A stretch of DNA of 64,000 bases from Pelagibacteraceae bacterium AG-426-G02. GTDB taxonomy: Bacteria; Pseudomonadota; Alphaproteobacteria; Pelagibacterales; Pelagibacteraceae. The DNA lies in the NCBI GenBank assembly GCA_003213155.1, contig QCNQ01000005.1, positions 1 through 64,000 on the forward strand, in the 5' to 3' direction. Under the pieces are notes generated by a model, which saw nothing but the letters and a program-made list of their open reading frames with translations, did not search any database and was not told the DNA's origin. Of this stretch, positions 1 to 64,000 are shown one piece after another; positions within the stretch are counted from its first letter, which is position 1, and each line of letters opens with the position of its first letter. Position numbers and translations under genes: made by a program.

Positions 1-73
1 TAGGAATAATTGTGGAATTAAATTTTGGATCAGGAACAATATTTTTTTTAGGTTGTGTTTTTTTTCTAGACAT
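1..73 (-). CDS. rpsG: 30S ribosomal protein S7, N-terminal fragment (cut by window edge)
   Basis: Beginning of ribosomal protein S7, the assembly-nucleating protein of the 30S head. Reading the minus strand from the ATG at 73 gives MSRKKTQPKKNIVPDPKF and stays open to the window edge, 24 codons in all. This is the usual S7 N-terminus (SRR/SRK start, then a basic stretch). It begins 2 bases after the rpsL stop codon, the standard rpsL-rpsG order of the str operon, so the two are surely co-transcribed. Identification rests on this short N-terminus plus position. Confidence 0.85.
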   Translation of the reverse strand, partial: MSRKKTQPKKNIVPDPKFNSTIIP

Positions 74-75
74 GT

Positions 76-447
76 CTATTTACCTTTTTTTGTTCCGTAC
101 AAAGATCTTCTTTTCTTTCTATTTGCCACTCCTTGAGTGTCTAAATTACCTCTTAAAATGTGATAACGTACACCTGGTAAATCTTTTACCCTACCACCTC
201 TAATTAATACGACAGAGTGTTCTTGAAGATTATGACCTTCTCCAGGTATATAAGCAGTTACTTCAAAACCATTTGATAATCTCACCCTAGCAACTTTTCT
301 TAAAGCAGAATTAGGTTTTTTTGGAGTTGTAGTATAAACTTTTACACAAACTCCTCGTTTGAGTGGTTGTTTTTGTAATGCTGGAACCTTGTTCCTAGCA
401 ATTTGTTTAGTTCTTTTTTTTCTTAACAACTGGTTAATAGTTGGCAT
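76..447 (-). CDS. rpsL: 30S ribosomal protein S12
   Basis: S12 lies at the decoding centre of the small subunit and controls translational accuracy. The 123-residue length is normal for the family. The conserved block [11 protein letters not shown] (residues 41-51) and the loop [13 protein letters not shown] (84-96) are present. Both lysines at which streptomycin-resistance changes usually arise are unchanged (K43 or K44 in TPKKPNS, and K88), so the protein looks streptomycin-sensitive. It is followed at once by rpsG and separated from rpoC upstream by a 166-base gap holding its own likely promoter and two small hairpins. Confidence 0.98.
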
Positions 448-481
448 ATCTGTAAATTTTATAATTGTTTATTTTTGAATG

Positions 482-532
482 AAATAACTGACAGGTTATT
501 TGTGGCAGCGTTTAGTGTCTAAAGTTAACACT
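482..532 (-). other. Two small hairpins in the rpsL 5' leader
   Basis: Two inverted repeats lie between the predicted rpsL promoter and its start codon. Bases 514-518 (AGTGT) pair with 528-532 (ACACT), and 482-488 (AAATAAC) pair with 495-501 (GTTATTT) around a 6-base loop. Neither is followed by a U-run in the direction of rpsL, so they are not terminators. They make a structured leader of roughly 100 bases, possibly a target for autogenous control or RNA processing. The pairing is seen in the sequence; the role is inferred. Confidence 0.4.
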
Positions 533-556
533 ACATTCCAACCAAAAAATATCGCC

Positions 557-584
557 AAAATACTTATTAATTTAATTTTGTCAA
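557..584 (-). promoter_or_regulatory. Likely sigma70 promoter for rpsL-rpsG
   Basis: On the minus strand a perfect -35 hexamer TTGACA (584-579) is followed after 16 bases by TATTTT (562-557). It lies in the gap between rpoC and rpsL and would give a transcript start near 550, about 100 bases before the rpsL start codon. This would let the str genes be expressed separately from rpoBC. The hexamers are seen directly; activity is inferred. Confidence 0.55.
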
Positions 585-613
585 ACTAAAACTAATTAGC
601 AAACGTGTTATTT

Positions 614-3600
614 TTATTGATTTACAGGGGTTTCTGGCTGTTCAATCTGCTCTTGCTCAGAAAGAAATTTATTGTCATCTTGTAGAGCTTTTTTGTTCCA
701 TTTGTTTTTAATATTACCAGTTCCCGCAGGGACTAATCGTCCAACTATTACATTCTCTTTTAAACCATTAAGTGGATCAACTTTACCTTTAATAGCAGCA
801 TCTGTAAGAACTCTTGTAGTTTCCTGGAATGATGCAGCAGAAATAAAAGACTCGGTTTGCAGAGAAGCTTTAGTAATCCCCATTAAAACTCTTTCTCCAG
901 TAGCTGGCTTTTTACCCTCAGATTTTAATTTTTCATTAACATTATCAAATTTAATTCTATCAATGATTTCACCAGGTAAATAAGAGGAATCACCAGTTGT
1001 TTTTACTTCAACTTTTTTTAACATTTGTCTTAAAATAGTTTCTATGTGTTTATCGTTAATAATTACACCCTGTAATCTATAAACCTCTTGAACCTGATTA
1101 ACAAAATATTCAGTTAAATCTTTTATGCCCATAATTCTAAGAATATCGTGTGGTAATGGCTGTCCATCTAATAAATATTCTCCTTTTTTAATTTTTTCAC
1201 CTTGATTGAAATTAATATGTTTTCCTTTAGGTATTAAGTAATTAGATGGTTCAGATCCATCTTCAGGCACAATTGATATTCTTTGTTTTCCTCTAACTTC
1301 TTTTCCAAATATAACTTGTCCATCATTTTCAGCAATGATTGCACTATCTTTAGCTTTTCTAGCTTCAAACAATTCAGCAACTCTTGGAAGACCTCCAGTG
1401 ATGTCTTTAGTTTTAGTCGTTTCTTTAGGCAATCTAGCAATAACATCACCAGCAGAAACTTTTTGACCATCTTTCACTGATAAAATAGAGTCAGGAACTA
1501 AATAATATCTTGCTTCATTATCATCTGCTTTTTTAATAACGTTTCCTTTTTCATCTCTTAAAGTAATTCTTGGTTTTAAATCTGTACTTTTTGATTGAGA
1601 ACGCCAATCAACTACTGATTTTGAAGAGATACCTGTCGCATCATCTGTAGTCTCTTGAATAGATACACCATCAATTAAATCAACATAGCTTGCAATACCA
1701 CTTTTTTCAGCAATCACTGGGGTAGTATAAGGATCCCATTCACAAATTTTTGTGTTAGCTTTAACTTTGTCATCATTTTTAAAAAATAATTTCGAGCCAT
1801 AAGCTACTTTGTAAACAGCAATTTGAACTCCATTATCATCTTCAATAGATAATTGTGTATTTCTACCCATGACAATCAAGTTCTTTTTTGAGTCCTCTAA
1901 AATATTTGAGTTAATAATTTTTAAAGTCCCTTCATTTTTAGTGACAATTTGTGAATCTTGCTTGACTGAAGCGGTACCACCCACGTGGAAAGTTCTCATC
2001 GTTAATTGTGTTCCTGGTTCTCCAATTGATTGTGCAGAAATCATACCAATAGCTTCACCAACATGTACCATTTGACCTCTTGATAAATCTCGTCCGTAAC
2101 AGGTTGCGCAAACACCTTCTTTAGAACTACACGTCATAACTGAAAAAACTTTCAATGATTTTATTCCAGCAGAATCAATTTTATCACAACCAAATTCGTC
2201 TATCATTGATGATTTCTTGATTATTACTTCACCAGTTATAGGGTGCTTTACATCAGTTGCAACAACTCTACCTAAAGCTCTTTCGGATAGACTCACAACA
2301 ACATTACCACCTTCTAATATTTCTGATAATTCTATAAAACCAGGATTATCACAATTTTTTTTCGTAATTGTTAAATCTTGAGCAACATCACAAAGTCTTC
2401 TAGTTAAATAACCCGAACTTGCAGTTTTAAGTGCTGTATCAGCTAGACCTTTTCTAGCACCATGTGTGGAGTTAAAATATTCTAATGCAGTTAAACCTTC
2501 TTTAAAATTCGAGGTTATTGGACTTTCAATAATTTCACCTGATGGTTTTGCAATAAGTCCTCTCATTCCAGCTAATTGTTTCATTTGTGCTGCAGATCCT
2601 CTTGCTCCACTATCTGCCATCATAAATACTGAATTAATTTTCAATCCCTCTGAAGTTTTTTCTGTTGCAGAAATTCCTTTCATCATCTCACCAGCAACTT
2701 TATCAGTACATTTTGACCAAGCATCAACAACTTTATTATATTTTTCACCTCTAGTGATTAAACCTTCTGCATATTGCGTTTCATAATCAGCAATTAGTTT
2801 TTTTGTATCATTGATTAATTGCGTTTTGTTTTCAGGGATAACTAAATCATCTTTACCAAAAGAAATTCCAGCTTTAAATGCATGTTTAAAGCCAAGATCT
2901 TTTAATTTATCACAGAAAATGACTGTTGTTTTTTGACCACAAAATCTAAAGACAATATCAATTATTTCTGAGACTGTTTTCTTTGGTAAAATTCTATCAA
3001 TTAAAGAGAACTTAATATTATTATTTTTTGGTAATAAGTTTGCTAAAAGAAATCTTCCTGCAGTAGACGTATACTTTTCAAATTTTTGATTACCTTTTTC
3101 ATCAATTGTTTCAAATCTAGAAATAATTGTGCTATGGACTTTTATTTGACCAGAAGATAGCGCAAATTCAATTTGATCCGCATTTAAAAAATATCCAGCT
3201 GGTTTATCAGTGACTGGTTCTTGGGATAAATAATAAATACCTAAAATCATATCCTGACTTGGTACAATTATTGGTTTTCCATTAGATGGGGAAAGTATAT
3301 TATTTGTTGATAACATCAGTATTCTAGCTTCAAGTTGTGCCTCTAAACTCAAAGGAACGTGAACAGCCATTTGATCACCATCAAAATCTGCATTAAATGC
3401 TGCACATGTTAAAGGATGTAATTCAATCGCATCTCCCTCAATTAATTTTGGTTCAAAGGCTTGAACTCCCAACCTATGAAGTGTTGGAGCTCTATTTAAT
3501 AAAACTGGATGTTCTCTTACAATTAACTCAAGAGCGTCCCAGACGGCATTAGTTTCTTTCTCAACTAATTTTTTTGCTTGTTTAATTGTTGAAGCTAAGC

Positions 3601-4777
3601 CTAATTTATTAAGTCTTGCATATAAAAATGGTTTAAATAACTCTAATGCCATTTTTTTTGGCAATCCACATTCGTGTAATTTTAAGTCTGGACCTACTAC
3701 AATGACTGAACGACCTGAATAATCAACTCTTTTACCAAGTAAATTTTGTCTAAATCTTCCTTGTTTTCCTTTTAACATCTCAGCTAAGGATTTTAATGGT
3801 CTTTTACCTGTTCCAGTAATTACTCTACCTCTTCTTCCATTATCAAAAAGTGCATCGACAGACTCTTGTAACATCCTTTTTTCATTTCTGATGATAATAT
3901 CTGGTGCCTTAAGATCCATTAGTCTCTTTAAACGATTATTTCTATTAATAACCCTTCTATAAAGATCATTTAGATCTGATGTTGCAAATCTTCCACCATC
4001 TAAAGGAACCAGTGGTCTTAATTCTGGTGGAATAACTGGAACAACTGTCATGATCATCCACTCAGGTTTTTGACCAGTTTCAATAAAAGACTCAATTAAT
4101 TTTAATCTCTTAATAGCTCTTTCTTCATTAACTTTTGATTTCGTCTCTTTGATATAATTAACAAGATTTTTTCTCTCTAAATCTAAATCAAGATTTTTAA
4201 GCATTTCCAGAACTGCTTCAGCTCCAATTCCAGCCGTAAAAGCCTCCTCTCCATATTCATCTTGATATTTTGCTAGTTCTTCCTCATTTAAAAGCTGATT
4301 TTTTTGCAGACCTGTTAAACCTGGCTCAATGACAATAAAATTTTCAAAATACAAAACCCTTTCGACTTCTTTAAGCTTCATATCAACTGCAAGTGCTATT
4401 CTACTTGGTAGTGATTTTAGAAACCATATGTGTGCAACAGGTGTTGCTAAATTAATGTGACCCATTCGTTCTCTTCGAACATTTGATTTTGTTACCTCCA
4501 CACCACATTTTTCACAGATGATGCCTCTAAATTTCATTCTTTTATATTTTCCACACAAACACTCGTAATCTTTAATTGGACCAAATATTCTTGCACAGAA
4601 AAGGCCATCTTTCTCTGGTCTAAATGTTCTATAATTGATAGTTTCTGGTTTTTTAATTTCACCATAAGTCCAAGATTTTATTTTCTCTGGGCTAGCTAAT
4701 GAGATCTTGATACTATTAAAATTTTGAGCTTCAGATATTTCTGAATTTTTAAACAGATCTGTAAGTTCTTTTTTCAT
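614..4777 (-). CDS. rpoC: DNA-directed RNA polymerase subunit beta'
   Basis: Largest subunit of core RNA polymerase; it carries the catalytic magnesium. At 1387 residues it is close to the E. coli size. The active-site motif NADFDGDQ is at residues 462-469 with the three metal-binding aspartates D464, D466 and D468. The N-terminal zinc ribbon is intact (C73, C75, C88, C91), as is the second zinc cluster near the [11 protein letters not shown] stretch. The bridge-helix/trigger-loop region (GARGSAAQ, then [13 protein letters not shown]) is recognisable. The start codon lies 2 bases after the rpoB stop, so rpoB and rpoC form one transcript. Confidence 0.99.
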
Positions 4778-4779
4778 AA

Positions 4780-7700
4780 TTAATTTAATTCCACATTTAA
4801 TGCTAAAGATTTTATTTCTTTAACAAGCACGTTAAACGACTCTGGTATTCCAGACTCGAAGTTTTCTTCACCTTTAACAATGGTCTCATAAACTTTTACT
4901 CTTCCAGCAACATCGTCAGATTTAACTGTAAGTATTTCCTGAAGTGTGTATGATGCACCATAAGCTTCAAGTGCCCATACCTCCATTTCACCAAACCTTT
5001 GCCCACCTAATTGAGCTTTCCCACCTAAAGGCTGTTGAGTTACCAAACTATAAGGACCTGTAGATCTTGCGTGAATTTTATCCTCAACCAAATGATGAAG
5101 TTTAAGCATGTAAATTATTCCAACTGTAACTGGTCTATCAAATTTTTCACCTGTTCTTCCATCCCATAAATATGTTTGTCCTGATTTAGGTAAATTTGCT
5201 AACTCTAACATCTCTGTAACATTTTTTTCTTTAGCTCCATCAAAAACTGGAGTGGAAATAGCTATACCATTTTGTAGATTCTCACATAAATCCTTAAATT
5301 CTGTTTTATTTAATTTATCAACTTTTTGATTAAATATTTCATCGCCATAAACAGATTTTAAAAAACTTTCTATTTTTTCATTTCTCTCAATTTTTTTATT
5401 ATTTTCATTGACTAGATTTTTAATTTGTTCTCCAAACTCTTTACAAGCCCATCCCAAATGAGTTTCAAGAATTTGCCCCACATTCATACGACTTGGCACA
5501 CCTAAAGGATTTAATACTATATCTACTGGTCTACCATCTTCTCTATAAGGCATATCTTCAACTGGTACAATTTTACTGACAACACCTTTATTACCGTGTC
5601 TTCCTGACATTTTATCGCCTGGTCTTAATCTTCTCTTAATGGCAACAAAAACTTTTACCATCTTCATCACACTAGGTAATAAATCATCACCACTTCTAAT
5701 TTTTAAAACTTTATCCTCAAATCTTTCAGTAATATCCTGTTTTGCTTTATTATACTGATCTTTTAATTGTAATAATGCATTTTCATTTTTTGGATTTGAG
5801 ATAGTTAGTTTAAATAAATCATTGATAGATATCTTATTAATTGTTTCAAAATCTAATTTAGAACCAGCTTCAACGTCTTTTATTTTCTTAGAGATAGTTT
5901 CACCAGATAAAATTTGAGCAGCTCTTTGTTTAATACTTCTCTCTAGAATTTCTTCTTCCACAATTTTATCTTGTTGAACTTGATCAATTTCCGCACGTTC
6001 AATTGTGATAGATCTTTCATCTTTTTCTATACCATGTCTATTAAATACTCTTACGTCGACCACAGTACCACTGCTACCTCTAGACATTCTTAGTGAAGTG
6101 TCAGTTACATCTATAGCTTTTTCTCCAAAAATTGATCTTAATAATTTTTCCTCAGGACCTGATGCAGAATCTCCTTTAGGCGTTACTTTTCCTACCAGAA
6201 TATCACCCGCATTTACCTCAGCTCCAATATATACTATTCCTGACTCATCTAAATTTTTTAAAGCTTCTTCATTAACGTTCGGTATGTCTCGTGTAATTTC
6301 TTCTTCACCAAGTTTAGTATCTCTTGCCATTATTTCATATTCAACAATATGTACTGAAGTAAATACATCATCAGTTACACATCTTTCTGAAATTAAAATG
6401 GAGTCCTCGAAATTGTATCCTTGCCAAGGCATAAAAGCTACAGTAACATTTTTACCTAAAGCTAACTCGCCTAATTTAGTAGAAGGACCATCAGCAATTA
6501 TATCACCGGTTTTTACTTTATCACCCACTCTAACTAAAGGTCTTTGATTAATACATGTATTTTGGTTAGATCTTTTAAATTTTTGTAAGTTGTAAATATC
6601 TACACCAGATTTTGAGAAATCAGTTTCCTCCGTAACCTTAATCACAATTCTCTTACCATCAATTTTATCTACTACGCCGTCTCTTTTAGCAACTATTGTA
6701 ACTCCTGAGTCTAAAGCAACATCACTTTCTATTCCGGTTCCAACTAGAGGTGCTTCGGGTTTCAATAAAGGAACTGCTTGTCTCATCATGTTAGAACCCA
6801 TTAATGCTCTGTTGGCATCATCATTTTCTAAAAAAGGTATTAGAGAAGCAGCAACAGAAACCAATTGTTTAGGTGATACGTCAATATAATCTATCGTTTC
6901 AGGTTTTGCTAAAAGGAAGTTTAAGTTTTGTCTACAAGAAACTAATTCCTCCACTATTTTACCATTTTTATCAATTTTAGTATTTGCTTGAGCTATGGTA
7001 AATTTTGTTTCCTCCATTGCTGATAAATATTCTACTTTATCTTGAACAACACCTTCTTTTACTCTCTTGTAAGGACTTTCGATAAAACCATATTTATTAA
7101 TTTTTGCATATGTAGATAAACTATTGATTAAACCAATATTTGGACCTTCTGGAGTCTCAATAGGACAGATTCTTCCATAATGTGTTGGATGCACGTCTCT
7201 AACCTCAAACCCTGCTCTCTCCCTTGTTAGTCCACCAGGGCCTAAAGCAGAAACTCTTCTTTTATGAGTAATTTCTGAAAGTGGGTTTGTTTGATCCATA
7301 AATTGAGAAAGTTGAGAACTTGCAAAAAAATCTTTTAGTGAAATTGTGAGTGGTTTTGCATTTATCAAATCTTGTGGCATTGCTGACTCGATATCTAAAG
7401 TGGTCATTTTTTCTTTAATAGCTCTTTCCATTCTATAAACACCAATACGAGCTTGATTTTCAACTAATTCACCTACAGATCTAACTCTTCTATTTCCAAG
7501 ATGGTCAATGTCATCAACATCATCTTTACCATCCCTTAAGTCCAACATTTTACGAATTATTGCTAAAATATCATCATTTCTTAATATTGTAATTTTATCT
7601 GAGCATTCTAAATCTAATCTAGAATTCATTTTAACTCTTCCTACGTCAGACAAGTCATATCGGTCTGAACTAAAGAATAAATTATTAAAAATTTGAGTTG

Positions 7701-8868
7701 CTATTTCAATAGTTGGAGGCTCACCAGGTCTTAACATCTTATAAATTTCAGTAATTGCCTCATCTTTAGTATTATTTTTGTCATTCAGGATTGTAGTGAG
7801 TAAATAAGGACCTTTGTTTATAGAATTTGTTACAGAAATATCTAGACTTGTAATATTTGCATCTAAAATTTGTTGAATGATTGTCTCATTTAACTCAGTA
7901 CCAATTTTTAATAATCCATCCTCTTGATCATTTAATTTAATATCTTTATGTAAAAACTTTCCAAATAATGATTCTTTCGCAACTAATATATCTTTTAATC
8001 CATCATTAGATAATTTTTTAGCATTTAAATAATTTATTTTTTCTCCTAATTTAATTACAACTTTTCCTGACTTAGCATCAACAACTTCTTCAGAGAAATT
8101 TTTAGCTTTATAATTTTCAGGGTTAAATTTTGTTTTCCATTTTTCTGATTTTGTATCAAAAATAAATTTTTCTGACTCATAAAATTCATTTACTATTTCA
8201 CTTTTTGAATAACCAAGAGCAAGTAATAAAGTAGATGCAAGAATTTTTTTCTTCCTATCAATTTTAAAATATAAAAAATCTTTAACATCATATTCAAAAT
8301 CTAACCAAGACCCTCGATTTGGTATTACTCTACAATTAAATAAAAGTTTACCACTTGCATGGGTTTTACCTTTGTCATGATCGAAAAAAACTCCTGGACT
8401 TCTATGCATTTGGTTTACAACAACCCTTTGAACACCATTCGTTATGAATGTACCACTATTAGTCATCATGGGTACTTCACCCATATAAACTTCTTGCTCT
8501 TTTGCTGACAAAATATCTTTAGTGTTCGTTTCTTGATTTATTTCATAAACAACCAGTCGTAATGTGCATTTTAAAGCAGAGGAGTAAGTTAAGCCTCTAG
8601 CAATACATTCTTCTACATCAAATTTTGGTTTTTCAAGTCTATATGATACATATTCTAAAGTTGCTTTATCGTTAAGATCTTCAATAGGAAAAATACTTTT
8701 AAATACTCTGTCAAATCCTTTAGTTAAATCACCTGCCTCTGGGTTAAAAAATGTTAATTCATCGTAGGAATTTTTTTGAACTTCTATTAGATTGGGTATG
8801 GATAAACTTTCTTTTAGTTTTCCAAAACTCTTTCTAATATTTTTCTTTTCAGTAAAAGATATTTGCAT
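4780..8868 (-). CDS. rpoB: DNA-directed RNA polymerase subunit beta
   Basis: Second large subunit of RNA polymerase, forming one side of the catalytic cleft and the rifampicin pocket. It is 1362 residues, slightly longer than the E. coli protein. The rifampicin-region blocks are clear: [16 protein letters not shown], then [14 protein letters not shown] and the downstream [16 protein letters not shown]. The C-terminal [20 protein letters not shown] signature is intact. It is preceded by rplL across a 56-base gap containing a strong hairpin, and is followed 2 bases later by rpoC. Confidence 0.99.
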
Positions 8869-8879
8869 CTATGTCTTAA

Positions 8880-8904
8880 TACTGATTAATTTAATTAATC
8901 AGTA
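8880..8904 (-). promoter_or_regulatory. Perfect hairpin between rplL and rpoB (possible attenuator or processing site)
   Basis: A perfect 11-bp inverted repeat with a 3-base loop fills the middle of the rplL-rpoB gap (arms 8880-8890 and 8894-8904, sequence TACTGATTAAT and its complement). On the transcribed strand it is followed only by a weak TTAAG, so full termination is unlikely. In E. coli the same gap contains an attenuator and an RNase III site that lower rpoBC expression relative to L7/L12. A similar role here is inferred from the position. Confidence 0.5.
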
Positions 8905-8924
8905 CTTAAAAATTTCCTGTTAAT

Positions 8925-9290
8925 TTATTTAAGTTCTACTTTTGCCCCTGCAGCTTCTAACTTAGCTTTAATTTCTTCTGCTTCTTTTTTTGGAACACCA
9001 GCTTTTACTTCTTTAGGTGCGCCTTCAACTAAGTCTTTTGCTTCTTTAAGACCAAGAGAAGTTGCTGCTCTTACTTCTTTAATTACGTTAATTTTTTTAT
9101 CTCCTGCAGAAACGAGCATGATTGAAAAGTCATCCTTATCTTCTGCTGCTGCCGCTGCTCCTGCTGCTGCTGGAGCTGCTGCCGCCATAGGCTTAACACC
9201 CCATTTTTCTTCTAGTTGTTTTGAAAGATCTGCTGCTTCAGCAACAGTCAAACTTGATAAGTCCTCGATAATTTTATTTAGATCTGGCAT
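8925..9290 (-). CDS. rplL: 50S ribosomal protein L7/L12
   Basis: Stalk protein of the large subunit that recruits translation factors; present in several copies per ribosome. It is 121 residues with the three expected parts: an N-terminal dimerisation helix (ending near EEKWGVKP), an alanine-rich hinge ([14 protein letters not shown], around residues 37-50), and the C-terminal globular domain with [21 protein letters not shown]. It lies 3 bases downstream of rplJ in the usual L10-L7/L12 pair and upstream of rpoB. Its codons for the hinge make one of the most GC-rich stretches of the operon. Confidence 0.99.
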
Positions 9291-9293
9291 AAT

Positions 9294-9815
9294 TTACTCT
9301 TTAGGTTGTGTTTCAGAATTTTCTGGAGGTAAACTACTCATTTTTTCCGATCGTGCAAGCAAAATACTTACTAATTTTGATGCAGATGCATTCAAAATAC
9401 CCACAATATTAGCCCTTGCTTCGTCTAAAGTAGGTAAATTTGCGACATTCATTACTCCAGCTTGATCAAGAATTTCATTTTCCATCATTCCACCGATCAG
9501 TTTCAGATTCTCATTATCTTTTGCAAACTTGGATAAAATTCTTGCTGACATAATTGCATCTTCTCCAAATGCAACAGCTGTTGGGCCGGTAAATAAATTT
9601 GATAAATCTTTACACTTAGTTTTTTCCAATGCTAACTTTGTAATTCTGTTTTTTGTAATTTTAAAAATTATTCCATGTTCTCTCATTTTTGATCTTAATT
9701 CATCTAATTGGGTCATTGTCAGACCTTGATAATGAGTAACCATAACTGCTTTACTATTCTCGAATTGCGATGTCATTTCAGCAATGTAGTTTTTCTTTTG
9801 CTCTCTGTTCATCAT
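9294..9815 (-). CDS. rplJ: 50S ribosomal protein L10
   Basis: L10 anchors the L7/L12 stalk to 23S rRNA. The 173-residue protein has the typical N-terminal RNA-binding part (EMTSQFENSKAVMVTHYQGLT, shown here only in outline) and a C-terminal helix region for L7/L12 dimers. Two adjacent ATG codons (9815 and 9812) are possible starts. Only 3 bases separate it from rplA, so there is no room for the L10-binding leader found in E. coli; autogenous control, if any, must use another site. Confidence 0.97.
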   Translation of the reverse strand: MMNREQKKNYIAEMTSQFENSKAVMVTHYQGLTMTQLDELRSKMREHGIIFKITKNRITKLALEKTKCKDLSNLFTGPTAVAFGEDAIMSARILSKFAKDNENLKLIGGMMENEILDQAGVMNVANLPTLDEARANIVGILNASASKLVSILLARSEKMSSLPPENSETQPKE

Positions 9816-9818
9816 AAC

Positions 9819-10508
9819 TTAAATATTTTTCCCTAATTTTAATTTATATGAAACGCCCATTGTAGATGTCACAAATGCGGTTCTAATTAGATCTCCTTTT
9901 ACTGTATTATTTGATTTCTCTTTCTCGAGTGTATCTATAACAGCATTAAAGTTTTTAATTAACTTCTCATCACTAAAAGATTTTTTTCCTATACTTACTC
10001 CAATATTTCCATCTTTATCATTTCTAATTTCGGCTTGACCAGATTTTGCATCTGAAATTGCTGTTTTTAAATTTTCAGTCACAGTTCCTAACTTTGGATT
10101 GGGCATTAAGCCTTTTGGTCCCAATACTTTTCCTAATTTTGATAATTTAATCATCATGGATGGAGTACAAATTAATTTTTCAAAATTCATTTCCCCATTT
10201 TTAATTTTTTCAATAAATTCATCACCACCTACAATATCTGCCCCAGCACTTTTTGCTTCATCAGATTTTACGTCTTCACATACGACAGCAACTTTTATTT
10301 TTTTACCACTTCCACCAGGAAGATTGACTACAGTCCTAATGTTTATCTCACTTTTTTTCTGTTTATTGTTAATTTGAAAACTTAAATCAACTGACTCATC
10401 GAATTTAGTTGTACAATTTTTTTTAACTATGGGAAGTAATTTTTCAATTACTTCAGAAGGAAGTTCTGTAGTTTTTTCAGGAAGTTTTTTAAATCTTTTT
10501 GAAGACAT
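9819..10508 (-). CDS. rplA: 50S ribosomal protein L1
   Basis: L1 forms the mobile L1 stalk at the ribosomal E site and in many bacteria represses its own operon. The 229-residue length is standard. The family signature around KLGKVLGPKGLMPNPKLGTV and the following KSGQAEIRNDKDG are intact. It sits between rplK (2-base gap) and rplJ (3-base gap) in the conserved rplK-A-J-L order. Confidence 0.98.
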   Translation of the reverse strand: MSSKRFKKLPEKTTELPSEVIEKLLPIVKKNCTTKFDESVDLSFQINNKQKKSEINIRTVVNLPGGSGKKIKVAVVCEDVKSDEAKSAGADIVGGDEFIEKIKNGEMNFEKLICTPSMMIKLSKLGKVLGPKGLMPNPKLGTVTENLKTAISDAKSGQAEIRNDKDGNIGVSIGKKSFSDEKLIKNFNAVIDTLEKEKSNNTVKGDLIRTAFVTSTMGVSYKLKLGKNI

Positions 10509-10510
10509 AA

Positions 10511-10942
10511 CTAATCTTTTACCTCAATACCCATTGATCTTGCTGAACCAGCAATTATTTTGACTGCTTGGTCTAAATCAAGAGCATTCAAATCCTCCAT
10601 TTTTTGTTTAGCAATTTCCTCAGCTTGTTTTTTTGTTATTGATGCAACAATATTTCGGCCAGGTTCCTGGGATCCACTTTTTAATTTTGCAGCTTCTCTT
10701 ATAAAGAAGGATGCTGGCGGTGATTTTATTTTAAAATCAAATTTTTTATCTTTATAAACTGTTATTTCGACTGGTACAGGTTTGCCAGCTAACTTTTTAG
10801 TTTTATCATTGAAGGCTTTGCAAAATTCCATTATGTTTACCCCTCGCTGACCCAATGCAGGTCCAACTGGTGGAGCAGGATTTGCTTGACCACCTTTTAT
10901 TTGTAATTTTATAAAACCACTAATTTCTTTTTTAGCTGCCAT
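10511..10942 (-). CDS. rplK: 50S ribosomal protein L11
   Basis: L11 organises the GTPase-associated centre of 23S rRNA and is needed for RelA-type activation by uncharged tRNA. The 143-residue protein carries the proline-rich N-terminal switch [20 protein letters not shown] and the C-terminal RNA-binding signature ending [13 protein letters not shown]. It begins 4 bases after the nusG stop and leads the ribosomal protein part of the operon. Confidence 0.98.
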
Positions 10943-10946
10943 AAAT

Positions 10947-11477
10947 CTAACTTACTTTTTCCACTTGATTATATTCTAAATCAACTGGTGTTGGCCTTCC
11001 AAATATAGAAACTGACACCTTAAGTCTAGACTTTTCTTCATCAATTTCTTCAACCATTCCACTAAATGATGCAAAAGGTCCATCAATAACCTGAACTTTT
11101 TCGCCAATTGTGTATTCTACGGCTGATTTTGGTTGAGCAACTCCATCTTTAATTTGACCTAAAATTTTATCAATTTCTTTATCAGATACAGGAACGGGCA
11201 TACCTTTCGTGCCTAAAAAACCACTTACACGTTTTATATTTTTAATCATGTGATAAATATCATTATCCATTTCACTTTTAATCAAAACATAACCTGGAAA
11301 ATATTTTTTTTTTCTTTGTATTCTTTTGCCTCTTTTAACCTCAGTTACATCATGAGTTGGAACAATAATTTCTTCAAACTTTTCAGAGATTTTAGCCTTA
11401 TCAGCTTCTTCTTTTATCAGTCCCGCTACTTTATTTTCAAAACTGGAATGCGATTGAACTATGTACCAATTTTTCAT
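10947..11477 (-). CDS. nusG: Transcription termination/antitermination factor NusG
   Basis: NusG binds the RNA polymerase clamp to suppress pausing and links polymerase to Rho or the ribosome. At 176 residues it has the N-terminal NGN domain (starting [15 protein letters not shown], with FPGYVLI) and a C-terminal KOW domain ([20 protein letters not shown]). The start codon overlaps the last base of the secE stop codon, so translation of the two is probably coupled. Confidence 0.98.
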
Positions 11478-11668
11478 TAAATACTCACCTTAAGTAATAA
11501 CTCTAAGAAAAATTTTAAAACCTGATCTAATAAAAGAAAAAACAACGACATAACTACTGCCATTGCAAAAACCATTAATGCACCTTGAAGTGTTTCTTTT
11601 CCTGTAGGCCAAGAAACTTTAAATGCTTCCTGTTTTACTTCCTGTATAAATTTAATCGGGTTCTTCAT
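11477..11668 (-). CDS. secE: Preprotein translocase subunit SecE
   Basis: Small essential clamp of the SecYEG channel in the inner membrane. The 63-residue protein has an amphipathic N-terminal helix containing the family motif EVKQEAFKVSWPTGKET and one membrane helix (about residues 29-54). This is the minimal one-helix form common outside gammaproteobacteria. It starts only 17 bases from the 3' end of tRNA-Trp, so it must share a transcript with the tRNA and tuf. Confidence 0.97.
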   Translation of the reverse strand: MKNPIKFIQEVKQEAFKVSWPTGKETLQGALMVFAMAVVMSLFFLLLDQVLKFFLELLLKVSI

Positions 11669-11685
11669 ATTTATCTATTTCATAT

Positions 11686-11761
11686 TGGCAGGAGCGGAGG
11701 GACTCGAACCCTCAGCCTCCGGTTTTGGAGACCGGCGCTCTACCAATTGAGCTACACTCCT
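11686..11761 (-). tRNA. tRNA-Trp (anticodon CCA)
   Basis: A 76-base cloverleaf on the minus strand. The acceptor stem AGGAGTG pairs with CGCTCCT (one T-G pair), the D arm reads GCTC..GAGC, the anticodon loop is CTCCAAA with anticodon CCA, and the T arm contains GGTTCGAGTCC. The CCA end is encoded. It lies between tuf (9-base gap) and secE (17-base gap), so it must be cut out of a protein-coding transcript. Confidence 0.97.
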
Positions 11762-11770
11762 ATATAGAGT

Positions 11771-12961
11771 TTACTCTATAATTTTAGTTACTACTCCAGC
11801 TCCAACAGTTCTTCCACCCTCACGAATGGCAAAGTTTAATTTCTCTGACATTGCAATTGGTGTAATTAATTTAACTGTAAATTTAGCATCATCACCAGGC
11901 ATAACCATTTCAGTCCCAGCTGGTAACTCTACCTCTCCAGTTACGTCTGTAGTTCTAAAATAGAATTGTGGTCTATACTTTGTGAAAAAAGGTGTGTGTC
12001 TTCCACCTTCTTCTTTTTTAAGCACATACGCTTGAGCTTCAAATTTAGTATGTGGCGTAACAGAACCTGGTTTACAAAGAACTTGTCCTCTTTCAATATC
12101 AGTTCTCTCTACACCTCTTAAAAGTACTCCAACGTTATCTCCTGCTTCGCCAGAGTCTAAAAGTTTTCTAAACATTTCAACACCAGTACAAACTGATTTT
12201 TTAGTTTCTCTAATACCAACTATCTCAAGTTCATCTCCTGTTTTTAGCACACCTGACTCAACTCTTCCAGTTGCAACTGTACCTCTTCCTGAGATTGAGA
12301 AAACATCCTCTACTGGCATCAAAAAATCTTTGTCTTTTGGTCTATCTGGTTGTGGAATAAATTCATCAACATTCTTCATCAATTCTAAAATTGAATTTTT
12401 TCCAATTTCATCATCTCTACCTTCAACTGCTGCAAGTGCAGAACCTTTAGCTATTGGAGTTTTGTCACCTGGGAATTTATACGAAGTTAATAATTCCTTA
12501 ATTTCTTCTTCAACTAGATCAATCATTTCTTTATCATCAACCTGATCTACTTTGTTTAGGTAAACACAAATCGCAGGAACTCCGACTTGTCTTGCTAAAA
12601 GAATATGTTCTCTTGTTTGAGGCATAGGACCGTCAGCAGCGTTAACAACTAAAATTGCACCATCCATTTGTGCTGCACCTGTAATCATGTTTTTTACGTA
12701 ATCAGCGTGGCCTGGGCAATCTACGTGCGCGTAGTGTCTTTTTTCAGTTTCATATTCAACATGTGCTGTTGAAATTGTAATTCCTCTTTCTTTCTCCTCT
12801 GGAGCTTTATCAATTTGATCATAAGCAACTGCTTGTGCTCCACCAGTTTCAGATAAAACTTTTGTGATCGCAGCAGTTAGTGTTGTTTTACCATGATCTA
12901 CATGACCGATTGTTCCAATGTTACAATGCGGTTTATTTCTTACAAATTTTTCTTTAGACAT
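11771..12961 (-). CDS. tuf: Translation elongation factor Tu
   Basis: GTPase that delivers aminoacyl-tRNA to the ribosome. The 396-residue protein has all G motifs: GHVDHGKT (19-26), DCPGHADY and NKVD, then the two beta-barrel domains ending [12 protein letters not shown] good Shine-Dalgarno (GAGGA at 12975-12971) lies 9 bases before the ATG; such sites are scarce in this window and fit very high expression. It is followed by tRNA-Trp and secE. It seems to be part of one long transcript starting upstream of tRNA-Tyr. Confidence 0.99.
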
Positions 12962-13008
12962 TACTAATATTCCTCACTTTTATTTTTTTTTATAAACTAT
13001 ACTTTTCT

Positions 13009-13082
13009 TGGAGCGGGTAAAGGGAATCGAACCCTTACATCCAGCTTGGAAGGCTAGCGTTCTACCATTGAACTACACCCGC
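13009..13082 (-). tRNA. tRNA-Gly (anticodon TCC)
   Basis: A 74-base cloverleaf on the minus strand with acceptor GCGGGTG against TACCCGC, anticodon loop CTTCCAA (anticodon TCC), T-loop GGTTCGATTCC and an encoded CCA. It lies 47 bases upstream of tuf and 44 bases downstream of tRNA-Tyr. In E. coli the matching tRNA, glyT, also precedes tufB. Confidence 0.97.
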
Positions 13083-13126
13083 ACAACCCCAAGAGTAACA
13101 CTCCATTATTGTTTAAGACTATTGAA

Positions 13127-13212
13127 TGGTGGAGGGGGAAAGATTCGAACTTTCGAAGACCGAAGTCAACGGGTTTACAGCCCGCCCCATTTGACCGCTC
13201 TGGAACCCCTCC
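13127..13212 (-). tRNA. tRNA-Tyr (anticodon GTA)
   Basis: An 86-base class II tRNA on the minus strand with a long variable arm. The acceptor GGAGGGG pairs with CCCCTCC, the anticodon loop is CTGTAAA (anticodon GTA), the T arm carries GTTCGAATC, and the CCA is encoded. It is the first gene of the tRNA-tuf-secE transcript and lies about 40 bases downstream of the predicted transcription start. Confidence 0.97.
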
Positions 13213-13215
13213 CTT

Positions 13216-13231
13216 AGGGGAAGTGTCCCCT
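13216..13231 (-). other. GC-rich hairpin just before tRNA-Tyr
   Basis: AGGGGA (13216-13221) and TCCCCT (13226-13231) form a 6-bp stem with a 4-base loop, only 3 bases from the 5' end of tRNA-Tyr. GC-rich elements are rare here outside RNA genes. There is no U-run on either side, so it is not an intrinsic terminator. It lies in the tRNA precursor leader and may influence 5' processing by RNase P. The stem is seen; the role is inferred. Confidence 0.4.
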
Positions 13232-13260
13232 TGTTCAATAAAGCTTCAAACAACAAGCGT

Positions 13261-13288
13261 TTTATATATTTTATTTGTCCAAATGCAA
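13261..13288 (-). promoter_or_regulatory. Likely promoter of the tRNA-Tyr/tRNA-Gly/tuf/secE operon
   Basis: On the minus strand TTGCAT (13288-13283) is followed after 16 bases by TATAAA (13266-13261). The bases after the -10 are ACGC, a GC-rich discriminator in an otherwise AT-rich gap. Such discriminators are typical of growth-rate-controlled stable RNA promoters, so stringent control is plausible. It lies between tRNA-Tyr and the divergent rlmB. Confidence 0.5.
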
Positions 13289-13342
13289 CACGTGATTTAT
13301 TAGGAAAATATTTGAAAAAACGTGTAAAACAAAGGTAATTTT

Positions 13343-14089
13343 ATGAACAAATCATCATTTTTTATAATTGGTCAACATGCTGTCATTGAGGCTTTACGTA
13401 ATCCTAAAAGAAAGGTCTTGAGAGTATTTTTAACAGAGGAAAGTAAGAAAAATATTCATAAAAAAAGCCCTAACAAAAACTTATTAAATGAGGTCAAAGT
13501 TTATTTTAAAACTAAAAAAGAACTTGATAAATATAGCACTAGAGAAAATTTACAACATCAAGGATATGTCGCGGAAGTTGAACATATTCAAAAACCAATT
13601 CTTAAAGAATATATTAAAGAAAAGAGTAACGTTACTTTAGTTTGTCTTGATGGTGTAACTGATCCTAGAAACATTGGATCTTTAATCAGAAGTGCTACCT
13701 CCTTTAATATAGATGGAGTAATTATTAAAGAAAGAAACTTTCCTAGCGAAAGTAAACTTATGTATAAAGCAGCAAGTGGTGCAATTGAATATATTAATAT
13801 TTTTGAGGTTTCTAATATCAATTCTACCTTGAAAAATCTAAAAGAAAAAAATTTTTGGGTATATGGTTTTGATGGTAACGGAAAAAAAAACTTTACTGAT
13901 ATTGAGTGGAAAGGAAATAATATATTATTATTTGGATCTGAAGGTTCAGGAATGCATAAACATACATCTAAATATGCAGATTTTTTAGTTAAGATCGAGA
14001 TAAATAAAAAAATTGAGAGCCTAAATATATCAAATAGTGCAGCAATAGTATTTCATCATTTAAGTTATTTAAAAAAAAGAGTTGATTAA
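13343..14089 (+). CDS. rlmB: 23S rRNA 2'-O-methyltransferase, RlmB type (SPOUT family)
   Basis: Methylates a ribose in 23S rRNA domain V using S-adenosylmethionine. The 248-residue protein has an N-terminal substrate-binding domain starting IIGQHAVIEALRNP and a C-terminal knotted SPOUT domain. All three SpoU motifs are present: DPRNIGSLIRSA, LLFGSEGSGMHK, and LNISNSAAIVFHHL. RlmB and TrmH-type tRNA enzymes are close relatives; the N-terminal domain favours RlmB. It is transcribed away from the tRNA-tuf operon and is followed 29 bases later by tRNA-Thr on the same strand. Confidence 0.9.
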   Translation: MNKSSFFIIGQHAVIEALRNPKRKVLRVFLTEESKKNIHKKSPNKNLLNEVKVYFKTKKELDKYSTRENLQHQGYVAEVEHIQKPILKEYIKEKSNVTLVCLDGVTDPRNIGSLIRSATSFNIDGVIIKERNFPSESKLMYKAASGAIEYINIFEVSNINSTLKNLKEKNFWVYGFDGNGKKNFTDIEWKGNNILLFGSEGSGMHKHTSKYADFLVKIEINKKIESLNISNSAAIVFHHLSYLKKRVD

Positions 14090-14118
14090 TTTACAAATAA
14101 TTATTAGTTATTGCGCAT

Positions 14119-14194
14119 GCCCTTGTAGCTCAGCTGGTAGAGCAATTGATTTGTAATCAATAGGTCCGCGGTTCGAATCCGTGCGGGGGCACCA
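14119..14194 (+). tRNA. tRNA-Thr (anticodon TGT)
   Basis: A 76-base cloverleaf on the plus strand. Acceptor GCCCTTG pairs with CGGGGGC through wobble pairs, the D arm is GCTC..GAGC, the anticodon loop is TTTGTAA (anticodon TGT), the T arm is GGTTCGAATCC, and the CCA is encoded. Its last base is directly followed by the stop codon of nadK on the other strand, so there is no spacer for a terminator. Confidence 0.95.
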
Positions 14195-14965
14195 TCAAGA
14201 TGTTTCTTTTCTTAATTGTTCTATTTTGATTTTCTTTTGCAAACTTCTGTTTCTATCGTAAAGAAGATTAAATTTAATTTTTTGATTGGTTTTAACTATA
14301 ATATTTTTTGCATTCCTTACCTCAATATTATCAGCAACAGCAGAAATTGGTCTTTTTTTAGAATTTAAGTTTCTAATATTTATTTTAGATTTATCACTTA
14401 CAATTTTACCCTTCCATCTTCTTGGTCTAAATGGACTTATTGGAGATATAGATAATCTTTTTGAATTCAAACTTAATATAGGTCCGTGAACTGATAAATT
14501 ATAAGCAGTACTTCCAGCGGGTGTGGATACCAGTACTCCATCAGAGACAAGTTTTTTTATGACTTGTTTAGAACCATGATAAATAGATAAAGAAGCTGCT
14601 TGTCTACTTTGTCTTAAAATTGAAACTTCATTTATAGCTATATGTTTTTTAATTTGACTCTTATTATTTTTAACTACCATCTCTAGTGGAGAGATTGTTA
14701 TCATTCTTGCTTTATGTAAATTGCTTATGATATTTTTGGATGAAAATTTATTCATCAAAAATCCATAACTTCCAGAATTTACGCCATAAAAAAACTTTTT
14801 TGATTTTCTATTCTTTTTTAGTGTTTGTAACATGAAACCATCACCACCAATAACAATTGTAATATTAGATCTTTTAACTTTATTTTGATTAATTTTTTTT
14901 TGGATCGCAGACTTTATTTTTAAAGATCTTTGATTTTTATCAGAAATGATTTGAACTCTATTCAT
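14195..14965 (-). CDS. nadK: NAD kinase
   Basis: Phosphorylates NAD to NADP, the only route to NADP. The 256-residue protein is of the short bacterial type. The family motif GGDG is at residues 40-43 (VIGGDGFMLQ), followed by the glycine-rich nucleotide site GVNSGSYGFLMN and the conserved STPAGSTAYNLS block. Its stop codon abuts the CCA of tRNA-Thr, which is transcribed towards it, and its start is 4 bases from the 3' end of tRNA-Leu, with which it is probably co-transcribed. Confidence 0.95.
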   Translation of the reverse strand: MNRVQIISDKNQRSLKIKSAIQKKINQNKVKRSNITIVIGGDGFMLQTLKKNRKSKKFFYGVNSGSYGFLMNKFSSKNIISNLHKARMITISPLEMVVKNNKSQIKKHIAINEVSILRQSRQAASLSIYHGSKQVIKKLVSDGVLVSTPAGSTAYNLSVHGPILSLNSKRLSISPISPFRPRRWKGKIVSDKSKINIRNLNSKKRPISAVADNIEVRNAKNIIVKTNQKIKFNLLYDRNRSLQKKIKIEQLRKETS

Positions 14966-14969
14966 TTAA

Positions 14970-15055
14970 TGGTGCCCTCGGCCAGACTCGAACTGGCACT
15001 CCGCAAGCGGCAAGGATTTTAAGTCCTTTGTGTCTACCAATTTCACCACGAGGGC
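14970..15055 (-). tRNA. tRNA-Leu (anticodon TAA)
   Basis: An 86-base class II tRNA on the minus strand. Acceptor GCCCTCG pairs perfectly with CGAGGGC, the anticodon loop is CTTAAAA (anticodon TAA), there is a long variable arm (GCCGCTTGCGG), the T arm has GTTCGAGTC, and the CCA is encoded. TTA is expected to be a heavily used leucine codon at this base composition. nadK follows 4 bases downstream. Confidence 0.97.
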
Positions 15056-15122
15056 ATTAAAGAATTTCATGAGTGTTTATGCTAATATTTATAATTGAAC
15101 AAGATGAATAAGTAAATTTTTT

Positions 15123-16439
15123 TTATTTAAGGACACTTAAAGCTATTTTGTGCCAATTGTAATTCATGTGAATTGCATTGATTGAAATTATTTTTGAATT
15201 GTCCATATCAATTAGAATTGATTGCCCATAAGCACCATCTAATGCAAAAATTTTTCTATTTTTAAATCCCCCAAAATCAAAATGGAATTGGCCTCCATAA
15301 CTTTTTCCAAAAGTGTATGCTACAGTTTTAGGATATTCTTTTCTTTTTTTAGGAATTCTTCTTTCATAAATTTCTTTAAAATATTTACCTACACATGTGT
15401 CATTTTTCCATTCAGTCAACATTGATTTTGCTACTCTTAAAAAATCATACCTATTCAATTCCATTGAATATCTCAATGGACCATCTTCATCGTTTACTTC
15501 GTATTTATACTTTATGCCATCTTTCATCCCACGAGTCATTCGATCACTAATCTTTAAAAAATATATACTATCCTCAATTCTTGCTTTTTCTTTAAAAACT
15601 TTGTCAGTAATTTTTTGAAAATCACCATTAGACTTAAACCACACATAATTAATAATTATATTTGTAACAATATTACCGTAGTTATATTTTTTTTTACTTG
15701 GTTTAGATCCTTTAAAATGCCCTTCCATATGATATTTCAACGAATTTACATTTGGATTTTTTGGGTTTGTATTGACTAAATCATTTTTTGAATATTTCTG
15801 GTCACCCGCAGCCATATTAAGAAGATCAATTAACTTTGCATCTTCATACAAAGTATTTTTAATTAAAGGCCAGTCATTCAATTTTACATCAACGTTTTCG
15901 ATATAACCATCACAGATAGCTTGACCAACTACATAAGATGTAAAACTTTTACCAACAGAGGCCGTGGTCCATTTTGTGTCATTATCAAATAACAAACCTA
16001 GCCTATTATCAGGGGATTTTTTATCAATTACTATCTCGTCATTTTCAAATAGCAAATAGCTTAATAATCCAGTTTTTTGCATTTCTTTATCGATATCTTT
16101 AATTAATTTTTTTCTATCTTCTTTTAAATTTATTTTGAATTTATATGGCTTACTTGCACCATTAATTATATGTTTATCCCAGTTATCGTGCTGTTTGTTA
16201 AAGTGAAACACTTGGTAATGCAATCTTTCCAAACTTTGATTAGAACCCCATTTAAACCTTTCTCCAAGTTTGCCTTTATCATAATCATCAAATAACCATC
16301 TTTTTAGTTTTTTTTCTTTATCTAGAAATTGAGTCTGATTGTTATCAATTAACCATTTATAGTAATCAATTAAATATTCTGCGTTGGATTTATTTATTAA
16401 CAAAAGGCTAATAAAAAAAATTAATAAAAGTTTTTTCAT
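15123..16439 (-). CDS. Secreted serine hydrolase, beta-lactamase/DD-peptidase fold
   Basis: Predicted periplasmic protein of 438 residues with a signal peptide (residues 1-20, ending NKSNA). It has the nucleophile motif S-x-x-K at S161-V-G-K164 and a Y-x-N motif at Y254-G-N256; a C-terminal DGAYGQ segment sits where the third active-site strand is expected. This is the serine beta-lactamase/class C esterase family; members include esterases, peptidases and lactamases, so the substrate cannot be told from sequence. It follows the ABC permease gene by 43 bases on the same strand and may belong to that transcript. Resistance function should not be assumed. Confidence 0.75.
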   Translation of the reverse strand: MKKLLLIFFISLLLINKSNAEYLIDYYKWLIDNNQTQFLDKEKKLKRWLFDDYDKGKLGERFKWGSNQSLERLHYQVFHFNKQHDNWDKHIINGASKPYKFKINLKEDRKKLIKDIDKEMQKTGLLSYLLFENDEIVIDKKSPDNRLGLLFDNDTKWTTASVGKSFTSYVVGQAICDGYIENVDVKLNDWPLIKNTLYEDAKLIDLLNMAAGDQKYSKNDLVNTNPKNPNVNSLKYHMEGHFKGSKPSKKKYNYGNIVTNIIINYVWFKSNGDFQKITDKVFKEKARIEDSIYFLKISDRMTRGMKDGIKYKYEVNDEDGPLRYSMELNRYDFLRVAKSMLTEWKNDTCVGKYFKEIYERRIPKKRKEYPKTVAYTFGKSYGGQFHFDFGGFKNRKIFALDGAYGQSILIDMDNSKIISINAIHMNYNWHKIALSVLK

Positions 16440-16482
16440 CTATATAAATATATAGTATTCTCTAATTTCATAGTACTTAAAA

Positions 16483-17676
16483 TTATTCTTTTACACTACC
16501 AGCGGTCAAACCGCTTACAAGATATTTTTCAAAATAAATGAATATAAATAGTACTGGCAATGTAACTATTACTGAGCCAGCCATTAAATATTGGCGTGGT
16601 GTTTCAGCGTCCCCACTTAGATATTGAATGGCTCTTGATAAAGTAAAGGACTTAGGACTATCTAAAAACATCAATGAGAATAGGAATTCATTCCAAGCAA
16701 TCATAAAGACATAAAGAGCAACGGATGCAATAGCTGGCAAACTTAAAGGAATAATAATCTTTAAAATTATACCAAACCAATTTTGACCATCCATAATTCC
16801 TGCATCTTCAATTTCTTTTGGAATACTTTTGAAATATCCTTGCAGCATATAAATAGCAACTGGCAAGGTTGTGGCTGTATAAACAATCAATAAACCAAAG
16901 ATTGAGTTTCTTAATCCTAGTTGACTAAACACTGTATATAGAGGGATCACTAATACTATAGCTGGAAACATATAAATAATTAAAATTGATGTTGATAAAA
17001 AGTTTTTACCAAAAAAGTTTAATCTAGCCACAGCATAAGCTGCAGGGATTGCAAATAACAATGTGACAATAACAGTTCCAATTGAAACAGCTGAGCTTAT
17101 TAAGATATACCTACCAAAATTATAAGTTTCAAAGATAACAAAATAAGACTTAAACAACTCAGTTAAACTTTTTGTAAAATCTATACTAAAGTCTAAAGGA
17201 TTAACTAATAAAGCGATCTGAGTTTTAAAACTGGTAACTAGCATAATGTAAAACGGAAATAAGATTACAAATGCAAAGAAAACAATGCCAAATAAGGTAA
17301 TAAAATCAAAAATAATTTTTTCAGATATAAAATCTTCCTGTAAAGATTGTATACTATATTTTTTGAGTTTGTTCGTAAAAAATAAAGTAATTAGAAAAAC
17401 TCCAAATAAATACCAATATGGAGATGCCTCATTTAAGTAAAAATATAAAATTGAAAATATAAAAGATAATAAAAGAATCTTTATTAAGTGGTTAAGTTTA
17501 TTACCGATTAAGACAAATGCTAAAGATAACAAGATACCAATTAATAAAACAGCCGTGACATTTAAATTAGTAAAGTTTAAACCTTGCAGCGTAGCCATGA
17601 TTTTCCAAATTGACAAAATACATGTCAGAAAAAAAGATGAAATGATCAAAAATATTGCAAGAGACTTAAACTTCAT
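16483..17676 (-). CDS. ABC sugar-type transporter, inner-membrane permease (MalG-like)
   Basis: Second membrane subunit of a carbohydrate-type ABC importer. The C-terminal 290 residues are MalG-like, with the ATPase-docking loop EDAGIMDGQNWFG and PLSLPAI. The N-terminus carries about 100 extra residues with roughly four more hydrophobic segments, unusual for this family (about 280 residues normally). ATG at 17676 is preferred because AGAGGG lies just before it; a TTG at 17691 would add five residues. The gene overlaps the end of the preceding permease gene by 11 bases, so translation is probably coupled. Confidence 0.88.
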   Translation of the reverse strand: MKFKSLAIFLIISSFFLTCILSIWKIMATLQGLNFTNLNVTAVLLIGILLSLAFVLIGNKLNHLIKILLLSFIFSILYFYLNEASPYWYLFGVFLITLFFTNKLKKYSIQSLQEDFISEKIIFDFITLFGIVFFAFVILFPFYIMLVTSFKTQIALLVNPLDFSIDFTKSLTELFKSYFVIFETYNFGRYILISSAVSIGTVIVTLLFAIPAAYAVARLNFFGKNFLSTSILIIYMFPAIVLVIPLYTVFSQLGLRNSIFGLLIVYTATTLPVAIYMLQGYFKSIPKEIEDAGIMDGQNWFGIILKIIIPLSLPAIASVALYVFMIAWNEFLFSLMFLDSPKSFTLSRAIQYLSGDAETPRQYLMAGSVIVTLPVLFIFIYFEKYLVSGLTAGSVKE

Positions 17677-18925
17677 TAGCCCTCTTTCCAATTAATCTAA
17701 AATAAATAACCATAAAACTAAGAAGTAACATCACAATGACTATTGAAACAGCAGAGCCCATCCCAATATCTGAAACTGCAAAACCTTGTTGATAAACATT
17801 AATAGGTAAAGTTCTTGTGCCTGATGCCCCACCCGTTAATAAAAAAATATCTTCAAATTTATTAAAATTCCAAATAAACCTAATCATAAATAAAATTGAG
17901 ATGATGGCTGTAATTTGAGGCAGTGTAATATGGATAAATTTTTGAATCGGACTTGCTCCATCCACCTCTGCTGCTTCATACAAACTTTGTGGTATTGCTT
18001 GCAATCTTGCTAAAATAAATAGAAAGGCTAGTGGAAAATAGCGCCAAATTTCAAAAAAGATAACTGTGGTTAAAGCCAACCTTAATTTAAATTCAAATCC
18101 TAAAATACTCATGGTTATATATTTTTGGCCTAATAAATTTATTGGTTGCTCTATGATATTAAAATTAACCAATAACGCGTTTAAGGTTCCACTATTTGGA
18201 TCCAGCAATAAAGTCCAGGTATAAGCTAAAGCAACTACAGGGCCCACATAAGGGAAAAGTAGAATACCCCGCATATATGTTCGACCTTGAATATTTTGAT
18301 TAACTAATTGTGCTGCTAAAATTCCAAAGATAATTGCGCCTATTGTACCAAAAAAAGTGAAGTAAAATGTCGTTAAAAGTAATTCAACAAAATTATTTTC
18401 ATAAAAAACTTTTTTAAAATTTTCTAAAGTAAAATTCGTAGTGAGTAACGGGTTATCTGCTTTCCCACTTAAAATTGGTTTTTGAGATTTAATTATTTTT
18501 TTATCAATTATTTCACCATTGTTATTCTGTAAAATTATCTCAAAATTTTCCCTATATTTTGCCTGCCAATTTCCAAAATCACAAACAACCTTTTTAGATT
18601 GAAAATTACATCTTGGATCAAGATTGACTGGTGAAATATTTGTTGGAAATTTATCTTGAAACTGAACATTTCTTATTTCTTGAATCAAAGAACTATTTCG
18701 TAATTTATAAATAATTTTTAATTCTGATTGATTTTCTGAAATTGATTTAACAATTTTCTTTGCTCGAGGCTCTGGAATTCTAATATCTTTTAATTCAATG
18801 TCTTTGAAACTGATCCAAACATTGGCAAATATGGGAAATAATACGATGGCAAAAACTAATAGGACTGCAGGTAAAACTAAAGTGTAAGCAGTTCTTTTTT
18901 CTAATTTTGATAATGAATCACTCAT
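17666..18925 (-). CDS. ABC sugar-type transporter, inner-membrane permease (MalF-like)
   Basis: First membrane subunit of the same importer, 419 residues. A first membrane helix (about 12-35) is followed by a periplasmic stretch of about 130 residues with few hydrophobic segments, then the usual permease core with the coupling loop EAAEVDGASPIQKF. An insertion after helix 1 is reminiscent of the MalF P2 domain that contacts the binding protein, though the sequence is not obviously related. Its start codon lies 49 bases after the binding-protein gene, with a terminator-like hairpin in the gap. Confidence 0.9.
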   Translation of the reverse strand: MSDSLSKLEKRTAYTLVLPAVLLVFAIVLFPIFANVWISFKDIELKDIRIPEPRAKKIVKSISENQSELKIIYKLRNSSLIQEIRNVQFQDKFPTNISPVNLDPRCNFQSKKVVCDFGNWQAKYRENFEIILQNNNGEIIDKKIIKSQKPILSGKADNPLLTTNFTLENFKKVFYENNFVELLLTTFYFTFFGTIGAIIFGILAAQLVNQNIQGRTYMRGILLFPYVGPVVALAYTWTLLLDPNSGTLNALLVNFNIIEQPINLLGQKYITMSILGFEFKLRLALTTVIFFEIWRYFPLAFLFILARLQAIPQSLYEAAEVDGASPIQKFIHITLPQITAIISILFMIRFIWNFNKFEDIFLLTGGASGTRTLPINVYQQGFAVSDIGMGSAVSIVIVMLLLSFMVIYFRLIGKRANEV

Positions 18926-18928
18926 AAT

Positions 18929-18957
18929 AAAAAGCGGATAATAAAATATTATCCGCT
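18929..18957 (-). terminator. Hairpin plus U-run between the binding-protein and permease genes
   Basis: On the minus strand the 10-bp perfect stem AGCGGATAAT/ATTATCCGCT (arms 18957-18948 and 18942-18933, loop 5 bases) is followed by TTTTT and ends 3 bases before the permease ATG. It has the form of an intrinsic terminator. It would let most transcripts stop after the binding-protein gene and protect their 3' ends, with read-through supplying less permease. The structure is seen; the effect is inferred. Confidence 0.7.
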
Positions 18958-18974
18958 CTTTATAAATTTATTAT

Positions 18975-20303
18975 TTAAAACTTAGCTAATTCAGCGTTAA
19001 TTTTCTTAACCGCTTCATCAACTGAGATTTGATCATCAATATATTCTCTAGTGATTCTATTTAAGAATTGAGAATTGATGATTTTTGATGCTCGAGATAG
19101 TTCACCCTCTTTAACACCCCATCTGTTTGCAGTATCTAAACCCGCAACGATGTTATCAATAACATCTGCAGAATAAAGATCTGTTAAAGGAGCTTTTCTA
19201 TCAACACCTACTGGTAATTTACTCCAAGCTTTTGTGTAAGCACTAGGATCACTCTTATTTCCTCTTCTAACTGGAAATTTTCCTTCCGGAGCAATTCCTA
19301 ATGTAGCTGTATAGCCTTCACTCATAGAATACTCGATGAATTTTTTAGCTTCATCAGTATCTGCATCTGCAGTAATACCAAAGTATCTTACATCAGCCCA
19401 AGCAGCACCTTTTTTATTGTTCGGTCCACTAAAATTAGTAATGAAACCAGTTTTAGAAGCTAACTCTGGTGATGTTGGATCGCTATTTATTGTTGGCGGA
19501 GCAGAGTCTCTTAAACCTGCTAACTCATCCATAATAAATGGTGACCAAATAATCATTGGTGTTTTTCCAGCAAAGTATAGTGCTCTTGATTGTTTCCAGA
19601 ATAATTCTCCTGGAGGGCTTGCTTTAGCAATCACTTTATAAAATTCTAAAGAATTCTTTAAAGCTTTCCCTTGCTTTTTAGTTCCACCTTTTTTAACAAA
19701 ATTAACTCCATTAGCTAAAAGCACATGCTCAAGTACTTGGCTCATAAAGTTTTCATCTGTTTTGGTAGCAGCTACAAAGCCAAACATGTCATTGCTTGAT
19801 AATGCACTAACTGCTTTAACAATGTTTGCATATGAAGTTGGTGGCTCTAAACCAGCTGCAGCAAATAGATCCTTTCTATAGACAACCATTTGCGTCCAGC
19901 CATCAACTGGAACAGCTGCAATTTTTCCACCCTTCTTAGCCATATTTAATGCGCCTGGTGCAAATGTTTTCTTACCTAACGACTTAACTACAGCGTTATT
20001 TGCATCAACATCTAATATGCCTGCCTCAGCCCATGGTAAAACATATTGAAGAGTGTGATAAATCACATCTGGAAGATCTCCCGCTGCTGCTGCTGCAGTA
20101 GCTCTTGTACCAAGATCTTTTTCTTCAATAGGTATGACTTCAACTTTGATGCCAGTTTTAGCTTCAAACGCTTTAGCCATCTCCTCTTGTTTTGCCATTC
20201 TAGCTGGTTGGACCTCTGTCGTCCAAAATTTAATATCCGCAAAACTAGTATTAGTAATTAGAAATACTAGAGCAAATATATTAATTATGATTTTTCTAAT
20301 CAT
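18975..20303 (-). CDS. ABC transporter periplasmic solute-binding protein (family 1, sugar type)
   Basis: Captures the solute in the periplasm for the MalF/MalG-like permeases. The 442-residue protein starts with a signal peptide (cleavage likely after A22, before DIKFWT) and has the family-1 layout, including EVIPIEEKDLGTRATAAAAA near the N-terminus and a C-terminal helix ending KINAELAKF. A strong Shine-Dalgarno (AGAGGGGG, 20316-20309) lies 5 bases before the ATG. Neighbouring glucosylglycerate genes suggest that solute or a related glucoside; glucose, trehalose or sucrose are alternatives. Confidence 0.9.
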   Translation of the reverse strand: MIRKIIINIFALVFLITNTSFADIKFWTTEVQPARMAKQEEMAKAFEAKTGIKVEVIPIEEKDLGTRATAAAAAGDLPDVIYHTLQYVLPWAEAGILDVDANNAVVKSLGKKTFAPGALNMAKKGGKIAAVPVDGWTQMVVYRKDLFAAAGLEPPTSYANIVKAVSALSSNDMFGFVAATKTDENFMSQVLEHVLLANGVNFVKKGGTKKQGKALKNSLEFYKVIAKASPPGELFWKQSRALYFAGKTPMIIWSPFIMDELAGLRDSAPPTINSDPTSPELASKTGFITNFSGPNNKKGAAWADVRYFGITADADTDEAKKFIEYSMSEGYTATLGIAPEGKFPVRRGNKSDPSAYTKAWSKLPVGVDRKAPLTDLYSADVIDNIVAGLDTANRWGVKEGELSRASKIINSQFLNRITREYIDDQISVDEAVKKINAELAKF

Positions 20304-20443
20304 GTATTCCCCCTCTTATATTGTTCCTCTCTGGTATTTAGTTTTCTCTGATGTTCGCGATTTTTTCATTGCGATAAATCTAGCAGTGTAATAAATTTTT
20401 AACAACATTTAATGGTTAGTTAAAATCCCTTTAAATCAAATAA

Positions 20444-21496
20444 ATGTCAAAAATTGTTATTAAAAATCTCGAAAAATCATTTGGCGAAAATAAAGTTATC
20501 AACAATTTCAACATAGACATACACGATGGAGAATTTATTGTTTTAGTAGGTCCTTCAGGTTGTGGAAAATCAACTTTATTAAGAATGGTCTCTGGACTAG
20601 AAAGTATTGATCAAGGAGAAATATTTTTAGACGCAAAATTAATTAATAACTTAATTCCTTCTAAACGCGAAATTGCAATGGTCTTTCAATCTTACGCTTT
20701 ATATCCACACATGAATGTTTTTGAAAATATGTCGTTTGGTTTGAAAATGGAAAAAATTTCAAAAAATGAAATTAATGAAAAAGTAAATCATGCAGCCACT
20801 ACACTTCAAATTGAAGATTTACTAGAGAGAAAACCTAAACAACTTTCAGGTGGACAAAGGCAAAGAGTTGCAATTGGTAGAGCTATTACAAGAAATCCTA
20901 AAGTATTTTTATTTGATGAGCCATTGTCTAATCTGGATGCAGCCTTAAGATCTGAAATGAGAGTTGAAATTTCTAAATTACACAAAAAATTAAAAACAAA
21001 TATTATTTATGTAACACACGATCAAATAGAGGCGATGACATTGGCTGATAGAATTGTGGTTCTTAATAAGGGGATTATTGAACAATTTGGAACACCAAAT
21101 GAAATTTATAATAATCCCAATAACATTTTTGTTGCAGAATTTATTGGTTCCCCAAAAATGAATATTATCAAAATTGATAAAGAACGAATTGTTAATTCTA
21201 ACACCATTGAATTGTTTAAAAATAAAATAACATTTGAAAATTTTGATTTTAAAGATGAGATTTATTTAGGTATAAGACCTGAAGATATCAGTATAAAAAA
21301 TGATCGTGAAATTAAATTAGACGTTAAAGTAGACCTTATTGAAAATTTAGGTTTCGAAAAAATTATTTACGCTAAATTATCAGATACCTTAATTATTATC
21401 AAATCGTCAGAAGATATAAGCGCTCAGCCACTTAAAATATCATTTTCGAAAGACAAGGTTTTATTTTTTGACAGAAACAAAAATAGAATAAGATAG
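20444..21496 (+). CDS. ABC transporter ATPase, MalK/UgpC type
   Basis: Energy-coupling ATPase for a carbohydrate-type importer, 350 residues. The Walker A motif GPSGCGKS is at residues 36-43; the signature [14 protein letters not shown], Walker B FLFDEP and the D-loop SNLD follow. The C-terminal 110 residues form the regulatory OB-type domain (GIRPEDI). It is read divergently from the binding-protein gene, 140 bases apart, and no second ATPase lies nearby, so it almost surely powers that importer. It also heads the glucosylglycerate gene run. Confidence 0.93.
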
Positions 21497-21502
21497 ATTT
21501 CT

Positions 21503-22303
21503 TTGAGTAAAAAATTTTCATTAATCATATTTACTGATTTAGATGGTTCATTGTTACATAGAGATAATTTTAAATTTGATGTGATAAAAGATTATATAAA
21601 AAGTCTTATTGATGAAGGGATTATTATTATTCCTAATACTAGTAAAACTGAAAAAGAGATAGATGGATTTATAACCGAACTTGGTTCAGATCTTCCTTAT
21701 ATATCTGAAAATGGATCTTCAATTCATGGGTTGAATTTAATTAATAGTAATTTTCCAAATAAAATAGTTCTTAGCAGAGATAAGCAAGAATTAATCGAAA
21801 TTTTTAATTCTAAAGTTCCTGAAAATCTAAAAGCTAAATGTAAATTTATTTCAAAAATGAATTCAAAAGAACAAACTAATATTTTTGGTCTTCAAGAAAA
21901 TAATTTAAAAAATGCTTTAAATCGGAAATATACAATTCCCTTTTTATTTGAGGGTGACAAAAAAGAAAAAAATAAATTATTCAATATTTTAAAGTCTTCT
22001 TCATTAACTATGCAAGAAGGTGGTCGTGTTCTAAATTTAGGTGATAATACCGATAAAGTTAAATCAATGAATCAAGTTCTTAAAATATATAAAAAAGTAG
22101 AGAGTAAAATTAAGGTCATAGCTGTTGGAGATAATTTCAATGATTTAGATATGTTGAGAAATTGTGATATTCCATGTTTAGTCTTTAATGATCAATTTAA
22201 ACAAGATCAAATAAACATAAATAATCTAATAGTTTCGAACAAGCCATCACCTGAGGGCTGGGCTGATGTGATTAAAACGGCACTAGTTAAATTAGACTAT
22301 TAA
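21503..22303 (+). CDS. gpgP: HAD-family glucosyl/mannosyl-3-phosphoglycerate phosphatase
   Basis: Predicted to remove phosphate from glucosyl-3-phosphoglycerate to give glucosylglycerate. The 266-residue protein has HAD motif I FTDLDGS with nucleophile D12 and D14, a type IIB cap, and motif IV GDNFNDLDML. It resembles mannosyl-3-phosphoglycerate phosphatases; the neighbouring glucosyl synthase argues for the glucosyl substrate. The start is a TTG at 21503, six bases after the ATPase stop; no ATG lies upstream of the catalytic motif, and no Shine-Dalgarno is visible. Confidence 0.8.
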   Translation: MSKKFSLIIFTDLDGSLLHRDNFKFDVIKDYIKSLIDEGIIIIPNTSKTEKEIDGFITELGSDLPYISENGSSIHGLNLINSNFPNKIVLSRDKQELIEIFNSKVPENLKAKCKFISKMNSKEQTNIFGLQENNLKNALNRKYTIPFLFEGDKKEKNKLFNILKSSSLTMQEGGRVLNLGDNTDKVKSMNQVLKIYKKVESKIKVIAVGDNFNDLDMLRNCDIPCLVFNDQFKQDQININNLIVSNKPSPEGWADVIKTALVKLDY

Positions 22304-22318
22304 GTTTAAAAACCCGGC

Positions 22319-23539
22319 ATGAGTGATTTTTCTCAGAATGGAGTAGTCTCAACATTGCACGACTTTAAAACAAAGTCCACAACAGTCATTGAAAGTGAGC
22401 TATCAAAATTTTCAGAACAAAGAAAAATGGAATTAATTTTACCATGTCTTTATTCTGAATTAGAGGGAACGGCTTTACCAAAAATAGTCGAAGAAATAAG
22501 TAAAACAAAATATTTAGATCACATAATTATCGGATTAGATAAAGCAAATGAAGCTCAAGCTAAAAAAGCTTGGAAATTTTTTAAGAAATTGAAATCACCC
22601 TTTTCAATTCTTTGGAATGATGGCCCAGGTTTAAAAAAATTAGATCAAGAATTAAAAAAAAATAACCTTGCACCAAGTGAACTCGGTAAAGGTAGAAATG
22701 TTTGGTATTGTATAGGCATGTGTATCGCAAGAGATAGTGCGCGTTCAGTTGCTTTACATGATTGTGATATTAAAACTTATGATAGAAGAATGCTTGCAAA
22801 GCTGTTTTATCCAGTAGTAAATCCACTTTTCAACTTTGAATTTTGCAAAGGTTATTATCCAAGAGTAGCAAATGAAAAAATGAATGGAAGAGTTGCAAGA
22901 TTATTAGTTTTTCCGTTACTAACAGCGTTAGAAAAAACTATTGGAAAAAGTGATTATTTAGACTTTATGAAGTCATTTAAATATCCTTTGGCTGGTGAGT
23001 TTTCATTTAGGCGAAATGTTTTACCTGAATTAAGGATTTCCTCAGATTGGGGAATCGAAGTTGGAATTTTATCTGAAATGCAAAGAAGTTTTTCTCCTCA
23101 AAATATATGCCAAGTGGATTTAGCGGATACTTATGATCATAAACACCAAGTACTATCAATTGATGATGAAACAAAAGGACTATCAAGAATGTCTATCGAT
23201 ATCATTAAAACATTTATCAAAAAGTTAGCAACTCAAGGCAACACTTTTAGTAGGGAAAAGTTTAGATCATTAAAAGCAACTTATTATAGATCTGCTTTAG
23301 ACTTAATTGATATATACAGAAATGATGCAGTTATGAATGGTCTTAAATTTGATTCTCATACTGAGGAAAAAGCAGTCGAATTATTTGCAATTAATATAAT
23401 GAAAGCAGGAGAAGCCTTTATTCTTAATCCAATGGATACCCCTTTTATACCCACATGGAGTAGAGTAAAAAGTGCTATACCAGATTTTCTTGGAAGACTT
23501 GAAAAAGTAGTTAATGATGATAATAAAAAATATTATTAA
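22319..23539 (+). CDS. gpgS: Glucosyl-3-phosphoglycerate synthase (GT81)
   Basis: Transfers glucose from an NDP-glucose donor to 3-phosphoglycerate, the committed step to the compatible solute glucosylglycerate. The 406-residue protein has the GT-A fold features of the family: an early LPCLYSELEG strand, the substrate segment GKGRNVWYCIG, and the metal-binding D-x-D at D148-C-D150, followed by FCKGYYPR and the GEFSFRR loop. Its last base is the first base of the downstream start codon, so translation is coupled. Assignment to the GPGS rather than mannosyl family is from overall resemblance. Confidence 0.85.
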   Translation: MSDFSQNGVVSTLHDFKTKSTTVIESELSKFSEQRKMELILPCLYSELEGTALPKIVEEISKTKYLDHIIIGLDKANEAQAKKAWKFFKKLKSPFSILWNDGPGLKKLDQELKKNNLAPSELGKGRNVWYCIGMCIARDSARSVALHDCDIKTYDRRMLAKLFYPVVNPLFNFEFCKGYYPRVANEKMNGRVARLLVFPLLTALEKTIGKSDYLDFMKSFKYPLAGEFSFRRNVLPELRISSDWGIEVGILSEMQRSFSPQNICQVDLADTYDHKHQVLSIDDETKGLSRMSIDIIKTFIKKLATQGNTFSREKFRSLKATYYRSALDLIDIYRNDAVMNGLKFDSHTEEKAVELFAINIMKAGEAFILNPMDTPFIPTWSRVKSAIPDFLGRLEKVVNDDNKKYY

Positions 23540-25263
23540 TGTTAACTCAAAAAGATCAGAGAACTATAAGGTCTAAATTAGACAATATTTACAAAACATT
23601 CTTATCGAAAAAAAATATTGATTATTTTGAGAATGAAATTGCTCAAATAATTCATCATTTTAATAAAAAAAATCCAAAAAAGAAAAAAAGTATCTCTGAA
23701 AAAACTACTTTGGTTATTTGTTATGGAGACAGCGTATATTCAGAAAAAAAGAAATCAATTAGAGTATTTCAAAACTTTTTTCAAAAAAAATTAAAAGATT
23801 ATTTTGATACTATTCATTTTTTACCATTTTATCCCTCAAGTAGTGATAGTGGATTTGCTGTCAAAGATCATTATAAAGTTGAGAGTAAACTTGGAAATTG
23901 GCAAGATATAAAGAATGTTTCAAAATCAAGTGATGTTATGGCTGATATGGTCATTAATCATTCATCAGCAAGAGGTTTATGGTTTAAAAATTTTTTAAAA
24001 AAAAAAGAGCCTGGAAAAGATTATTTTTTAACAGTAGATTCAAAATTTAACACTTCTAAAGTAATTAGACCAAGAGATCATAGATTACTTAAAAAAATTA
24101 AAATTTTTAAAAAATCTGATTATCTTTGGCGGACGTTTAGCCCAGATCAAATTGATTTAAATTTTAGAAATCCATCTGTATTAATTCAATTTATTAAAAT
24201 AATGATACATCTGATTAACAATGGTGTAACTATTTTTCGATTAGACGCAATTGCATACCTTTGGAAAGAAAATGGAAGTAAGTGTATAAATTTAGAACAG
24301 ACACACGAAATAATTAAACTTTTAAGAAATATAACTAATCTACTTAATATTAAAACTAATATAATTACAGAAACAAATTTACCTGAGAAAGAAAACTTAA
24401 GTTACTTTGGAAAAAATGATGAAGCTAACTGGATTTATAATTTTTCTTTACCACCACTATTAATTCACGCTTTGTTATTTGAAAATAGTATATTTTTAAA
24501 TAAATGGAGTAAAAACCTTCCAAATACAAAAAAAGGTAATAGTTATTTAAATTTCATTGCATCACATGACGGAATTGGAATGAGGCCTACAGAGGGATTA
24601 TTTAATCAAAAAGTATTAAATAACTTTTTAAAAAGACTTAAAAAAAATGGATCAAAATTTTCTTATAGAAAAGTTTTAAATAAAACTAAAAAAGTATATG
24701 AGGCTAATATAACCGTTTTTGATGCTTTAAAAAAATCTGATTATGATCAAAAAGGTAAATTTTATTTTGAAAGATATCTTTCTGCTCACGCCATAATGAT
24801 ATCTTTTGAGGGTATCCCAGCTATATATTTTAATTCTATTTTTGGTACAGCTAATGACGAAGCTAAATTTATAATCTCAGGTAATAACAGAGATATTAAT
24901 AGATATAAATGGAATTTAAAAAACATTAGTAATAAACTTAAAGACAGCAAAACAAAGCAAAATAAATTTTATAGTAGTATCTGTAATTTATTAAAAATCA
25001 GAAGAAATCAGAAAGCTTTTCACCCAAATGCTTTGAGAATAAATATAGATTTTGGACGAAAAATTTATGGTTTTAAAAGAATAAGTGAAGATAAAAAACA
25101 GACAATACTTTGTGTTACAAATTTAAGTTCAAAAATTCAGACAATTAAGATTGATAAAAAAAATCAAAAGATGAAGAATTTATTAAATTCAAAAATCAAT
25201 ATTATGAATAAAAAATTTTTAATTTTAAAACCTTTTGAAACAATTTGGCTTTCCAATATATAA
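23539..25263 (+). CDS. GH13_18 glycoside phosphorylase, probable glucosylglycerate phosphorylase
   Basis: A 574-residue protein of the sucrose-phosphorylase subfamily. The nucleophile is D236 (FRLDAIAYL), the acid/base E278 (IITETNLP) and the transition-state aspartate D344 (ASHDGIGMRPTEG). The HDGIG-x-RP loop is found in the members that act on glucosylglycerate and related acceptors rather than classical sucrose phosphorylases. Expected reaction: glucosylglycerate + phosphate to glucose-1-phosphate + glycerate. Being translationally coupled to gpgS supports this. Sucrose or glucosylglycerol phosphorolysis remain possible. Confidence 0.75.
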   Translation: MLTQKDQRTIRSKLDNIYKTFLSKKNIDYFENEIAQIIHHFNKKNPKKKKSISEKTTLVICYGDSVYSEKKKSIRVFQNFFQKKLKDYFDTIHFLPFYPSSSDSGFAVKDHYKVESKLGNWQDIKNVSKSSDVMADMVINHSSARGLWFKNFLKKKEPGKDYFLTVDSKFNTSKVIRPRDHRLLKKIKIFKKSDYLWRTFSPDQIDLNFRNPSVLIQFIKIMIHLINNGVTIFRLDAIAYLWKENGSKCINLEQTHEIIKLLRNITNLLNIKTNIITETNLPEKENLSYFGKNDEANWIYNFSLPPLLIHALLFENSIFLNKWSKNLPNTKKGNSYLNFIASHDGIGMRPTEGLFNQKVLNNFLKRLKKNGSKFSYRKVLNKTKKVYEANITVFDALKKSDYDQKGKFYFERYLSAHAIMISFEGIPAIYFNSIFGTANDEAKFIISGNNRDINRYKWNLKNISNKLKDSKTKQNKFYSSICNLLKIRRNQKAFHPNALRINIDFGRKIYGFKRISEDKKQTILCVTNLSSKIQTIKIDKKNQKMKNLLNSKINIMNKKFLILKPFETIWLSNI

Positions 25264-25325
25264 AAATTGTTTTTTTGTTTTAATCATTTTATCATTAATT
25301 ATAATCAATTTAAAAAAATGATTTA

Positions 25326-27045
25326 ATGACAAATCTAAAAGAAATTTCAGATAATATCAAAAATAAAAATCTAAAAGAAGCATTGAGGTTATGTGAAATA
25401 TACAATGATAAAAAAAATCAGCACATCATATTTAATTTTAAAGGTGTCATACACCTAATTAAAAATGATTTAGAATTAAGTGAGCAATATTTTATTAAAT
25501 CCACAGAAATTCAACCCAAATATGAGGATCCTATAAAAAATCTTTATTTGGTTTACTTAAAAAAAAAACTTTTTAATAAGATGTTAGTTTATGCAAAGCA
25601 ATTAGTTGAAATTAATGAATTAAATGATGAATACAATTACCAATTAGCTTATGCTCACGAGTTAAATAATAATTTAGGTGATGCATTAAAATATTACACT
25701 AAATATCTAGACCTTAATGGTAAAAATAAAAAACAAGCCTTTAATAATATTGGCTGTATGTACCTAAAAAAGAATAAACCAAAAATTGCAAATGAATTTT
25801 TTCTTAAAGGAATTAAATTTGGAGAAGACCAAATAATCATAAATAATCTTCTAAATAGTTATATTTTATTAAGAGATTTAAAAAATTCTGAAATTTTTTT
25901 GAACAAAGCAGAAAATTTCGACAAAAATTTTATAGAATTCAAATATAATAAGGCAAAATTCTTAATTCTTAAAAATCAAATACAAGAAGCAATTAATATT
26001 TTGGATGAAAACAAAAATATTCCAAAATTTTTTATCACTCTTTTGATATTATATTCAAATATAAATAAAAAAGAAGAATGTGAAAAACTACTAAAACTAT
26101 CTAAAGATAATATAAAAAAAGAACCTGAGTTTTTAAATTATTATGGATTAAAATTACTATATGAAGGTAACTTTAGTAAAGGTTGGGAATATTATGAATA
26201 TAGAAATTCAAAAATTACTGATTTTTATAAGGATATTAAAGAATGGAATGGTGAAAAGATCAATGAAAAAAGTATTGTAGTCTTTAATGAACAGGGAATA
26301 GGAGATTCAATTCAATTTTCTAAATATATTATACCACTAACAAAAATAGCAAAAAAATGTAACTTTCATAGTTCAAAAAAATATAAAAGATCTTTTTAAA
26401 ATAGAGATTGACAACCTATCAATTGAAACTATTGAAAATTGTAGGCATAAACCATTTGATTTCAAAATTGCGTTAGGATCATTAATAAAATTTTTTTATG
26501 AAGAAAAATTTGTCGACAACAAAAATCTTATACAAACTATTAGAGAAAATGATTTAAAATGGAATGAAAAAATAATTAAAGATAAACTCAACATAGGTTT
26601 AGTTTGGTCAGGAAGTTTTAATGGTGCTAATGAACCTTTTAGATCTGTACCACTTAAATCTTTAAAAAAAATATTTTCAATAAATGCAAAATTTTATTGT
26701 TTACAAAATGAAATTTGGGATCGTGATTTGGATGATTTTCGTGCATCAAACTTAGAGGATTATAGTCAATATAAACTTGATGAAATTGCATCTATAATTA
26801 AAAATTTAGATTTAGTCATAACTAGTGACACATCAATATTACATTTATCAGCATCATTAAATATAGAAACATGGGGTATGTTAAGCCTACATCCTGATTG
26901 GAGATGGGGTGAATTCAATAAAATTAATCCATATAAAACTCTTAGAATTTTTCAACAAGAAAAATTTAATGACTGGAGTAATGTCGAAGATCAAGTTTAT
27001 AATGAGTTGAAAAAAAAAGTTGATTTGAAAATGTTAAAGCAATAG
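25326..27045 (+). pseudogene. TPR-repeat protein with a C-terminal glycosyltransferase-like domain, frameshifted
   Basis: One gene read in two frames. The first frame (25326-26399) encodes tandem TPR helices and the linker FNEQGIGDSIQFSKYI, then ends abruptly. The next frame continues the same domain without a break (AKNVTFIVQKNIKDLF, later LGLVWSG-like and DLVITSDTSILHLS) to 27045. Deleting one A from the A7 run at 26351-26357 restores a single protein of about 572 residues. TPR proteins with this GT9/heptosyltransferase-like end are often surface-glycan or O-GlcNAc-like enzymes. Base-calling error, real mutation or slippage are all possible. Its 3' end overlaps the convergent gene by 12 bases. 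Confidence 0.75.
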
Positions 27046-27435
27046 TGCTCTATTTAAATATTTTTTATCAAGTTTACAATCGTTGTAGCCTCTCTTTACC
27101 ACGTTAAGATATCTTTCGGTAGGAAATCTAAAAGGTGTTTTTTTGTTCATTGTGTAGGTCATTACTTTTTTTCCATAATATAAAAAATAATACTTTTTAT
27201 ATAAAATTGGAAAGTCTTCATAAATATCAAGTTTTTTTTCATCACTTTTTGATATTTCAAAAAGCCCTCCTGGCACAATTGAATTTTTTTTCGGCTCTAT
27301 GTCTGCGGCTCTATATTTGCTTCTAAAGGTTAATCTAAAATCTTTTAAATTTATCTTTTTTATAAAAATACTATCCTTACATCTTCTTTTCATTTGAAAA
27401 TGATGTAGGTTACTTCCATAAGCAAAATAAAGCAT
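27034..27435 (-). CDS. Gamma-glutamylcyclotransferase-like (AIG2/GGCT fold) protein
   Basis: A 133-residue protein starting MLYFAYGSNL, the substrate-binding loop of the gamma-glutamylcyclotransferase fold; the segment LDIYEDFPILYKKYY contains the expected catalytic glutamate. Family members act on gamma-glutamyl amines or peptides, making 5-oxoproline, but many are unassigned. It starts directly after the stop codon of the CinA-type gene (no gap), so both are likely one transcript. Confidence 0.75.
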   Translation of the reverse strand: MLYFAYGSNLHHFQMKRRCKDSIFIKKINLKDFRLTFRSKYRAADIEPKKNSIVPGGLFEISKSDEKKLDIYEDFPILYKKYYFLYYGKKVMTYTMNKKTPFRFPTERYLNVVKRGYNDCKLDKKYLNRALLL

Positions 27436-28185
27436 TTATCGATCTACAATTTCTATTTTTTTTTCTTTAATAAAATTTAAAATCTGAGCACTACAATCAT
27501 CAATTTTTGATTGCTGCTCAGACCGAAGAACTATGGATACTCCAAGTTTTCCTGCGTGAAAAAAGGGATAGCTTCCAATTTCAACATCTTTATTCTGATC
27601 TTGAACCTTTGACAAAGAATTTGCGATTTCACTCTCTACAGTTCTTAAGCTTATTGTATGGCTAAGTATTGGATCACCACCCATAATTTGTTGTTTCAAA
27701 CTACCTAACATTGATTTTAATATCGATGGGACACCTGGTAAACAAAACACATTCTCAACACTAAATCCTGGTGCCCCACTCGTTGGATTTAAAATTAATT
27801 TTGCATTCTGTGGCATCCAGACCATTTTTTGTCTACCCATATTAAATTCTCCTGGTTTATAATAGCTTTCTAATATTTTAAAAGCTTCCGGATGAATTTC
27901 ATATTTCAATCCAAAAGCTTCTGAAACAGACTCAGCAGTAATATCATCATGAGTTGGACCAATACCACCAGTTGTAAAAACATAATCATTTTTTTTTCTC
28001 AAGATATTTAAATTTTCAATTATAGTTTTTTTTGTATCTGGTATTACTCTTACTTCATTTACTTGAACTCCAAGTGAATTTAGCCAAACAGCTAAAGTAC
28101 TGGTATTAGTATCTTGAGTTCGGCCTGAAAGGATTTCATTTCCAATTATTAATATAGCAGCATTAACTTTTGTATTTTTTTTCAT
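27436..28185 (-). CDS. CinA-type molybdopterin-binding-fold domain protein (no amidase domain)
   Basis: A 249-residue protein with only the N-terminal domain of CinA. Motifs IIGNEILSGRTQDTNT, TTGGIGPTHDDITAE and CLPGVPS are those of the MoaB/Mog-like fold. Full-length CinA adds a nicotinamide-nucleotide amidase (PncC) domain, absent here. In other species the isolated domain hydrolyses ADP-ribose-type pyrophosphates; that activity is possible but not shown. Its start codon is only 18 bases from that of the divergent sfsA. Confidence 0.85.
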   Translation of the reverse strand: MKKNTKVNAAILIIGNEILSGRTQDTNTSTLAVWLNSLGVQVNEVRVIPDTKKTIIENLNILRKKNDYVFTTGGIGPTHDDITAESVSEAFGLKYEIHPEAFKILESYYKPGEFNMGRQKMVWMPQNAKLILNPTSGAPGFSVENVFCLPGVPSILKSMLGSLKQQIMGGDPILSHTISLRTVESEIANSLSKVQDQNKDVEIGSYPFFHAGKLGVSIVLRSEQQSKIDDCSAQILNFIKEKKIEIVDR

Positions 28186-28197
28186 ATTATCTATAAT
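28170..28197 (+). promoter_or_regulatory. Candidate promoter of sfsA giving a leaderless transcript
   Basis: A perfect TATAAT (28192-28197) lies 6 bases before the sfsA ATG at 28204, with TTGTAT (28170-28175) 16 bases further up. A start 7 bases after the -10 would fall on the A of the ATG. The -35 would lie inside the divergent CinA-type gene. Hexamers are seen; promoter use and leaderless translation are inferred. Confidence 0.35.
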
Positions 28198-28203
28198 TTG
28201 AAT

Positions 28204-28903
28204 ATGGAATTTACCAAGTCTTTGATAAAAGGCAAATTAATCAAACGATATAAACGTTTTTTTGTAGATGTAAAAATAAATAAAGAAGTTGTGACCGCCC
28301 ATTGTCCAAATACAGGCTCAATGAAAGGTCTGCTTGATGAGGGAAATGAAGTCTTCTTACTCAAAAATGATAATCCAAAAAGAAAACTTAAATATGGTTT
28401 AGAATTGATTAAAGCCAATAATAATTTAGTTGGAGTAAATACTCACATGGCAAACAAAATTGTTGAACATGGTCTTAATGCTAATTTAATAAATGAATTA
28501 AAAAACAATGATAGCATTAAGTCAGAAGTTTTTTACAACAAAGAAACTAGGTTTGATTTTTTAATCGAGAAAAAAAAAACAAAAAAGCTTTATCGAAGTT
28601 AAAAATGTAACTCTTTTTAGAGAGAAAAAAACTGCTGAATTTCCTGACGCAATTACTACAAGAGGTTCAAAACATCTTCTTACACTTATTGATGCCATAA
28701 AAAAAGGTTATAAATCATACCTGATCTTTTTAGTTCAGATACAAAATATGGAAAATTTTAAAATTGCGAAAGATATCGATGAAGAATATTATAAAAACTT
28801 TCTTATTGCGAAAAAAGCTGGTGTTAATTTTCTTGCTTATAGATGTAAATTGAATTCAAAAGAAATTAGAATAGAAAAAAAATTAAATATTATTAATGAA
28901 TAA
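28204..28903 (+). pseudogene. sfsA: Sugar fermentation stimulation protein homologue, frameshifted
   Basis: SfsA family, a nuclease-like DNA-binding protein of uncertain role. The first frame (28204-28602) has the family start KGKLIKRYKRFFVDV and HCPNTGSMKGLL. It is cut after DFLIEKKK; the next frame continues with FIEVKNVTLF, FPDAITTRGSKHL and FLAYRCKL to the stop at 28901-28903. The switch maps to the A10 run at 28570-28579 (or the A6 just after); removing one A restores a normal protein of about 232 residues. The ATG at 28204 matches the E. coli start; a TTG at 28198 is less likely. The 3' end overlaps map by 8 bases. Confidence 0.85.
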
Positions 28904-29669
28904 TTATTCAGAAAAATTTGAAAAAATGAGAATTGCAGGGAAACTTGCAGCTCAGACCTTAGATATGCTTACTGAAAATATAAAAGAAGGTATTTCAACT
29001 GCACAAATTGATAAACTTGGTTACGAATTTATTAGAGACAACGGAGGTTACTCTGCCCCACTTTATTATAGAGGCTTTACTAAATCACTATGTACATCAT
29101 TAAACCATGTCGTTTGTCATGGAATTCCCTCTGAAGAAAGAATTTTAGAAGAAGGGGATGCGGTCAATGTGGATGTCACAGCAATCATTGATAACCACTA
29201 CGGAGATACAAGTAGAATGTTTTGTATAGGTAAAACTTCGGTCAAATTAAATAATCTTATAGATGCGACTCACGAGTCGATGATGAGGGCAATAAAAATT
29301 TTAAAACCTGGAAAAAAACTTGGAGATATTGGTCACGAAATTCAAACATATATAGAAGAAAAAGGTTTTTCAGTTGTCAGAGATTTTTGCGGACATGGTA
29401 TAGGCACAACTTTTCATGAGTCACCAAATATTTTACATTATGGAACTAAAAATACAGGAATGGAACTAAAACCAGGGATGACATTTACAATTGAACCAAT
29501 GATTAATGCAGGTAAATTTGCTACAAAAATGCTTAATGATGGTTGGACAGCAGTTACAAAAGATAAATCTCTGTCTGCACAATTTGAACATACAGTTGGA
29601 ATAACAGAAAATGGTTATGAAATTTTTACAGAATCTGCTAAAGGTTATTCAAAGCCTCCATATTTATAA
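28896..29669 (+). CDS. map: Methionine aminopeptidase, type I
   Basis: Removes the initiator methionine from new proteins. The 257-residue enzyme has all five metal ligands of the family in order: the aspartates in VNVDVTAIIDNHYGDTSR, the histidine in CGHGIGTTFHESP, and glutamates in TIEPMIN and FEHTV. It overlaps the end of sfsA by 8 bases and precedes purB by 3 bases, so it is inside one long operon. Confidence 0.98.
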   Translation: MNNYSEKFEKMRIAGKLAAQTLDMLTENIKEGISTAQIDKLGYEFIRDNGGYSAPLYYRGFTKSLCTSLNHVVCHGIPSEERILEEGDAVNVDVTAIIDNHYGDTSRMFCIGKTSVKLNNLIDATHESMMRAIKILKPGKKLGDIGHEIQTYIEEKGFSVVRDFCGHGIGTTFHESPNILHYGTKNTGMELKPGMTFTIEPMINAGKFATKMLNDGWTAVTKDKSLSAQFEHTVGITENGYEIFTESAKGYSKPPYL

Positions 29670-29672
29670 TTA

Positions 29673-30965
29673 ATGATTAAAAGATATTCGAGAAAAGAAC
29701 TCACTGATATTTGGTCAGAAGAAAATAAATACAAAATTTGGTTAGATGTAGAGATAGCTGCAGCACAAGCTATGGAAAAATTAAATCAAATTCCCAAAGG
29801 TGTCTCCTCAATTGTAAGAAAAAAAGCAAAAATTAATGTTAAAAGAATTCACAAAATTGAGTCTCAAGTTAAACACGATGTTATAGCTTTTTTAACTTCT
29901 GTCACGGAAAAAGCTGGAATTAAAGCAAGGTACCTTCATCAAGGAATGACATCATCGGATGTTTTGGACACGAGTTTCAATATTCAATTAGTTCAATCAG
30001 GAAAAATAATTCTCAAAGACATTGACCAAATTTTAAAAGTATTAAAAAAACAAGCAAACAAATATAAATTTACACCATGCATGGGAAGAAGTCATGGCAT
30101 ACATGCTGAGCCCATTACCTTTGGTTTAAAACTTGCTTCTTTTTACGCAGAATTTAAAAGAAATAGAAAAAGATTAGTCGATGCAATAGATGAAGTTTCG
30201 ACATGTGCTATTTCAGGTGCAGTTGGAACATTTGCCAATATAAATCCAAATGTAGAAAAGCATGTTGCTAAAAAACTTGGTTTAAAAGTTGAACCCATTT
30301 CAACTCAAGTTATTCCAAGAGATAGACATGCTTTTTATTTCTCAGTTCTTGGAATTATTGCGGGTTCTGTTGAAAGAGTATCTACAGAAATCAGACATTT
30401 ACAAAGAACTGAAGTTTACGAACTACAAGAATTTTTTTCAAAAAAACAAAAAGGTTCATCTGCAATGCCACATAAGAAAAATCCTATCTTGAGTGAAAAT
30501 TTAACAGGTCTTTCAAGAATGGTTAGAAGTAATGTAATTCCTGCACTTGAAAATATTGCCTTATGGCACGAAAGAGATATTTCACATTCAAGTGTAGAGA
30601 GAAACATTGGCCCAGATGCTAATATAACTATTGATTTTGCTTTAGTAAGATTAACCAATATTTTAGATAATATGATTGTTAATCCAAAAAAAATGTTAGA
30701 AAACTTAAATATAACGAAAGGTTTAATTTTTTCACAAGAGTTAATGCTTGAACTTACAAAAACTGGGTTAACTAGAGAAAAATCTTATAGAATGGTTCAA
30801 AATTTTTCAAAAAAGTGTTTTGCTGAAAATTTGAATTTATTTGATGTAGCACAATCTGACAGATATATAATGAGTAAAATTTCAATAAAGAAATTAAAAT
30901 CAATATTTAGCTATTCAAAACATATGAAAAATGTCAATTTTATTTTTAAAAGAGTCATAAAATAA
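29673..30965 (+). CDS. purB: Adenylosuccinate lyase
   Basis: Cleaves SAICAR to AICAR and adenylosuccinate to AMP, two steps of purine synthesis. The 430-residue protein has the fumarase-superfamily signature SSAMPHKKNPI with the catalytic serine loop, and the histidine segments RSHGIHAEP and TSSDVLDT. It starts the purine block and its last base overlaps the purC start codon. Confidence 0.97.
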   Translation: MIKRYSRKELTDIWSEENKYKIWLDVEIAAAQAMEKLNQIPKGVSSIVRKKAKINVKRIHKIESQVKHDVIAFLTSVTEKAGIKARYLHQGMTSSDVLDTSFNIQLVQSGKIILKDIDQILKVLKKQANKYKFTPCMGRSHGIHAEPITFGLKLASFYAEFKRNRKRLVDAIDEVSTCAISGAVGTFANINPNVEKHVAKKLGLKVEPISTQVIPRDRHAFYFSVLGIIAGSVERVSTEIRHLQRTEVYELQEFFSKKQKGSSAMPHKKNPILSENLTGLSRMVRSNVIPALENIALWHERDISHSSVERNIGPDANITIDFALVRLTNILDNMIVNPKKMLENLNITKGLIFSQELMLELTKTGLTREKSYRMVQNFSKKCFAENLNLFDVAQSDRYIMSKISIKKLKSIFSYSKHMKNVNFIFKRVIK

Positions 30966-31750
30966 TGAAAAAAGGAAAAAAACTATACGAGGGAAAAGCT
31001 AAAATTATTTATGCAACTTCTGACAAAAATCTTGTTATTCAATATTTTAAAGATGATGCAACGGCATTTAATAATCAAAAAAAAAGTACTATTGAGGGCA
31101 AGGGTGTTCTTAATAATAGAATTTCAGAACATATACTCTCAAACCTAAATCAAATTGGAATTAAAAATCATTTAGTAAAAAGACTAAATATGAGAGAACA
31201 ACTTGTGAAACTTGTGGATATAATTCCTATTGAGTTCATTGTAAGAAATATTGCAACTGGATCTTTAACAAAACGATTGGGTATTGAAGATGGTACTGTA
31301 CTTGAATATCCATTAATAGAATATTGTCTCAAAGATGATAAATTAGGTGATCCAAATATAAGTAGAGAACACATTCTGGCATTCAATTGGCTTAATTCTA
31401 TTCAGCTTGATTTGATTGATGAAAATTTAAAACGTTTGAATGATTTTTTGTTAGGTTTATTTAGAGGAGTTGGAATCAAACTAGTTGATTTTAAAGTCGA
31501 GTTTGGCTTCACTCATGAAAGTGGAAAAAATAATATTATTTTAGCAGATGAAATCAGCCCTGATACTTGTAGATTGTGGGACTCAATTACGGATAAAAAA
31601 CTTGATAAGGACAGATTTAGAAAAGATTTAGGAGATTTGATACCAGCTTATACTGAGGTTGCAAAACGACTTGGTATTCTTCACGAACAATCAAATGTAT
31701 CCGCTGTTAACGTAACAAAACTTTCTTCAATAAAAAAAAAGAGTAAATGA
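30965..31750 (+). CDS. purC: SAICAR synthetase
   Basis: Joins CAIR with aspartate using ATP. The 261-residue protein begins with KKGKKLYEGKAKIIY, the ATP-binding strand-loop of the family, and includes EFIVRNIATGSLTKR and LADEISPDTCRLWD. It overlaps purB by one base and purS by four (ATGA-type junction), indicating coupled translation. Confidence 0.97.
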   Translation: MKKGKKLYEGKAKIIYATSDKNLVIQYFKDDATAFNNQKKSTIEGKGVLNNRISEHILSNLNQIGIKNHLVKRLNMREQLVKLVDIIPIEFIVRNIATGSLTKRLGIEDGTVLEYPLIEYCLKDDKLGDPNISREHILAFNWLNSIQLDLIDENLKRLNDFLLGLFRGVGIKLVDFKVEFGFTHESGKNNIILADEISPDTCRLWDSITDKKLDKDRFRKDLGDLIPAYTEVAKRLGILHEQSNVSAVNVTKLSSIKKKSK

Positions 31751-31989
31751 AGGTTTCTGCAATAATAACATTAAAAAAGGATGTTTTAGATCCACAGGGT
31801 AAAGTCATCCAACAAGCATTGGATGGAATGGGTTTTGAAAATATAAGTGAAGTAAGACAAGGTAAATATTTTGAAATAGATGTTAACGAAAATGATCCAA
31901 GCAAAGCAAAAGCTGTTGTAGAGGACATGTGTAAAAAACTTTTAGCTAATCTTGTAATCGAAAACTTTAAAATTATTGAAACACAATAA
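31747..31989 (+). CDS. purS: Phosphoribosylformylglycinamidine synthase subunit PurS
   Basis: Small subunit of the three-part FGAM synthase; it bridges PurQ and PurL. At 80 residues it is the normal size, with the ferredoxin-like pattern VSAIITLKKDVLDPQG and the conserved VRQGKYFEI. Its presence with separate purQ and short purL shows that this organism uses the PurSQL form, not the fused enzyme of gammaproteobacteria. Confidence 0.96.
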   Translation: MKVSAIITLKKDVLDPQGKVIQQALDGMGFENISEVRQGKYFEIDVNENDPSKAKAVVEDMCKKLLANLVIENFKIIETQ

Positions 31990-31992
31990 TTA

Positions 31993-32676
31993 ATGAAGTC
32001 ATCTGTAATAACTTTTCCTGGCTCAAATTGTGATAGAGACATGGATGTTGCGCTTAAGAAATTTGGTTTTAACAACAAGATGGTTTGGCATGATGATAAT
32101 GAGCTCCCTAAAAGTGATTTAGTTGTGCTTCCAGGTGGTTTTTCCTATGGAGATTACTTACGATGTGGAAGTATGGCTTCAAAGTCTAGGATAATGCAAT
32201 CAGTTATAAATTTTGCGAAATCTGGGGGATTGGTAATGGGAATTTGTAATGGATTTCAAATACTGGTTGAAACAGGTTTAGTGCCAGGAGTTTTGTTAAG
32301 AAATAAATATTTGGAGTTTATATGTAAAAATGTCTTCGTGAAATTGGACAACAAAGAAAATGTATATTTTAAAAATCTTAATAAAGATATTTTAGAATTT
32401 CATATTGCTCATAATGAAGGAAATTATTTTTGTACCAAAGATCAATTGAAAGAAATTAAGGATAATAATCAAATAGCAATTTATTATTGTGATAAGGAAG
32501 GCAAGATAGAAGACCAATATAATCCAAATGGTTCAATTAAAAATATTGCAGGAATTTTTAATAAAGAAAAAAATGTGTTAGGAATGATGCCCCATCCTGA
32601 GAGAATGATAGATCAAAGTTTATCCGGGGAAGATGGCTCAATTTTTTTCAAAAACCTTATTAATAATATTAAATAA
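31993..32676 (+). CDS. purQ: Phosphoribosylformylglycinamidine synthase subunit PurQ (glutaminase)
   Basis: Glutaminase subunit that supplies ammonia to PurL. The 227-residue class I amidotransferase has the nucleophile elbow [10 protein letters not shown] (catalytic cysteine) and the partner histidine/glutamate in MMPHPERM. The N-terminus [12 protein letters not shown] is typical. It lies 3 bases after purS and its last base overlaps the purL start. Confidence 0.97.
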
Positions 32677-34865
32677 TGGAAGTTAATGAACAAATTGCTA
32701 TAGAACATGGTCTAAAGTCTGATGAGTATAAAAAAATTTGTCAATTACTCAAAAGAACTCCAAATATTACTGAACTAGGAATTTTCTCTGCCATGTGGAA
32801 TGAACATTGTTCATATAAGTCATCACGGCTTCACTTAAAAAAACTTCCAACTAAAGGAAAAAAAGTAATTCAAGGTCCAGGAGAAAATGCAGGTGTTATT
32901 GATATTGAGGATGGTGATGCAATTGTTTTTAAAATTGAAAGTCATAATCATCCCTCATTTATAGAACCTTATCAAGGAGCTGCAACTGGTGTTGGGGGAA
33001 TCATGAGAGATGTATTTACAATGGGAGCAAGACCGATAGCAAATTTAAATTCAATACATTTTGGATCACCACAACATAAAAAAACAAAAAATCTTTTACG
33101 AGGCGTTGTGCATGGCATTGGTGGTTATGGAAATTGTATGGGTGTACCAACAATAGCTGGACAAACTTCTTTTGATAGTTCTTACAATGGAAATATTTTG
33201 GTCAACGCAATGACACTTGGTTTAGTTAAAAAAAACAAAATTTTTTATTCAAAAGCCGCTGGATTAAACAAACCTGTGATTTATGTGGGTTCTAAGACTG
33301 GTAGGGATGGAATTCACGGTGCAAGTATGGCTTCAGCTAGTTTTGATGAAAAGATTGAAGAAAAGAAACCAACTGTACAAGTTGGCGATCCTTTTACAGA
33401 AAAACTTTTATTAGAGGCATGTTTAGAATTGATGGCTGGTGATTCAATTATTGCCATTCAAGATATGGGAGCCGCTGGTCTTACTTCTTCGAGTATTGAA
33501 ATGGCATCAAAAGGAAATTTGGGCATTGAAATTGATTTAAACAAAGTTCCTTGCAGAGAAACTAAAATGACTCCCTATGAAATCATGTTGTCTGAAAGCC
33601 AAGAGCGTATGTTGATAGTATTAGAAAATGGTAAAGAAGAAACTGCTAAAAAAATATTTGATAAATGGAATTTAGACTTTGCAGTTATTGGAAAAACAAC
33701 TAACTCAAAAAATATCGAATTATTTTTTAATAAAGAACAAGTTGCAAAAATACCAATTAACATACTCGTTGAAAATTCTCCAATGTATGATCGTAAATGG
33801 AAAAAGTCAAAGTTACCTAAAAAGAATAAAATTAAAAATGAAGTTCTGAATAAGTTGAAAATAAGAGATGTACTTAAAAAAGTTTTATCTAATCAGAATA
33901 TATGTAGTAAAGAATGGATCTGGCAACAATATGATCACACAGTTATGGGTGACACCATTCAAAAACCAGGTGGAGACTCGGGTGTTGTGAGAGTTCATGG
34001 AACTAATAAAGCTGTGGCAGCATCAGTTGACTCCTCTGCAGTATATTGTTGGGCTCACCCATTAACAGGAGGTAAACAAATCGTTGCAGAAAGTTGGAGA
34101 AATTTAATTTCAGTTGGAGCAATTCCAATAGCTATTACAAATTGTTTAAATTTTGGAAGCCCTGAAAAAGAGGAGAACATGGGTGAGTTTGTTGAATGTG
34201 TTCAGGGGATTGGAGAAGCAAGTAAATATTTAAATTTTCCAGTGGTATCTGGTAATGTATCTTTTTACAACCAAACCAAAGAAGTTGGAATCAAACCAAC
34301 ACCATCAATTGGTGGTGTTGGTCTCATCAAAGATTATACAAAAATGATTTCGATGGATTTGAAAGAGGTTGATAATTTAGTTTTGATTATTGGTAAAACT
34401 GAAGGGCACATTGACCAAAGTTTATTTGCCAGAATAATTTTAGATGAAAAAAATGGACCTCCACCAGAGGTAAATCTTTTTAATGAAAAAAATAATGGAG
34501 AATCAATATTAAATTTAGTTGATAAAGGATACGTGAAAAGTGCTCATGATATATCTTTAGGAGGTCTATTGGTTGCGATAAGTAAAATGTGCATTAAAGG
34601 TAATAAGGGAATTAAATTTCATAAGTCAAAGAATTTAATTAATGAAATTGAGTATTTTTTTGCAGAAGATCAAGGTAGATATTTAATAGAGGTAAATAAA
34701 GAAGATTTGAAAGAAGTTACAAAAATTTTAAACAAAAACTCAATACATCATGAGGAATTAGGTATTATCACACAAAACGATATGATTATTAATGAAAAGA
34801 CAAAAGTTACAATTGACGAATTAAAGTCTTATTATACAAATTGGTTACCTACGTATATGAGTTAA
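32676..34865 (+). CDS. purL: Phosphoribosylformylglycinamidine synthase subunit PurL
   Basis: ATP-dependent synthase subunit making FGAM. The 729-residue protein is the small PurL form. Recognisable parts are [14 protein letters not shown] near the N-terminus, [20 protein letters not shown], the repeat half starting [17 protein letters not shown], and the late [14 protein letters not shown]. It closes the purine block and is followed after 3 bases by the BolA-type gene. Confidence 0.98.
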
Positions 34866-34868
34866 AAT

Positions 34869-35099
34869 ATGGCAATGGATTTAAAAGAAATCGAAAAATA
34901 TATCAAAGAAGCAATGCCAGATGCTGTAATAGATATTCAAGATCTAGCTGGAGATGGTAATCATTATTCAGCGACTATAACCTCTTCTCAATTTGCAGGT
35001 AAAAGTAAAATTGAACAACATAAAATGGTTTATAATTCATTAAAAGGTAAGATGGGAAATGAACTACACGCTTTAGCAATTAAAACAAAGGAACAATAA
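34869..35099 (+). CDS. BolA-family protein (IbaG-like)
   Basis: A 76-residue BolA-fold protein, partner of monothiol glutaredoxins in iron-sulfur cluster handling. Features seen are the DGNHYSATITS strand with a conserved histidine and the C-terminal HKMVYNSLKGKMGNELHAL helix with the cluster-ligand histidine. Its last base overlaps the start codon of the glutaredoxin gene, the expected functional partner. The short form resembles IbaG more than BolA itself. Confidence 0.92.
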   Translation: MAMDLKEIEKYIKEAMPDAVIDIQDLAGDGNHYSATITSSQFAGKSKIEQHKMVYNSLKGKMGNELHALAIKTKEQ

Positions 35100-35431
35100 T
35101 GGATGATCAAACAAAAAGTTTAATTCAAAATCACATTGATACTAACGATGTGTGCCTTTTTATGAAAGGTACACCAGATCAGCCACAATGTGGTTTTTCG
35201 ATGACTGTTTCAAATATACTTAAAATGTTAGAAATAAATTTTAAGGGTGTGAACGTATTAGAAGATCAATCTTTAAGAGATGGAATTAAGGTATTCAGCG
35301 ATTGGCCAACTATCCCACAACTTTATATTAAGAAAGAGTTTATAGGCGGATGTGATATCATTAAAGAAATGTATGAAAGTGGAGAATTGAAAAAAGTATT
35401 TGATGATAAAGGTATTAATTATAAAAAGTAA
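35099..35431 (+). CDS. grxD: Monothiol glutaredoxin (Grx4 type)
   Basis: Iron-sulfur cluster carrier of 110 residues with the monothiol active site CGFS (QPQCGFSM) and the glutathione-binding segments FMKGTPDQP, WPTIPQLYI and GGCDIIKEM. It is coupled to the BolA-type gene. Its stop codon is 3 bases from the convergent rpsD stop (TAA TTA TTA), so no terminator fits between them. Confidence 0.96.
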   Translation: MDDQTKSLIQNHIDTNDVCLFMKGTPDQPQCGFSMTVSNILKMLEINFKGVNVLEDQSLRDGIKVFSDWPTIPQLYIKKEFIGGCDIIKEMYESGELKKVFDDKGINYKK

Positions 35432-35434
35432 TTA

Positions 35435-36052
35435 TTATCTAGAGTAATATTCAATTACTAAATTTGGCTCCATAACAACTGGGTATGGTACTTCCTCAAA
35501 TTTTGGAATTCTAACAAACTTAAATCTTTTATTTTTTTCATCCATTTGAATATACTCTGGAGCCTCTCTTTCTTTACTAGCTAAAGCAATGTCGATTATT
35601 GCAAGTTGTTTAGACTTATCTCTAATTTCTATAGTGTCTTCTTCCCTAACAGAATAACTAGAAATATTTACTTTTTTTCCATTAACTTTTACATGTCCAT
35701 GGTTGATTAATTGTCTTGCAGAAAAAATTGTAGTTGCAAACTTTGCTCTATATATCACTGCATCTAATCTTCTTTCCAATAATCCAATTAAGTTCTCACT
35801 TGTATCACCTTTAAGCATGCTAGCTTTTTTATAAATATTTCTAAATTGTCTTTCGTTAATGTTACCATAATAAGCTTTTAATTTCTGTTTAGCTTGTAAC
35901 TGAATTCCATAATCTGAAGGCTTCGAGGTTTTTGTCTGACCATGTTGGCCTGGTCCATATGCTCTTGTATTAAATGGGCTTTTAGGTCTTCCCCAAAGAT
36001 TTACTTTTAATCTTCTGTCAACTTTATGTTTAGAGTTTAATCTTTTTGTCAT
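35435..36052 (-). CDS. rpsD: 30S ribosomal protein S4
   Basis: Primary 16S-rRNA-binding protein that starts assembly of the 30S body. The 205-residue protein has the N-terminal [17 protein letters not shown] region and the S4 RNA-binding domain [19 protein letters not shown] with [14 protein letters not shown]. Like other alphaproteobacteria, rpsD lies apart from the alpha operon; here it has its own strong promoter in the short gap before trmJ. Confidence 0.98.
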
Positions 36053-36064
36053 TTAATAGAGGGG

Positions 36065-36092
36065 TTTATAAACTTACTCATTATTTTGTCAA
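36065..36092 (-). promoter_or_regulatory. Strong sigma70-like promoter of rpsD
   Basis: On the minus strand a perfect TTGACA (36092-36087) is followed after 16 bases by TATAAA (36070-36065), exactly filling the 40-base gap between trmJ and rpsD. The predicted start is near 36058, leaving a leader of only about 6 bases before the rpsD ATG at 36052. This is the clearest promoter in the window. Confidence 0.65.
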
Positions 36093-36806
36093 TCAACGTT
36101 TTTTACCCAAACTTGCAAATACACCAGATAATATACGTGTTTCTTTATCGGATAAATCCATTTTGTAAAAAATATTTCTTAGGTTTTCTAACATTTTTGG
36201 TTTCTTTTCTTTGGGTCTAAAAAAATTTACTTCATCTAAATTTTTAATACAAAGACCTAACATTGATTGAATTTCTTTTTTACTTGCTGATTTAACTTTT
36301 TTTGATTTTTTAAATGGAATAGTTTTTGATTTAAGAAGGCTAGCTACATATTGTGCAATTATAATTAAACTATGAGATAAATTTAAAGACTTGAAATCAG
36401 GATTCGTTGGTATTTGTAAAGTATAATTTGCATAACTCACCTCATCATTTGATAAACCTGATGCTTCTGACCCAAATAAAAATCCAACTTTTTTCTTAAA
36501 GTCAATTTTTTTTAAATCTTCCAAATTAATATGTTTTATATTCTTATTTCTAAATCTTGCTGAAGTAGCAATTAAAATGTCAATCTTTCTTAAAGCTTTT
36601 TCTAAATTATCGTAATTTTTACTTTGATTTATAATGTTTTTTGCTCCCACAGATGTGGCTAAAATTTTATCATTTGGAAAAATAGGTTTTGGATTAATCA
36701 AAACTAATTTTTTAAAATTAAAGTTTTTTATTGCTCTAGCGCATGCACCAATATTTTCTGACAATTGAGGTTTATGTAAAATAAATGAGATATTATTTTT
36801 GCTCAT
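36093..36806 (-). CDS. trmJ: tRNA 2'-O-methyltransferase, TrmJ type (SPOUT family)
   Basis: Predicted to methylate the ribose at position 32 of tRNA anticodon loops. The 237-residue protein has the SPOUT N-terminus FILHKPQLSENIGACARA, motif 2 GFLFGSEASGLSNDEV and motif 3 IPTNPDFKSLNLSHSL, the arrangement of TrmJ rather than RlmB/TrmH. A C-terminal extension of about 80 residues fits the TrmJ dimer tail. It begins immediately after the cimA stop codon. Confidence 0.85.
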   Translation of the reverse strand: MSKNNISFILHKPQLSENIGACARAIKNFNFKKLVLINPKPIFPNDKILATSVGAKNIINQSKNYDNLEKALRKIDILIATSARFRNKNIKHINLEDLKKIDFKKKVGFLFGSEASGLSNDEVSYANYTLQIPTNPDFKSLNLSHSLIIIAQYVASLLKSKTIPFKKSKKVKSASKKEIQSMLGLCIKNLDEVNFFRPKEKKPKMLENLRNIFYKMDLSDKETRILSGVFASLGKKR

Positions 36807-38408
36807 TTACTTACTAGCAGGGGCATTATCCTTAAACAGTTTATAATCTAAGCTATCAATCAATGCTTTAAACGAAGCATCAATAATGTTTGTTGATACA
36901 CCAATAGTAAACCAATTCTTGCCCTTTGAGTCTGTACTTTCAATAGACACTCTAGTAACAGCCTCTGTTCCTGTATTTAAAATTCTTACTTTATAATCAA
37001 CAAGTTTTAAATCTTTTAGATATTTTGAATATTTTGCAAGTCTATCAACGTTTTGTCTGATAGCATTATCTAATGCATTTACTGGTCCATTCCCCTCACC
37101 TTCACAAATAATTTTTTCACCGTCAACTTCTAATTTAGCTTTTGCAGAAGAAATTATTTCACCAGAATTATTTTTTTTAACAGAAACGTCATATTCATTA
37201 ATTGAAATATATCTTGGTATTTCTCCAATAATTCTTCTAGCCAATAATTCAAACGAAGCATCAGCTCCATCATAACTATAACCAATAAATTCTCGATCCT
37301 TTACTTCATCTAGAAGCTTTTTGATTTTTGGATCATTTTCTTCAATATGAATCTTAATACTCTTTAATCTAGATATGATATTTGATTTTCCAGATTGATC
37401 TGAAACCACAATATTTCTTGTATTACCAACTTCCTCTGGATTAATATGTTCATAAGTTTTTGGATCTTTTTGCACAGCAGATACATGTAGTCCTCCTTTA
37501 TGTGAAAATGCCGCTGCACCAACATAAGGTAAATGCTGATTGGGTTTTCTGTTCAAAATTTCATCTAATAATCTTGAACATTCAGTTAAATTTTTAATAT
37601 TTTCTGATTTGATACTGATTTCAAATTGAGATGAAAAATCTTTTTTCAAAAAAAATGTCGGAATTAATGACATTAAATTTGCATTACCACATCTTTCACC
37701 TAAACCATTAATTGTTCCTTGAATTTGTCTAACACCAGATAATACTGCCGCTAAAGAATTTGCAACTGCATTGCCAGTATCATTATGCGCATGTATCCCT
37801 AGGTTTTTACCTGGAACAACTTTCGAAACTTCGGAAACTATCTGTGTGACTTCATGAGGCAGTGTTCCTCCATTTGTGTCACATAAAACAATCCACCTTG
37901 CACCTTGATCATATGCAGCTTTGATACAAGACAATGCATATTTTGGATTTGCTTTATAACCATCAAAAAAATGCTCTGCATCAAACATGAATTCTTTTTT
38001 TGCTTTTACAAAATGTTTAGCACTTTCAGAAATATTATCTAAATTTTCATTATTTGTTATTCCTAAAGCTACATCAACATGAAAATCCCAAGACTTTCCT
38101 ACTAAACAAACAGCAGATGTGTTTGAGTTCATGAGTGCTGATAAACCAGTATCGTTTTCTGCACTTCTTCCTGATCTTTTGGTCATACCAAATGATGTTA
38201 ACTTTGAATTTTTTAAATTATGTTTTTTTTGAAAAAACTCTGTATCTGTTGGATTAGCACCAGGCCATCCTGCTTCGATATAATCAACACCTAAATTATC
38301 TAAAGCTGAGGCAATTTTTTCTTTATCTTCTAAAGAAAAATCAACACCCTGAGTTTGAGCTCCATCTCTTAGAGTTGTATCAAATATGTATAATCTTTCT
38401 TTGCTCAT
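36807..38408 (-). CDS. cimA: (R)-citramalate synthase
   Basis: Condenses acetyl-CoA with pyruvate to citramalate, the first step of the threonine-independent route to isoleucine. The 533-residue protein has the HMGL-like barrel start FDTTLRDGAQTQGV, the metal histidines in GIHAHNDTGNAV, and the C-terminal LeuA regulatory dimer domain (about 400-533) that allows isoleucine feedback. The length and AQTQG motif separate it from isopropylmalate synthase. Its ATG overlaps the cysS stop codon by 4 bases. Confidence 0.92.
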   Translation of the reverse strand: MSKERLYIFDTTLRDGAQTQGVDFSLEDKEKIASALDNLGVDYIEAGWPGANPTDTEFFQKKHNLKNSKLTSFGMTKRSGRSAENDTGLSALMNSNTSAVCLVGKSWDFHVDVALGITNNENLDNISESAKHFVKAKKEFMFDAEHFFDGYKANPKYALSCIKAAYDQGARWIVLCDTNGGTLPHEVTQIVSEVSKVVPGKNLGIHAHNDTGNAVANSLAAVLSGVRQIQGTINGLGERCGNANLMSLIPTFFLKKDFSSQFEISIKSENIKNLTECSRLLDEILNRKPNQHLPYVGAAAFSHKGGLHVSAVQKDPKTYEHINPEEVGNTRNIVVSDQSGKSNIISRLKSIKIHIEENDPKIKKLLDEVKDREFIGYSYDGADASFELLARRIIGEIPRYISINEYDVSVKKNNSGEIISSAKAKLEVDGEKIICEGEGNGPVNALDNAIRQNVDRLAKYSKYLKDLKLVDYKVRILNTGTEAVTRVSIESTDSKGKNWFTIGVSTNIIDASFKALIDSLDYKLFKDNAPASK

Positions 38409-39751
38409 TTAAATTTCCAAAGTGTTTTACCATCTTTGTCTTCTATTAAAACACCTTTGTCATTAAGTTCATCTCTAATTCTATCCGCTTCTTTATAATT
38501 CTTATTTTCTCTAGCTTTATCTCTTAAACTAAGCATGTTTTTAATTTCAGCTTCACCTATAGATGCTTTATTCTTTTTAAAATTATTCCATTGTTCTCTA
38601 CTTTCATTCATTAGGCCAATAAACTGGCATGCCGATATGAATAAATTTATGTTCTCACCTTTAGAGGCTTTTTCAAATAAATTATGAAGATTTGTAATAT
38701 ACCCAGGGGTGTTCAAATCATCATATAACGGCTTTAAAATTTCATCCGGAATTTTTATAGATTTTAAATCAGATGAATAAACCCTGTACCATTTATCTAA
38801 AGTATTTTCACAATCACTTAATAACTTATCATTCCAATCAAGTGGTTGCTTATAATGTGTACTCATTAAAGCTAATCTAATTATTTGACCACTAATCTTA
38901 TTTCTAAAATCTTTAATCTTTAGGATGTTGCCTTGGGACTTAGCCATTTTCTCATTAGACATTGTGATAAAAGCGTTATGGATCCAATATTTCGCAAAAA
39001 TTTTTGTTTCATTTGCACATCTAGATTGTGCTATTTCATTTTCGTGATGTGGAAAAATTAAATCTATACCACCGCCGTGAATATCAAATTCATTACCCAA
39101 AAATTTTTTGGACATTGCAGAACATTCCAAATGCCAGCCTGGTCTGCCTTTTCCCCAAGGAGAGTCCCAAAAAGGTTCATTATCAGTTGAGGGTTTCCAC
39201 AGAACGAAATCCTCAGAATTTTTTTTATTTTCACTAATTTCTATTCTTGATCCAGCAATCAATTCATCTAAATTTTTATTTGATAATTTTCCATAATCAG
39301 CAAATTTTTTTACCTCAAAATAGACATGTTTTTGATTTTCATAAGCAAAACCTTTTTCAATTAGTTCAGTTATCATCTCTATCATTAGGTCAATATGTTC
39401 TGTAGCTTTTGGTTGATAAGTTGGATTTTCACAATTTAAAAATTCACAATCTTTTAGAAAACTTGAAGTTACTTTTTCAGTAAGTTCTTTTGTGGAAATT
39501 TTTTGTTCTTGAGACGATTTGATAATCTTGTCATCAATATCAGTTATATTCCTAACATAAGATACTTTTGAAAAATTATTTTTAAGTAATTTAAATAAGA
39601 TATCAAAAACAACCAAAGGTCTTGCATTACCAATGTGAGGATCATCATAGACAGTAGGTCCGCAAACATACATTCCTATTTTTTCTTTATTTTTTGGAAT
39701 GAACTGTTCTTTTTTATTAGTTAAATTATTTGTTAAAAAAATATCCATCAT
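38405..39751 (-). CDS. cysS: Cysteinyl-tRNA synthetase
   Basis: Class I synthetase charging tRNA-Cys. The 448-residue protein shows the HIGH-type motif DPHIGNAR, zinc ligands including the cysteine of YVCGPTVYDD and CSAMS with HHENEIAQ, and the KMSKS-type loop KMAKSQGN. It heads the cysS-cimA-trmJ run. A possible promoter on the minus strand in the 48-base gap (TTAACA, 15 bases, TATATT) is weak. Confidence 0.97.
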   Translation of the reverse strand: MMDIFLTNNLTNKKEQFIPKNKEKIGMYVCGPTVYDDPHIGNARPLVVFDILFKLLKNNFSKVSYVRNITDIDDKIIKSSQEQKISTKELTEKVTSSFLKDCEFLNCENPTYQPKATEHIDLMIEMITELIEKGFAYENQKHVYFEVKKFADYGKLSNKNLDELIAGSRIEISENKKNSEDFVLWKPSTDNEPFWDSPWGKGRPGWHLECSAMSKKFLGNEFDIHGGGIDLIFPHHENEIAQSRCANETKIFAKYWIHNAFITMSNEKMAKSQGNILKIKDFRNKISGQIIRLALMSTHYKQPLDWNDKLLSDCENTLDKWYRVYSSDLKSIKIPDEILKPLYDDLNTPGYITNLHNLFEKASKGENINLFISACQFIGLMNESREQWNNFKKNKASIGEAEIKNMLSLRDKARENKNYKEADRIRDELNDKGVLIEDKDGKTLWKFK

Positions 39752-39799
39752 AGACTATTAAGAAATATACCTTATTTGGTGATTTGTTAATCTAATTGA

Positions 39800-40537
39800 T
39801 TAACTAGGAATCTTACAAACAGGAATAGGCTCCATTTTATGCAAGTTTTGATTTCTAATTTTTTCGTATTGATCTCTATGTGGTGAATTTGGGTTACTCA
39901 TTGCATCTTCTAATTCACTATAATTAAATCCCAATTGACCTTCATCTGTTCTACCATCATCCCACAAACCATCAGTTGGCGGAGCATCGATTATCTCTTT
40001 TAATATTCCAAGTTCTTTACCTAATTCCCATACTTCAGTTTTATTACAATCTGCTATTGGAGAAATATCAACACCACCATCACCATATTTTGTATAAAAA
40101 CCAACACCAAAATCCTCAACTTTATTTCCAGTTCCAACAACAATACCTTTGTTAGCTGCAGCAACCTGGTAAAGAGTTGTCATTCTTAACCTTGCTCTGG
40201 AATTTGCATAACCATGCTCATTATCAAATTTATTTAACGTTGATGAAAATGTTTCAAATAATTTATCTAGACTAATAGTATGAGCTTCAACATTTTTAAA
40301 TTTTTTTATTAACCATTCCTGATGTTTTAAACTTAAATCATGCTGATTTTCCTTTTGTTTAATTGGCATAGTTAAAACAATCGTTTTTAAACCTGTCATC
40401 GCACTCAGAGTACTTGATACAGAGGAGTCAATACCTCCGGAGATGCCAATCACTAAAGATTGAGCTTTGTTTGGCATTTGCTCAACATAGCTCTTAATCC
40501 AATTTGATATATATTTTACTTTTTCTCCAGGATTCAT
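39800..40537 (-). CDS. nadE: NAD synthetase, ammonia-dependent
   Basis: Last step of NAD synthesis, amidating nicotinic acid adenine dinucleotide. The 245-residue protein has the PP-loop SGGIDSSVSS, then GTGNKVEDFGVGFYTKYGDGGVDI in outline. No N-terminal nitrilase-type glutaminase domain is present, so it should use free ammonia or an unlinked donor. It stands alone with 39- and 48-base gaps to its neighbours. Confidence 0.96.
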   Translation of the reverse strand: MNPGEKVKYISNWIKSYVEQMPNKAQSLVIGISGGIDSSVSSTLSAMTGLKTIVLTMPIKQKENQHDLSLKHQEWLIKKFKNVEAHTISLDKLFETFSSTLNKFDNEHGYANSRARLRMTTLYQVAAANKGIVVGTGNKVEDFGVGFYTKYGDGGVDISPIADCNKTEVWELGKELGILKEIIDAPPTDGLWDDGRTDEGQLGFNYSELEDAMSNPNSPHRDQYEKIRNQNLHKMEPIPVCKIPS

Positions 40538-40576
40538 AACTTATTATTTAATTTATATTGATTTGAAAACAACAGT

Positions 40577-41962
40577 CTAAGATGCCGCTTGAATAGCATT
40601 TTTTGAATAGCTGCTATTCTTTTTAATCTCATCAGAAATTAAAAAAGCTAATTCAATTGCTTGATCTGAGTTTAAACGAGGATCACAATGAGTGTGATAT
40701 CTGCTAGATAAATCTGCATCAGATATTTTTCTTGCACCCCCTGTACACTCTGTCACATCTTGTCCAGTCATTTCAACATGTAAACCACCAGCATAAGAAC
40801 CTTCAGACTGATGAACAGCGAATACATTTTTAACCTCACTAACAACATCGTTAAAAGGTCTTGTTTTAAAACCAGTTGTTGATTTAATAGTATTTCCATG
40901 CATTGGATCGCATGACCAAACAACATTTAAACCTTCTTTTTTTATTCCTCTAATCAATTTCGGTAAAAATTTTTCCACATTCTTGTGACCAAACCTAGAT
41001 ATTAAAGTAATCTTACCTTTGTCATTATTTGGATTTATTAATTCACAAATTTTTGCAATTTCATCTGGCTTAGAGGTTGGTCCACATTTAATTCCTATAG
41101 GGTTTTCAATACCTTTACAAAATTCTACATGACCACCATCAATCTGTCTTGTTCTGTCGCCAATCCAAACAAAATGAGCTGAAGTATCATGGTATTCTCC
41201 AGTAGTAGAGTCAATTCTGGTCATGCTTTCCTCAAAAGGTAAATGCAAAGCCTCATGTGAAGTCCAAAAATTTACTGTATACAATCTATTATTAAAATCT
41301 GAGGTTATTCCACAAGCTTCCATGAATGCTAGTGCATCAGCAATTTTATCCTCTAACTCTTTAAATTTTTTTGCTTGAGGACTTTTCTTAATATAATCTA
41401 AGTTCCACAAATGAACTTTGTTTAAATCAGCAAAACCACCTTTCGAAAAAGCTCTCAAAATATTTAAGGTTGAAGCTGATTGCGAATAAGCTTTAAACAT
41501 TCTTTTTGGATCTGGTCTTCTTGCTTTTTCTGTAAAATCAATTGCATTTATATTATCACCTAAATAACTTGGTAATTCTTTCCCACCCTGTACTTCAGTA
41601 GGAGCACTTCTTGGTTTTGAAAACTGACCAGCTATTCTTCCAAGTTTTACAACTGGTAAAGATGCTGAGTATGTTAAAACTAATGACATTTGAAGAATAA
41701 CCTTAAATGTATCTCTAATATTATCTGGATGAAATTCTGCAAAACTTTCTGCACAATCTCCACCTTGTAATAAAAAGGCTTTTCCATCCACAACTTCAGC
41801 AAGTTGTTGTTTCAAATGTCTTGTTTCACCAGCAAAAACCAAAGGAGGAAAAGTTTTGATTTTATTCAAAACTTGATCCAATTCTTTTTTATCCGGATAT
41901 TCCGGAATATGTTTTACAGGATATTTTCTCCAACTATTAACTTTCCAATTTTTCATTTTCAA
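40577..41962 (-). CDS. 3-deoxy-7-phosphoheptulonate synthase, class II (DAHP synthase)
   Basis: First step of the shikimate pathway: phosphoenolpyruvate plus erythrose-4-phosphate. The 461-residue length and motifs (FLLQGGDCAESFAEF, the metal-cysteine-containing segment near the N-terminus; KLGRIAGQFSKPRS; VWSCDPMHGNT; GGLHVEMTGQDVTEC) identify the class II, plant-like enzyme. The start at 41962 leaves a normal N-terminus NWKVNSWR shared by the family. Confidence 0.95.
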   Translation of the reverse strand: MKMKNWKVNSWRKYPVKHIPEYPDKKELDQVLNKIKTFPPLVFAGETRHLKQQLAEVVDGKAFLLQGGDCAESFAEFHPDNIRDTFKVILQMSLVLTYSASLPVVKLGRIAGQFSKPRSAPTEVQGGKELPSYLGDNINAIDFTEKARRPDPKRMFKAYSQSASTLNILRAFSKGGFADLNKVHLWNLDYIKKSPQAKKFKELEDKIADALAFMEACGITSDFNNRLYTVNFWTSHEALHLPFEESMTRIDSTTGEYHDTSAHFVWIGDRTRQIDGGHVEFCKGIENPIGIKCGPTSKPDEIAKICELINPNNDKGKITLISRFGHKNVEKFLPKLIRGIKKEGLNVVWSCDPMHGNTIKSTTGFKTRPFNDVVSEVKNVFAVHQSEGSYAGGLHVEMTGQDVTECTGGARKISDADLSSRYHTHCDPRLNSDQAIELAFLISDEIKKNSSYSKNAIQAAS

Positions 41963-41991
41963 CTCAAGATTGTTGTATCAGAATTTTTCTA

Positions 41992-43812
41992 TTATTCAAC
42001 GGTTACTGACTTTGCTAAATTTCTAGGTTTATCAATGTCATAACCTTTTTTTAGCGCTGAATAATAAGCTAATTTTTGCAAAGGAATGGTCAAAAGAAAA
42101 GGTAGTAAATCTTCATTAGTGCTTTCAACCTCGATTTTCTCCCAAATGTTTTCTGAAATTACCTCATCTTTACTTTTATTTGTGATTAACAAAACTTTAG
42201 CTCCCCTTGCAATTACCTCCTGCATATTTGAAATCGTTTTTTTATAATAATTATCTCTTGGAGCCAAAACTACAACTGGCATGCCCTCCTCTATTAATGC
42301 AAGAGGTCCATGTTTCATCTCACCAGCAGGATAACCTTCGGCGTGAATGTATGATAATTCTTTTAGTTTTAATGCACCCTCAAGAGCAATTGGATAAGAA
42401 AAACCCCGTCCCAAAAACATAGAGCCCTTAGCCTCATTAAAGGTATTTGAAATTGTTTGTATTTTGTTATCAATCAATAATGTTTGCTCAACAAGTTTTG
42501 GTAAATTTTTAAGATCGTCAATTTTTTTGTCAATTTGAGCTTTTTCGATATCCTTTCTCAATAGAGCAAGTTTCAATGCTAAAATATATAAAATTAATAT
42601 TTGTCCAAGAAATGCTTTGGTTGAAGCAACACCTATTTCAGTTCCACAATGTATTGGTAATACAAAATCAGCGTCTCTTGCAATTGAACTTTCTACTACA
42701 TTTACAACTGCACACGTTTTAACACCGCTTTGTTTACAAAGATCTAAAGCTGCATAAGTATCTGCTGTTTCTCCAGATTGTGATACAAATACATAAAGCG
42801 TCTCTTTTTTGAATCTATTTTTTCTGTATCTAAATTCTGATGCTATATCTATATTAACATCTAATGATGTTATTTCCTCAAACCAATATTTTGCCATCAA
42901 ACATGAGTGATACGCTGTTCCACATCCAATCAAGGTTATTGATGATATCTCATTACTTTTCCAAGGAAAGTTATAAATATTAATATCTTTATTGGACATA
43001 TCTATATACTCATTAATACCATTTCTAATTGTGTTTGGTTGTTCCTCAATTTCTTTAGCCATAAAATGTTTATAATCACCTTTGTCATATTTTTCTTCTG
43101 CAGAGGACAACTCTAAAACTTTTTTATTAATTTTGTTTCCTTCCTCACTAAAAAATTCTACATGATCTTTTTTAATAATGCAGAATTCACCATCATTTAA
43201 ATATGTAATCTTATTCGTCATCGATTTAAGCGCATAAGAGTCTGAACCCAGATAATTCTCATTAGGACCATAACCAACAGCTAATGGTGAACCTCTTCTT
43301 GCACCAACAATTAAATCTGGTTGATCTTTAAAAATTATACCTAGTGCAAAACTTCCGTGTAACGACTTCAAAGTTTTTTGAATTGAATTAACAATGTTTT
43401 CTGTTTTAAGATTTTCAGTGATTAAATGGACTATTACCTCTGTATCAGTCTGAGATTTAAATTTGTGACCTTTGCCAATTAAAAATTTTTTCAAAATTGT
43501 TGAATTTTCAATAATTCCATTATGGACAACAGAAACGTTTTGTGAAGAATGTGGATGAGCATTAATACTATTAGGGAGCCCGTGAGTTGCCCATCTCACA
43601 TGGCCAATACCAATAGTTCCCCCCATGTTTTGAACTAAGGAATTTTTTTCCAAATTTTCTACTCTGCCCTCAGATTTAACTTCGTTTATCAATCCATTAT
43701 AGAGGGTTGCCATACCAGCTGAGTCATAACCTCTATATTCTAATTTTTTTAGAGAATTAATTATAGTTGCTGATACAGGTTTATTGCTATTAATTCCAAT
43801 TATTCCACACAT
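41992..43812 (-). CDS. glmS: Glutamine-fructose-6-phosphate aminotransferase
   Basis: Makes glucosamine-6-phosphate, the entry to peptidoglycan and LPS amino sugars. The 606-residue protein has the N-terminal nucleophile C2 (MCGIIGI), the glutaminase GHVRWATHG loop, two SIS sugar-binding domains (SQSGETADTYAALD; GEMKHGPLALIE) and the C-terminal KPRNLAKSVTVE. It starts 2 bases after the GlmU-like acetyltransferase gene, so consecutive pathway steps are coupled. Confidence 0.98.
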   Translation of the reverse strand: MCGIIGINSNKPVSATIINSLKKLEYRGYDSAGMATLYNGLINEVKSEGRVENLEKNSLVQNMGGTIGIGHVRWATHGLPNSINAHPHSSQNVSVVHNGIIENSTILKKFLIGKGHKFKSQTDTEVIVHLITENLKTENIVNSIQKTLKSLHGSFALGIIFKDQPDLIVGARRGSPLAVGYGPNENYLGSDSYALKSMTNKITYLNDGEFCIIKKDHVEFFSEEGNKINKKVLELSSAEEKYDKGDYKHFMAKEIEEQPNTIRNGINEYIDMSNKDINIYNFPWKSNEISSITLIGCGTAYHSCLMAKYWFEEITSLDVNIDIASEFRYRKNRFKKETLYVFVSQSGETADTYAALDLCKQSGVKTCAVVNVVESSIARDADFVLPIHCGTEIGVASTKAFLGQILILYILALKLALLRKDIEKAQIDKKIDDLKNLPKLVEQTLLIDNKIQTISNTFNEAKGSMFLGRGFSYPIALEGALKLKELSYIHAEGYPAGEMKHGPLALIEEGMPVVVLAPRDNYYKKTISNMQEVIARGAKVLLITNKSKDEVISENIWEKIEVESTNEDLLPFLLTIPLQKLAYYSALKKGYDIDKPRNLAKSVTVE

Positions 43813-43814
43813 AA

Positions 43815-44438
43815 CTATTTAGACTTTCTTTTATAATTATTGATTTCAGTCTGTAAACTTCTTGTTAGAGCTAAAGATTTTCTTTTTACATTTTTTGTAA
43901 TTACAGATCCAGCACCAATTACGCTTCCCTCTTCGATTGTTAATGGTGCAACCAATGACGAATTTGAACCAATAAATACTTTATCTTTAATCTTAGTTTT
44001 ATTTTTTTTTACTCCATCATAATTACAAGTAATTGTTCCAGCTCCAACATTTACTGATTTGCCAATTTCACTATCACCGATATATGTTAAATGGTTTACT
44101 TTTGAATTTATACCTAAAGTACTTTTTTTAATTTCAACAAAATTTCCAACTTTTGAACCATTTTTTAAGATTGTACCAGGTCGTATTCTAGCATAAGGGC
44201 CAATATCGACTTTATTTTCTATTTTACAATTTTCTAAATGTGAAAAGGATTTTATAGTAACATTGTTTCCAATTTTAACTTTGGAACCAATTACCACGTA
44301 AGGCTCTATAGTAACATTCTTTCCAATCTTGGTATCTTTTGAAAAAAATATTGTTTCAGGACCAACCATTACCACACCTTTTTTTAAAAATTTTTTTCTA
44401 AGATTACTTTGAACTTGCTGTAAATTTAATTGTTTCAT
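43815..44438 (-). CDS. glmU: GlmU C-terminal half: glucosamine-1-phosphate acetyltransferase, stand-alone
   Basis: A 207-residue left-handed beta-helix protein aligning with the acetyltransferase half of GlmU. The catalytic and binding residues of E. coli GlmU have counterparts: R86, K104, H116, Y119 and N130 (in RPG, FVEIKK, NHLTYIGD and VNVGAGTITCNYDG). The N-terminal uridylyltransferase domain (about 230 residues, GTRM motif) is absent, and the upstream DNA belongs to the divergent gph, so this is not a frameshift. UDP-GlcNAc formation would need a separate pyrophosphorylase. Confidence 0.85.
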   Translation of the reverse strand: MKQLNLQQVQSNLRKKFLKKGVVMVGPETIFFSKDTKIGKNVTIEPYVVIGSKVKIGNNVTIKSFSHLENCKIENKVDIGPYARIRPGTILKNGSKVGNFVEIKKSTLGINSKVNHLTYIGDSEIGKSVNVGAGTITCNYDGVKKNKTKIKDKVFIGSNSSLVAPLTIEEGSVIGAGSVITKNVKRKSLALTRSLQTEINNYKRKSK

Positions 44439-44509
44439 CTATTAAATTCTTTATATTAAGTGTATATGTTTCTTAATTCACAAAATATTTCTTAATAAAA
44501 CTTTTAATT

Positions 44510-45193
44510 ATGAGGCAAAAATTTACAATTCTTTTCGATTTAGATGGAACTTTAGTTGATACGGCCCCAGATTTAATGCGAGCACATAATCATGTAATGA
44601 AAAAATTTGGTTATCCAACAAAATCTACTGAGGAGATAAGAAATCTTGCCGGTCAGGGTGCTGGTGCAATGCTTGGACGATCAATATGGGGGCAAGCTAA
44701 GAAAGAATTTGGAAAAGTAGAAGATGAAAAAATTAAAAAAGAAATGATAAAAGATTTTAAAGATTTCTATGGAAAAAATATTGTAAATGAAAGCACTTTA
44801 ATCAACGGGGTGAAGGATTTTTTAATATGGTCAAAGAGGAATAAAATTTCTATGGCAGTTTGTACAAATAAGACTGATTACCTGGCTGTTGATCTTTTAA
44901 AAAAAATCGGCATATATGATTTTTTTGAATATGTGGCTGGTCATAATACTTTTGATTATTGTAAACCTGACCCAAGGCATCTAACCTCTGTAATAGAAAT
45001 ATTAGATGGTGACATAAAAAAATCGTTGATGATTGGAGATAGTGAAACTGATGCTAATGCAGCTAAGAGTGCTGGTATTCCAGTCATTTTAATGGAAGAT
45101 GGATATACTGAAAAAAATATAACTGAAATTTACCATAATCACTTAGTAAAAGACTTTATTGGTATTGAAAAAATAGTATCAAAATATCTTTAA
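44510..45193 (+). CDS. gph: Phosphoglycolate phosphatase-type HAD hydrolase
   Basis: A 227-residue HAD phosphatase with motif I FDLDGTLVDTAPDL, motif II CTNKTD, and motif IV MIGDSETDANAAKSAG. It probably hydrolyses 2-phosphoglycolate, a by-product of DNA repair or oxygenase chemistry. Order gph next to glmU and glmS is known in other alphaproteobacteria. It is read divergently from the GlmU-like gene across 71 bases that hold a 9-base direct repeat (TTTCTTAAT at 44469 and 44488). Confidence 0.88.
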   Translation: MRQKFTILFDLDGTLVDTAPDLMRAHNHVMKKFGYPTKSTEEIRNLAGQGAGAMLGRSIWGQAKKEFGKVEDEKIKKEMIKDFKDFYGKNIVNESTLINGVKDFLIWSKRNKISMAVCTNKTDYLAVDLLKKIGIYDFFEYVAGHNTFDYCKPDPRHLTSVIEILDGDIKKSLMIGDSETDANAAKSAGIPVILMEDGYTEKNITEIYHNHLVKDFIGIEKIVSKYL

Positions 45194-45236
45194 TATTGAT
45201 TATTTTTTTTTAGATATTAAAACAAATTTGTTAATT

Positions 45237-45249
45237 AGGAGATAATTTG
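45237..45249 (+). promoter_or_regulatory. Shine-Dalgarno that fixes the TTG start of prpD
   Basis: AGGAG at 45237-45241 lies 5 bases before a TTG codon at 45247-45249. No ATG is available at the family's start, so this site supports TTG initiation. Clear Shine-Dalgarno sites are uncommon in this window. Confidence 0.65.
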
Positions 45250-46750
45250 ATAATTCATAAAGTTAAAGTTTACCCATCTAAAATTCACCTACCAAAAAAA
45301 AATCAGCTGGCCTGGAAAATTGCAGAAATTGCAAGTGATAATTCAAAATTAAATGAAGATGCAATCGAAATGGCTATAAATAGAATAATTGACAATGCAT
45401 CTGTTGCAATAGCGTCTCTTAATAGAAAACCTGTAGTTTCGTCTAGGGAAATGGCTCTTAAACATTCAAGAAAAAATGGTGCAACATTATTCGGTGTTAA
45501 TAGTAAATTAAAATTTGATTGTGAGTGGGCAGCTTGGTCGAACGGAACTGCTGTAAGAGAATTAGATTTTCATGATACTTTTTTAGCCGCAGATTATAGT
45601 CATCCAGGAGATAATATTCCTCCTCTAATAAGTGTTGCTCAACAAAATAAAAAAAGTGGTTTAGATCTTTTAAGAGGAATTATAACTGCCTACGAGGTTC
45701 AAGTTAATTTAGTCAAAGGAATATGTTTACATAAGCATAAAGTAGATCATATAGCTCACCTTGGTCCAAGTGTTGCAGCTGGAATTGGCTCAATGTTAAG
45801 GTTAAAAACTGAAACTATTTATCAATCTGTTCAACAAGCATTACATACAACAATTTCTACAAGACAATCTAGAAAAGGAGAAATTTCAAGTTGGAAGGCT
45901 TATGCTCCAGCACATGCTGGAAAACTTGCTATAGAGGCTGTTGATAGAGTTATGCGTGGTGAAGGAGCGCCTAGTCCAATTTATGAAGGTGAGGATAGTG
46001 TGATAGCAAGAATTCTTGATGGTAAGAAGGCTTTATATAAAGTTCCATTACCAAAAAAAGGTGAAACAAAGAAAGCAATTCTTGAAACTTACACAAAAGA
46101 ATATTCTGCAGAGTATCAATCTCAAGCTTTAATTGACTTAGCAAAAAAAACTAAAAAAGAAAGTCAAAAATCTTAATCAGATCAAAAAAATAGATATTTT
46201 CACTAGTCATCATACTCATTACGTAATAGGAACAGGTGCAAACGATCCACAAAAAATGGACCCTAATGCTAGCAGAGAAACATTAGATCACTCAATAATG
46301 TATATATTTACTGTTGCACTTGAGGATGGTACTTGGCATCACATAAAATCTTATACAAAAGCAAGAGCTAAAAGGAAAAGCACAATTAAAATATGGAAAT
46401 CAATAAAAACTCATGAAGATAAAAAATGGACTAAAAATTATCACAATCCTAACCCTCGAAAAAAAGCATTTGGTGCAAAAGTAGTAATAACTCTAAATAA
46501 TGGTAAAAAAATATCTGAAGAGCAAGGTGTAGCAGATGCTCATCCTTATGGATCACGACCTTTTAAAAGAGAAAATTATATTAAAAAGTTCCTAACTTTA
46601 ACGGAAAATATCTTAGATAAAAAAGAAAGTGATAGATTTTTAAAGACAGCACAAAATTTAAAAAAATTGAAACCAGGTCAATTAGATAAATTAAATATTG
46701 AAGTAAAAAATAGTAAGCTTAAAAGAAATTTGAAAAAAGGTATTTTTTAA
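45247..46750 (+). pseudogene. prpD: 2-methylcitrate dehydratase, frameshifted
   Basis: Dehydrates 2-methylcitrate in the methylcitrate cycle of propionate use. The first frame (45247-46176) carries the MmgE/PrpD core ([48 protein letters not shown]). It ends at 46176, but the next frame continues the family sequence ([20 protein letters not shown], then [14 protein letters not shown] and [11 protein letters not shown]) to 46750. Removing one A from the A8 run at 46143-46150 gives an intact protein of about 500 residues. It starts with TTG behind a good Shine-Dalgarno and its stop overlaps the prpB start. Confidence 0.88.
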
Positions 46751-47646
46751 TGCACTTTATAGAGAAAGAGCCAATACAGAAAAGAAAAGATTTTGTTAGT
46801 AAGTTAAAATCTAACAAAATTTTAAGAGTTCCTGGTGCATACAATCCTTTAACTGCAAAGTTAATTGAAGAAATTGGATATGATGCAGTTTACGTCTCTG
46901 GTGGAGTTATGGCAAATGATCTTGGTTTTCCTGATATTGGTTTAACAACTCTGCAAGACGTTAGCACAAGATCTTACCTCATATCAAGAGTAACTAACCT
47001 TCCAACTATTGTTGATATTGATACTGGATTTAAATCTTGTAAAGAAACGATTGAAACCTTTGAAGAATTTGGAATTACATCTGTTCATTTAGAAGATCAA
47101 ATTGAGAGAAAAAGATGTGGGCATTTAGATAACAAAGAATTGATATCAACTGAGGCAATGGTTAAAAAAATTAAAGAGTGTGTATCAGCAAAAAAAGATG
47201 AAAATTTTAAAATTATAGCAAGATCTGATGCAAAAAGTGTAGAGGGAATAGATAAGATGATAGAAAGATGTAAAGCTTATGTGGATGCTGGAGCAGAAAT
47301 AATTTTCCCAGAGGCTTTAAACGATGAAAAAGATTTTGAGAAAGTAAGAAAAGAACTTTCTTGTTACTTACTAGCCAATATGACTGAATTTGGTAAATCA
47401 AAATTATTTAATTATAAAGAATTAGAAAAACTTGGTTACAATATTGTAATTTATCCTGTTACAACACAAAGACTAGCTATGAAAAATGTAGAAGATGGAT
47501 TGCGAGACATTTATGCAAATGGACATCAAAATAATATCATAGATAAAATGCAAACAAGAAAAAGACTCTATGAACTTGTTGATTATGAAAAGTACAATAG
47601 TTTGGATGAAAAAATTTATAACTTTAGTACCAAAGGACATGAATAA
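46750..47646 (+). CDS. prpB: 2-methylisocitrate lyase
   Basis: Splits 2-methylisocitrate into pyruvate and succinate. The 298-residue isocitrate-lyase-family protein has the catalytic loop KRCGHL with C123, the substrate start RVPGAYNPLTAKLIEE, and metal-binding DIDTGF and HLEDQ. It overlaps prpD and prpC by one base each, so the three genes form one translationally coupled operon. Confidence 0.95.
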   Translation: MHFIEKEPIQKRKDFVSKLKSNKILRVPGAYNPLTAKLIEEIGYDAVYVSGGVMANDLGFPDIGLTTLQDVSTRSYLISRVTNLPTIVDIDTGFKSCKETIETFEEFGITSVHLEDQIERKRCGHLDNKELISTEAMVKKIKECVSAKKDENFKIIARSDAKSVEGIDKMIERCKAYVDAGAEIIFPEALNDEKDFEKVRKELSCYLLANMTEFGKSKLFNYKELEKLGYNIVIYPVTTQRLAMKNVEDGLRDIYANGHQNNIIDKMQTRKRLYELVDYEKYNSLDEKIYNFSTKGHE

Positions 47647-48770
47647 TGAGTGATGATATTAAAAAAGGTTTACTAGGAATAGTTGTTGATGAAACAGAAG
47701 TTTCTAAAGTTATGCCCGAAATCAACTCTCTTACATATAGAGGTTATGCAGCTCAAGATTTATGTGAATATTGTAGATTTGAAGAAGTAGCTTATTTAAT
47801 TTTAAATAAGGATTTACCAAATACAATACAACTTCGAAAATTTGAAAAAGAGGAAAAGAATAATAGAGACTTGTCCAAAGATCTTTATTCAATAATAAAA
47901 AAAATGCCAAAAAAATCTCATCCAATGGATGTTGCAAGGACTGCTGTAAGTATAATGGGACTTGAAGATAAAGAGACAACTGACTCTTCTCAAGAAGCAA
48001 ATATGAGAAAAGCTATAAGAATTTTAGCAAAAACTCCAACTGCACTAGCCGCTTTTTATAGAGTAAGAAAAGGGAAAAAGATTATTAAACCAAAGAAAAA
48101 TTTGAACATTGCAGAAAACTTTTTTTATATGTGTTTTGGTAAGGTCCCACAAAAAGAAATTGTAAAAGCATTTGATGTTTCTCTGATTTTATACGCAGAA
48201 CATAGTTTTAACGTATCAACATTTACTGCAAGAACTATTACCAGCAGTTTATCTGATATCCATGGAGCAATAACTGGAGCAATAGCTAGTTTAAAGGGTC
48301 CCCTTCATGGTGGAGCTAATGAAGAAGTAATGCACATGATGAATAAAATTAAATCTCCTAATAATGCACTAAAATGGATAAATAATGCATTGGATAAAAA
48401 AGAGGTGGTGATGGGTTTTGGCCATAGAGTTTATAAATCAGGTGACTCAAGGGTTCCAACCATGAGAAAATATTTTGCTAAAGTTGCAAAAATAAAAAAG
48501 GATAAAAAATTTGAAAAAATTTACGATATTGTTGAAAAAGTAATGATAGATAGAAAAAACATTCATCCAAATGTCGATTATCCTACTGGTCCCACTTACC
48601 ATTTGATGGGTTTTGACACCGATTTTTTTACACCAATATTTGTTATTTCGAGAATTACAGGATGGTCAGCCCATATAATGGAACAACATGCTGCTAATAA
48701 ATTAATTAGGCCGTTAGCAAGTTATAAAGGAAATCAACACAGAAAAGTCGTTCAACTAAACCAAAGATAA
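47646..48770 (+). CDS. prpC: 2-methylcitrate synthase
   Basis: Condenses propionyl-CoA with oxaloacetate. The 374-residue citrate-synthase-family protein carries the catalytic histidine regions AEHSFNVSTFTAR and PLHGGANEEVMHM, and the aspartate region GFGHRVYKSGDSR. Its short length and its place after prpB point to the methylcitrate enzyme rather than the housekeeping citrate synthase. Its stop codon directly abuts that of the convergent methyltransferase gene (TAATTA). Confidence 0.93.
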   Translation: MSDDIKKGLLGIVVDETEVSKVMPEINSLTYRGYAAQDLCEYCRFEEVAYLILNKDLPNTIQLRKFEKEEKNNRDLSKDLYSIIKKMPKKSHPMDVARTAVSIMGLEDKETTDSSQEANMRKAIRILAKTPTALAAFYRVRKGKKIIKPKKNLNIAENFFYMCFGKVPQKEIVKAFDVSLILYAEHSFNVSTFTARTITSSLSDIHGAITGAIASLKGPLHGGANEEVMHMMNKIKSPNNALKWINNALDKKEVVMGFGHRVYKSGDSRVPTMRKYFAKVAKIKKDKKFEKIYDIVEKVMIDRKNIHPNVDYPTGPTYHLMGFDTDFFTPIFVISRITGWSAHIMEQHAANKLIRPLASYKGNQHRKVVQLNQR

Positions 48771-49397
48771 TTACTTCTCTATTTTTGCAAATCTACCATC
48801 AAATAAGATCTCACATTTCAATTTATTGTTTTTAACAAATTCATCTATTGCTTTTTTAACATCTGGTAAATGACCAAAATTATAATCGTCACACATTATT
48901 GTTCCATTATATTTAACAACCTCTAGACAACACTCTAAGTCATTTTTAACTGTTTCATAAGAATGTCCCCCATCTAAAAACACATATTCAATTTTCGACA
49001 TGTCAATTTTTTTTAAAATCAAATTTGAATTGCCTTTAATTAACGTAATATTATCTTTGAACTTTTTTAAAAGATCTTCAACTGCCTCTTTGCTATATGG
49101 ATTTTGTTTTTTAATATATTCAAAGTATATTTTTTTAAATGGGTTAGAAAAGTATGTATTTGGTATTACTTCCAATTCATTTTCATCGTTTTTTTCAAAC
49201 AAATCTAAACCAATATATTTAAACTCATCTTTATGAATTGTGTAAAGCAATTCACAAATATTTCTTGCTGTTACTCCATGGAAAACACCAATTTCTAAAA
49301 AAGTTTTTGGATTTTTCGCTTTTACTTCGCTTAAAAAAAAATCTCCAACACCTTTTTGCTTTAGACTAGTTTTTCTAAAATATTTTTTATATTTCAA
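48771..49397 (-). CDS. Class I SAM-dependent methyltransferase (unknown substrate)
   Basis: A 208-residue protein with the Rossmann methyltransferase motif I FLEIGVFHGVTARN and acidic loop IGLDLFEKND, then VFLDGGHSYETVKNDL and MCDDYNFG. The DGxH and DD motifs place it near the Methyltransf_24/cephalosporin-hydroxylase-like group, often acting on sugars or small metabolites. It starts 5 bases after the nrdB stop, probably by read-through from that operon; no functional link to nucleotide reduction is evident. Confidence 0.7.
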   Translation of the reverse strand: MKYKKYFRKTSLKQKGVGDFFLSEVKAKNPKTFLEIGVFHGVTARNICELLYTIHKDEFKYIGLDLFEKNDENELEVIPNTYFSNPFKKIYFEYIKKQNPYSKEAVEDLLKKFKDNITLIKGNSNLILKKIDMSKIEYVFLDGGHSYETVKNDLECCLEVVKYNGTIMCDDYNFGHLPDVKKAIDEFVKNNKLKCEILFDGRFAKIEK

Positions 49398-49402
49398 ATG
49401 AA

Positions 49403-50362
49403 TTAACTAAATGCTTCTACCCAAGTACCTTGTGTTGATGCTTTAGAATACTCTGTTGCACGGCCTTCAAAAAAGTTCATATGCTCAACAGCATTTAACA
49501 TGGTATCAAGCCATCCTAGGGGATTCTTTTCGACATCATAGATTGGTTCAAGACCTAGTTGAACTAATCTTCTATTTCCAATAAATCTAATGTAGTCTTT
49601 TACCTCTTGTGCAGTCAAACCTTCCATTGGACCCATCTCAAAAGCTAAATCAATAAAAGAATCCTCATGCTCAACTATTGTTCTGCAAGCTTCATAAAGT
49701 TCTTTTTTTAATTTTGGCGTCCAGATTTCTGGATTTTCTTTTATAAACTCTTTAAAAATCCTTATCATAGAATTACAATGAAGAGTTTCGTCTCTAACCG
49801 ACCAAGTTACTATCTGACCCATGCCTTTCATTTTATTGTGTCTTGGAAAATTTAACAGAATTGCAAAACTTGCAAATAACTGAAGTCCTTCTGTAAAAGC
49901 ACTAAATACAGCAACAGTTTTAGCAATATCTTCTTTTGAGTTTACATTAAATCCTTGCATGTAGTCATATTTATCTTTCATCTCTTTATATTTCATGAAA
50001 GCTGAATATTCTGACTCAGGCATTCCAATTGTATCAAGTAAATGAGAGTAAGCTGCTACATGAACTGTTTCCATAGATGCAAAAGCAGTCATCATCATTA
50101 GAACCTCTGTTGGCTTAAACACTGTTGTATAATGTCTTAAGTAACAATTATTTACTTCAACATCCGCTTGAGTAAAGAATCTAAAAATTTGAGTTAAGAG
50201 ATTTTTTTCTGGTTGAGACAAGTTTTTTTGCCAATCTCTTACATCATCCCCCAGAGGGACTTCTTCTGGCAACCAGTGTATTCTTTGTTGAGTTAACCAA
50301 GCATCATAACACCAAGGATATCTAAATGGTTTGTATACAGGGTTCTCAACTAATAGACCCAT
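49403..50362 (-). CDS. nrdB: Ribonucleotide reductase class I, beta subunit
   Basis: Generates the radical that starts ribonucleotide reduction. The 319-residue protein has all diiron ligands in register with E. coli NrdB: D67, E98, H101, E158, E192 and H195. The radical tyrosine is Y105 (ETVHVAAY). It is shorter than E. coli NrdB through a deletion between the second and third ligand helices. It follows nrdA by 48 bases. Confidence 0.95.
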   Translation of the reverse strand: MGLLVENPVYKPFRYPWCYDAWLTQQRIHWLPEEVPLGDDVRDWQKNLSQPEKNLLTQIFRFFTQADVEVNNCYLRHYTTVFKPTEVLMMMTAFASMETVHVAAYSHLLDTIGMPESEYSAFMKYKEMKDKYDYMQGFNVNSKEDIAKTVAVFSAFTEGLQLFASFAILLNFPRHNKMKGMGQIVTWSVRDETLHCNSMIRIFKEFIKENPEIWTPKLKKELYEACRTIVEHEDSFIDLAFEMGPMEGLTAQEVKDYIRFIGNRRLVQLGLEPIYDVEKNPLGWLDTMLNAVEHMNFFEGRATEYSKASTQGTWVEAFS

Positions 50363-50410
50363 CTTTTTTAGGTTGAATTATTTCTTTATTTTTTGTCTTA
50401 ATTTTATCTG

Positions 50411-52351
50411 CTACTGACATGATAAACACTCCTCATATTCTGGTTGATCGTTAGTTTGTTGGTTTTTTGATTTATATACATTGGCTGTTATATCAGTTGA
50501 TTTTGCATTATTGATATTTTCAGCTCTTTGAATTGATTTTGATCTACAATAGTAAAGGCTTTTAAGACCCTTTTTCCATGCATCAAAATGAATTCTATGT
50601 AATTCTTTTTTATGAACATCGGCTGGTAAAAATAAATTTACCGATTGTGCTTGAGAAATATATTGAGTTCTATCTCCACTCAGTTCAACAATCCACTTTT
50701 GATTTAACTCAAAAGCAGTTTTAAAAACATCCTTCTCTAAGTCTGTTAAAAATTCTAAGTGAGATACTGATCCTTGATTAGTTGTTATTGTTGACCAAGT
50801 TTCATCATCGTTTTTACCATGGCTCTCTAAAATTTCCTCTAAATATCGATTTCTAACATTAAAGGATCCAGATAGAGTTTTATGTGTATAACTATTGGCT
50901 GCAATCGGTTCAACACCAGGAGAAGCCCCTCCACAAATAATGGAAATGGAAGCTGTTGGAGCTATTGCTGTTTTGTTAGAAAATCTTTCATTAAATCCGT
51001 ATTCAGCTGCATCTGGACACGCACCTCGCTCTTCAGCTAATTCTTTTGATGCCTTATTAACTTGTTCATCAATTTGTTTGAATATTTTTTTATTCCAAGA
51101 TTTAGCCATTACAGACTCAAGTGGAATTCTATGTTTTTGCAAAAATGAGTGAAAACCCATTACACCAAGACCAACACTTCTTTCTCTCTCTGCAGAATAT
51201 TTTGCATCTTTAAATTGGTCTGGAGCCTTATTGATAAAATCTGATAAGACGTTATCTAAAAATCTCATTACATCACTAATCATGTTTGGATCATCTTTCC
51301 ATTCATCATATTTTTCTAAATTTAAGGACGATAAACAACAAACTGCTGTTCGGTCTCTTCCATCTTTGTCAATACCTGTAGGGAGAGTTATTTCACTGCA
51401 CAGATTTGAAGTTTTAACAGTTAAGTTTGCAAGTTTGTGGTGTTGTGGAATTTGTCTATTAACTGTATCAATATAAATAATGTATGGCTCACCAGTTTCA
51501 ATTCTAGCTGTTAACAATCTAATCCATAAATTTCTTGCAGATATAGTTTGTTGAATAGATCCATCAGCTGGACTTTTAAGTGCCCACTGATCATCGGTTT
51601 CAACAGCACGCATGAATGCATCTGAAACTAAAACTCCATGATGTAAATTTAAAGCTTTTCTATTTGGATCACCACCAGTTGGTCTTCTCATTTCAATAAA
51701 CTCTTCTATCTCAGGATGATCAATAGGAAGATAACAAGCTGCCGAACCTCTTCTTAAAGATCCTTGACTGATTGCCATAGTTAAAGAATCCATAACTTTA
51801 ATAAATGGAATTATCCCAGAAGTTTTTCCAACCTTACCAATCTTCTCACCAATTGATCTTAAATTACCCCAGTAACTTCCTATACCCCCACCCTTAGCAG
51901 CTAGCCAAACATTTTCACTCCAAAGATCCAAAATACCACCTAGACTATCTGAAGCTTCATTTAAAAAACAAGAAATGGGTAATCCTCTTTTAGTTCCACC
52001 ATTCGACAAAACTGGAGTTGCTGGCATGAACCAAAGATTGCTAATATAATTGTAAATTCTTTGAGCGTGCAAATTATCATCAGCATACGTGCTTGCTACT
52101 CTCGCAAACAAGTCTTGATAAGACTCATTGTGACCAAGATATCTATCTTTCAAAGTTGCCTTACCAAAATCAGTTAAGTTTGCATCTCGAGAACGATCTA
52201 TTTTAATTATGATACCTTTATCATTTTGAAAAAGTTCAGTTTCGTTATTAAGTGAAAAAAGGTCCGGTCTATTATTCTTTTCTAACTCTTTAACTTGTGG
52301 GCTATATTCAGAGACAGCTTTCTTTAGGGCCTGCGATAGAATTTTATTCAT
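50411..52351 (-). CDS. nrdA: Ribonucleotide reductase class I, alpha subunit (no ATP cone)
   Basis: Catalytic subunit reducing ribonucleoside diphosphates. The 646-residue protein has the active-site set N316-C318-E320 (SNLCSEI), the redox cysteines C128 and C338, the radical-path pair YY in LKSLYYC, and the C-terminal reducing pair CLSC. It lacks the N-terminal ATP-cone domain (about 90 residues) that switches many NrdA enzymes off with dATP. Expression is probably controlled by the NrdR-like boxes upstream. Confidence 0.95.
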   Translation of the reverse strand: MNKILSQALKKAVSEYSPQVKELEKNNRPDLFSLNNETELFQNDKGIIIKIDRSRDANLTDFGKATLKDRYLGHNESYQDLFARVASTYADDNLHAQRIYNYISNLWFMPATPVLSNGGTKRGLPISCFLNEASDSLGGILDLWSENVWLAAKGGGIGSYWGNLRSIGEKIGKVGKTSGIIPFIKVMDSLTMAISQGSLRRGSAACYLPIDHPEIEEFIEMRRPTGGDPNRKALNLHHGVLVSDAFMRAVETDDQWALKSPADGSIQQTISARNLWIRLLTARIETGEPYIIYIDTVNRQIPQHHKLANLTVKTSNLCSEITLPTGIDKDGRDRTAVCCLSSLNLEKYDEWKDDPNMISDVMRFLDNVLSDFINKAPDQFKDAKYSAERERSVGLGVMGFHSFLQKHRIPLESVMAKSWNKKIFKQIDEQVNKASKELAEERGACPDAAEYGFNERFSNKTAIAPTASISIICGGASPGVEPIAANSYTHKTLSGSFNVRNRYLEEILESHGKNDDETWSTITTNQGSVSHLEFLTDLEKDVFKTAFELNQKWIVELSGDRTQYISQAQSVNLFLPADVHKKELHRIHFDAWKKGLKSLYYCRSKSIQRAENINNAKSTDITANVYKSKNQQTNDQPEYEECLSCQ

Positions 52352-52359
52352 ATTTTTGT

Positions 52360-52388
52360 ATTATATTTTGTTATTAGTACGAAAACAA
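52360..52388 (-). promoter_or_regulatory. Probable nrdAB promoter
   Basis: On the minus strand a perfect TATAAT (52365-52360) is preceded at 17 bases by TTGTTT (52388-52383). The predicted start lies only a few bases before the nrdA ATG at 52351. The -35 overlaps the first NrdR-like box, which would explain repression. Confidence 0.55.
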
Positions 52389-52401
52389 CTATATGTTGTG
52401 T
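52386..52401. promoter_or_regulatory. NrdR-like box 1
   Basis: CAACTATATGTTGTGT matches the NrdR-box consensus acaCwAtATaTwGtgt at 13 of 16 positions and overlaps the -35 of the nrdA promoter. NrdR is the (d)ATP-sensing repressor of ribonucleotide reductase genes. Its partner box starts 31 bases further, three helical turns. Confidence 0.6.
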
Positions 52402-52416
52402 GCGTTTAGCGTTAAT

Positions 52417-52432
52417 ACACTATATAAACAAC
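52417..52432. promoter_or_regulatory. NrdR-like box 2
   Basis: ACACTATATAAACAAC matches the NrdR-box consensus at 11 of 16 positions, with the first ten bases perfect. It starts exactly 31 bases from box 1, the spacing usual for NrdR box pairs, which bind the repressor on one face of the DNA. Alone it would be weak; the spacing is what supports it. Confidence 0.5.
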
Positions 52433-52510
52433 AAATCAATAGAACATTTATAGAACACAAGAAAAAAAAATCAATAAAAAAATTAAAAAAAATGTAAGTA
52501 ATTAACAATA

Positions 52511-53965
52511 ATGTCAGTAAATTTAAAAATCGACCCCTATGGTTTTAGAGAATATGACGCTCGATGGTTGTATGAAAAAGACATAAATCTCCTTGGTATA
52601 ACGAATCTTGGCAAAGGACTAGGCACACAAATTATAAAACAAACAAACAAAACTAATCCGAGGATAATTGTCGGTCATGATTATCGATCTTATAGCGAAG
52701 ATATAAAAACAGCACTTAAAAAGGGTTTAGTTTCAACAGGTTGCCATGTTGAAGATGTAGGTTTGTCTTTGTCTCCGATGGTTTATTTTGCACAATTCCA
52801 TTTTAATTCTGATGCTGTTGCAATGGTAACTGCAAGTCATAACGACAATGGTTGGACAGGTGTAAAAATGGGTATTAGGAAAGGATTAACACATGCACCT
52901 GAAGAAATGAGAGAATTAAAAGAAATAACATTAAGTGAAAACTTTGTAAACGGACAAGGTCAGGAAAAAAAAATAGAAAATTTTCAAGACATATATAAAC
53001 AAAGCTTAATAGATAGCAATAAAATCAAAAAAAAAATAAAAGCAGTGGTAGCATGTGGCAATGGAACTGCAGGAATTTTTGCTCCTGATATTTTACGTGG
53101 AATTGGTTGTGACGTAATAGAACTTGATTGTAATTTAGACTGGACCTTCCCTAAATATAATCCTAATCCAGAGAACTTGAAGATGCTACATGCGATTTCA
53201 GATGCTGTTAAAAAAAATAATGCTGATATAGGGTTTGGATTTGATGGTGATGGTGATAGAGTTGGAGTAATTGATAATGAAGGAAATGAGATATTTTCGG
53301 ATAAAATAGGATTATTAATTGCAAGAAGTTTATCAAATAAATATAAAAATTCTGTTTTTGTAGTAGATGTGAAGTCAACAGGATTGTATGCGAATGATAA
53401 ATTATTAAATTCAAATAAATGTAAAACAATTTATTGGAAAACTGGTCATTCACATATCAAAAGAAAAGTAAACAATGAAAACGCCTTAGCTGGATTTGAA
53501 AAAAGTGGGCACTTTTTTTTCAATGAACCTTTGGGTTATGGGTATGACGATGGTATCAATTCAGCGATCCAAGTTTGTCATTTATTGGATGATCAGAACA
53601 AAAAAATGAATGAAATCATTAAAGAAATTCCAAAAACATTTCAAACACCTACTATGGCTCCTTATTGTAAGGATGAGGATAAATATGCGTTGGTTGATAA
53701 AATTATTAAAGATATTGAAAAACTGAAAAATGAAAAAGTTAAAATTGATGACCAAGAAATTAATGAAATTTTGACAATAAATGGCGTTAGATTTTCATTT
53801 AAAGATGGCTCATGGGGTTTGATAAGAGCATCCTCTAATAAACCTTCGTTAGTAATTGTAACAGAAAGTCCTACATCCGATGATAGAAAATTAAAAATAT
53901 TTAGATTTATAGATTCTTTACTTCAAAAAACGGGTAAAATTGGTGAATACGACCAAAAAATTTAA
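52511..53965 (+). CDS. Phosphomannomutase/phosphoglucomutase
   Basis: Interconverts hexose-1- and hexose-6-phosphates for glycan and nucleotide-sugar synthesis. The 484-residue alpha-D-phosphohexomutase has the phosphoserine loop TASHNDNGWTG, the metal loop GFDGDGDRVGV, the sugar-specificity loop FEKSGHFFF (expected GE.SGH) and the C-terminal phosphate-binding region RASSNKPSLV. EKSGH instead of GEMSGH is a small departure. It would supply glucose-1-phosphate for NDP-glucose used by GpgS. The stop codon directly abuts that of the coiled-coil gene (TAATTA). Confidence 0.9.
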   Translation: MSVNLKIDPYGFREYDARWLYEKDINLLGITNLGKGLGTQIIKQTNKTNPRIIVGHDYRSYSEDIKTALKKGLVSTGCHVEDVGLSLSPMVYFAQFHFNSDAVAMVTASHNDNGWTGVKMGIRKGLTHAPEEMRELKEITLSENFVNGQGQEKKIENFQDIYKQSLIDSNKIKKKIKAVVACGNGTAGIFAPDILRGIGCDVIELDCNLDWTFPKYNPNPENLKMLHAISDAVKKNNADIGFGFDGDGDRVGVIDNEGNEIFSDKIGLLIARSLSNKYKNSVFVVDVKSTGLYANDKLLNSNKCKTIYWKTGHSHIKRKVNNENALAGFEKSGHFFFNEPLGYGYDDGINSAIQVCHLLDDQNKKMNEIIKEIPKTFQTPTMAPYCKDEDKYALVDKIIKDIEKLKNEKVKIDDQEINEILTINGVRFSFKDGSWGLIRASSNKPSLVIVTESPTSDDRKLKIFRFIDSLLQKTGKIGEYDQKI

Positions 53966-55051
53966 TTAATCATTTTTTTCTTCAGGTTCAGTTTTATTTG
54001 ATGAGTTGTCACTATAAAATTTTTTAATTAATTCTTCTTCCTTCTTTTTTTGCTCTAAATCAAATTTTTCCTCCCACTCTTTTAATCTTCTCTCTTCCTC
54101 TTGAATTCTTTGTTCTTCCTCTAATTTCTGTTTTATTTCTCTTTCTTTTTCCTCTTCAATTTTTTTTTGCTCTTCTGCTTCTTTTCTTAATTCTTCTGTT
54201 CTTTCATGCTCTTCTTTTTGACGTAGAAATCTCTCCTCTTCCTCAGCTTTAATTTTTTCCTCTTTAAGTCTTAATTCTTCTTCTTTAACTCTTTGTTCTG
54301 CTTGCTCCTTTAAAATTTGTCTCTCTATCTCTTTTTGTCTCTCATTTTCAATCTCTTTTAGTCTAATTTCTGACTCTTTAAGTTTTTCTTCCTCATATTT
54401 TAATCTTTTAGCTGCCTCTCGTGTTCTTTGTTCCTCATCTAATCTTTTTTGTCTTTCTATCTCATCAAGTCTAATTTGTTCTTGTCTTTCTCTCTCTTTT
54501 TCTTCTCTTAATTGTTGAGCTCTGATTTCTTTTTCTTTTAAAGCTTGTTCTTTTGCTTTTATTTTTTCTTCTCTTTCCCTTTGTCTCTCTAACATTCTTA
54601 ATCTAAGTTCTTCCTCTTTAATTTTTCTAGCATCCTCTCTAATTTTTCTAGCTTCCTCGTCTTTAATTTTTTGTTGTTCAATTAATATTCTTTTAGCCTC
54701 AATTTTTTTTCTTTTTTCCTCATTTTTTTTAATTTGCTTTTCATTTTCAATAATCAGTCTTCTTTGTTCAAGAATTTGTTTTTTTTCTTCTTTTATTCTT
54801 TCTTCCTTTTCTCTTTGAGCTTGTTTTTTTTGTAATTCTAATTCTCTTTTTTCATTGATAATTCTTTGCTTTTCAGACCTTTTTTTGCTTATTGCTCTGT
54901 CTTTTTGTAACTTTTTATAGAAATTCTCTAATTTATTTTTACCTTGTTCAATGAAATTAAATGGGTTCATATCAAATTTACCCTTTTTGCTACCTCGACT
55001 ATCAGATTTATTGTTATCCCTTTTTTTTTGAGCCATATTAAAAGTTAACAC
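53966..55051 (-). CDS. Highly charged coiled-coil/long-helix protein of unknown function
   Basis: Not recognised as a known family. The 361-residue protein has a basic N-terminus (KKRDNNKSDSRGSKKGK, DMNPFNF) and then about 270 residues almost wholly of E, K, R, Q, I and L, with no proline or glycine, as in long coiled coils or single ER/K helices. It ends with a short disordered acidic tail. No signal peptide or membrane helix is seen. A second ATG at 55036 (MAQKK) is an equally good start. It could be a cytoskeletal or scaffold protein; TolA-like spacers look similar but have a membrane anchor. Confidence 0.8.
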   Translation of the reverse strand: MLTFNMAQKKRDNNKSDSRGSKKGKFDMNPFNFIEQGKNKLENFYKKLQKDRAISKKRSEKQRIINEKRELELQKKQAQREKEERIKEEKKQILEQRRLIIENEKQIKKNEEKRKKIEAKRILIEQQKIKDEEARKIREDARKIKEEELRLRMLERQREREEKIKAKEQALKEKEIRAQQLREEKERERQEQIRLDEIERQKRLDEEQRTREAAKRLKYEEEKLKESEIRLKEIENERQKEIERQILKEQAEQRVKEEELRLKEEKIKAEEEERFLRQKEEHERTEELRKEAEEQKKIEEEKEREIKQKLEEEQRIQEEERRLKEWEEKFDLEQKKKEEELIKKFYSDNSSNKTEPEEKND

Positions 55052-55152
55052 TATTTAAATTATTTTAAATATAAACCATGTGTTTAAATTGAGGTTTTTT
55101 GATTATTTCAATTTTTACGTGCACAATAAGATAATTTTTTTAAAAAAAATAT

Positions 55153-55226
55153 TTTGATTCGCAAGGAGAATCGAATAATTTTTAGATATGGGTGGTAGAG
55201 GGAGACTGAAGCCACCCTTTTTTTTT
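55153..55226 (+). ncRNA. Candidate small RNA with intrinsic terminator
   Basis: Two hairpins stand in a row on the plus strand: UUUGAUUC/GAAUCGAA (arms 55153-55160 and 55168-55175), then GGGTGG/CCACCC (55190-55195 and 55212-55217) followed by T9 (55218-55226). The second is about 64% GC, far above the surroundings. Together they look like a small RNA ending in a Rho-independent terminator, in the gap beside the coiled-coil gene and antisense to the end of the 230-residue protein gene. No convincing promoter was found, and the T-run could be just the complement of lysine codons. Confidence 0.3.
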
Positions 55227-55874
55227 AGTTTTTTTTTTCTTTATAACTTTATATTCAAAATTTTGCGTTGTTTCGTTTACACTAATTAGTTTAGCGCCAT
55301 TTTTTATATGAAATTTATAAGCCATATCAGTTAAAGGAGATAAAGTTACTAATCTGTTGAGATGATTTGATTTTTTTATTTTATTAAATACTTCTTTGAC
55401 AATTAGTTTTCCACCACCTTTTTTTTTAGACCAAACTGTATAGGCGATTGCAATTTTACCTACATTCTGTCCTCTTAGAGTACTCTGTAAATGAGCATCT
55501 TGACTCATAATATCTAGCTCTTCTACAGACTTTGGTATTTCGTTCGTATAAGCAAAACACATGACAGCATGGATTTCTCTTTTATACTTAACCCCAAAAA
55601 TTTTTCTTCCATAACTTCTTCTAAAAGTATTATCAAGCTCTGGTCTTACAGGATCTTCTTTAGTATTACATTCTTTCAACTCTACTAACTCTGCGCCTTT
55701 AACCCAATCAAAAAAATTACCAATATTTTTACCTATAATTTGTTTATTTTTTCTTAATCTTGCTTTTATTCTTGGTTTAAATTTCTTAGCTCTCTTTGAA
55801 TAGTTTTTAATAGAACCATCTTTCAAATATTTAGCTACAAGTTTTTCTTTAACAACTTTGATAATTTCTCTCAT
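55182..55874 (-). CDS. Unrecognised basic protein
   Basis: No family recognised. The 230-residue protein is strongly basic at the N-terminus (KNYSKRAKKFKPRIKARLRKN) and ends in lysine runs. The middle (KIFGVKYKREIHAVMCFAYT, KIAIAYTVWSKKKGGGKLIV, then LSPLTDMAYKFHIKNGAKLI) has the strand-helix feel of a GNAT acetyltransferase, with the last part like its final AxxxYxKxGF segment; this is only a guess. The last 13 residues after the lysine run are encoded by a GC-rich hairpin and may be a read-through artefact of an A10 run. Confidence 0.6.
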   Translation of the reverse strand: MREIIKVVKEKLVAKYLKDGSIKNYSKRAKKFKPRIKARLRKNKQIIGKNIGNFFDWVKGAELVELKECNTKEDPVRPELDNTFRRSYGRKIFGVKYKREIHAVMCFAYTNEIPKSVEELDIMSQDAHLQSTLRGQNVGKIAIAYTVWSKKKGGGKLIVKEVFNKIKKSNHLNRLVTLSPLTDMAYKFHIKNGAKLISVNETTQNFEYKVIKKKKTKKKGWLQSPSTTHI

Positions 55875-55887
55875 AATTTTAGATTAA

Positions 55888-56721
55888 TCATAAACTAAAA
55901 TATCTAAATATAAAAATTGTCCCAATAACATAGAGAAAGACTCCAAACATTCTTTGAGCTTTAATTTTACTCATTTTATGTACTGTATTAACTCCTACTC
56001 TTGCCATTATAGTTGTTATTGGAATAAATATTAAAAAGGCTGGGATATTTACAAAACCAATACTTAAAGGCAGACTTACATCTAAATAAAGTCCAGTTGA
56101 AAAAAATCCTATTGTTCCTGAAACGGAAATAACCCAACCGATTGCAGCAGCACTACCAATAGCTTTTGTAATTGGATATCCAAAAAATCTTAGTATAGGA
56201 ACATTCATCATTGCCCCTGTAATACCCATAGGTGCAGAAATTGATCCAGATATAAAACCTAAAATAGCTTTAGGAAAAAAACTAAATCTAGGTTTGATTC
56301 TATTTGACTCTTCTTTTTGCAAAAGCAAGTAAGCACCAAAAATGAAAACAACAATTGAAAAAAAAAGAACTAAATATTTTGTTTTTAAAAAGGCTGCTAA
56401 AAATGATCCAAAAAATACTCCCAAAATAACGAATGATCCAAAAATTTTTAGAACACTAAAGTCAACTGCATTGTGTTTTCTGTGGGTAAGAACAGAAGAT
56501 GTTGAGGTAAATATCGTTATGAAAAATGCAGTGCCAACAGCTAAGTGCATTGTGTAATCATCAGTAAGATTTAAAAAGTCAAATATAAAAAAAAGAAATG
56601 GGACTGATATTAAGCCACCCCCGATCCCAAAAAGCCCGGCAAAAAAACCAACAGGTATAGCAGCCATGACCATCAAAATGATCAAATAAAAGTAATTTAG
56701 ATTTGTAAGGGAGTCGGTCAA
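55888..56721 (-). CDS. TauE/SafE family permease (TSUP), copy 2
   Basis: A 277-residue inner-membrane protein with about eight helices and the two family repeats: GFFAGLFGIGGGLISVPFL near the N-terminus and GFISGSISAPMGITGAMMNVP in the second half. Relatives export sulfite, sulfoacetate or other organosulfur anions. It lies 10 bases downstream of a paralogue of the same length and topology, so the pair came from a tandem duplication and may act together or on different anions. Confidence 0.88.
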   Translation of the reverse strand: MTDSLTNLNYFYLIILMVMAAIPVGFFAGLFGIGGGLISVPFLFFIFDFLNLTDDYTMHLAVGTAFFITIFTSTSSVLTHRKHNAVDFSVLKIFGSFVILGVFFGSFLAAFLKTKYLVLFFSIVVFIFGAYLLLQKEESNRIKPRFSFFPKAILGFISGSISAPMGITGAMMNVPILRFFGYPITKAIGSAAAIGWVISVSGTIGFFSTGLYLDVSLPLSIGFVNIPAFLIFIPITTIMARVGVNTVHKMSKIKAQRMFGVFLYVIGTIFIFRYFSL

Positions 56722-56731
56722 TTTAATATTT

Positions 56732-57568
56732 TTAATTTATACCTAGATACTCGATAAAAGATCTTATTGATACTAAAATTAAAAATATTCCAAAAATTTT
56801 ACTAAGTAATTTTTTATCAATTTTATGCACAACTTTAGCTCCTATACGAGCCATAACCATCGTAACAGGAACAAATACTGCAAATCCTAGTAAATTTATG
56901 TAACCAACGCTATAGGGAGTATTGACATTATCAATTATTTTACCGCCAGTTATCATTGTAATAGTTCCAGTTACAGCAATTAAAAAACCAACTGCTGCTG
57001 CTGTGCCTATTGATTTTCTAATGTCATATCCAAAAGTCCTCATAAATGGAACCATTAAAGATCCTCCCCCAATACCTAAAGGCACAGATATAAATCCAAT
57101 AATTACACCGGAAATATTTTTTACAATAGCTGAAATTTGTTTTGGGTTATCTACTAATTTTTCTCTTAAAAAAATAAAAAACAAACCAACCATGAGGGCG
57201 AAGATTGAAAAAAATAAAACTAATGCGGGAGTTTTTAAATTCACAGCTAAGAAAGTTCCACCAATAACACCTGCTAAAATAAAAACACCAAATGATCTTA
57301 CCATTTTAAAATCAACAGCATCATAATCTTTATGGGTCATTGTTGAAATGATTGAAGTGGGAATAATTATTGCAAGTGATGTTCCAACCGAAAGATGCAT
57401 TCTCGTGACGATATCGAAATCCAAAACAGTAAAAGCATAATAGAGTGCTGGAACCATAACAATTCCACCACCTACTCCCAACAATCCAGCCATGAAACCT
57501 GCTCCCGCAGCCGCAACTGCTAAAACAAATAACAAGTTTATTAATTCAGCAGTAGCAATTGTTTCCAT
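56732..57568 (-). CDS. TauE/SafE family permease (TSUP), copy 1
   Basis: A 278-residue membrane protein with the repeats GFMAGLLGVGGGIVMVPAL and GFISVPLGIGGGSLMVPFM, about eight helices. It matches its downstream neighbour throughout, including DYDAVDF/KHNAVDF and the C-terminal MARIGAKVVHKI/MARVGVNTVHKM. Substrate is unknown; sulfite or other sulfur-containing anions are typical of the family. Its start codon overlaps the dusA stop by one base. Confidence 0.88.
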   Translation of the reverse strand: METIATAELINLLFVLAVAAAGAGFMAGLLGVGGGIVMVPALYYAFTVLDFDIVTRMHLSVGTSLAIIIPTSIISTMTHKDYDAVDFKMVRSFGVFILAGVIGGTFLAVNLKTPALVLFFSIFALMVGLFFIFLREKLVDNPKQISAIVKNISGVIIGFISVPLGIGGGSLMVPFMRTFGYDIRKSIGTAAAVGFLIAVTGTITMITGGKIIDNVNTPYSVGYINLLGFAVFVPVTMVMARIGAKVVHKIDKKLLSKIFGIFLILVSIRSFIEYLGIN

Positions 57569-58572
57569 CAGGAACTTACTTGATTGGCTTTTTCATTATT
57601 TTGAACAATAGTCATAATATGTTTTGCCTTTTGAAAATCAGAGTCTCTTGCCATCATATTATCACTTAAATATCTTTTCCATTCTTTCGAACCTACTTGA
57701 CCATGGTATAAACCAACGGTGTGTCTCATTATATGATTTACTTTGGTTCCCTTCTTTACTTCAGTATCCAAATATTCCAAAAGTTTTTTAACCACTTCTT
57801 CTCTTGTAGGATTACCATTTGTTTTAAATATTTCTTTTTCAATTTCGACTAATGAATATGGATTTTGGTAAATTGCCCTACCAATCATTACTCCATCACA
57901 AAAATTCATGTGACGATTTATTTCGCTCACTTTAGTTATTCCACCATTTATAATTATTTCTAAATCTGGATTTGCTTTTTTAATCTCATAAACCATGTTG
58001 TAATTTAGTTTTGGAATATTTAAGTTTTGCTTTGGTGACAATCCAGAAAGCATTGCTTTTCTTGCATGTAAAATGAATGTTTTTGTACCTACATCTCTTA
58101 ATTTATGAATAAAATTATTAAGATAGTTAAAATCCTCAACATCATCAAAACCTATACGAGTTTTAGCTGTTACAGGAATTTTACACGCTTTAACCATAGA
58201 ATGAATACATTCAGCTACCAAGTCTGGTTCCTTCATTAGACATGCACCGAACTTATTTTTTTGAACCTTTTTACTTGGACATCCAAGATTAATATTTATC
58301 TCATCATAACCCATATCCTCTGCAATTTTTGCAACCTCTGCTAATTCAGCTTTATCAGAGCCGCCAACCTGTAAAGCCAAGGGTTTTTCCTCTGGACTAA
58401 ATGACAAAATCTTATTTCTATCTCCATGAATTGCGGATTTAGTGGCGACCATCTCGGTATAAAGCATTACATTTTTACTCATTAATCTTAGAAAAAAACG
58501 ATCGTGCCTATCAGTACAATCCATCATTGGAGCGACTGAAACTTTTCTGTTAATTTTTTTGTTAGTATCCAA
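57568..58572 (-). CDS. dusA: tRNA-dihydrouridine synthase A
   Basis: Flavoenzyme reducing uridines in the tRNA D-loop. The barrel motifs are VAPMMDCTDRHDR, INLGCPSKKVQKNKFGACLM (with the catalytic cysteine in GACL) and NGGITKV, with a C-terminal helical tRNA-binding domain. The TTG at 58572 gives a start just before NRKVSVAPMMD and overlaps the TRAP gene by 11 bases; an ATG at 58611 would add 13 residues and a 50-base overlap, which seems less likely. Confidence 0.93.
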   Translation of the reverse strand: MDTNKKINRKVSVAPMMDCTDRHDRFFLRLMSKNVMLYTEMVATKSAIHGDRNKILSFSPEEKPLALQVGGSDKAELAEVAKIAEDMGYDEININLGCPSKKVQKNKFGACLMKEPDLVAECIHSMVKACKIPVTAKTRIGFDDVEDFNYLNNFIHKLRDVGTKTFILHARKAMLSGLSPKQNLNIPKLNYNMVYEIKKANPDLEIIINGGITKVSEINRHMNFCDGVMIGRAIYQNPYSLVEIEKEIFKTNGNPTREEVVKKLLEYLDTEVKKGTKVNHIMRHTVGLYHGQVGSKEWKRYLSDNMMARDSDFQKAKHIMTIVQNNEKANQVSS

Positions 58573-59893
58573 GTGCTTTACCCATGATTTTATCAGGTAA
58601 CCATGTAACAATTTCAGGAAAAATACATAGAATTAAAATAGCCAATGCCATAATTATCATGAAAGGAATAGAGCCTTTTAAAATTTCAGACAAACTTACA
58701 TCTGGGGTAATGCCCTTTATAATATAAAGATTTAATCCTACAGGAGGTGTTATCAATCCTATTTCCATATTGATTGTAAATACAATTGCAAACCAATAAG
58801 GATCAAATCCTAAAGTTGTTATTACAGGCAATAAAATTGCAGAGGTCATAACAATCACAGCAACTGGAGGTAAAAAGAAACCAGCGATCAAAAGAAATAT
58901 ATTAATTAAAATAAATACAACCCACTTATTTGAACTTAACTCAACCATACTTTGGGCTAAAGACTGAGTTACGTACAGTTGTGAAAGAGTGAAAGCAAAA
59001 AGATAAGAAGCTGCAATAATAAACATTATCATTACACTTTCCTTCATTGATACTTTAACAATGTTCCAAATCTTTTTTGGCTGATAAATTTTGTAAACAA
59101 CAGCTATCAAGACAAAAACTAAGAATGCTCCAACACCTGATGCTTCCGACGGAGTTGCAACCCCACCATATAAAACATATAAAACTCCAGCAATAATTGC
59201 TAGGAATGGAAGGATTCTAGGTAATACTTCAAGTTTTTCTTTCAATGTTGGCTTTACCCTGTTTCGTAAAGCTTTTGCAGCATCTTTATCTATAAAATAA
59301 CTATGGATGAGTGCCCAAATTGCAAACATTCCAGCCAACATGAAGCCGGGTACTAATCCACATAAAAATAATCTTCCAATTGATGTTCCGGTTGCAATTC
59401 CATAAACAATTAAAACAATGCTTGGAGGAATTAAAACTCCTAGTGTTCCACCAGCTGCTATAGTTCCAGTGGCTATTTGATCTGAGTAGCCCCTTTTCCT
59501 CATTTCGGGTATTCCCATAGTTCCAATAGCTGCACAAGTTGCAGGACTTGATCCACTTAATGCAGCAAAAATTGAACATGCTCCTATATTAGAAATAACT
59601 AGTCCACCTGGTACTCTCCAAAGCCATCTATCTAATCCTGTATATAAATCTTTACCTGCAGGAGAATTAGCAACTGCCATTCCCATTAAAATAAACATTG
59701 GTATTGAAAGTAAAACAAATGAATTTAAACCAGCAAAGAATGTTTCAGCAAAAACATCAAGCATTTGAAAACCTTCAAATGATACTAAAAGAACTATCGA
59801 TACAAAACTCAAACCAAAAGCAATTGGAATTCCAGAAAAAAGCACCAGCAAAGTAAAAACTGCAACGATTAAAGCTATTATTAATGGGTCCAT
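58562..59893 (-). CDS. TRAP transporter large permease (DctM type)
   Basis: Twelve-helix ion-coupled permease of a TRAP importer, 443 residues. Typical motifs: LLVSFEGFQMLDV with LNSFVLLSIPMFILMG near the N-terminus, GSSPATCAAIGTMGIPEM, and PPSIVLIVYGIATG; the second half has NMEIGLITPPVGLNLY. It overlaps the small permease gene by one base, so the two are made in step. Confidence 0.95.
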   Translation of the reverse strand: MDPLIIALIVAVFTLLVLFSGIPIAFGLSFVSIVLLVSFEGFQMLDVFAETFFAGLNSFVLLSIPMFILMGMAVANSPAGKDLYTGLDRWLWRVPGGLVISNIGACSIFAALSGSSPATCAAIGTMGIPEMRKRGYSDQIATGTIAAGGTLGVLIPPSIVLIVYGIATGTSIGRLFLCGLVPGFMLAGMFAIWALIHSYFIDKDAAKALRNRVKPTLKEKLEVLPRILPFLAIIAGVLYVLYGGVATPSEASGVGAFLVFVLIAVVYKIYQPKKIWNIVKVSMKESVMIMFIIAASYLFAFTLSQLYVTQSLAQSMVELSSNKWVVFILINIFLLIAGFFLPPVAVIVMTSAILLPVITTLGFDPYWFAIVFTINMEIGLITPPVGLNLYIIKGITPDVSLSEILKGSIPFMIIMALAILILCIFPEIVTWLPDKIMGKALGY

Positions 59894-60387
59894 TAATTAT
59901 AATCCTTATCTTCAGTGAGTTTAATAATTTCAGCTATATATTGAAGAATCATTAGTATAGCGCCTAAAGCCATTGAAGAATATGGTATCCATAAAGGTGG
60001 ATCCCAAACAGTCCCTGTTGAATAATTTTTTGTAAATGCTTCCTCAACCATTAAAAATCCAAAATAAAATAAAATTAGAAAAAATAATAAACTTAATAAG
60101 GAAGTAAAAATTTTTAAGCGAATGATATTTTTTTTAGATAGGAAATCATAAATCCATTCCATACTAACGTGAGCTTTTTCACTAAGTACATACACACTTC
60201 CGATGAAAGTTGACGCAACTAATAACATAGTAACTAATTCTGTTTGCCAAGTAATTGCTCTTTGAAAAAAATATCTCTCAAAAACTAGCTCTACAATAAC
60301 TAAAATTGATAAGAGCAAAGCTATTACAGCAAAAGCACCACAAGCTTTCGCTATAAAATCACAAAATTTAAGATATTTTTTTTTCAT
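59893..60387 (-). CDS. TRAP transporter small permease (DctQ type)
   Basis: Four-helix small membrane subunit that pairs with the large permease, 164 residues, with the family stretch ITWQTELVTMLLVASTFIGS and a HVSMEWIYDFL segment. Its ATG directly follows a run of seven U residues belonging to the hairpin after the binding-protein gene, so no Shine-Dalgarno is possible in the usual place. Translation may depend on read-through or on an unusual initiation mode. Confidence 0.92.
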   Translation of the reverse strand: MKKKYLKFCDFIAKACGAFAVIALLLSILVIVELVFERYFFQRAITWQTELVTMLLVASTFIGSVYVLSEKAHVSMEWIYDFLSKKNIIRLKIFTSLLSLLFFLILFYFGFLMVEEAFTKNYSTGTVWDPPLWIPYSSMALGAILMILQYIAEIIKLTEDKDYN

Positions 60388-60423
60388 AAAAAAACCCCTA
60401 TTTAATTAGAATAAATAGGGGTT
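60388..60423 (-). terminator. Strong hairpin plus U7 between TRAP binding-protein and permease genes
   Basis: A perfect 12-bp stem (AACCCCTATTTA and complement; arms 60423-60412 and 60404-60393, loop 7 bases) is followed on the transcribed strand by an unbroken U-run to 60388, directly before the ATG of the small permease gene. It has the full form of an intrinsic terminator, partly placed within the operon. It probably makes binding-protein mRNA far more abundant than permease mRNA. Confidence 0.8.
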
Positions 60424-60437
60424 CTTTATATATTATT

Positions 60438-61448
60438 TTATTTAACTGCTAAAGCCATTTCCATCAGCTTATCGCCACCTGGAACTTTATCAGCAAATGC
60501 CTTGTGAGATGATTTTTTTGCAATCTCTACCCACGCAGCATGATCTTTTTCGTTCATGTATACTAATTTAACACCTGCAGCTTTATAAGCTTCTTCAAAC
60601 TTTTTATCTAAGTTTTCAACTTGAGCTGTCATGTATTTTTCAGCAACTTTTCCTGCTTTCATTAAAGCTTTTTGCTGCTTAGAGTTTAAAGCATCAAAAG
60701 ACTTTTTAGACATCAGAATTGGCTCATACATAAACCATAATCCAAATTTTCCTGGAGGTGTTGCGCATGAAACTTGCTCATAAATTTTGTAACTCACAAA
60801 ACTACCTGAACTAGTATTTGCACCTGTTAATACACCTGTTTGTAAACCAGTATAAATTTCAGATGACGGCATACTTTGTATACCTGCTCCTGCAGCTTCT
60901 AACATTTGGTTAAATGCTTTACCAGCAGCTCTCATCACTTGTCCTTTTGCGTCGCTAGGATTTTTAATACATTTTGTTTTTGAAGCAAAACCACCACCTA
61001 ACCAAGCATCAGATAGAACTACAACACCGGCATCATTTATGATTTTTTTAATTTCAGTCATCATTGGACCTTTATTAAATCTTAATGCGTGATCATGATT
61101 TTTTACAGTTCCTGGCATTAACGTTGCATCAAATTCTGGATGAAACTTAGATGCGTATGCTAAAGGAAAAGCAGAAATATCTAATTGACCAGTTGTCATA
61201 GGTTTCCACTGTTCTTTTGGTTTATATAATGATTTAGCTGGATAAATTCTGATATCTATTCCAACATTTGCTTTTTTAACCTCGTCAGCAATGATTTGAA
61301 CCATTTCATGACGTGGATCGTAAGATCCATCAGCTCTTGGAGTACCAGGCCATTGGTGACTTGCTTTTAGCGTAACTGCATAAGCAGAACCAATAGTAGT
61401 AAAAACAAAAACTAATGAAGTTAAATATAAAGATATTCTTTTTAACAT
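60438..61448 (-). CDS. TRAP transporter periplasmic solute-binding protein (DctP type)
   Basis: Captures an organic acid for the TRAP permeases. The 336-residue protein has a signal peptide (cleavage likely after AYA, residue 24), LKASHQWPGTPRADGS at the mature start, and the family core around GQVMRAAGKAFNQMLEAAGA, in which the arginine normally holds a carboxylate. Shine-Dalgarno AGAGGG (61462-61457) lies 8 bases before the ATG. The substrate is not known; the divergent CoA-transferase suggests a carboxylate that is activated to a CoA thioester. Confidence 0.93.
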   Translation of the reverse strand: MLKRISLYLTSLVFVFTTIGSAYAVTLKASHQWPGTPRADGSYDPRHEMVQIIADEVKKANVGIDIRIYPAKSLYKPKEQWKPMTTGQLDISAFPLAYASKFHPEFDATLMPGTVKNHDHALRFNKGPMMTEIKKIINDAGVVVLSDAWLGGGFASKTKCIKNPSDAKGQVMRAAGKAFNQMLEAAGAGIQSMPSSEIYTGLQTGVLTGANTSSGSFVSYKIYEQVSCATPPGKFGLWFMYEPILMSKKSFDALNSKQQKALMKAGKVAEKYMTAQVENLDKKFEEAYKAAGVKLVYMNEKDHAAWVEIAKKSSHKAFADKVPGGDKLMEMALAVK

Positions 61449-61483
61449 TATTTTTTCCCTCTATTGTTATTTTTAATAATTCA

Positions 61484-61512
61484 ATTAAAGTGAACTTATT
61501 AATAAGAGTCAA
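61484..61512 (-). promoter_or_regulatory. Promoter of the TRAP operon with a palindrome in the spacer
   Basis: On the minus strand TTGACT (61512-61507) is followed after 17 bases by TTTAAT (61489-61484). The spacer contains the perfect 12-base palindrome CTTATTAATAAG (61495-61506). A dimeric regulator bound there would block the promoter. The elements are seen; regulation is inferred, and AT-rich palindromes can arise by chance. Confidence 0.5.
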
Positions 61513-61543
61513 GTCGACAAAAACTCATGTAAGATGAAGTAAT

Positions 61544-62689
61544 ATGGATGGACCTTTAAAAAACCTACTGGTAGTTGATTTAACAAGAGTATTAGTTGGT
61601 CCTTACTGCACTATGATATTATCTGATTTAGGAGCTAGAGTAATTAAAGTTGAAGCACCTGAAATTGGAGATGACTCAAGAAAATTTGGACCATTTATAA
61701 AAGATTACTCTGCTTATTTCATGTCTCTTAATAGAGGAAAGGAAAGTATTGCACTTAACTTAAAGAATGATGAAGATAAAAAAATTTTTGAAAAAATTTT
61801 ATCTAAAGCAGATATTTTAGTTGAAAACTTTAAACCTGGTACTTTAGAAAAATGGGGGTTTGGCTGGAAAGATGTTAATAAGAAATATCCAAAACTAATT
61901 TATGCTTCTGCCTCTGGTTTTGGACAAACAGGTCCTTTAAAAGAATTACCTGCATACGACATGGTAGTTCAAGGTATGGGCGGTTTAATGAGTGTTACTG
62001 GTCACCCAAACTCTGAACCTACTAGAGTTGGAACATCTATTGGAGATATTACTGCTGGGCTTTTTACTGCGATAGGTATCAATGCAGCTTTATATGATAG
62101 ACAAAAAACTGGAAAAGGAATGTTTATAGATGTATCAATGCTTGATTGTCAAATAGCTATATTAGAAAATGCTATAGCACGTTATCTATCAAAAAATGAA
62201 ATTCCAAAACCAATGGGATCAAGACATCCATCAATTGCACCATTTGAGGCTTTCAAAACTCAAGATAGCTATATAATTATTGCAGCTGGAAATGATAAAC
62301 TTTTTGAAAAACTTTGTAATCTTCTTCAAATCCCAGAAGTAAGTAAGGATCCAAAATTTTTAGACAACTCATCTAGAGCAAAAAATATGGACCAGCTTAA
62401 AAAAATTTTAGAGGAAAAATTATTGAGTAAAAAAACAAGTGATTGGGTTAGTGAAATGGAAAAAGATAAAATTCCATGTGGACCAATTTTCAATATTAAA
62501 GAAGCTGTTGAAAACCCACAAATAGAGTCTAGAAACATGATTGTTAAAGCATTTCATAAAGTTGTTGGAGATTTTAAACTGGCTGGTAATCCAATAAAAA
62601 TGTCAGCTTACAAAGACAAAAAAACTAGAGGCGATATTCCTGATTTAGATGAACATCGACAAAAAATTATTGAGGAATTTAACAATTAA
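61544..62689 (+). CDS. Class III (CaiB/BaiF-type) CoA-transferase
   Basis: Moves CoA between carboxylic acids. The 381-residue protein has the family start LLVVDLTRVLVGPYCTMIL and SDLGARVIKVE, the segment AYDMVVQGMGGLMSVTG, and a GD pair with the likely catalytic D168 (SIGDITAGLF). The exact acids cannot be read from sequence; formyl-, succinyl- or mesaconyl-CoA relatives exist. It is read divergently from the TRAP operon, 95 bases away, so it may process the imported acid. Confidence 0.88.
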   Translation: MDGPLKNLLVVDLTRVLVGPYCTMILSDLGARVIKVEAPEIGDDSRKFGPFIKDYSAYFMSLNRGKESIALNLKNDEDKKIFEKILSKADILVENFKPGTLEKWGFGWKDVNKKYPKLIYASASGFGQTGPLKELPAYDMVVQGMGGLMSVTGHPNSEPTRVGTSIGDITAGLFTAIGINAALYDRQKTGKGMFIDVSMLDCQIAILENAIARYLSKNEIPKPMGSRHPSIAPFEAFKTQDSYIIIAAGNDKLFEKLCNLLQIPEVSKDPKFLDNSSRAKNMDQLKKILEEKLLSKKTSDWVSEMEKDKIPCGPIFNIKEAVENPQIESRNMIVKAFHKVVGDFKLAGNPIKMSAYKDKKTRGDIPDLDEHRQKIIEEFNN

Positions 62690-62701
62690 TTTAATTATTG
62701 G

Positions 62702-63439
62702 TTAATCCACTTTAAGTTTCTCAGGAAAAAAGACATAATTATCGTCAAATCTACTCACAATTTTATATTTTAAATTAAGCATATGATTTATGATTTCTTC
62801 ACAACTAGTATTCATATTTTCTAGTTGTCTTTTTTTATTTCCCCATATTTCAATTAAAATTATTGGCTCGTATTCTAAAATTTTATTATTTCCACCTAAT
62901 AACATTTCATATTCTTTACCTTCAACGTCAGCAATCAAAATATCAAATTTCTCAATATTTGTATCATCTAACTTTTTCATATGATTAAAAATTTTTTTAC
63001 TATGAATTTCAGAAGACAATCTCTTATTTTTTATATCATCGTTTGTAATAACATGCATTCCACCAGTATTATTTTTTATTCTTTCATTATTATTGTCTAA
63101 AAAATAGATTTTCTCATTTTTATTACCAACTGCAAAATTAAAGGTTTCAACATTTTGAATAAGATTTAATTTTAAATTTTCATTTAAATGTTCAAAAGTT
63201 GGAGGATAAGCCTCAATTGCAGTAATTTTTTTAAAAAACTTAGATAGTGGTATAGACAATGTCCCTATATGACTTCCAATATTCAAGCAATGCTGAAGAT
63301 TATATTTTTTTTGAATACGACCTATTAATAAAATTACATCTTTATTCCATTGAATACCATTGCTAAGTGTTTTTTGGATGAGGTCATTTTTATTTTTTAT
63401 AAGATATTTAATGCCATCAATTTCTGAAATTTCAGACAT
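62702..63439 (-). CDS. FkbM-family methyltransferase
   Basis: A 245-residue SAM-dependent O-methyltransferase with motif I CLNIGSHIGTLSIPLS, acidic AIEAYPPTFEHL, and the family segment ILIADVEGKEYEMLLGG with the following EIWGNKK. Members modify sugars of glycans, polyketides or other small molecules. It ends 12 bases from the convergent CoA-transferase gene and starts 20 bases after rpoZ, perhaps sharing its transcript. Confidence 0.8.
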   Translation of the reverse strand: MSEISEIDGIKYLIKNKNDLIQKTLSNGIQWNKDVILLIGRIQKKYNLQHCLNIGSHIGTLSIPLSKFFKKITAIEAYPPTFEHLNENLKLNLIQNVETFNFAVGNKNEKIYFLDNNNERIKNNTGGMHVITNDDIKNKRLSSEIHSKKIFNHMKKLDDTNIEKFDILIADVEGKEYEMLLGGNNKILEYEPIILIEIWGNKKRQLENMNTSCEEIINHMLNLKYKIVSRFDDNYVFFPEKLKVD

Positions 63440-63459
63440 TACACCGATTTATAATTATT

Positions 63460-63987
63460 TTACGTACCTGAGTTTTCTGGGTCTTCAGAATCTAAATTTT
63501 CACTTTCAGAGACCTGATCTAAAGAAACGTCTCCCTGTTCTTCTTCAGCATCCTCGGATACAGGGGCTTCTGGTACGTCTGGCTTAGCAGTTTCAGACAA
63601 TTCTGCTAAATCATCTTTAGATACTTGAATTTTTTCTGGAGCTTTTCTTGCTCTTTTAGATGGTAAAATAGGTGTTCCACTTTTTGAAATTTCGCCTTTA
63701 TATAAACTTTCAAAATCATCACCAACATCTTCATCAGCTTCGGCACCATCATCAACTTGTTCTACATGTTTTCTTAATTTGTAGACGGCGCTTTCAGTTA
63801 AATCATCAACTTTGATATTTTCTTCAGCTATTTCTCTCAATGCAATAACTGTATTTTTATCATTATCACGATCTAAAGTTGGTTCTATCCCAGTATTGAG
63901 TTGAGTTGCTCTTTCTTTTGCAACCAAAACTAATTCATATGGACTATCTACTTTATCAATACAATCTTCTACTGTAACTCTTGCCAT
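63460..63987 (-). CDS. rpoZ: RNA polymerase omega subunit with long acidic C-terminal tail
   Basis: Omega helps fold and keep beta' in RNA polymerase. The first 85 residues are the standard subunit ([45 protein letters not shown]). Another 90 residues follow, rich in E, D, S and P, with one basic patch ([13 protein letters not shown]). Typical omega subunits are about 90-130 residues, so at 175 this is long. The tail looks disordered; its role is unknown. It may act as an acidic interaction tail on polymerase. Confidence 0.92.
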
Positions 63988-64000
63988 GCCGGTTATCTAT

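Follow-up and report, generated by a model that had tools for sequence, protein, structure and literature searches.

A GlmU reduced to its acetyltransferase half in SAR11 bacteria, with GalU as a candidate for the uridylyltransferase step

A half-length glmU gene beside glmS

In bacteria GlmU is usually presented as one enzyme with two activities, and as a drug target. The window analyzed here, meaning the whole stretch of 64,000 nucleotides, carries a half-length glmU gene (glmU-C) on the minus strand at 43815..44438, whose 207-aa product was identified from profile and structure-chain matches as the linker and left-handed beta-helix acetyltransferase half of the enzyme. The NF010933 model aligns with it over model positions 241-435 of 453 (301 bits), and TIGR01173 over positions 234-450 of 452 at 250.8 bits, below the full-length cut-off of 366.85. 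Solved full-length GlmU chains align with the protein in their C-terminal part only, the best being 7k47 (residues 290-459, E 8.1e-52). The uridylyltransferase domain, which corresponds to TIGR01173 model positions 1 to about 230, is absent, and the ATG of the open reading frame is the first start codon past the upstream stop. The protein contains the motifs ARIRPG, FVEIKKS, NHLTYIGD, GAGTITCNYDG, IGSNSSL, GAGSVIT and ALTR, most residues of which are invariant or nearly invariant across ten aligned full-length GlmUs.

Only 2 bp downstream on the same strand lies glmS, encoding glutamine--fructose-6-phosphate transaminase (41992..43812, minus strand; TIGR01135 754.9 bits, cut-off 418.05). On the other side, the layout of open reading frames leaves a divergent intergenic stretch of 71 bp (44439..44509) before a gph-like HAD phosphatase gene on the plus strand (44510..45193), which matches PGP models below their cut-offs. 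It is on the 44439..44509 side of the gene that relatives with a full-length GlmU carry the uridylyltransferase domain, and the gap to the gph-like gene is therefore too small for the GlmU N-domain. We thereby confirm that 43815-44438 encodes the linker and acetyltransferase half of GlmU alone. A preliminary description of this DNA had proposed a GlmU cut to its beta-helix half, with the acetyl-transfer residues kept and with coupling to glmS; the first point is borne out by a model match that begins at position 234 and by the short upstream gap, the second by intact and mostly invariant acetyltransferase motifs, and the third by the position and strand of glmS. The protein shares with bifunctional GlmU (TIGR01173/NF010933) the acetyltransferase half with its motif residues, the linker, the glmS neighbor and the orthologous place, but unlike that enzyme it is without the uridylyltransferase domain and scores below the full-length cut-offs. 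GlmU-C is predicted to be active by itself as a GlcN-1-P acetyltransferase. Elsewhere in the window, two genes appear truncated or frame-broken in the assembly, namely a 134-aa SfsA-like ORF (28198-28602) and a TPR-like gene in two pieces (25326-27045).

Distribution of full-length and half GlmU genes

The genome from which the window was taken (contig C5, bases 1-64000) comprises 1.04 Mb in 33 contigs and is 82.67% complete. A TIGR01173 search of this genome returned 14 matches, none of them above the full-length cut-off; the best match to the N-domain part (E 7.4e-14) is RfbF-like by gene context. PF12804 gave 7 matches in the same genome. The N-domain matches were rejected as a stand-alone GlmU-N: they are RfbF, HddC-like, MurU, GalU, KdsB, IspDF and ManC proteins and one protein encoded beside an epimerase, with identities assigned by gene context and, for some, by family call. 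We then consider a set of 41 genomes, made up of this genome and 40 relatives at least 90% complete, of which 16 have a full-length GlmU: all 12 members of the sister family (f2) and all four other members of the class. Full-length GlmU is found in none of the 25 genomes of the window's own genus (g1), among whose 24 relatives two are single-contig. The GlmU half is present in 21 of the 25, and the four genomes without it are also without glmS, which indicates that the locus is missing from those assemblies.

The same division extends through the order, where we searched 248 genomes (the window's own included, the others at least 85% complete). A match above the full-length cut-off occurs in 23 of them (f2 17, f1/g9 2, f1/g11 4), and a match at E <= 1e-50 but below that cut-off in 195; among the matches listed, all of those below the cut-off start at model positions 212-255. 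The remaining 30 genomes have no GlmU match; 20 are among those listed, all g1, and the locus was checked in four of the 30. The earlier claim of a split pathway, with the uridylyltransferase elsewhere or of another type, named no candidate and is upheld, in favor of another type: we looked for a full-length glmU in the window's own genome and in its 24 genus relatives, and none has one. A paralogue or assembly artefact, with a full-length glmU elsewhere, might be entertained for a draft genome of this completeness and contig number, but this reading has a vanishingly small probability and is in effect already refuted, being ruled out by single-contig relatives (G003, G015, G042, G045 and others), which give only below-cut-off, half-type matches, and by the orthologous place that glmU-C occupies.

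The gph-like gene is the divergent neighbor of glmU among both the halves and the full-length genes of the order, and the arrangement of gph-like gene, divergent glmU and following glmS is common to the two, which argues that the N-domain was lost in place. A core-protein tree was built from seven proteins (4270 columns), whose names were read from protein starts; some rows are without some proteins, with the window's own genome and g11 represented by RpoB/RpoC only. It recovers (g1,(g12,g13)), which we refer to as clade I, and (g10,(g9,g11)), with support 100. Within the second group g10 has the GlmU half while its sisters g9 and g11 have the full-length gene. Forcing all GlmU halves together on the seven-protein tree costs 91 log units (p-AU 1.65e-46); a single loss is rejected, and the N-domain was therefore lost at least twice or regained in place. 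There is good support for loss on at least two occasions, in clade I and in g10, and for GlmU having been dismantled repeatedly and on a lineage-wide scale in SAR11; regain in place is an unlikely alternative to repeated loss. A tree of GlmU-C and GlmS places g9 beside g1, again without uniting the halves, and its order is contradicted by the longer core-protein tree, which is preferred.

A frameshift in the N-domain interrupts the full-length glmU of one single-contig g11 genome (G137, L178), with region 2859-3136 beside an ORF at 1758-2858. The copy in a sister genome (L177) is intact, and the frameshift reflects a sequencing error or, alternatively, another loss that is under way. Truncation of GlmU is not reported in the titles and first parts of abstracts of the SAR11/Pelagibacter papers listed from one open library, and the glmU passages available from PMC3423634 deal with Chlamydiales.

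Demand for UDP-GlcNAc and candidate enzymes

The window's own genome encodes LpxA and LpxD, both above their cut-offs. LpxA uses UDP-GlcNAc, and the retention of the two proteins implies that demand for this precursor persists. In the pathway that we propose, GlmS would provide GlcN-6-P, a phosphohexomutase would convert it to GlcN-1-P and GlmU-C would acetylate this to GlcNAc-1-P; the final step, from GlcNAc-1-P and UTP to UDP-GlcNAc, would most likely be taken by GalU of the galU-ugd pair. The window holds a phosphohexomutase gene at 52511-53965, with best scores to the archaeal-type GlmM and PgmG models and below both cut-offs, whose product is a candidate for the phosphoglucosamine mutase step.

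Relatives with more contiguous assemblies offer a short list of nucleotidyltransferases. G015 (one contig, 99% complete) has only ManC-, GalU- and MurU-type proteins by PF00483, to which PF12804 adds MobA together with IspDF and KdsB, the last two judged by length. G003 further contains RmlA-like and MocA-like proteins, and G023 (3 contigs) an RmlA-like protein. As candidates for GlmU-N, the best PF12804 matches in these three genomes were rejected as MobA, encoded next to MoeA and FdhD, and one G003 match as MocA-like, adjoining xanthine-dehydrogenase-type genes. Four further PF12804 (NTP_transf_3) matches in G023, of 254, 465, 250 and 228 aa (C1:602964, C2:309022, C1:205445 and C1:217586), are without counterpart in G015. 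The eukaryote-type UAP family (PF01704, UDPGP) matched none of 13 genomes, in a search whose control likewise matched nowhere.

A MurU homologue is present in every genome of the set of 41, the 25 of g1 and 16 others. GalU at a minimum of 65% identity occurs in 24 of the 25 g1 genomes, three of these being partial or broken, and was not found in G006 (90% complete). The galU of G001, a 96% complete g1 genome, is broken by a frameshift (L127, 793-1609), which is an error or marks a pseudogene. None of the 12 f2 genomes has GalU at this identity; a close GalU is seen in g1, in g9-g13 and in two of four class outgroups, unlike f2. The presence and absence of GalU and full-length GlmU looked complementary, and a gain of GalU as a replacement for GlmU-N was considered and rejected: g9 and g11, which have full-length GlmU, carry galU-ugd, as do two class outgroups, and GalU is therefore ancestral and no replacement gain.

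The clade-I protein is the galU orthologue by its place, panC-galU-ugd, and by best family match, in both of which it resembles GalU as modelled by TIGR01099. The GalU of the window's own genome scores 255.9 bits against that model, below the cut-off of 326.8, and GalUs with ordinary residues are also below it (272.3 bits in g9, 248.2 bits in g10). The closest named matches listed for it are 96-97% identical, all from uncultured Pelagibacteraceae, on which basis the genome is assigned to SAR11. In 80 of 80 loci galU directly precedes ugd, and in 79 the ugd match starts just inside the end of galU; clade-I GalU has therefore presumably kept its production of UDP-glucose. UDP-Glc is used by a SAR11 glycolipid enzyme, as described in passages of PMC8231724.

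GalU changes and the competing explanations

To compare GalU columns between clades, 26 rows of clade I were set against 4 of clade III; partial or broken GalUs of G012, G001 and G024 (L126-L128) were left out, and the g12 locus L220 has no GalU match. GalU has fixed differences between the clades at 12 of 264 columns, compared with 4 of 261 for PanC and 1 of 423 for Ugd. At six GalU columns the outgroups agree with clade III, which places the changes K21S, L72Y, L109T, Y168W, Q228H and M233I in clade I. Among 25 proteins compared as a panel from the same genomes, the highest rate is shared by GalU (12/262) and a protein represented by just two rows of clade III (10/216). GalU has 6 changes in 262 columns on the clade I branch, versus 16 in 4062 for 12 other proteins with an outgroup (Fisher p 0.0015, post hoc); Ugd has 1 in 424. 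The panel outgroup consists of class loci for GalU and Ugd and mainly of f2 for the others; names such as SecY-like, RpoC and ribosomal were read from protein starts, and RpoB was out, with fewer than five clade-I rows. A SecY-like protein (11/296 fixed differences in the panel) and GpmA (8/234, in a separate comparison with only two clade III rows) are also high, and the count of changes in GalU taken alone is therefore weak; we find their placement more telling.

Conservation also differs between the two neighbors. Within g1, identity is 76.9% for GalU versus 70.8% for Ugd, and between g1 and g12 it is 67.1 versus 65.3; GalU is likewise higher within g12. It is no more conserved than Ugd when g13 is compared with g12 or with g1, and every comparison involving clade III has Ugd as the more conserved of the two. 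The residues GTG and W are present in all 26 clade-I rows and in every one of 80 named GalUs from Pelagibacteraceae, which are the best 80 of at least 542 relatives of the own GalU and therefore no independent sample of the clade. Of 16 solved GalUs matched, nine were aligned, two of them YngB, and these nine agree on GLG, Y, Q and K; the clade-I protein has GTG in place of GLG and, for the other three residues, W, H and S. M233I also occurs among ordinary solved GalUs and is not special.

By hhalign profile alignment, GalU 109 aligns with the Thr of the GlmU motif GTGHA, and S21 and T109 of clade-I GalU are residues found in GlmU. Mapped through an RmlA-like protein, GalU 109 corresponds to RmlA 89, 168 to 146, 228 to 199 and 230 to T201 (1iim numbering, with a +2 offset read from the aligned 1iim row), which puts Q228H two before the T201 position. 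We take RmlA Leu89 and Tyr146, aligned to GalU 109 and 168, to contact the sugar, and the changed GalU sites (21, 109, 168, 228) may, from these alignments, line the sugar pocket. Archaeal-type bifunctional GlmU (TIGR03992) and Sulfolobus ST0452 offer a comparison: their nucleotidylyltransferase is of the RmlA/GalU kind and takes GlcNAc-1-P, but it is fused to the second domain, whereas in SAR11 the two would be separate genes. An engineered RmlA carries the same Leu-to-Thr change at the site aligned with GalU 109, and this L89T substitution is described in passages of PMC9415975 as increasing sugar-1-phosphate tolerance. The engineered protein is a laboratory thymidylyltransferase variant, whereas the clade-I GalU change is natural and fixed in the clade. 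According to passages of PMC8606822, GlcNAc-1-P is accepted by a Glc-1-P uridyltransferase from Streptococcus thermophilus and was not taken by Ss-RmlA, an RmlA.

On this comparison of sequences we propose for clade I, with confidence evenly poised, that GlmU-C makes GlcNAc-1-P and that a widened GalU makes UDP-GlcNAc as well as UDP-Glc. The N-terminal domain of GlmU would have been deleted in place, the C-terminal domain would have been retained as a separate acetyltransferase beside glmS, and GalU with its altered sugar pocket would serve both Glc-1-P and GlcNAc-1-P. More tentative is the fuller history, in which a pocket change in the GalU of the clade-I ancestor produced a dual UDP-Glc/UDP-GlcNAc pyrophosphorylase and freed GlmU to shed its uridylyltransferase half, with g10 as a separate loss served by another substitute. 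The GalU of g10 keeps K21, L109, Y168, Q228 and M233 although this genus has lost the GlmU N-domain; the signature therefore does not track the loss in every lineage, and g10 needs another route, perhaps MurU.

The same ordinary residues in g10 bear on a different reading, which we regard as unlikely yet the strongest of the alternatives: that the changes in GalU have a different purpose (UDP-galactose, UDP-GlcA flux or regulation), have nothing to do with GlmU and simply fell on the same branch. It would suit the constant adjacency of galU and ugd, and the HTCC7211 glycosyltransferase that passages of PMC8231724 describe as using UDP-Glc, UDP-Gal and UDP-GlcA. The agreement of S21 and T109 with residues seen in GlmU speaks against it. 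So does the alignment of the changed positions with RmlA sites that we presume to lie on the sugar side.

A further alternative, rather improbable in our estimate, is that MurU can act on GlcNAc-1-P too and supplies UDP-GlcNAc in every lineage with a half GlmU. A MurU homologue occurs in every g1 genome versus 24 of 25 for GalU, its presence in g10 could account for both losses, and AmgK is kept, whose NCBIfam models, matched below cut-off, are named MurNAc/GlcNAc kinase. MurU has, however, a job of its own, since MurNAc recycling looks present from the retention of AnmK (6/6 g1 genomes tested), a GH3 NagZ-like protein (6/6) and tsaE-amgK-murU, and relatives with a full GlmU carry MurU as well. 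P. putida MurU prefers MurNAc-1-P. SAR11 MurU also changes quickly (mean identity 56.2% within g1), and between g1 and two rows of clade III it has 2 fixed differences in 228 columns, neither of which f2 polarises; AmgK has 1 in 306, with two g1 rows outside the length filters. In keeping with MurU (NF045761) of the AmgK-MurU shunt, tsaE, amgK and murU stand together in most g1 loci read, and among solved proteins P. putida MurU 4y7t matches best; the SAR11 protein differs in scoring 105.7 bits where the cut-off is 250, and a clade-I shift was not seen in it. In the g10 genome G045, murU has been rearranged away from tsaE-amgK and now overlaps argF (L195 10278-10982, L215 911-1813), while tsaE-amgK remained near polA and dnaA; a g10 murU without amgK was accordingly rejected, amgK being near dnaA there. 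In Caulobacter, GlmU (CCNA_02389) lies beside MupP (CCNA_02390), as given in passages of PMC13046382. By analogy of place, the gph-like gene at 44510-45193 may encode the MurNAc-6-phosphate phosphatase of the MurU shunt.

Least probable of the three is a UDP-GlcNAc enzyme that has a different fold or belongs to a family not yet recognised, for example an accessory uridyltransferase of the GlmR/YvcK type, which we consider doubtful. Listeria GlmR makes UDP-GlcNAc from GlcNAc-1-P and UTP according to passages of PMC10128056, G023 has its four PF12804 matches to place, and g10 requires some other route in any case. Such an enzyme is without a positive sign in these genomes, and the clade-I GalU signature would then be coincidence.

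Returning to the reading that we prefer, takeover by GalU, a step belonging to one enzyme family would have been captured in nature by another, through a substitution at which engineers arrived independently, and a few residues should then switch sugar specificity. SAR11, among the most abundant bacterial groups in the sea, has dismantled GlmU, and a half gene annotated as bifunctional GlmU would conceal a gap in SAR11 metabolic models.
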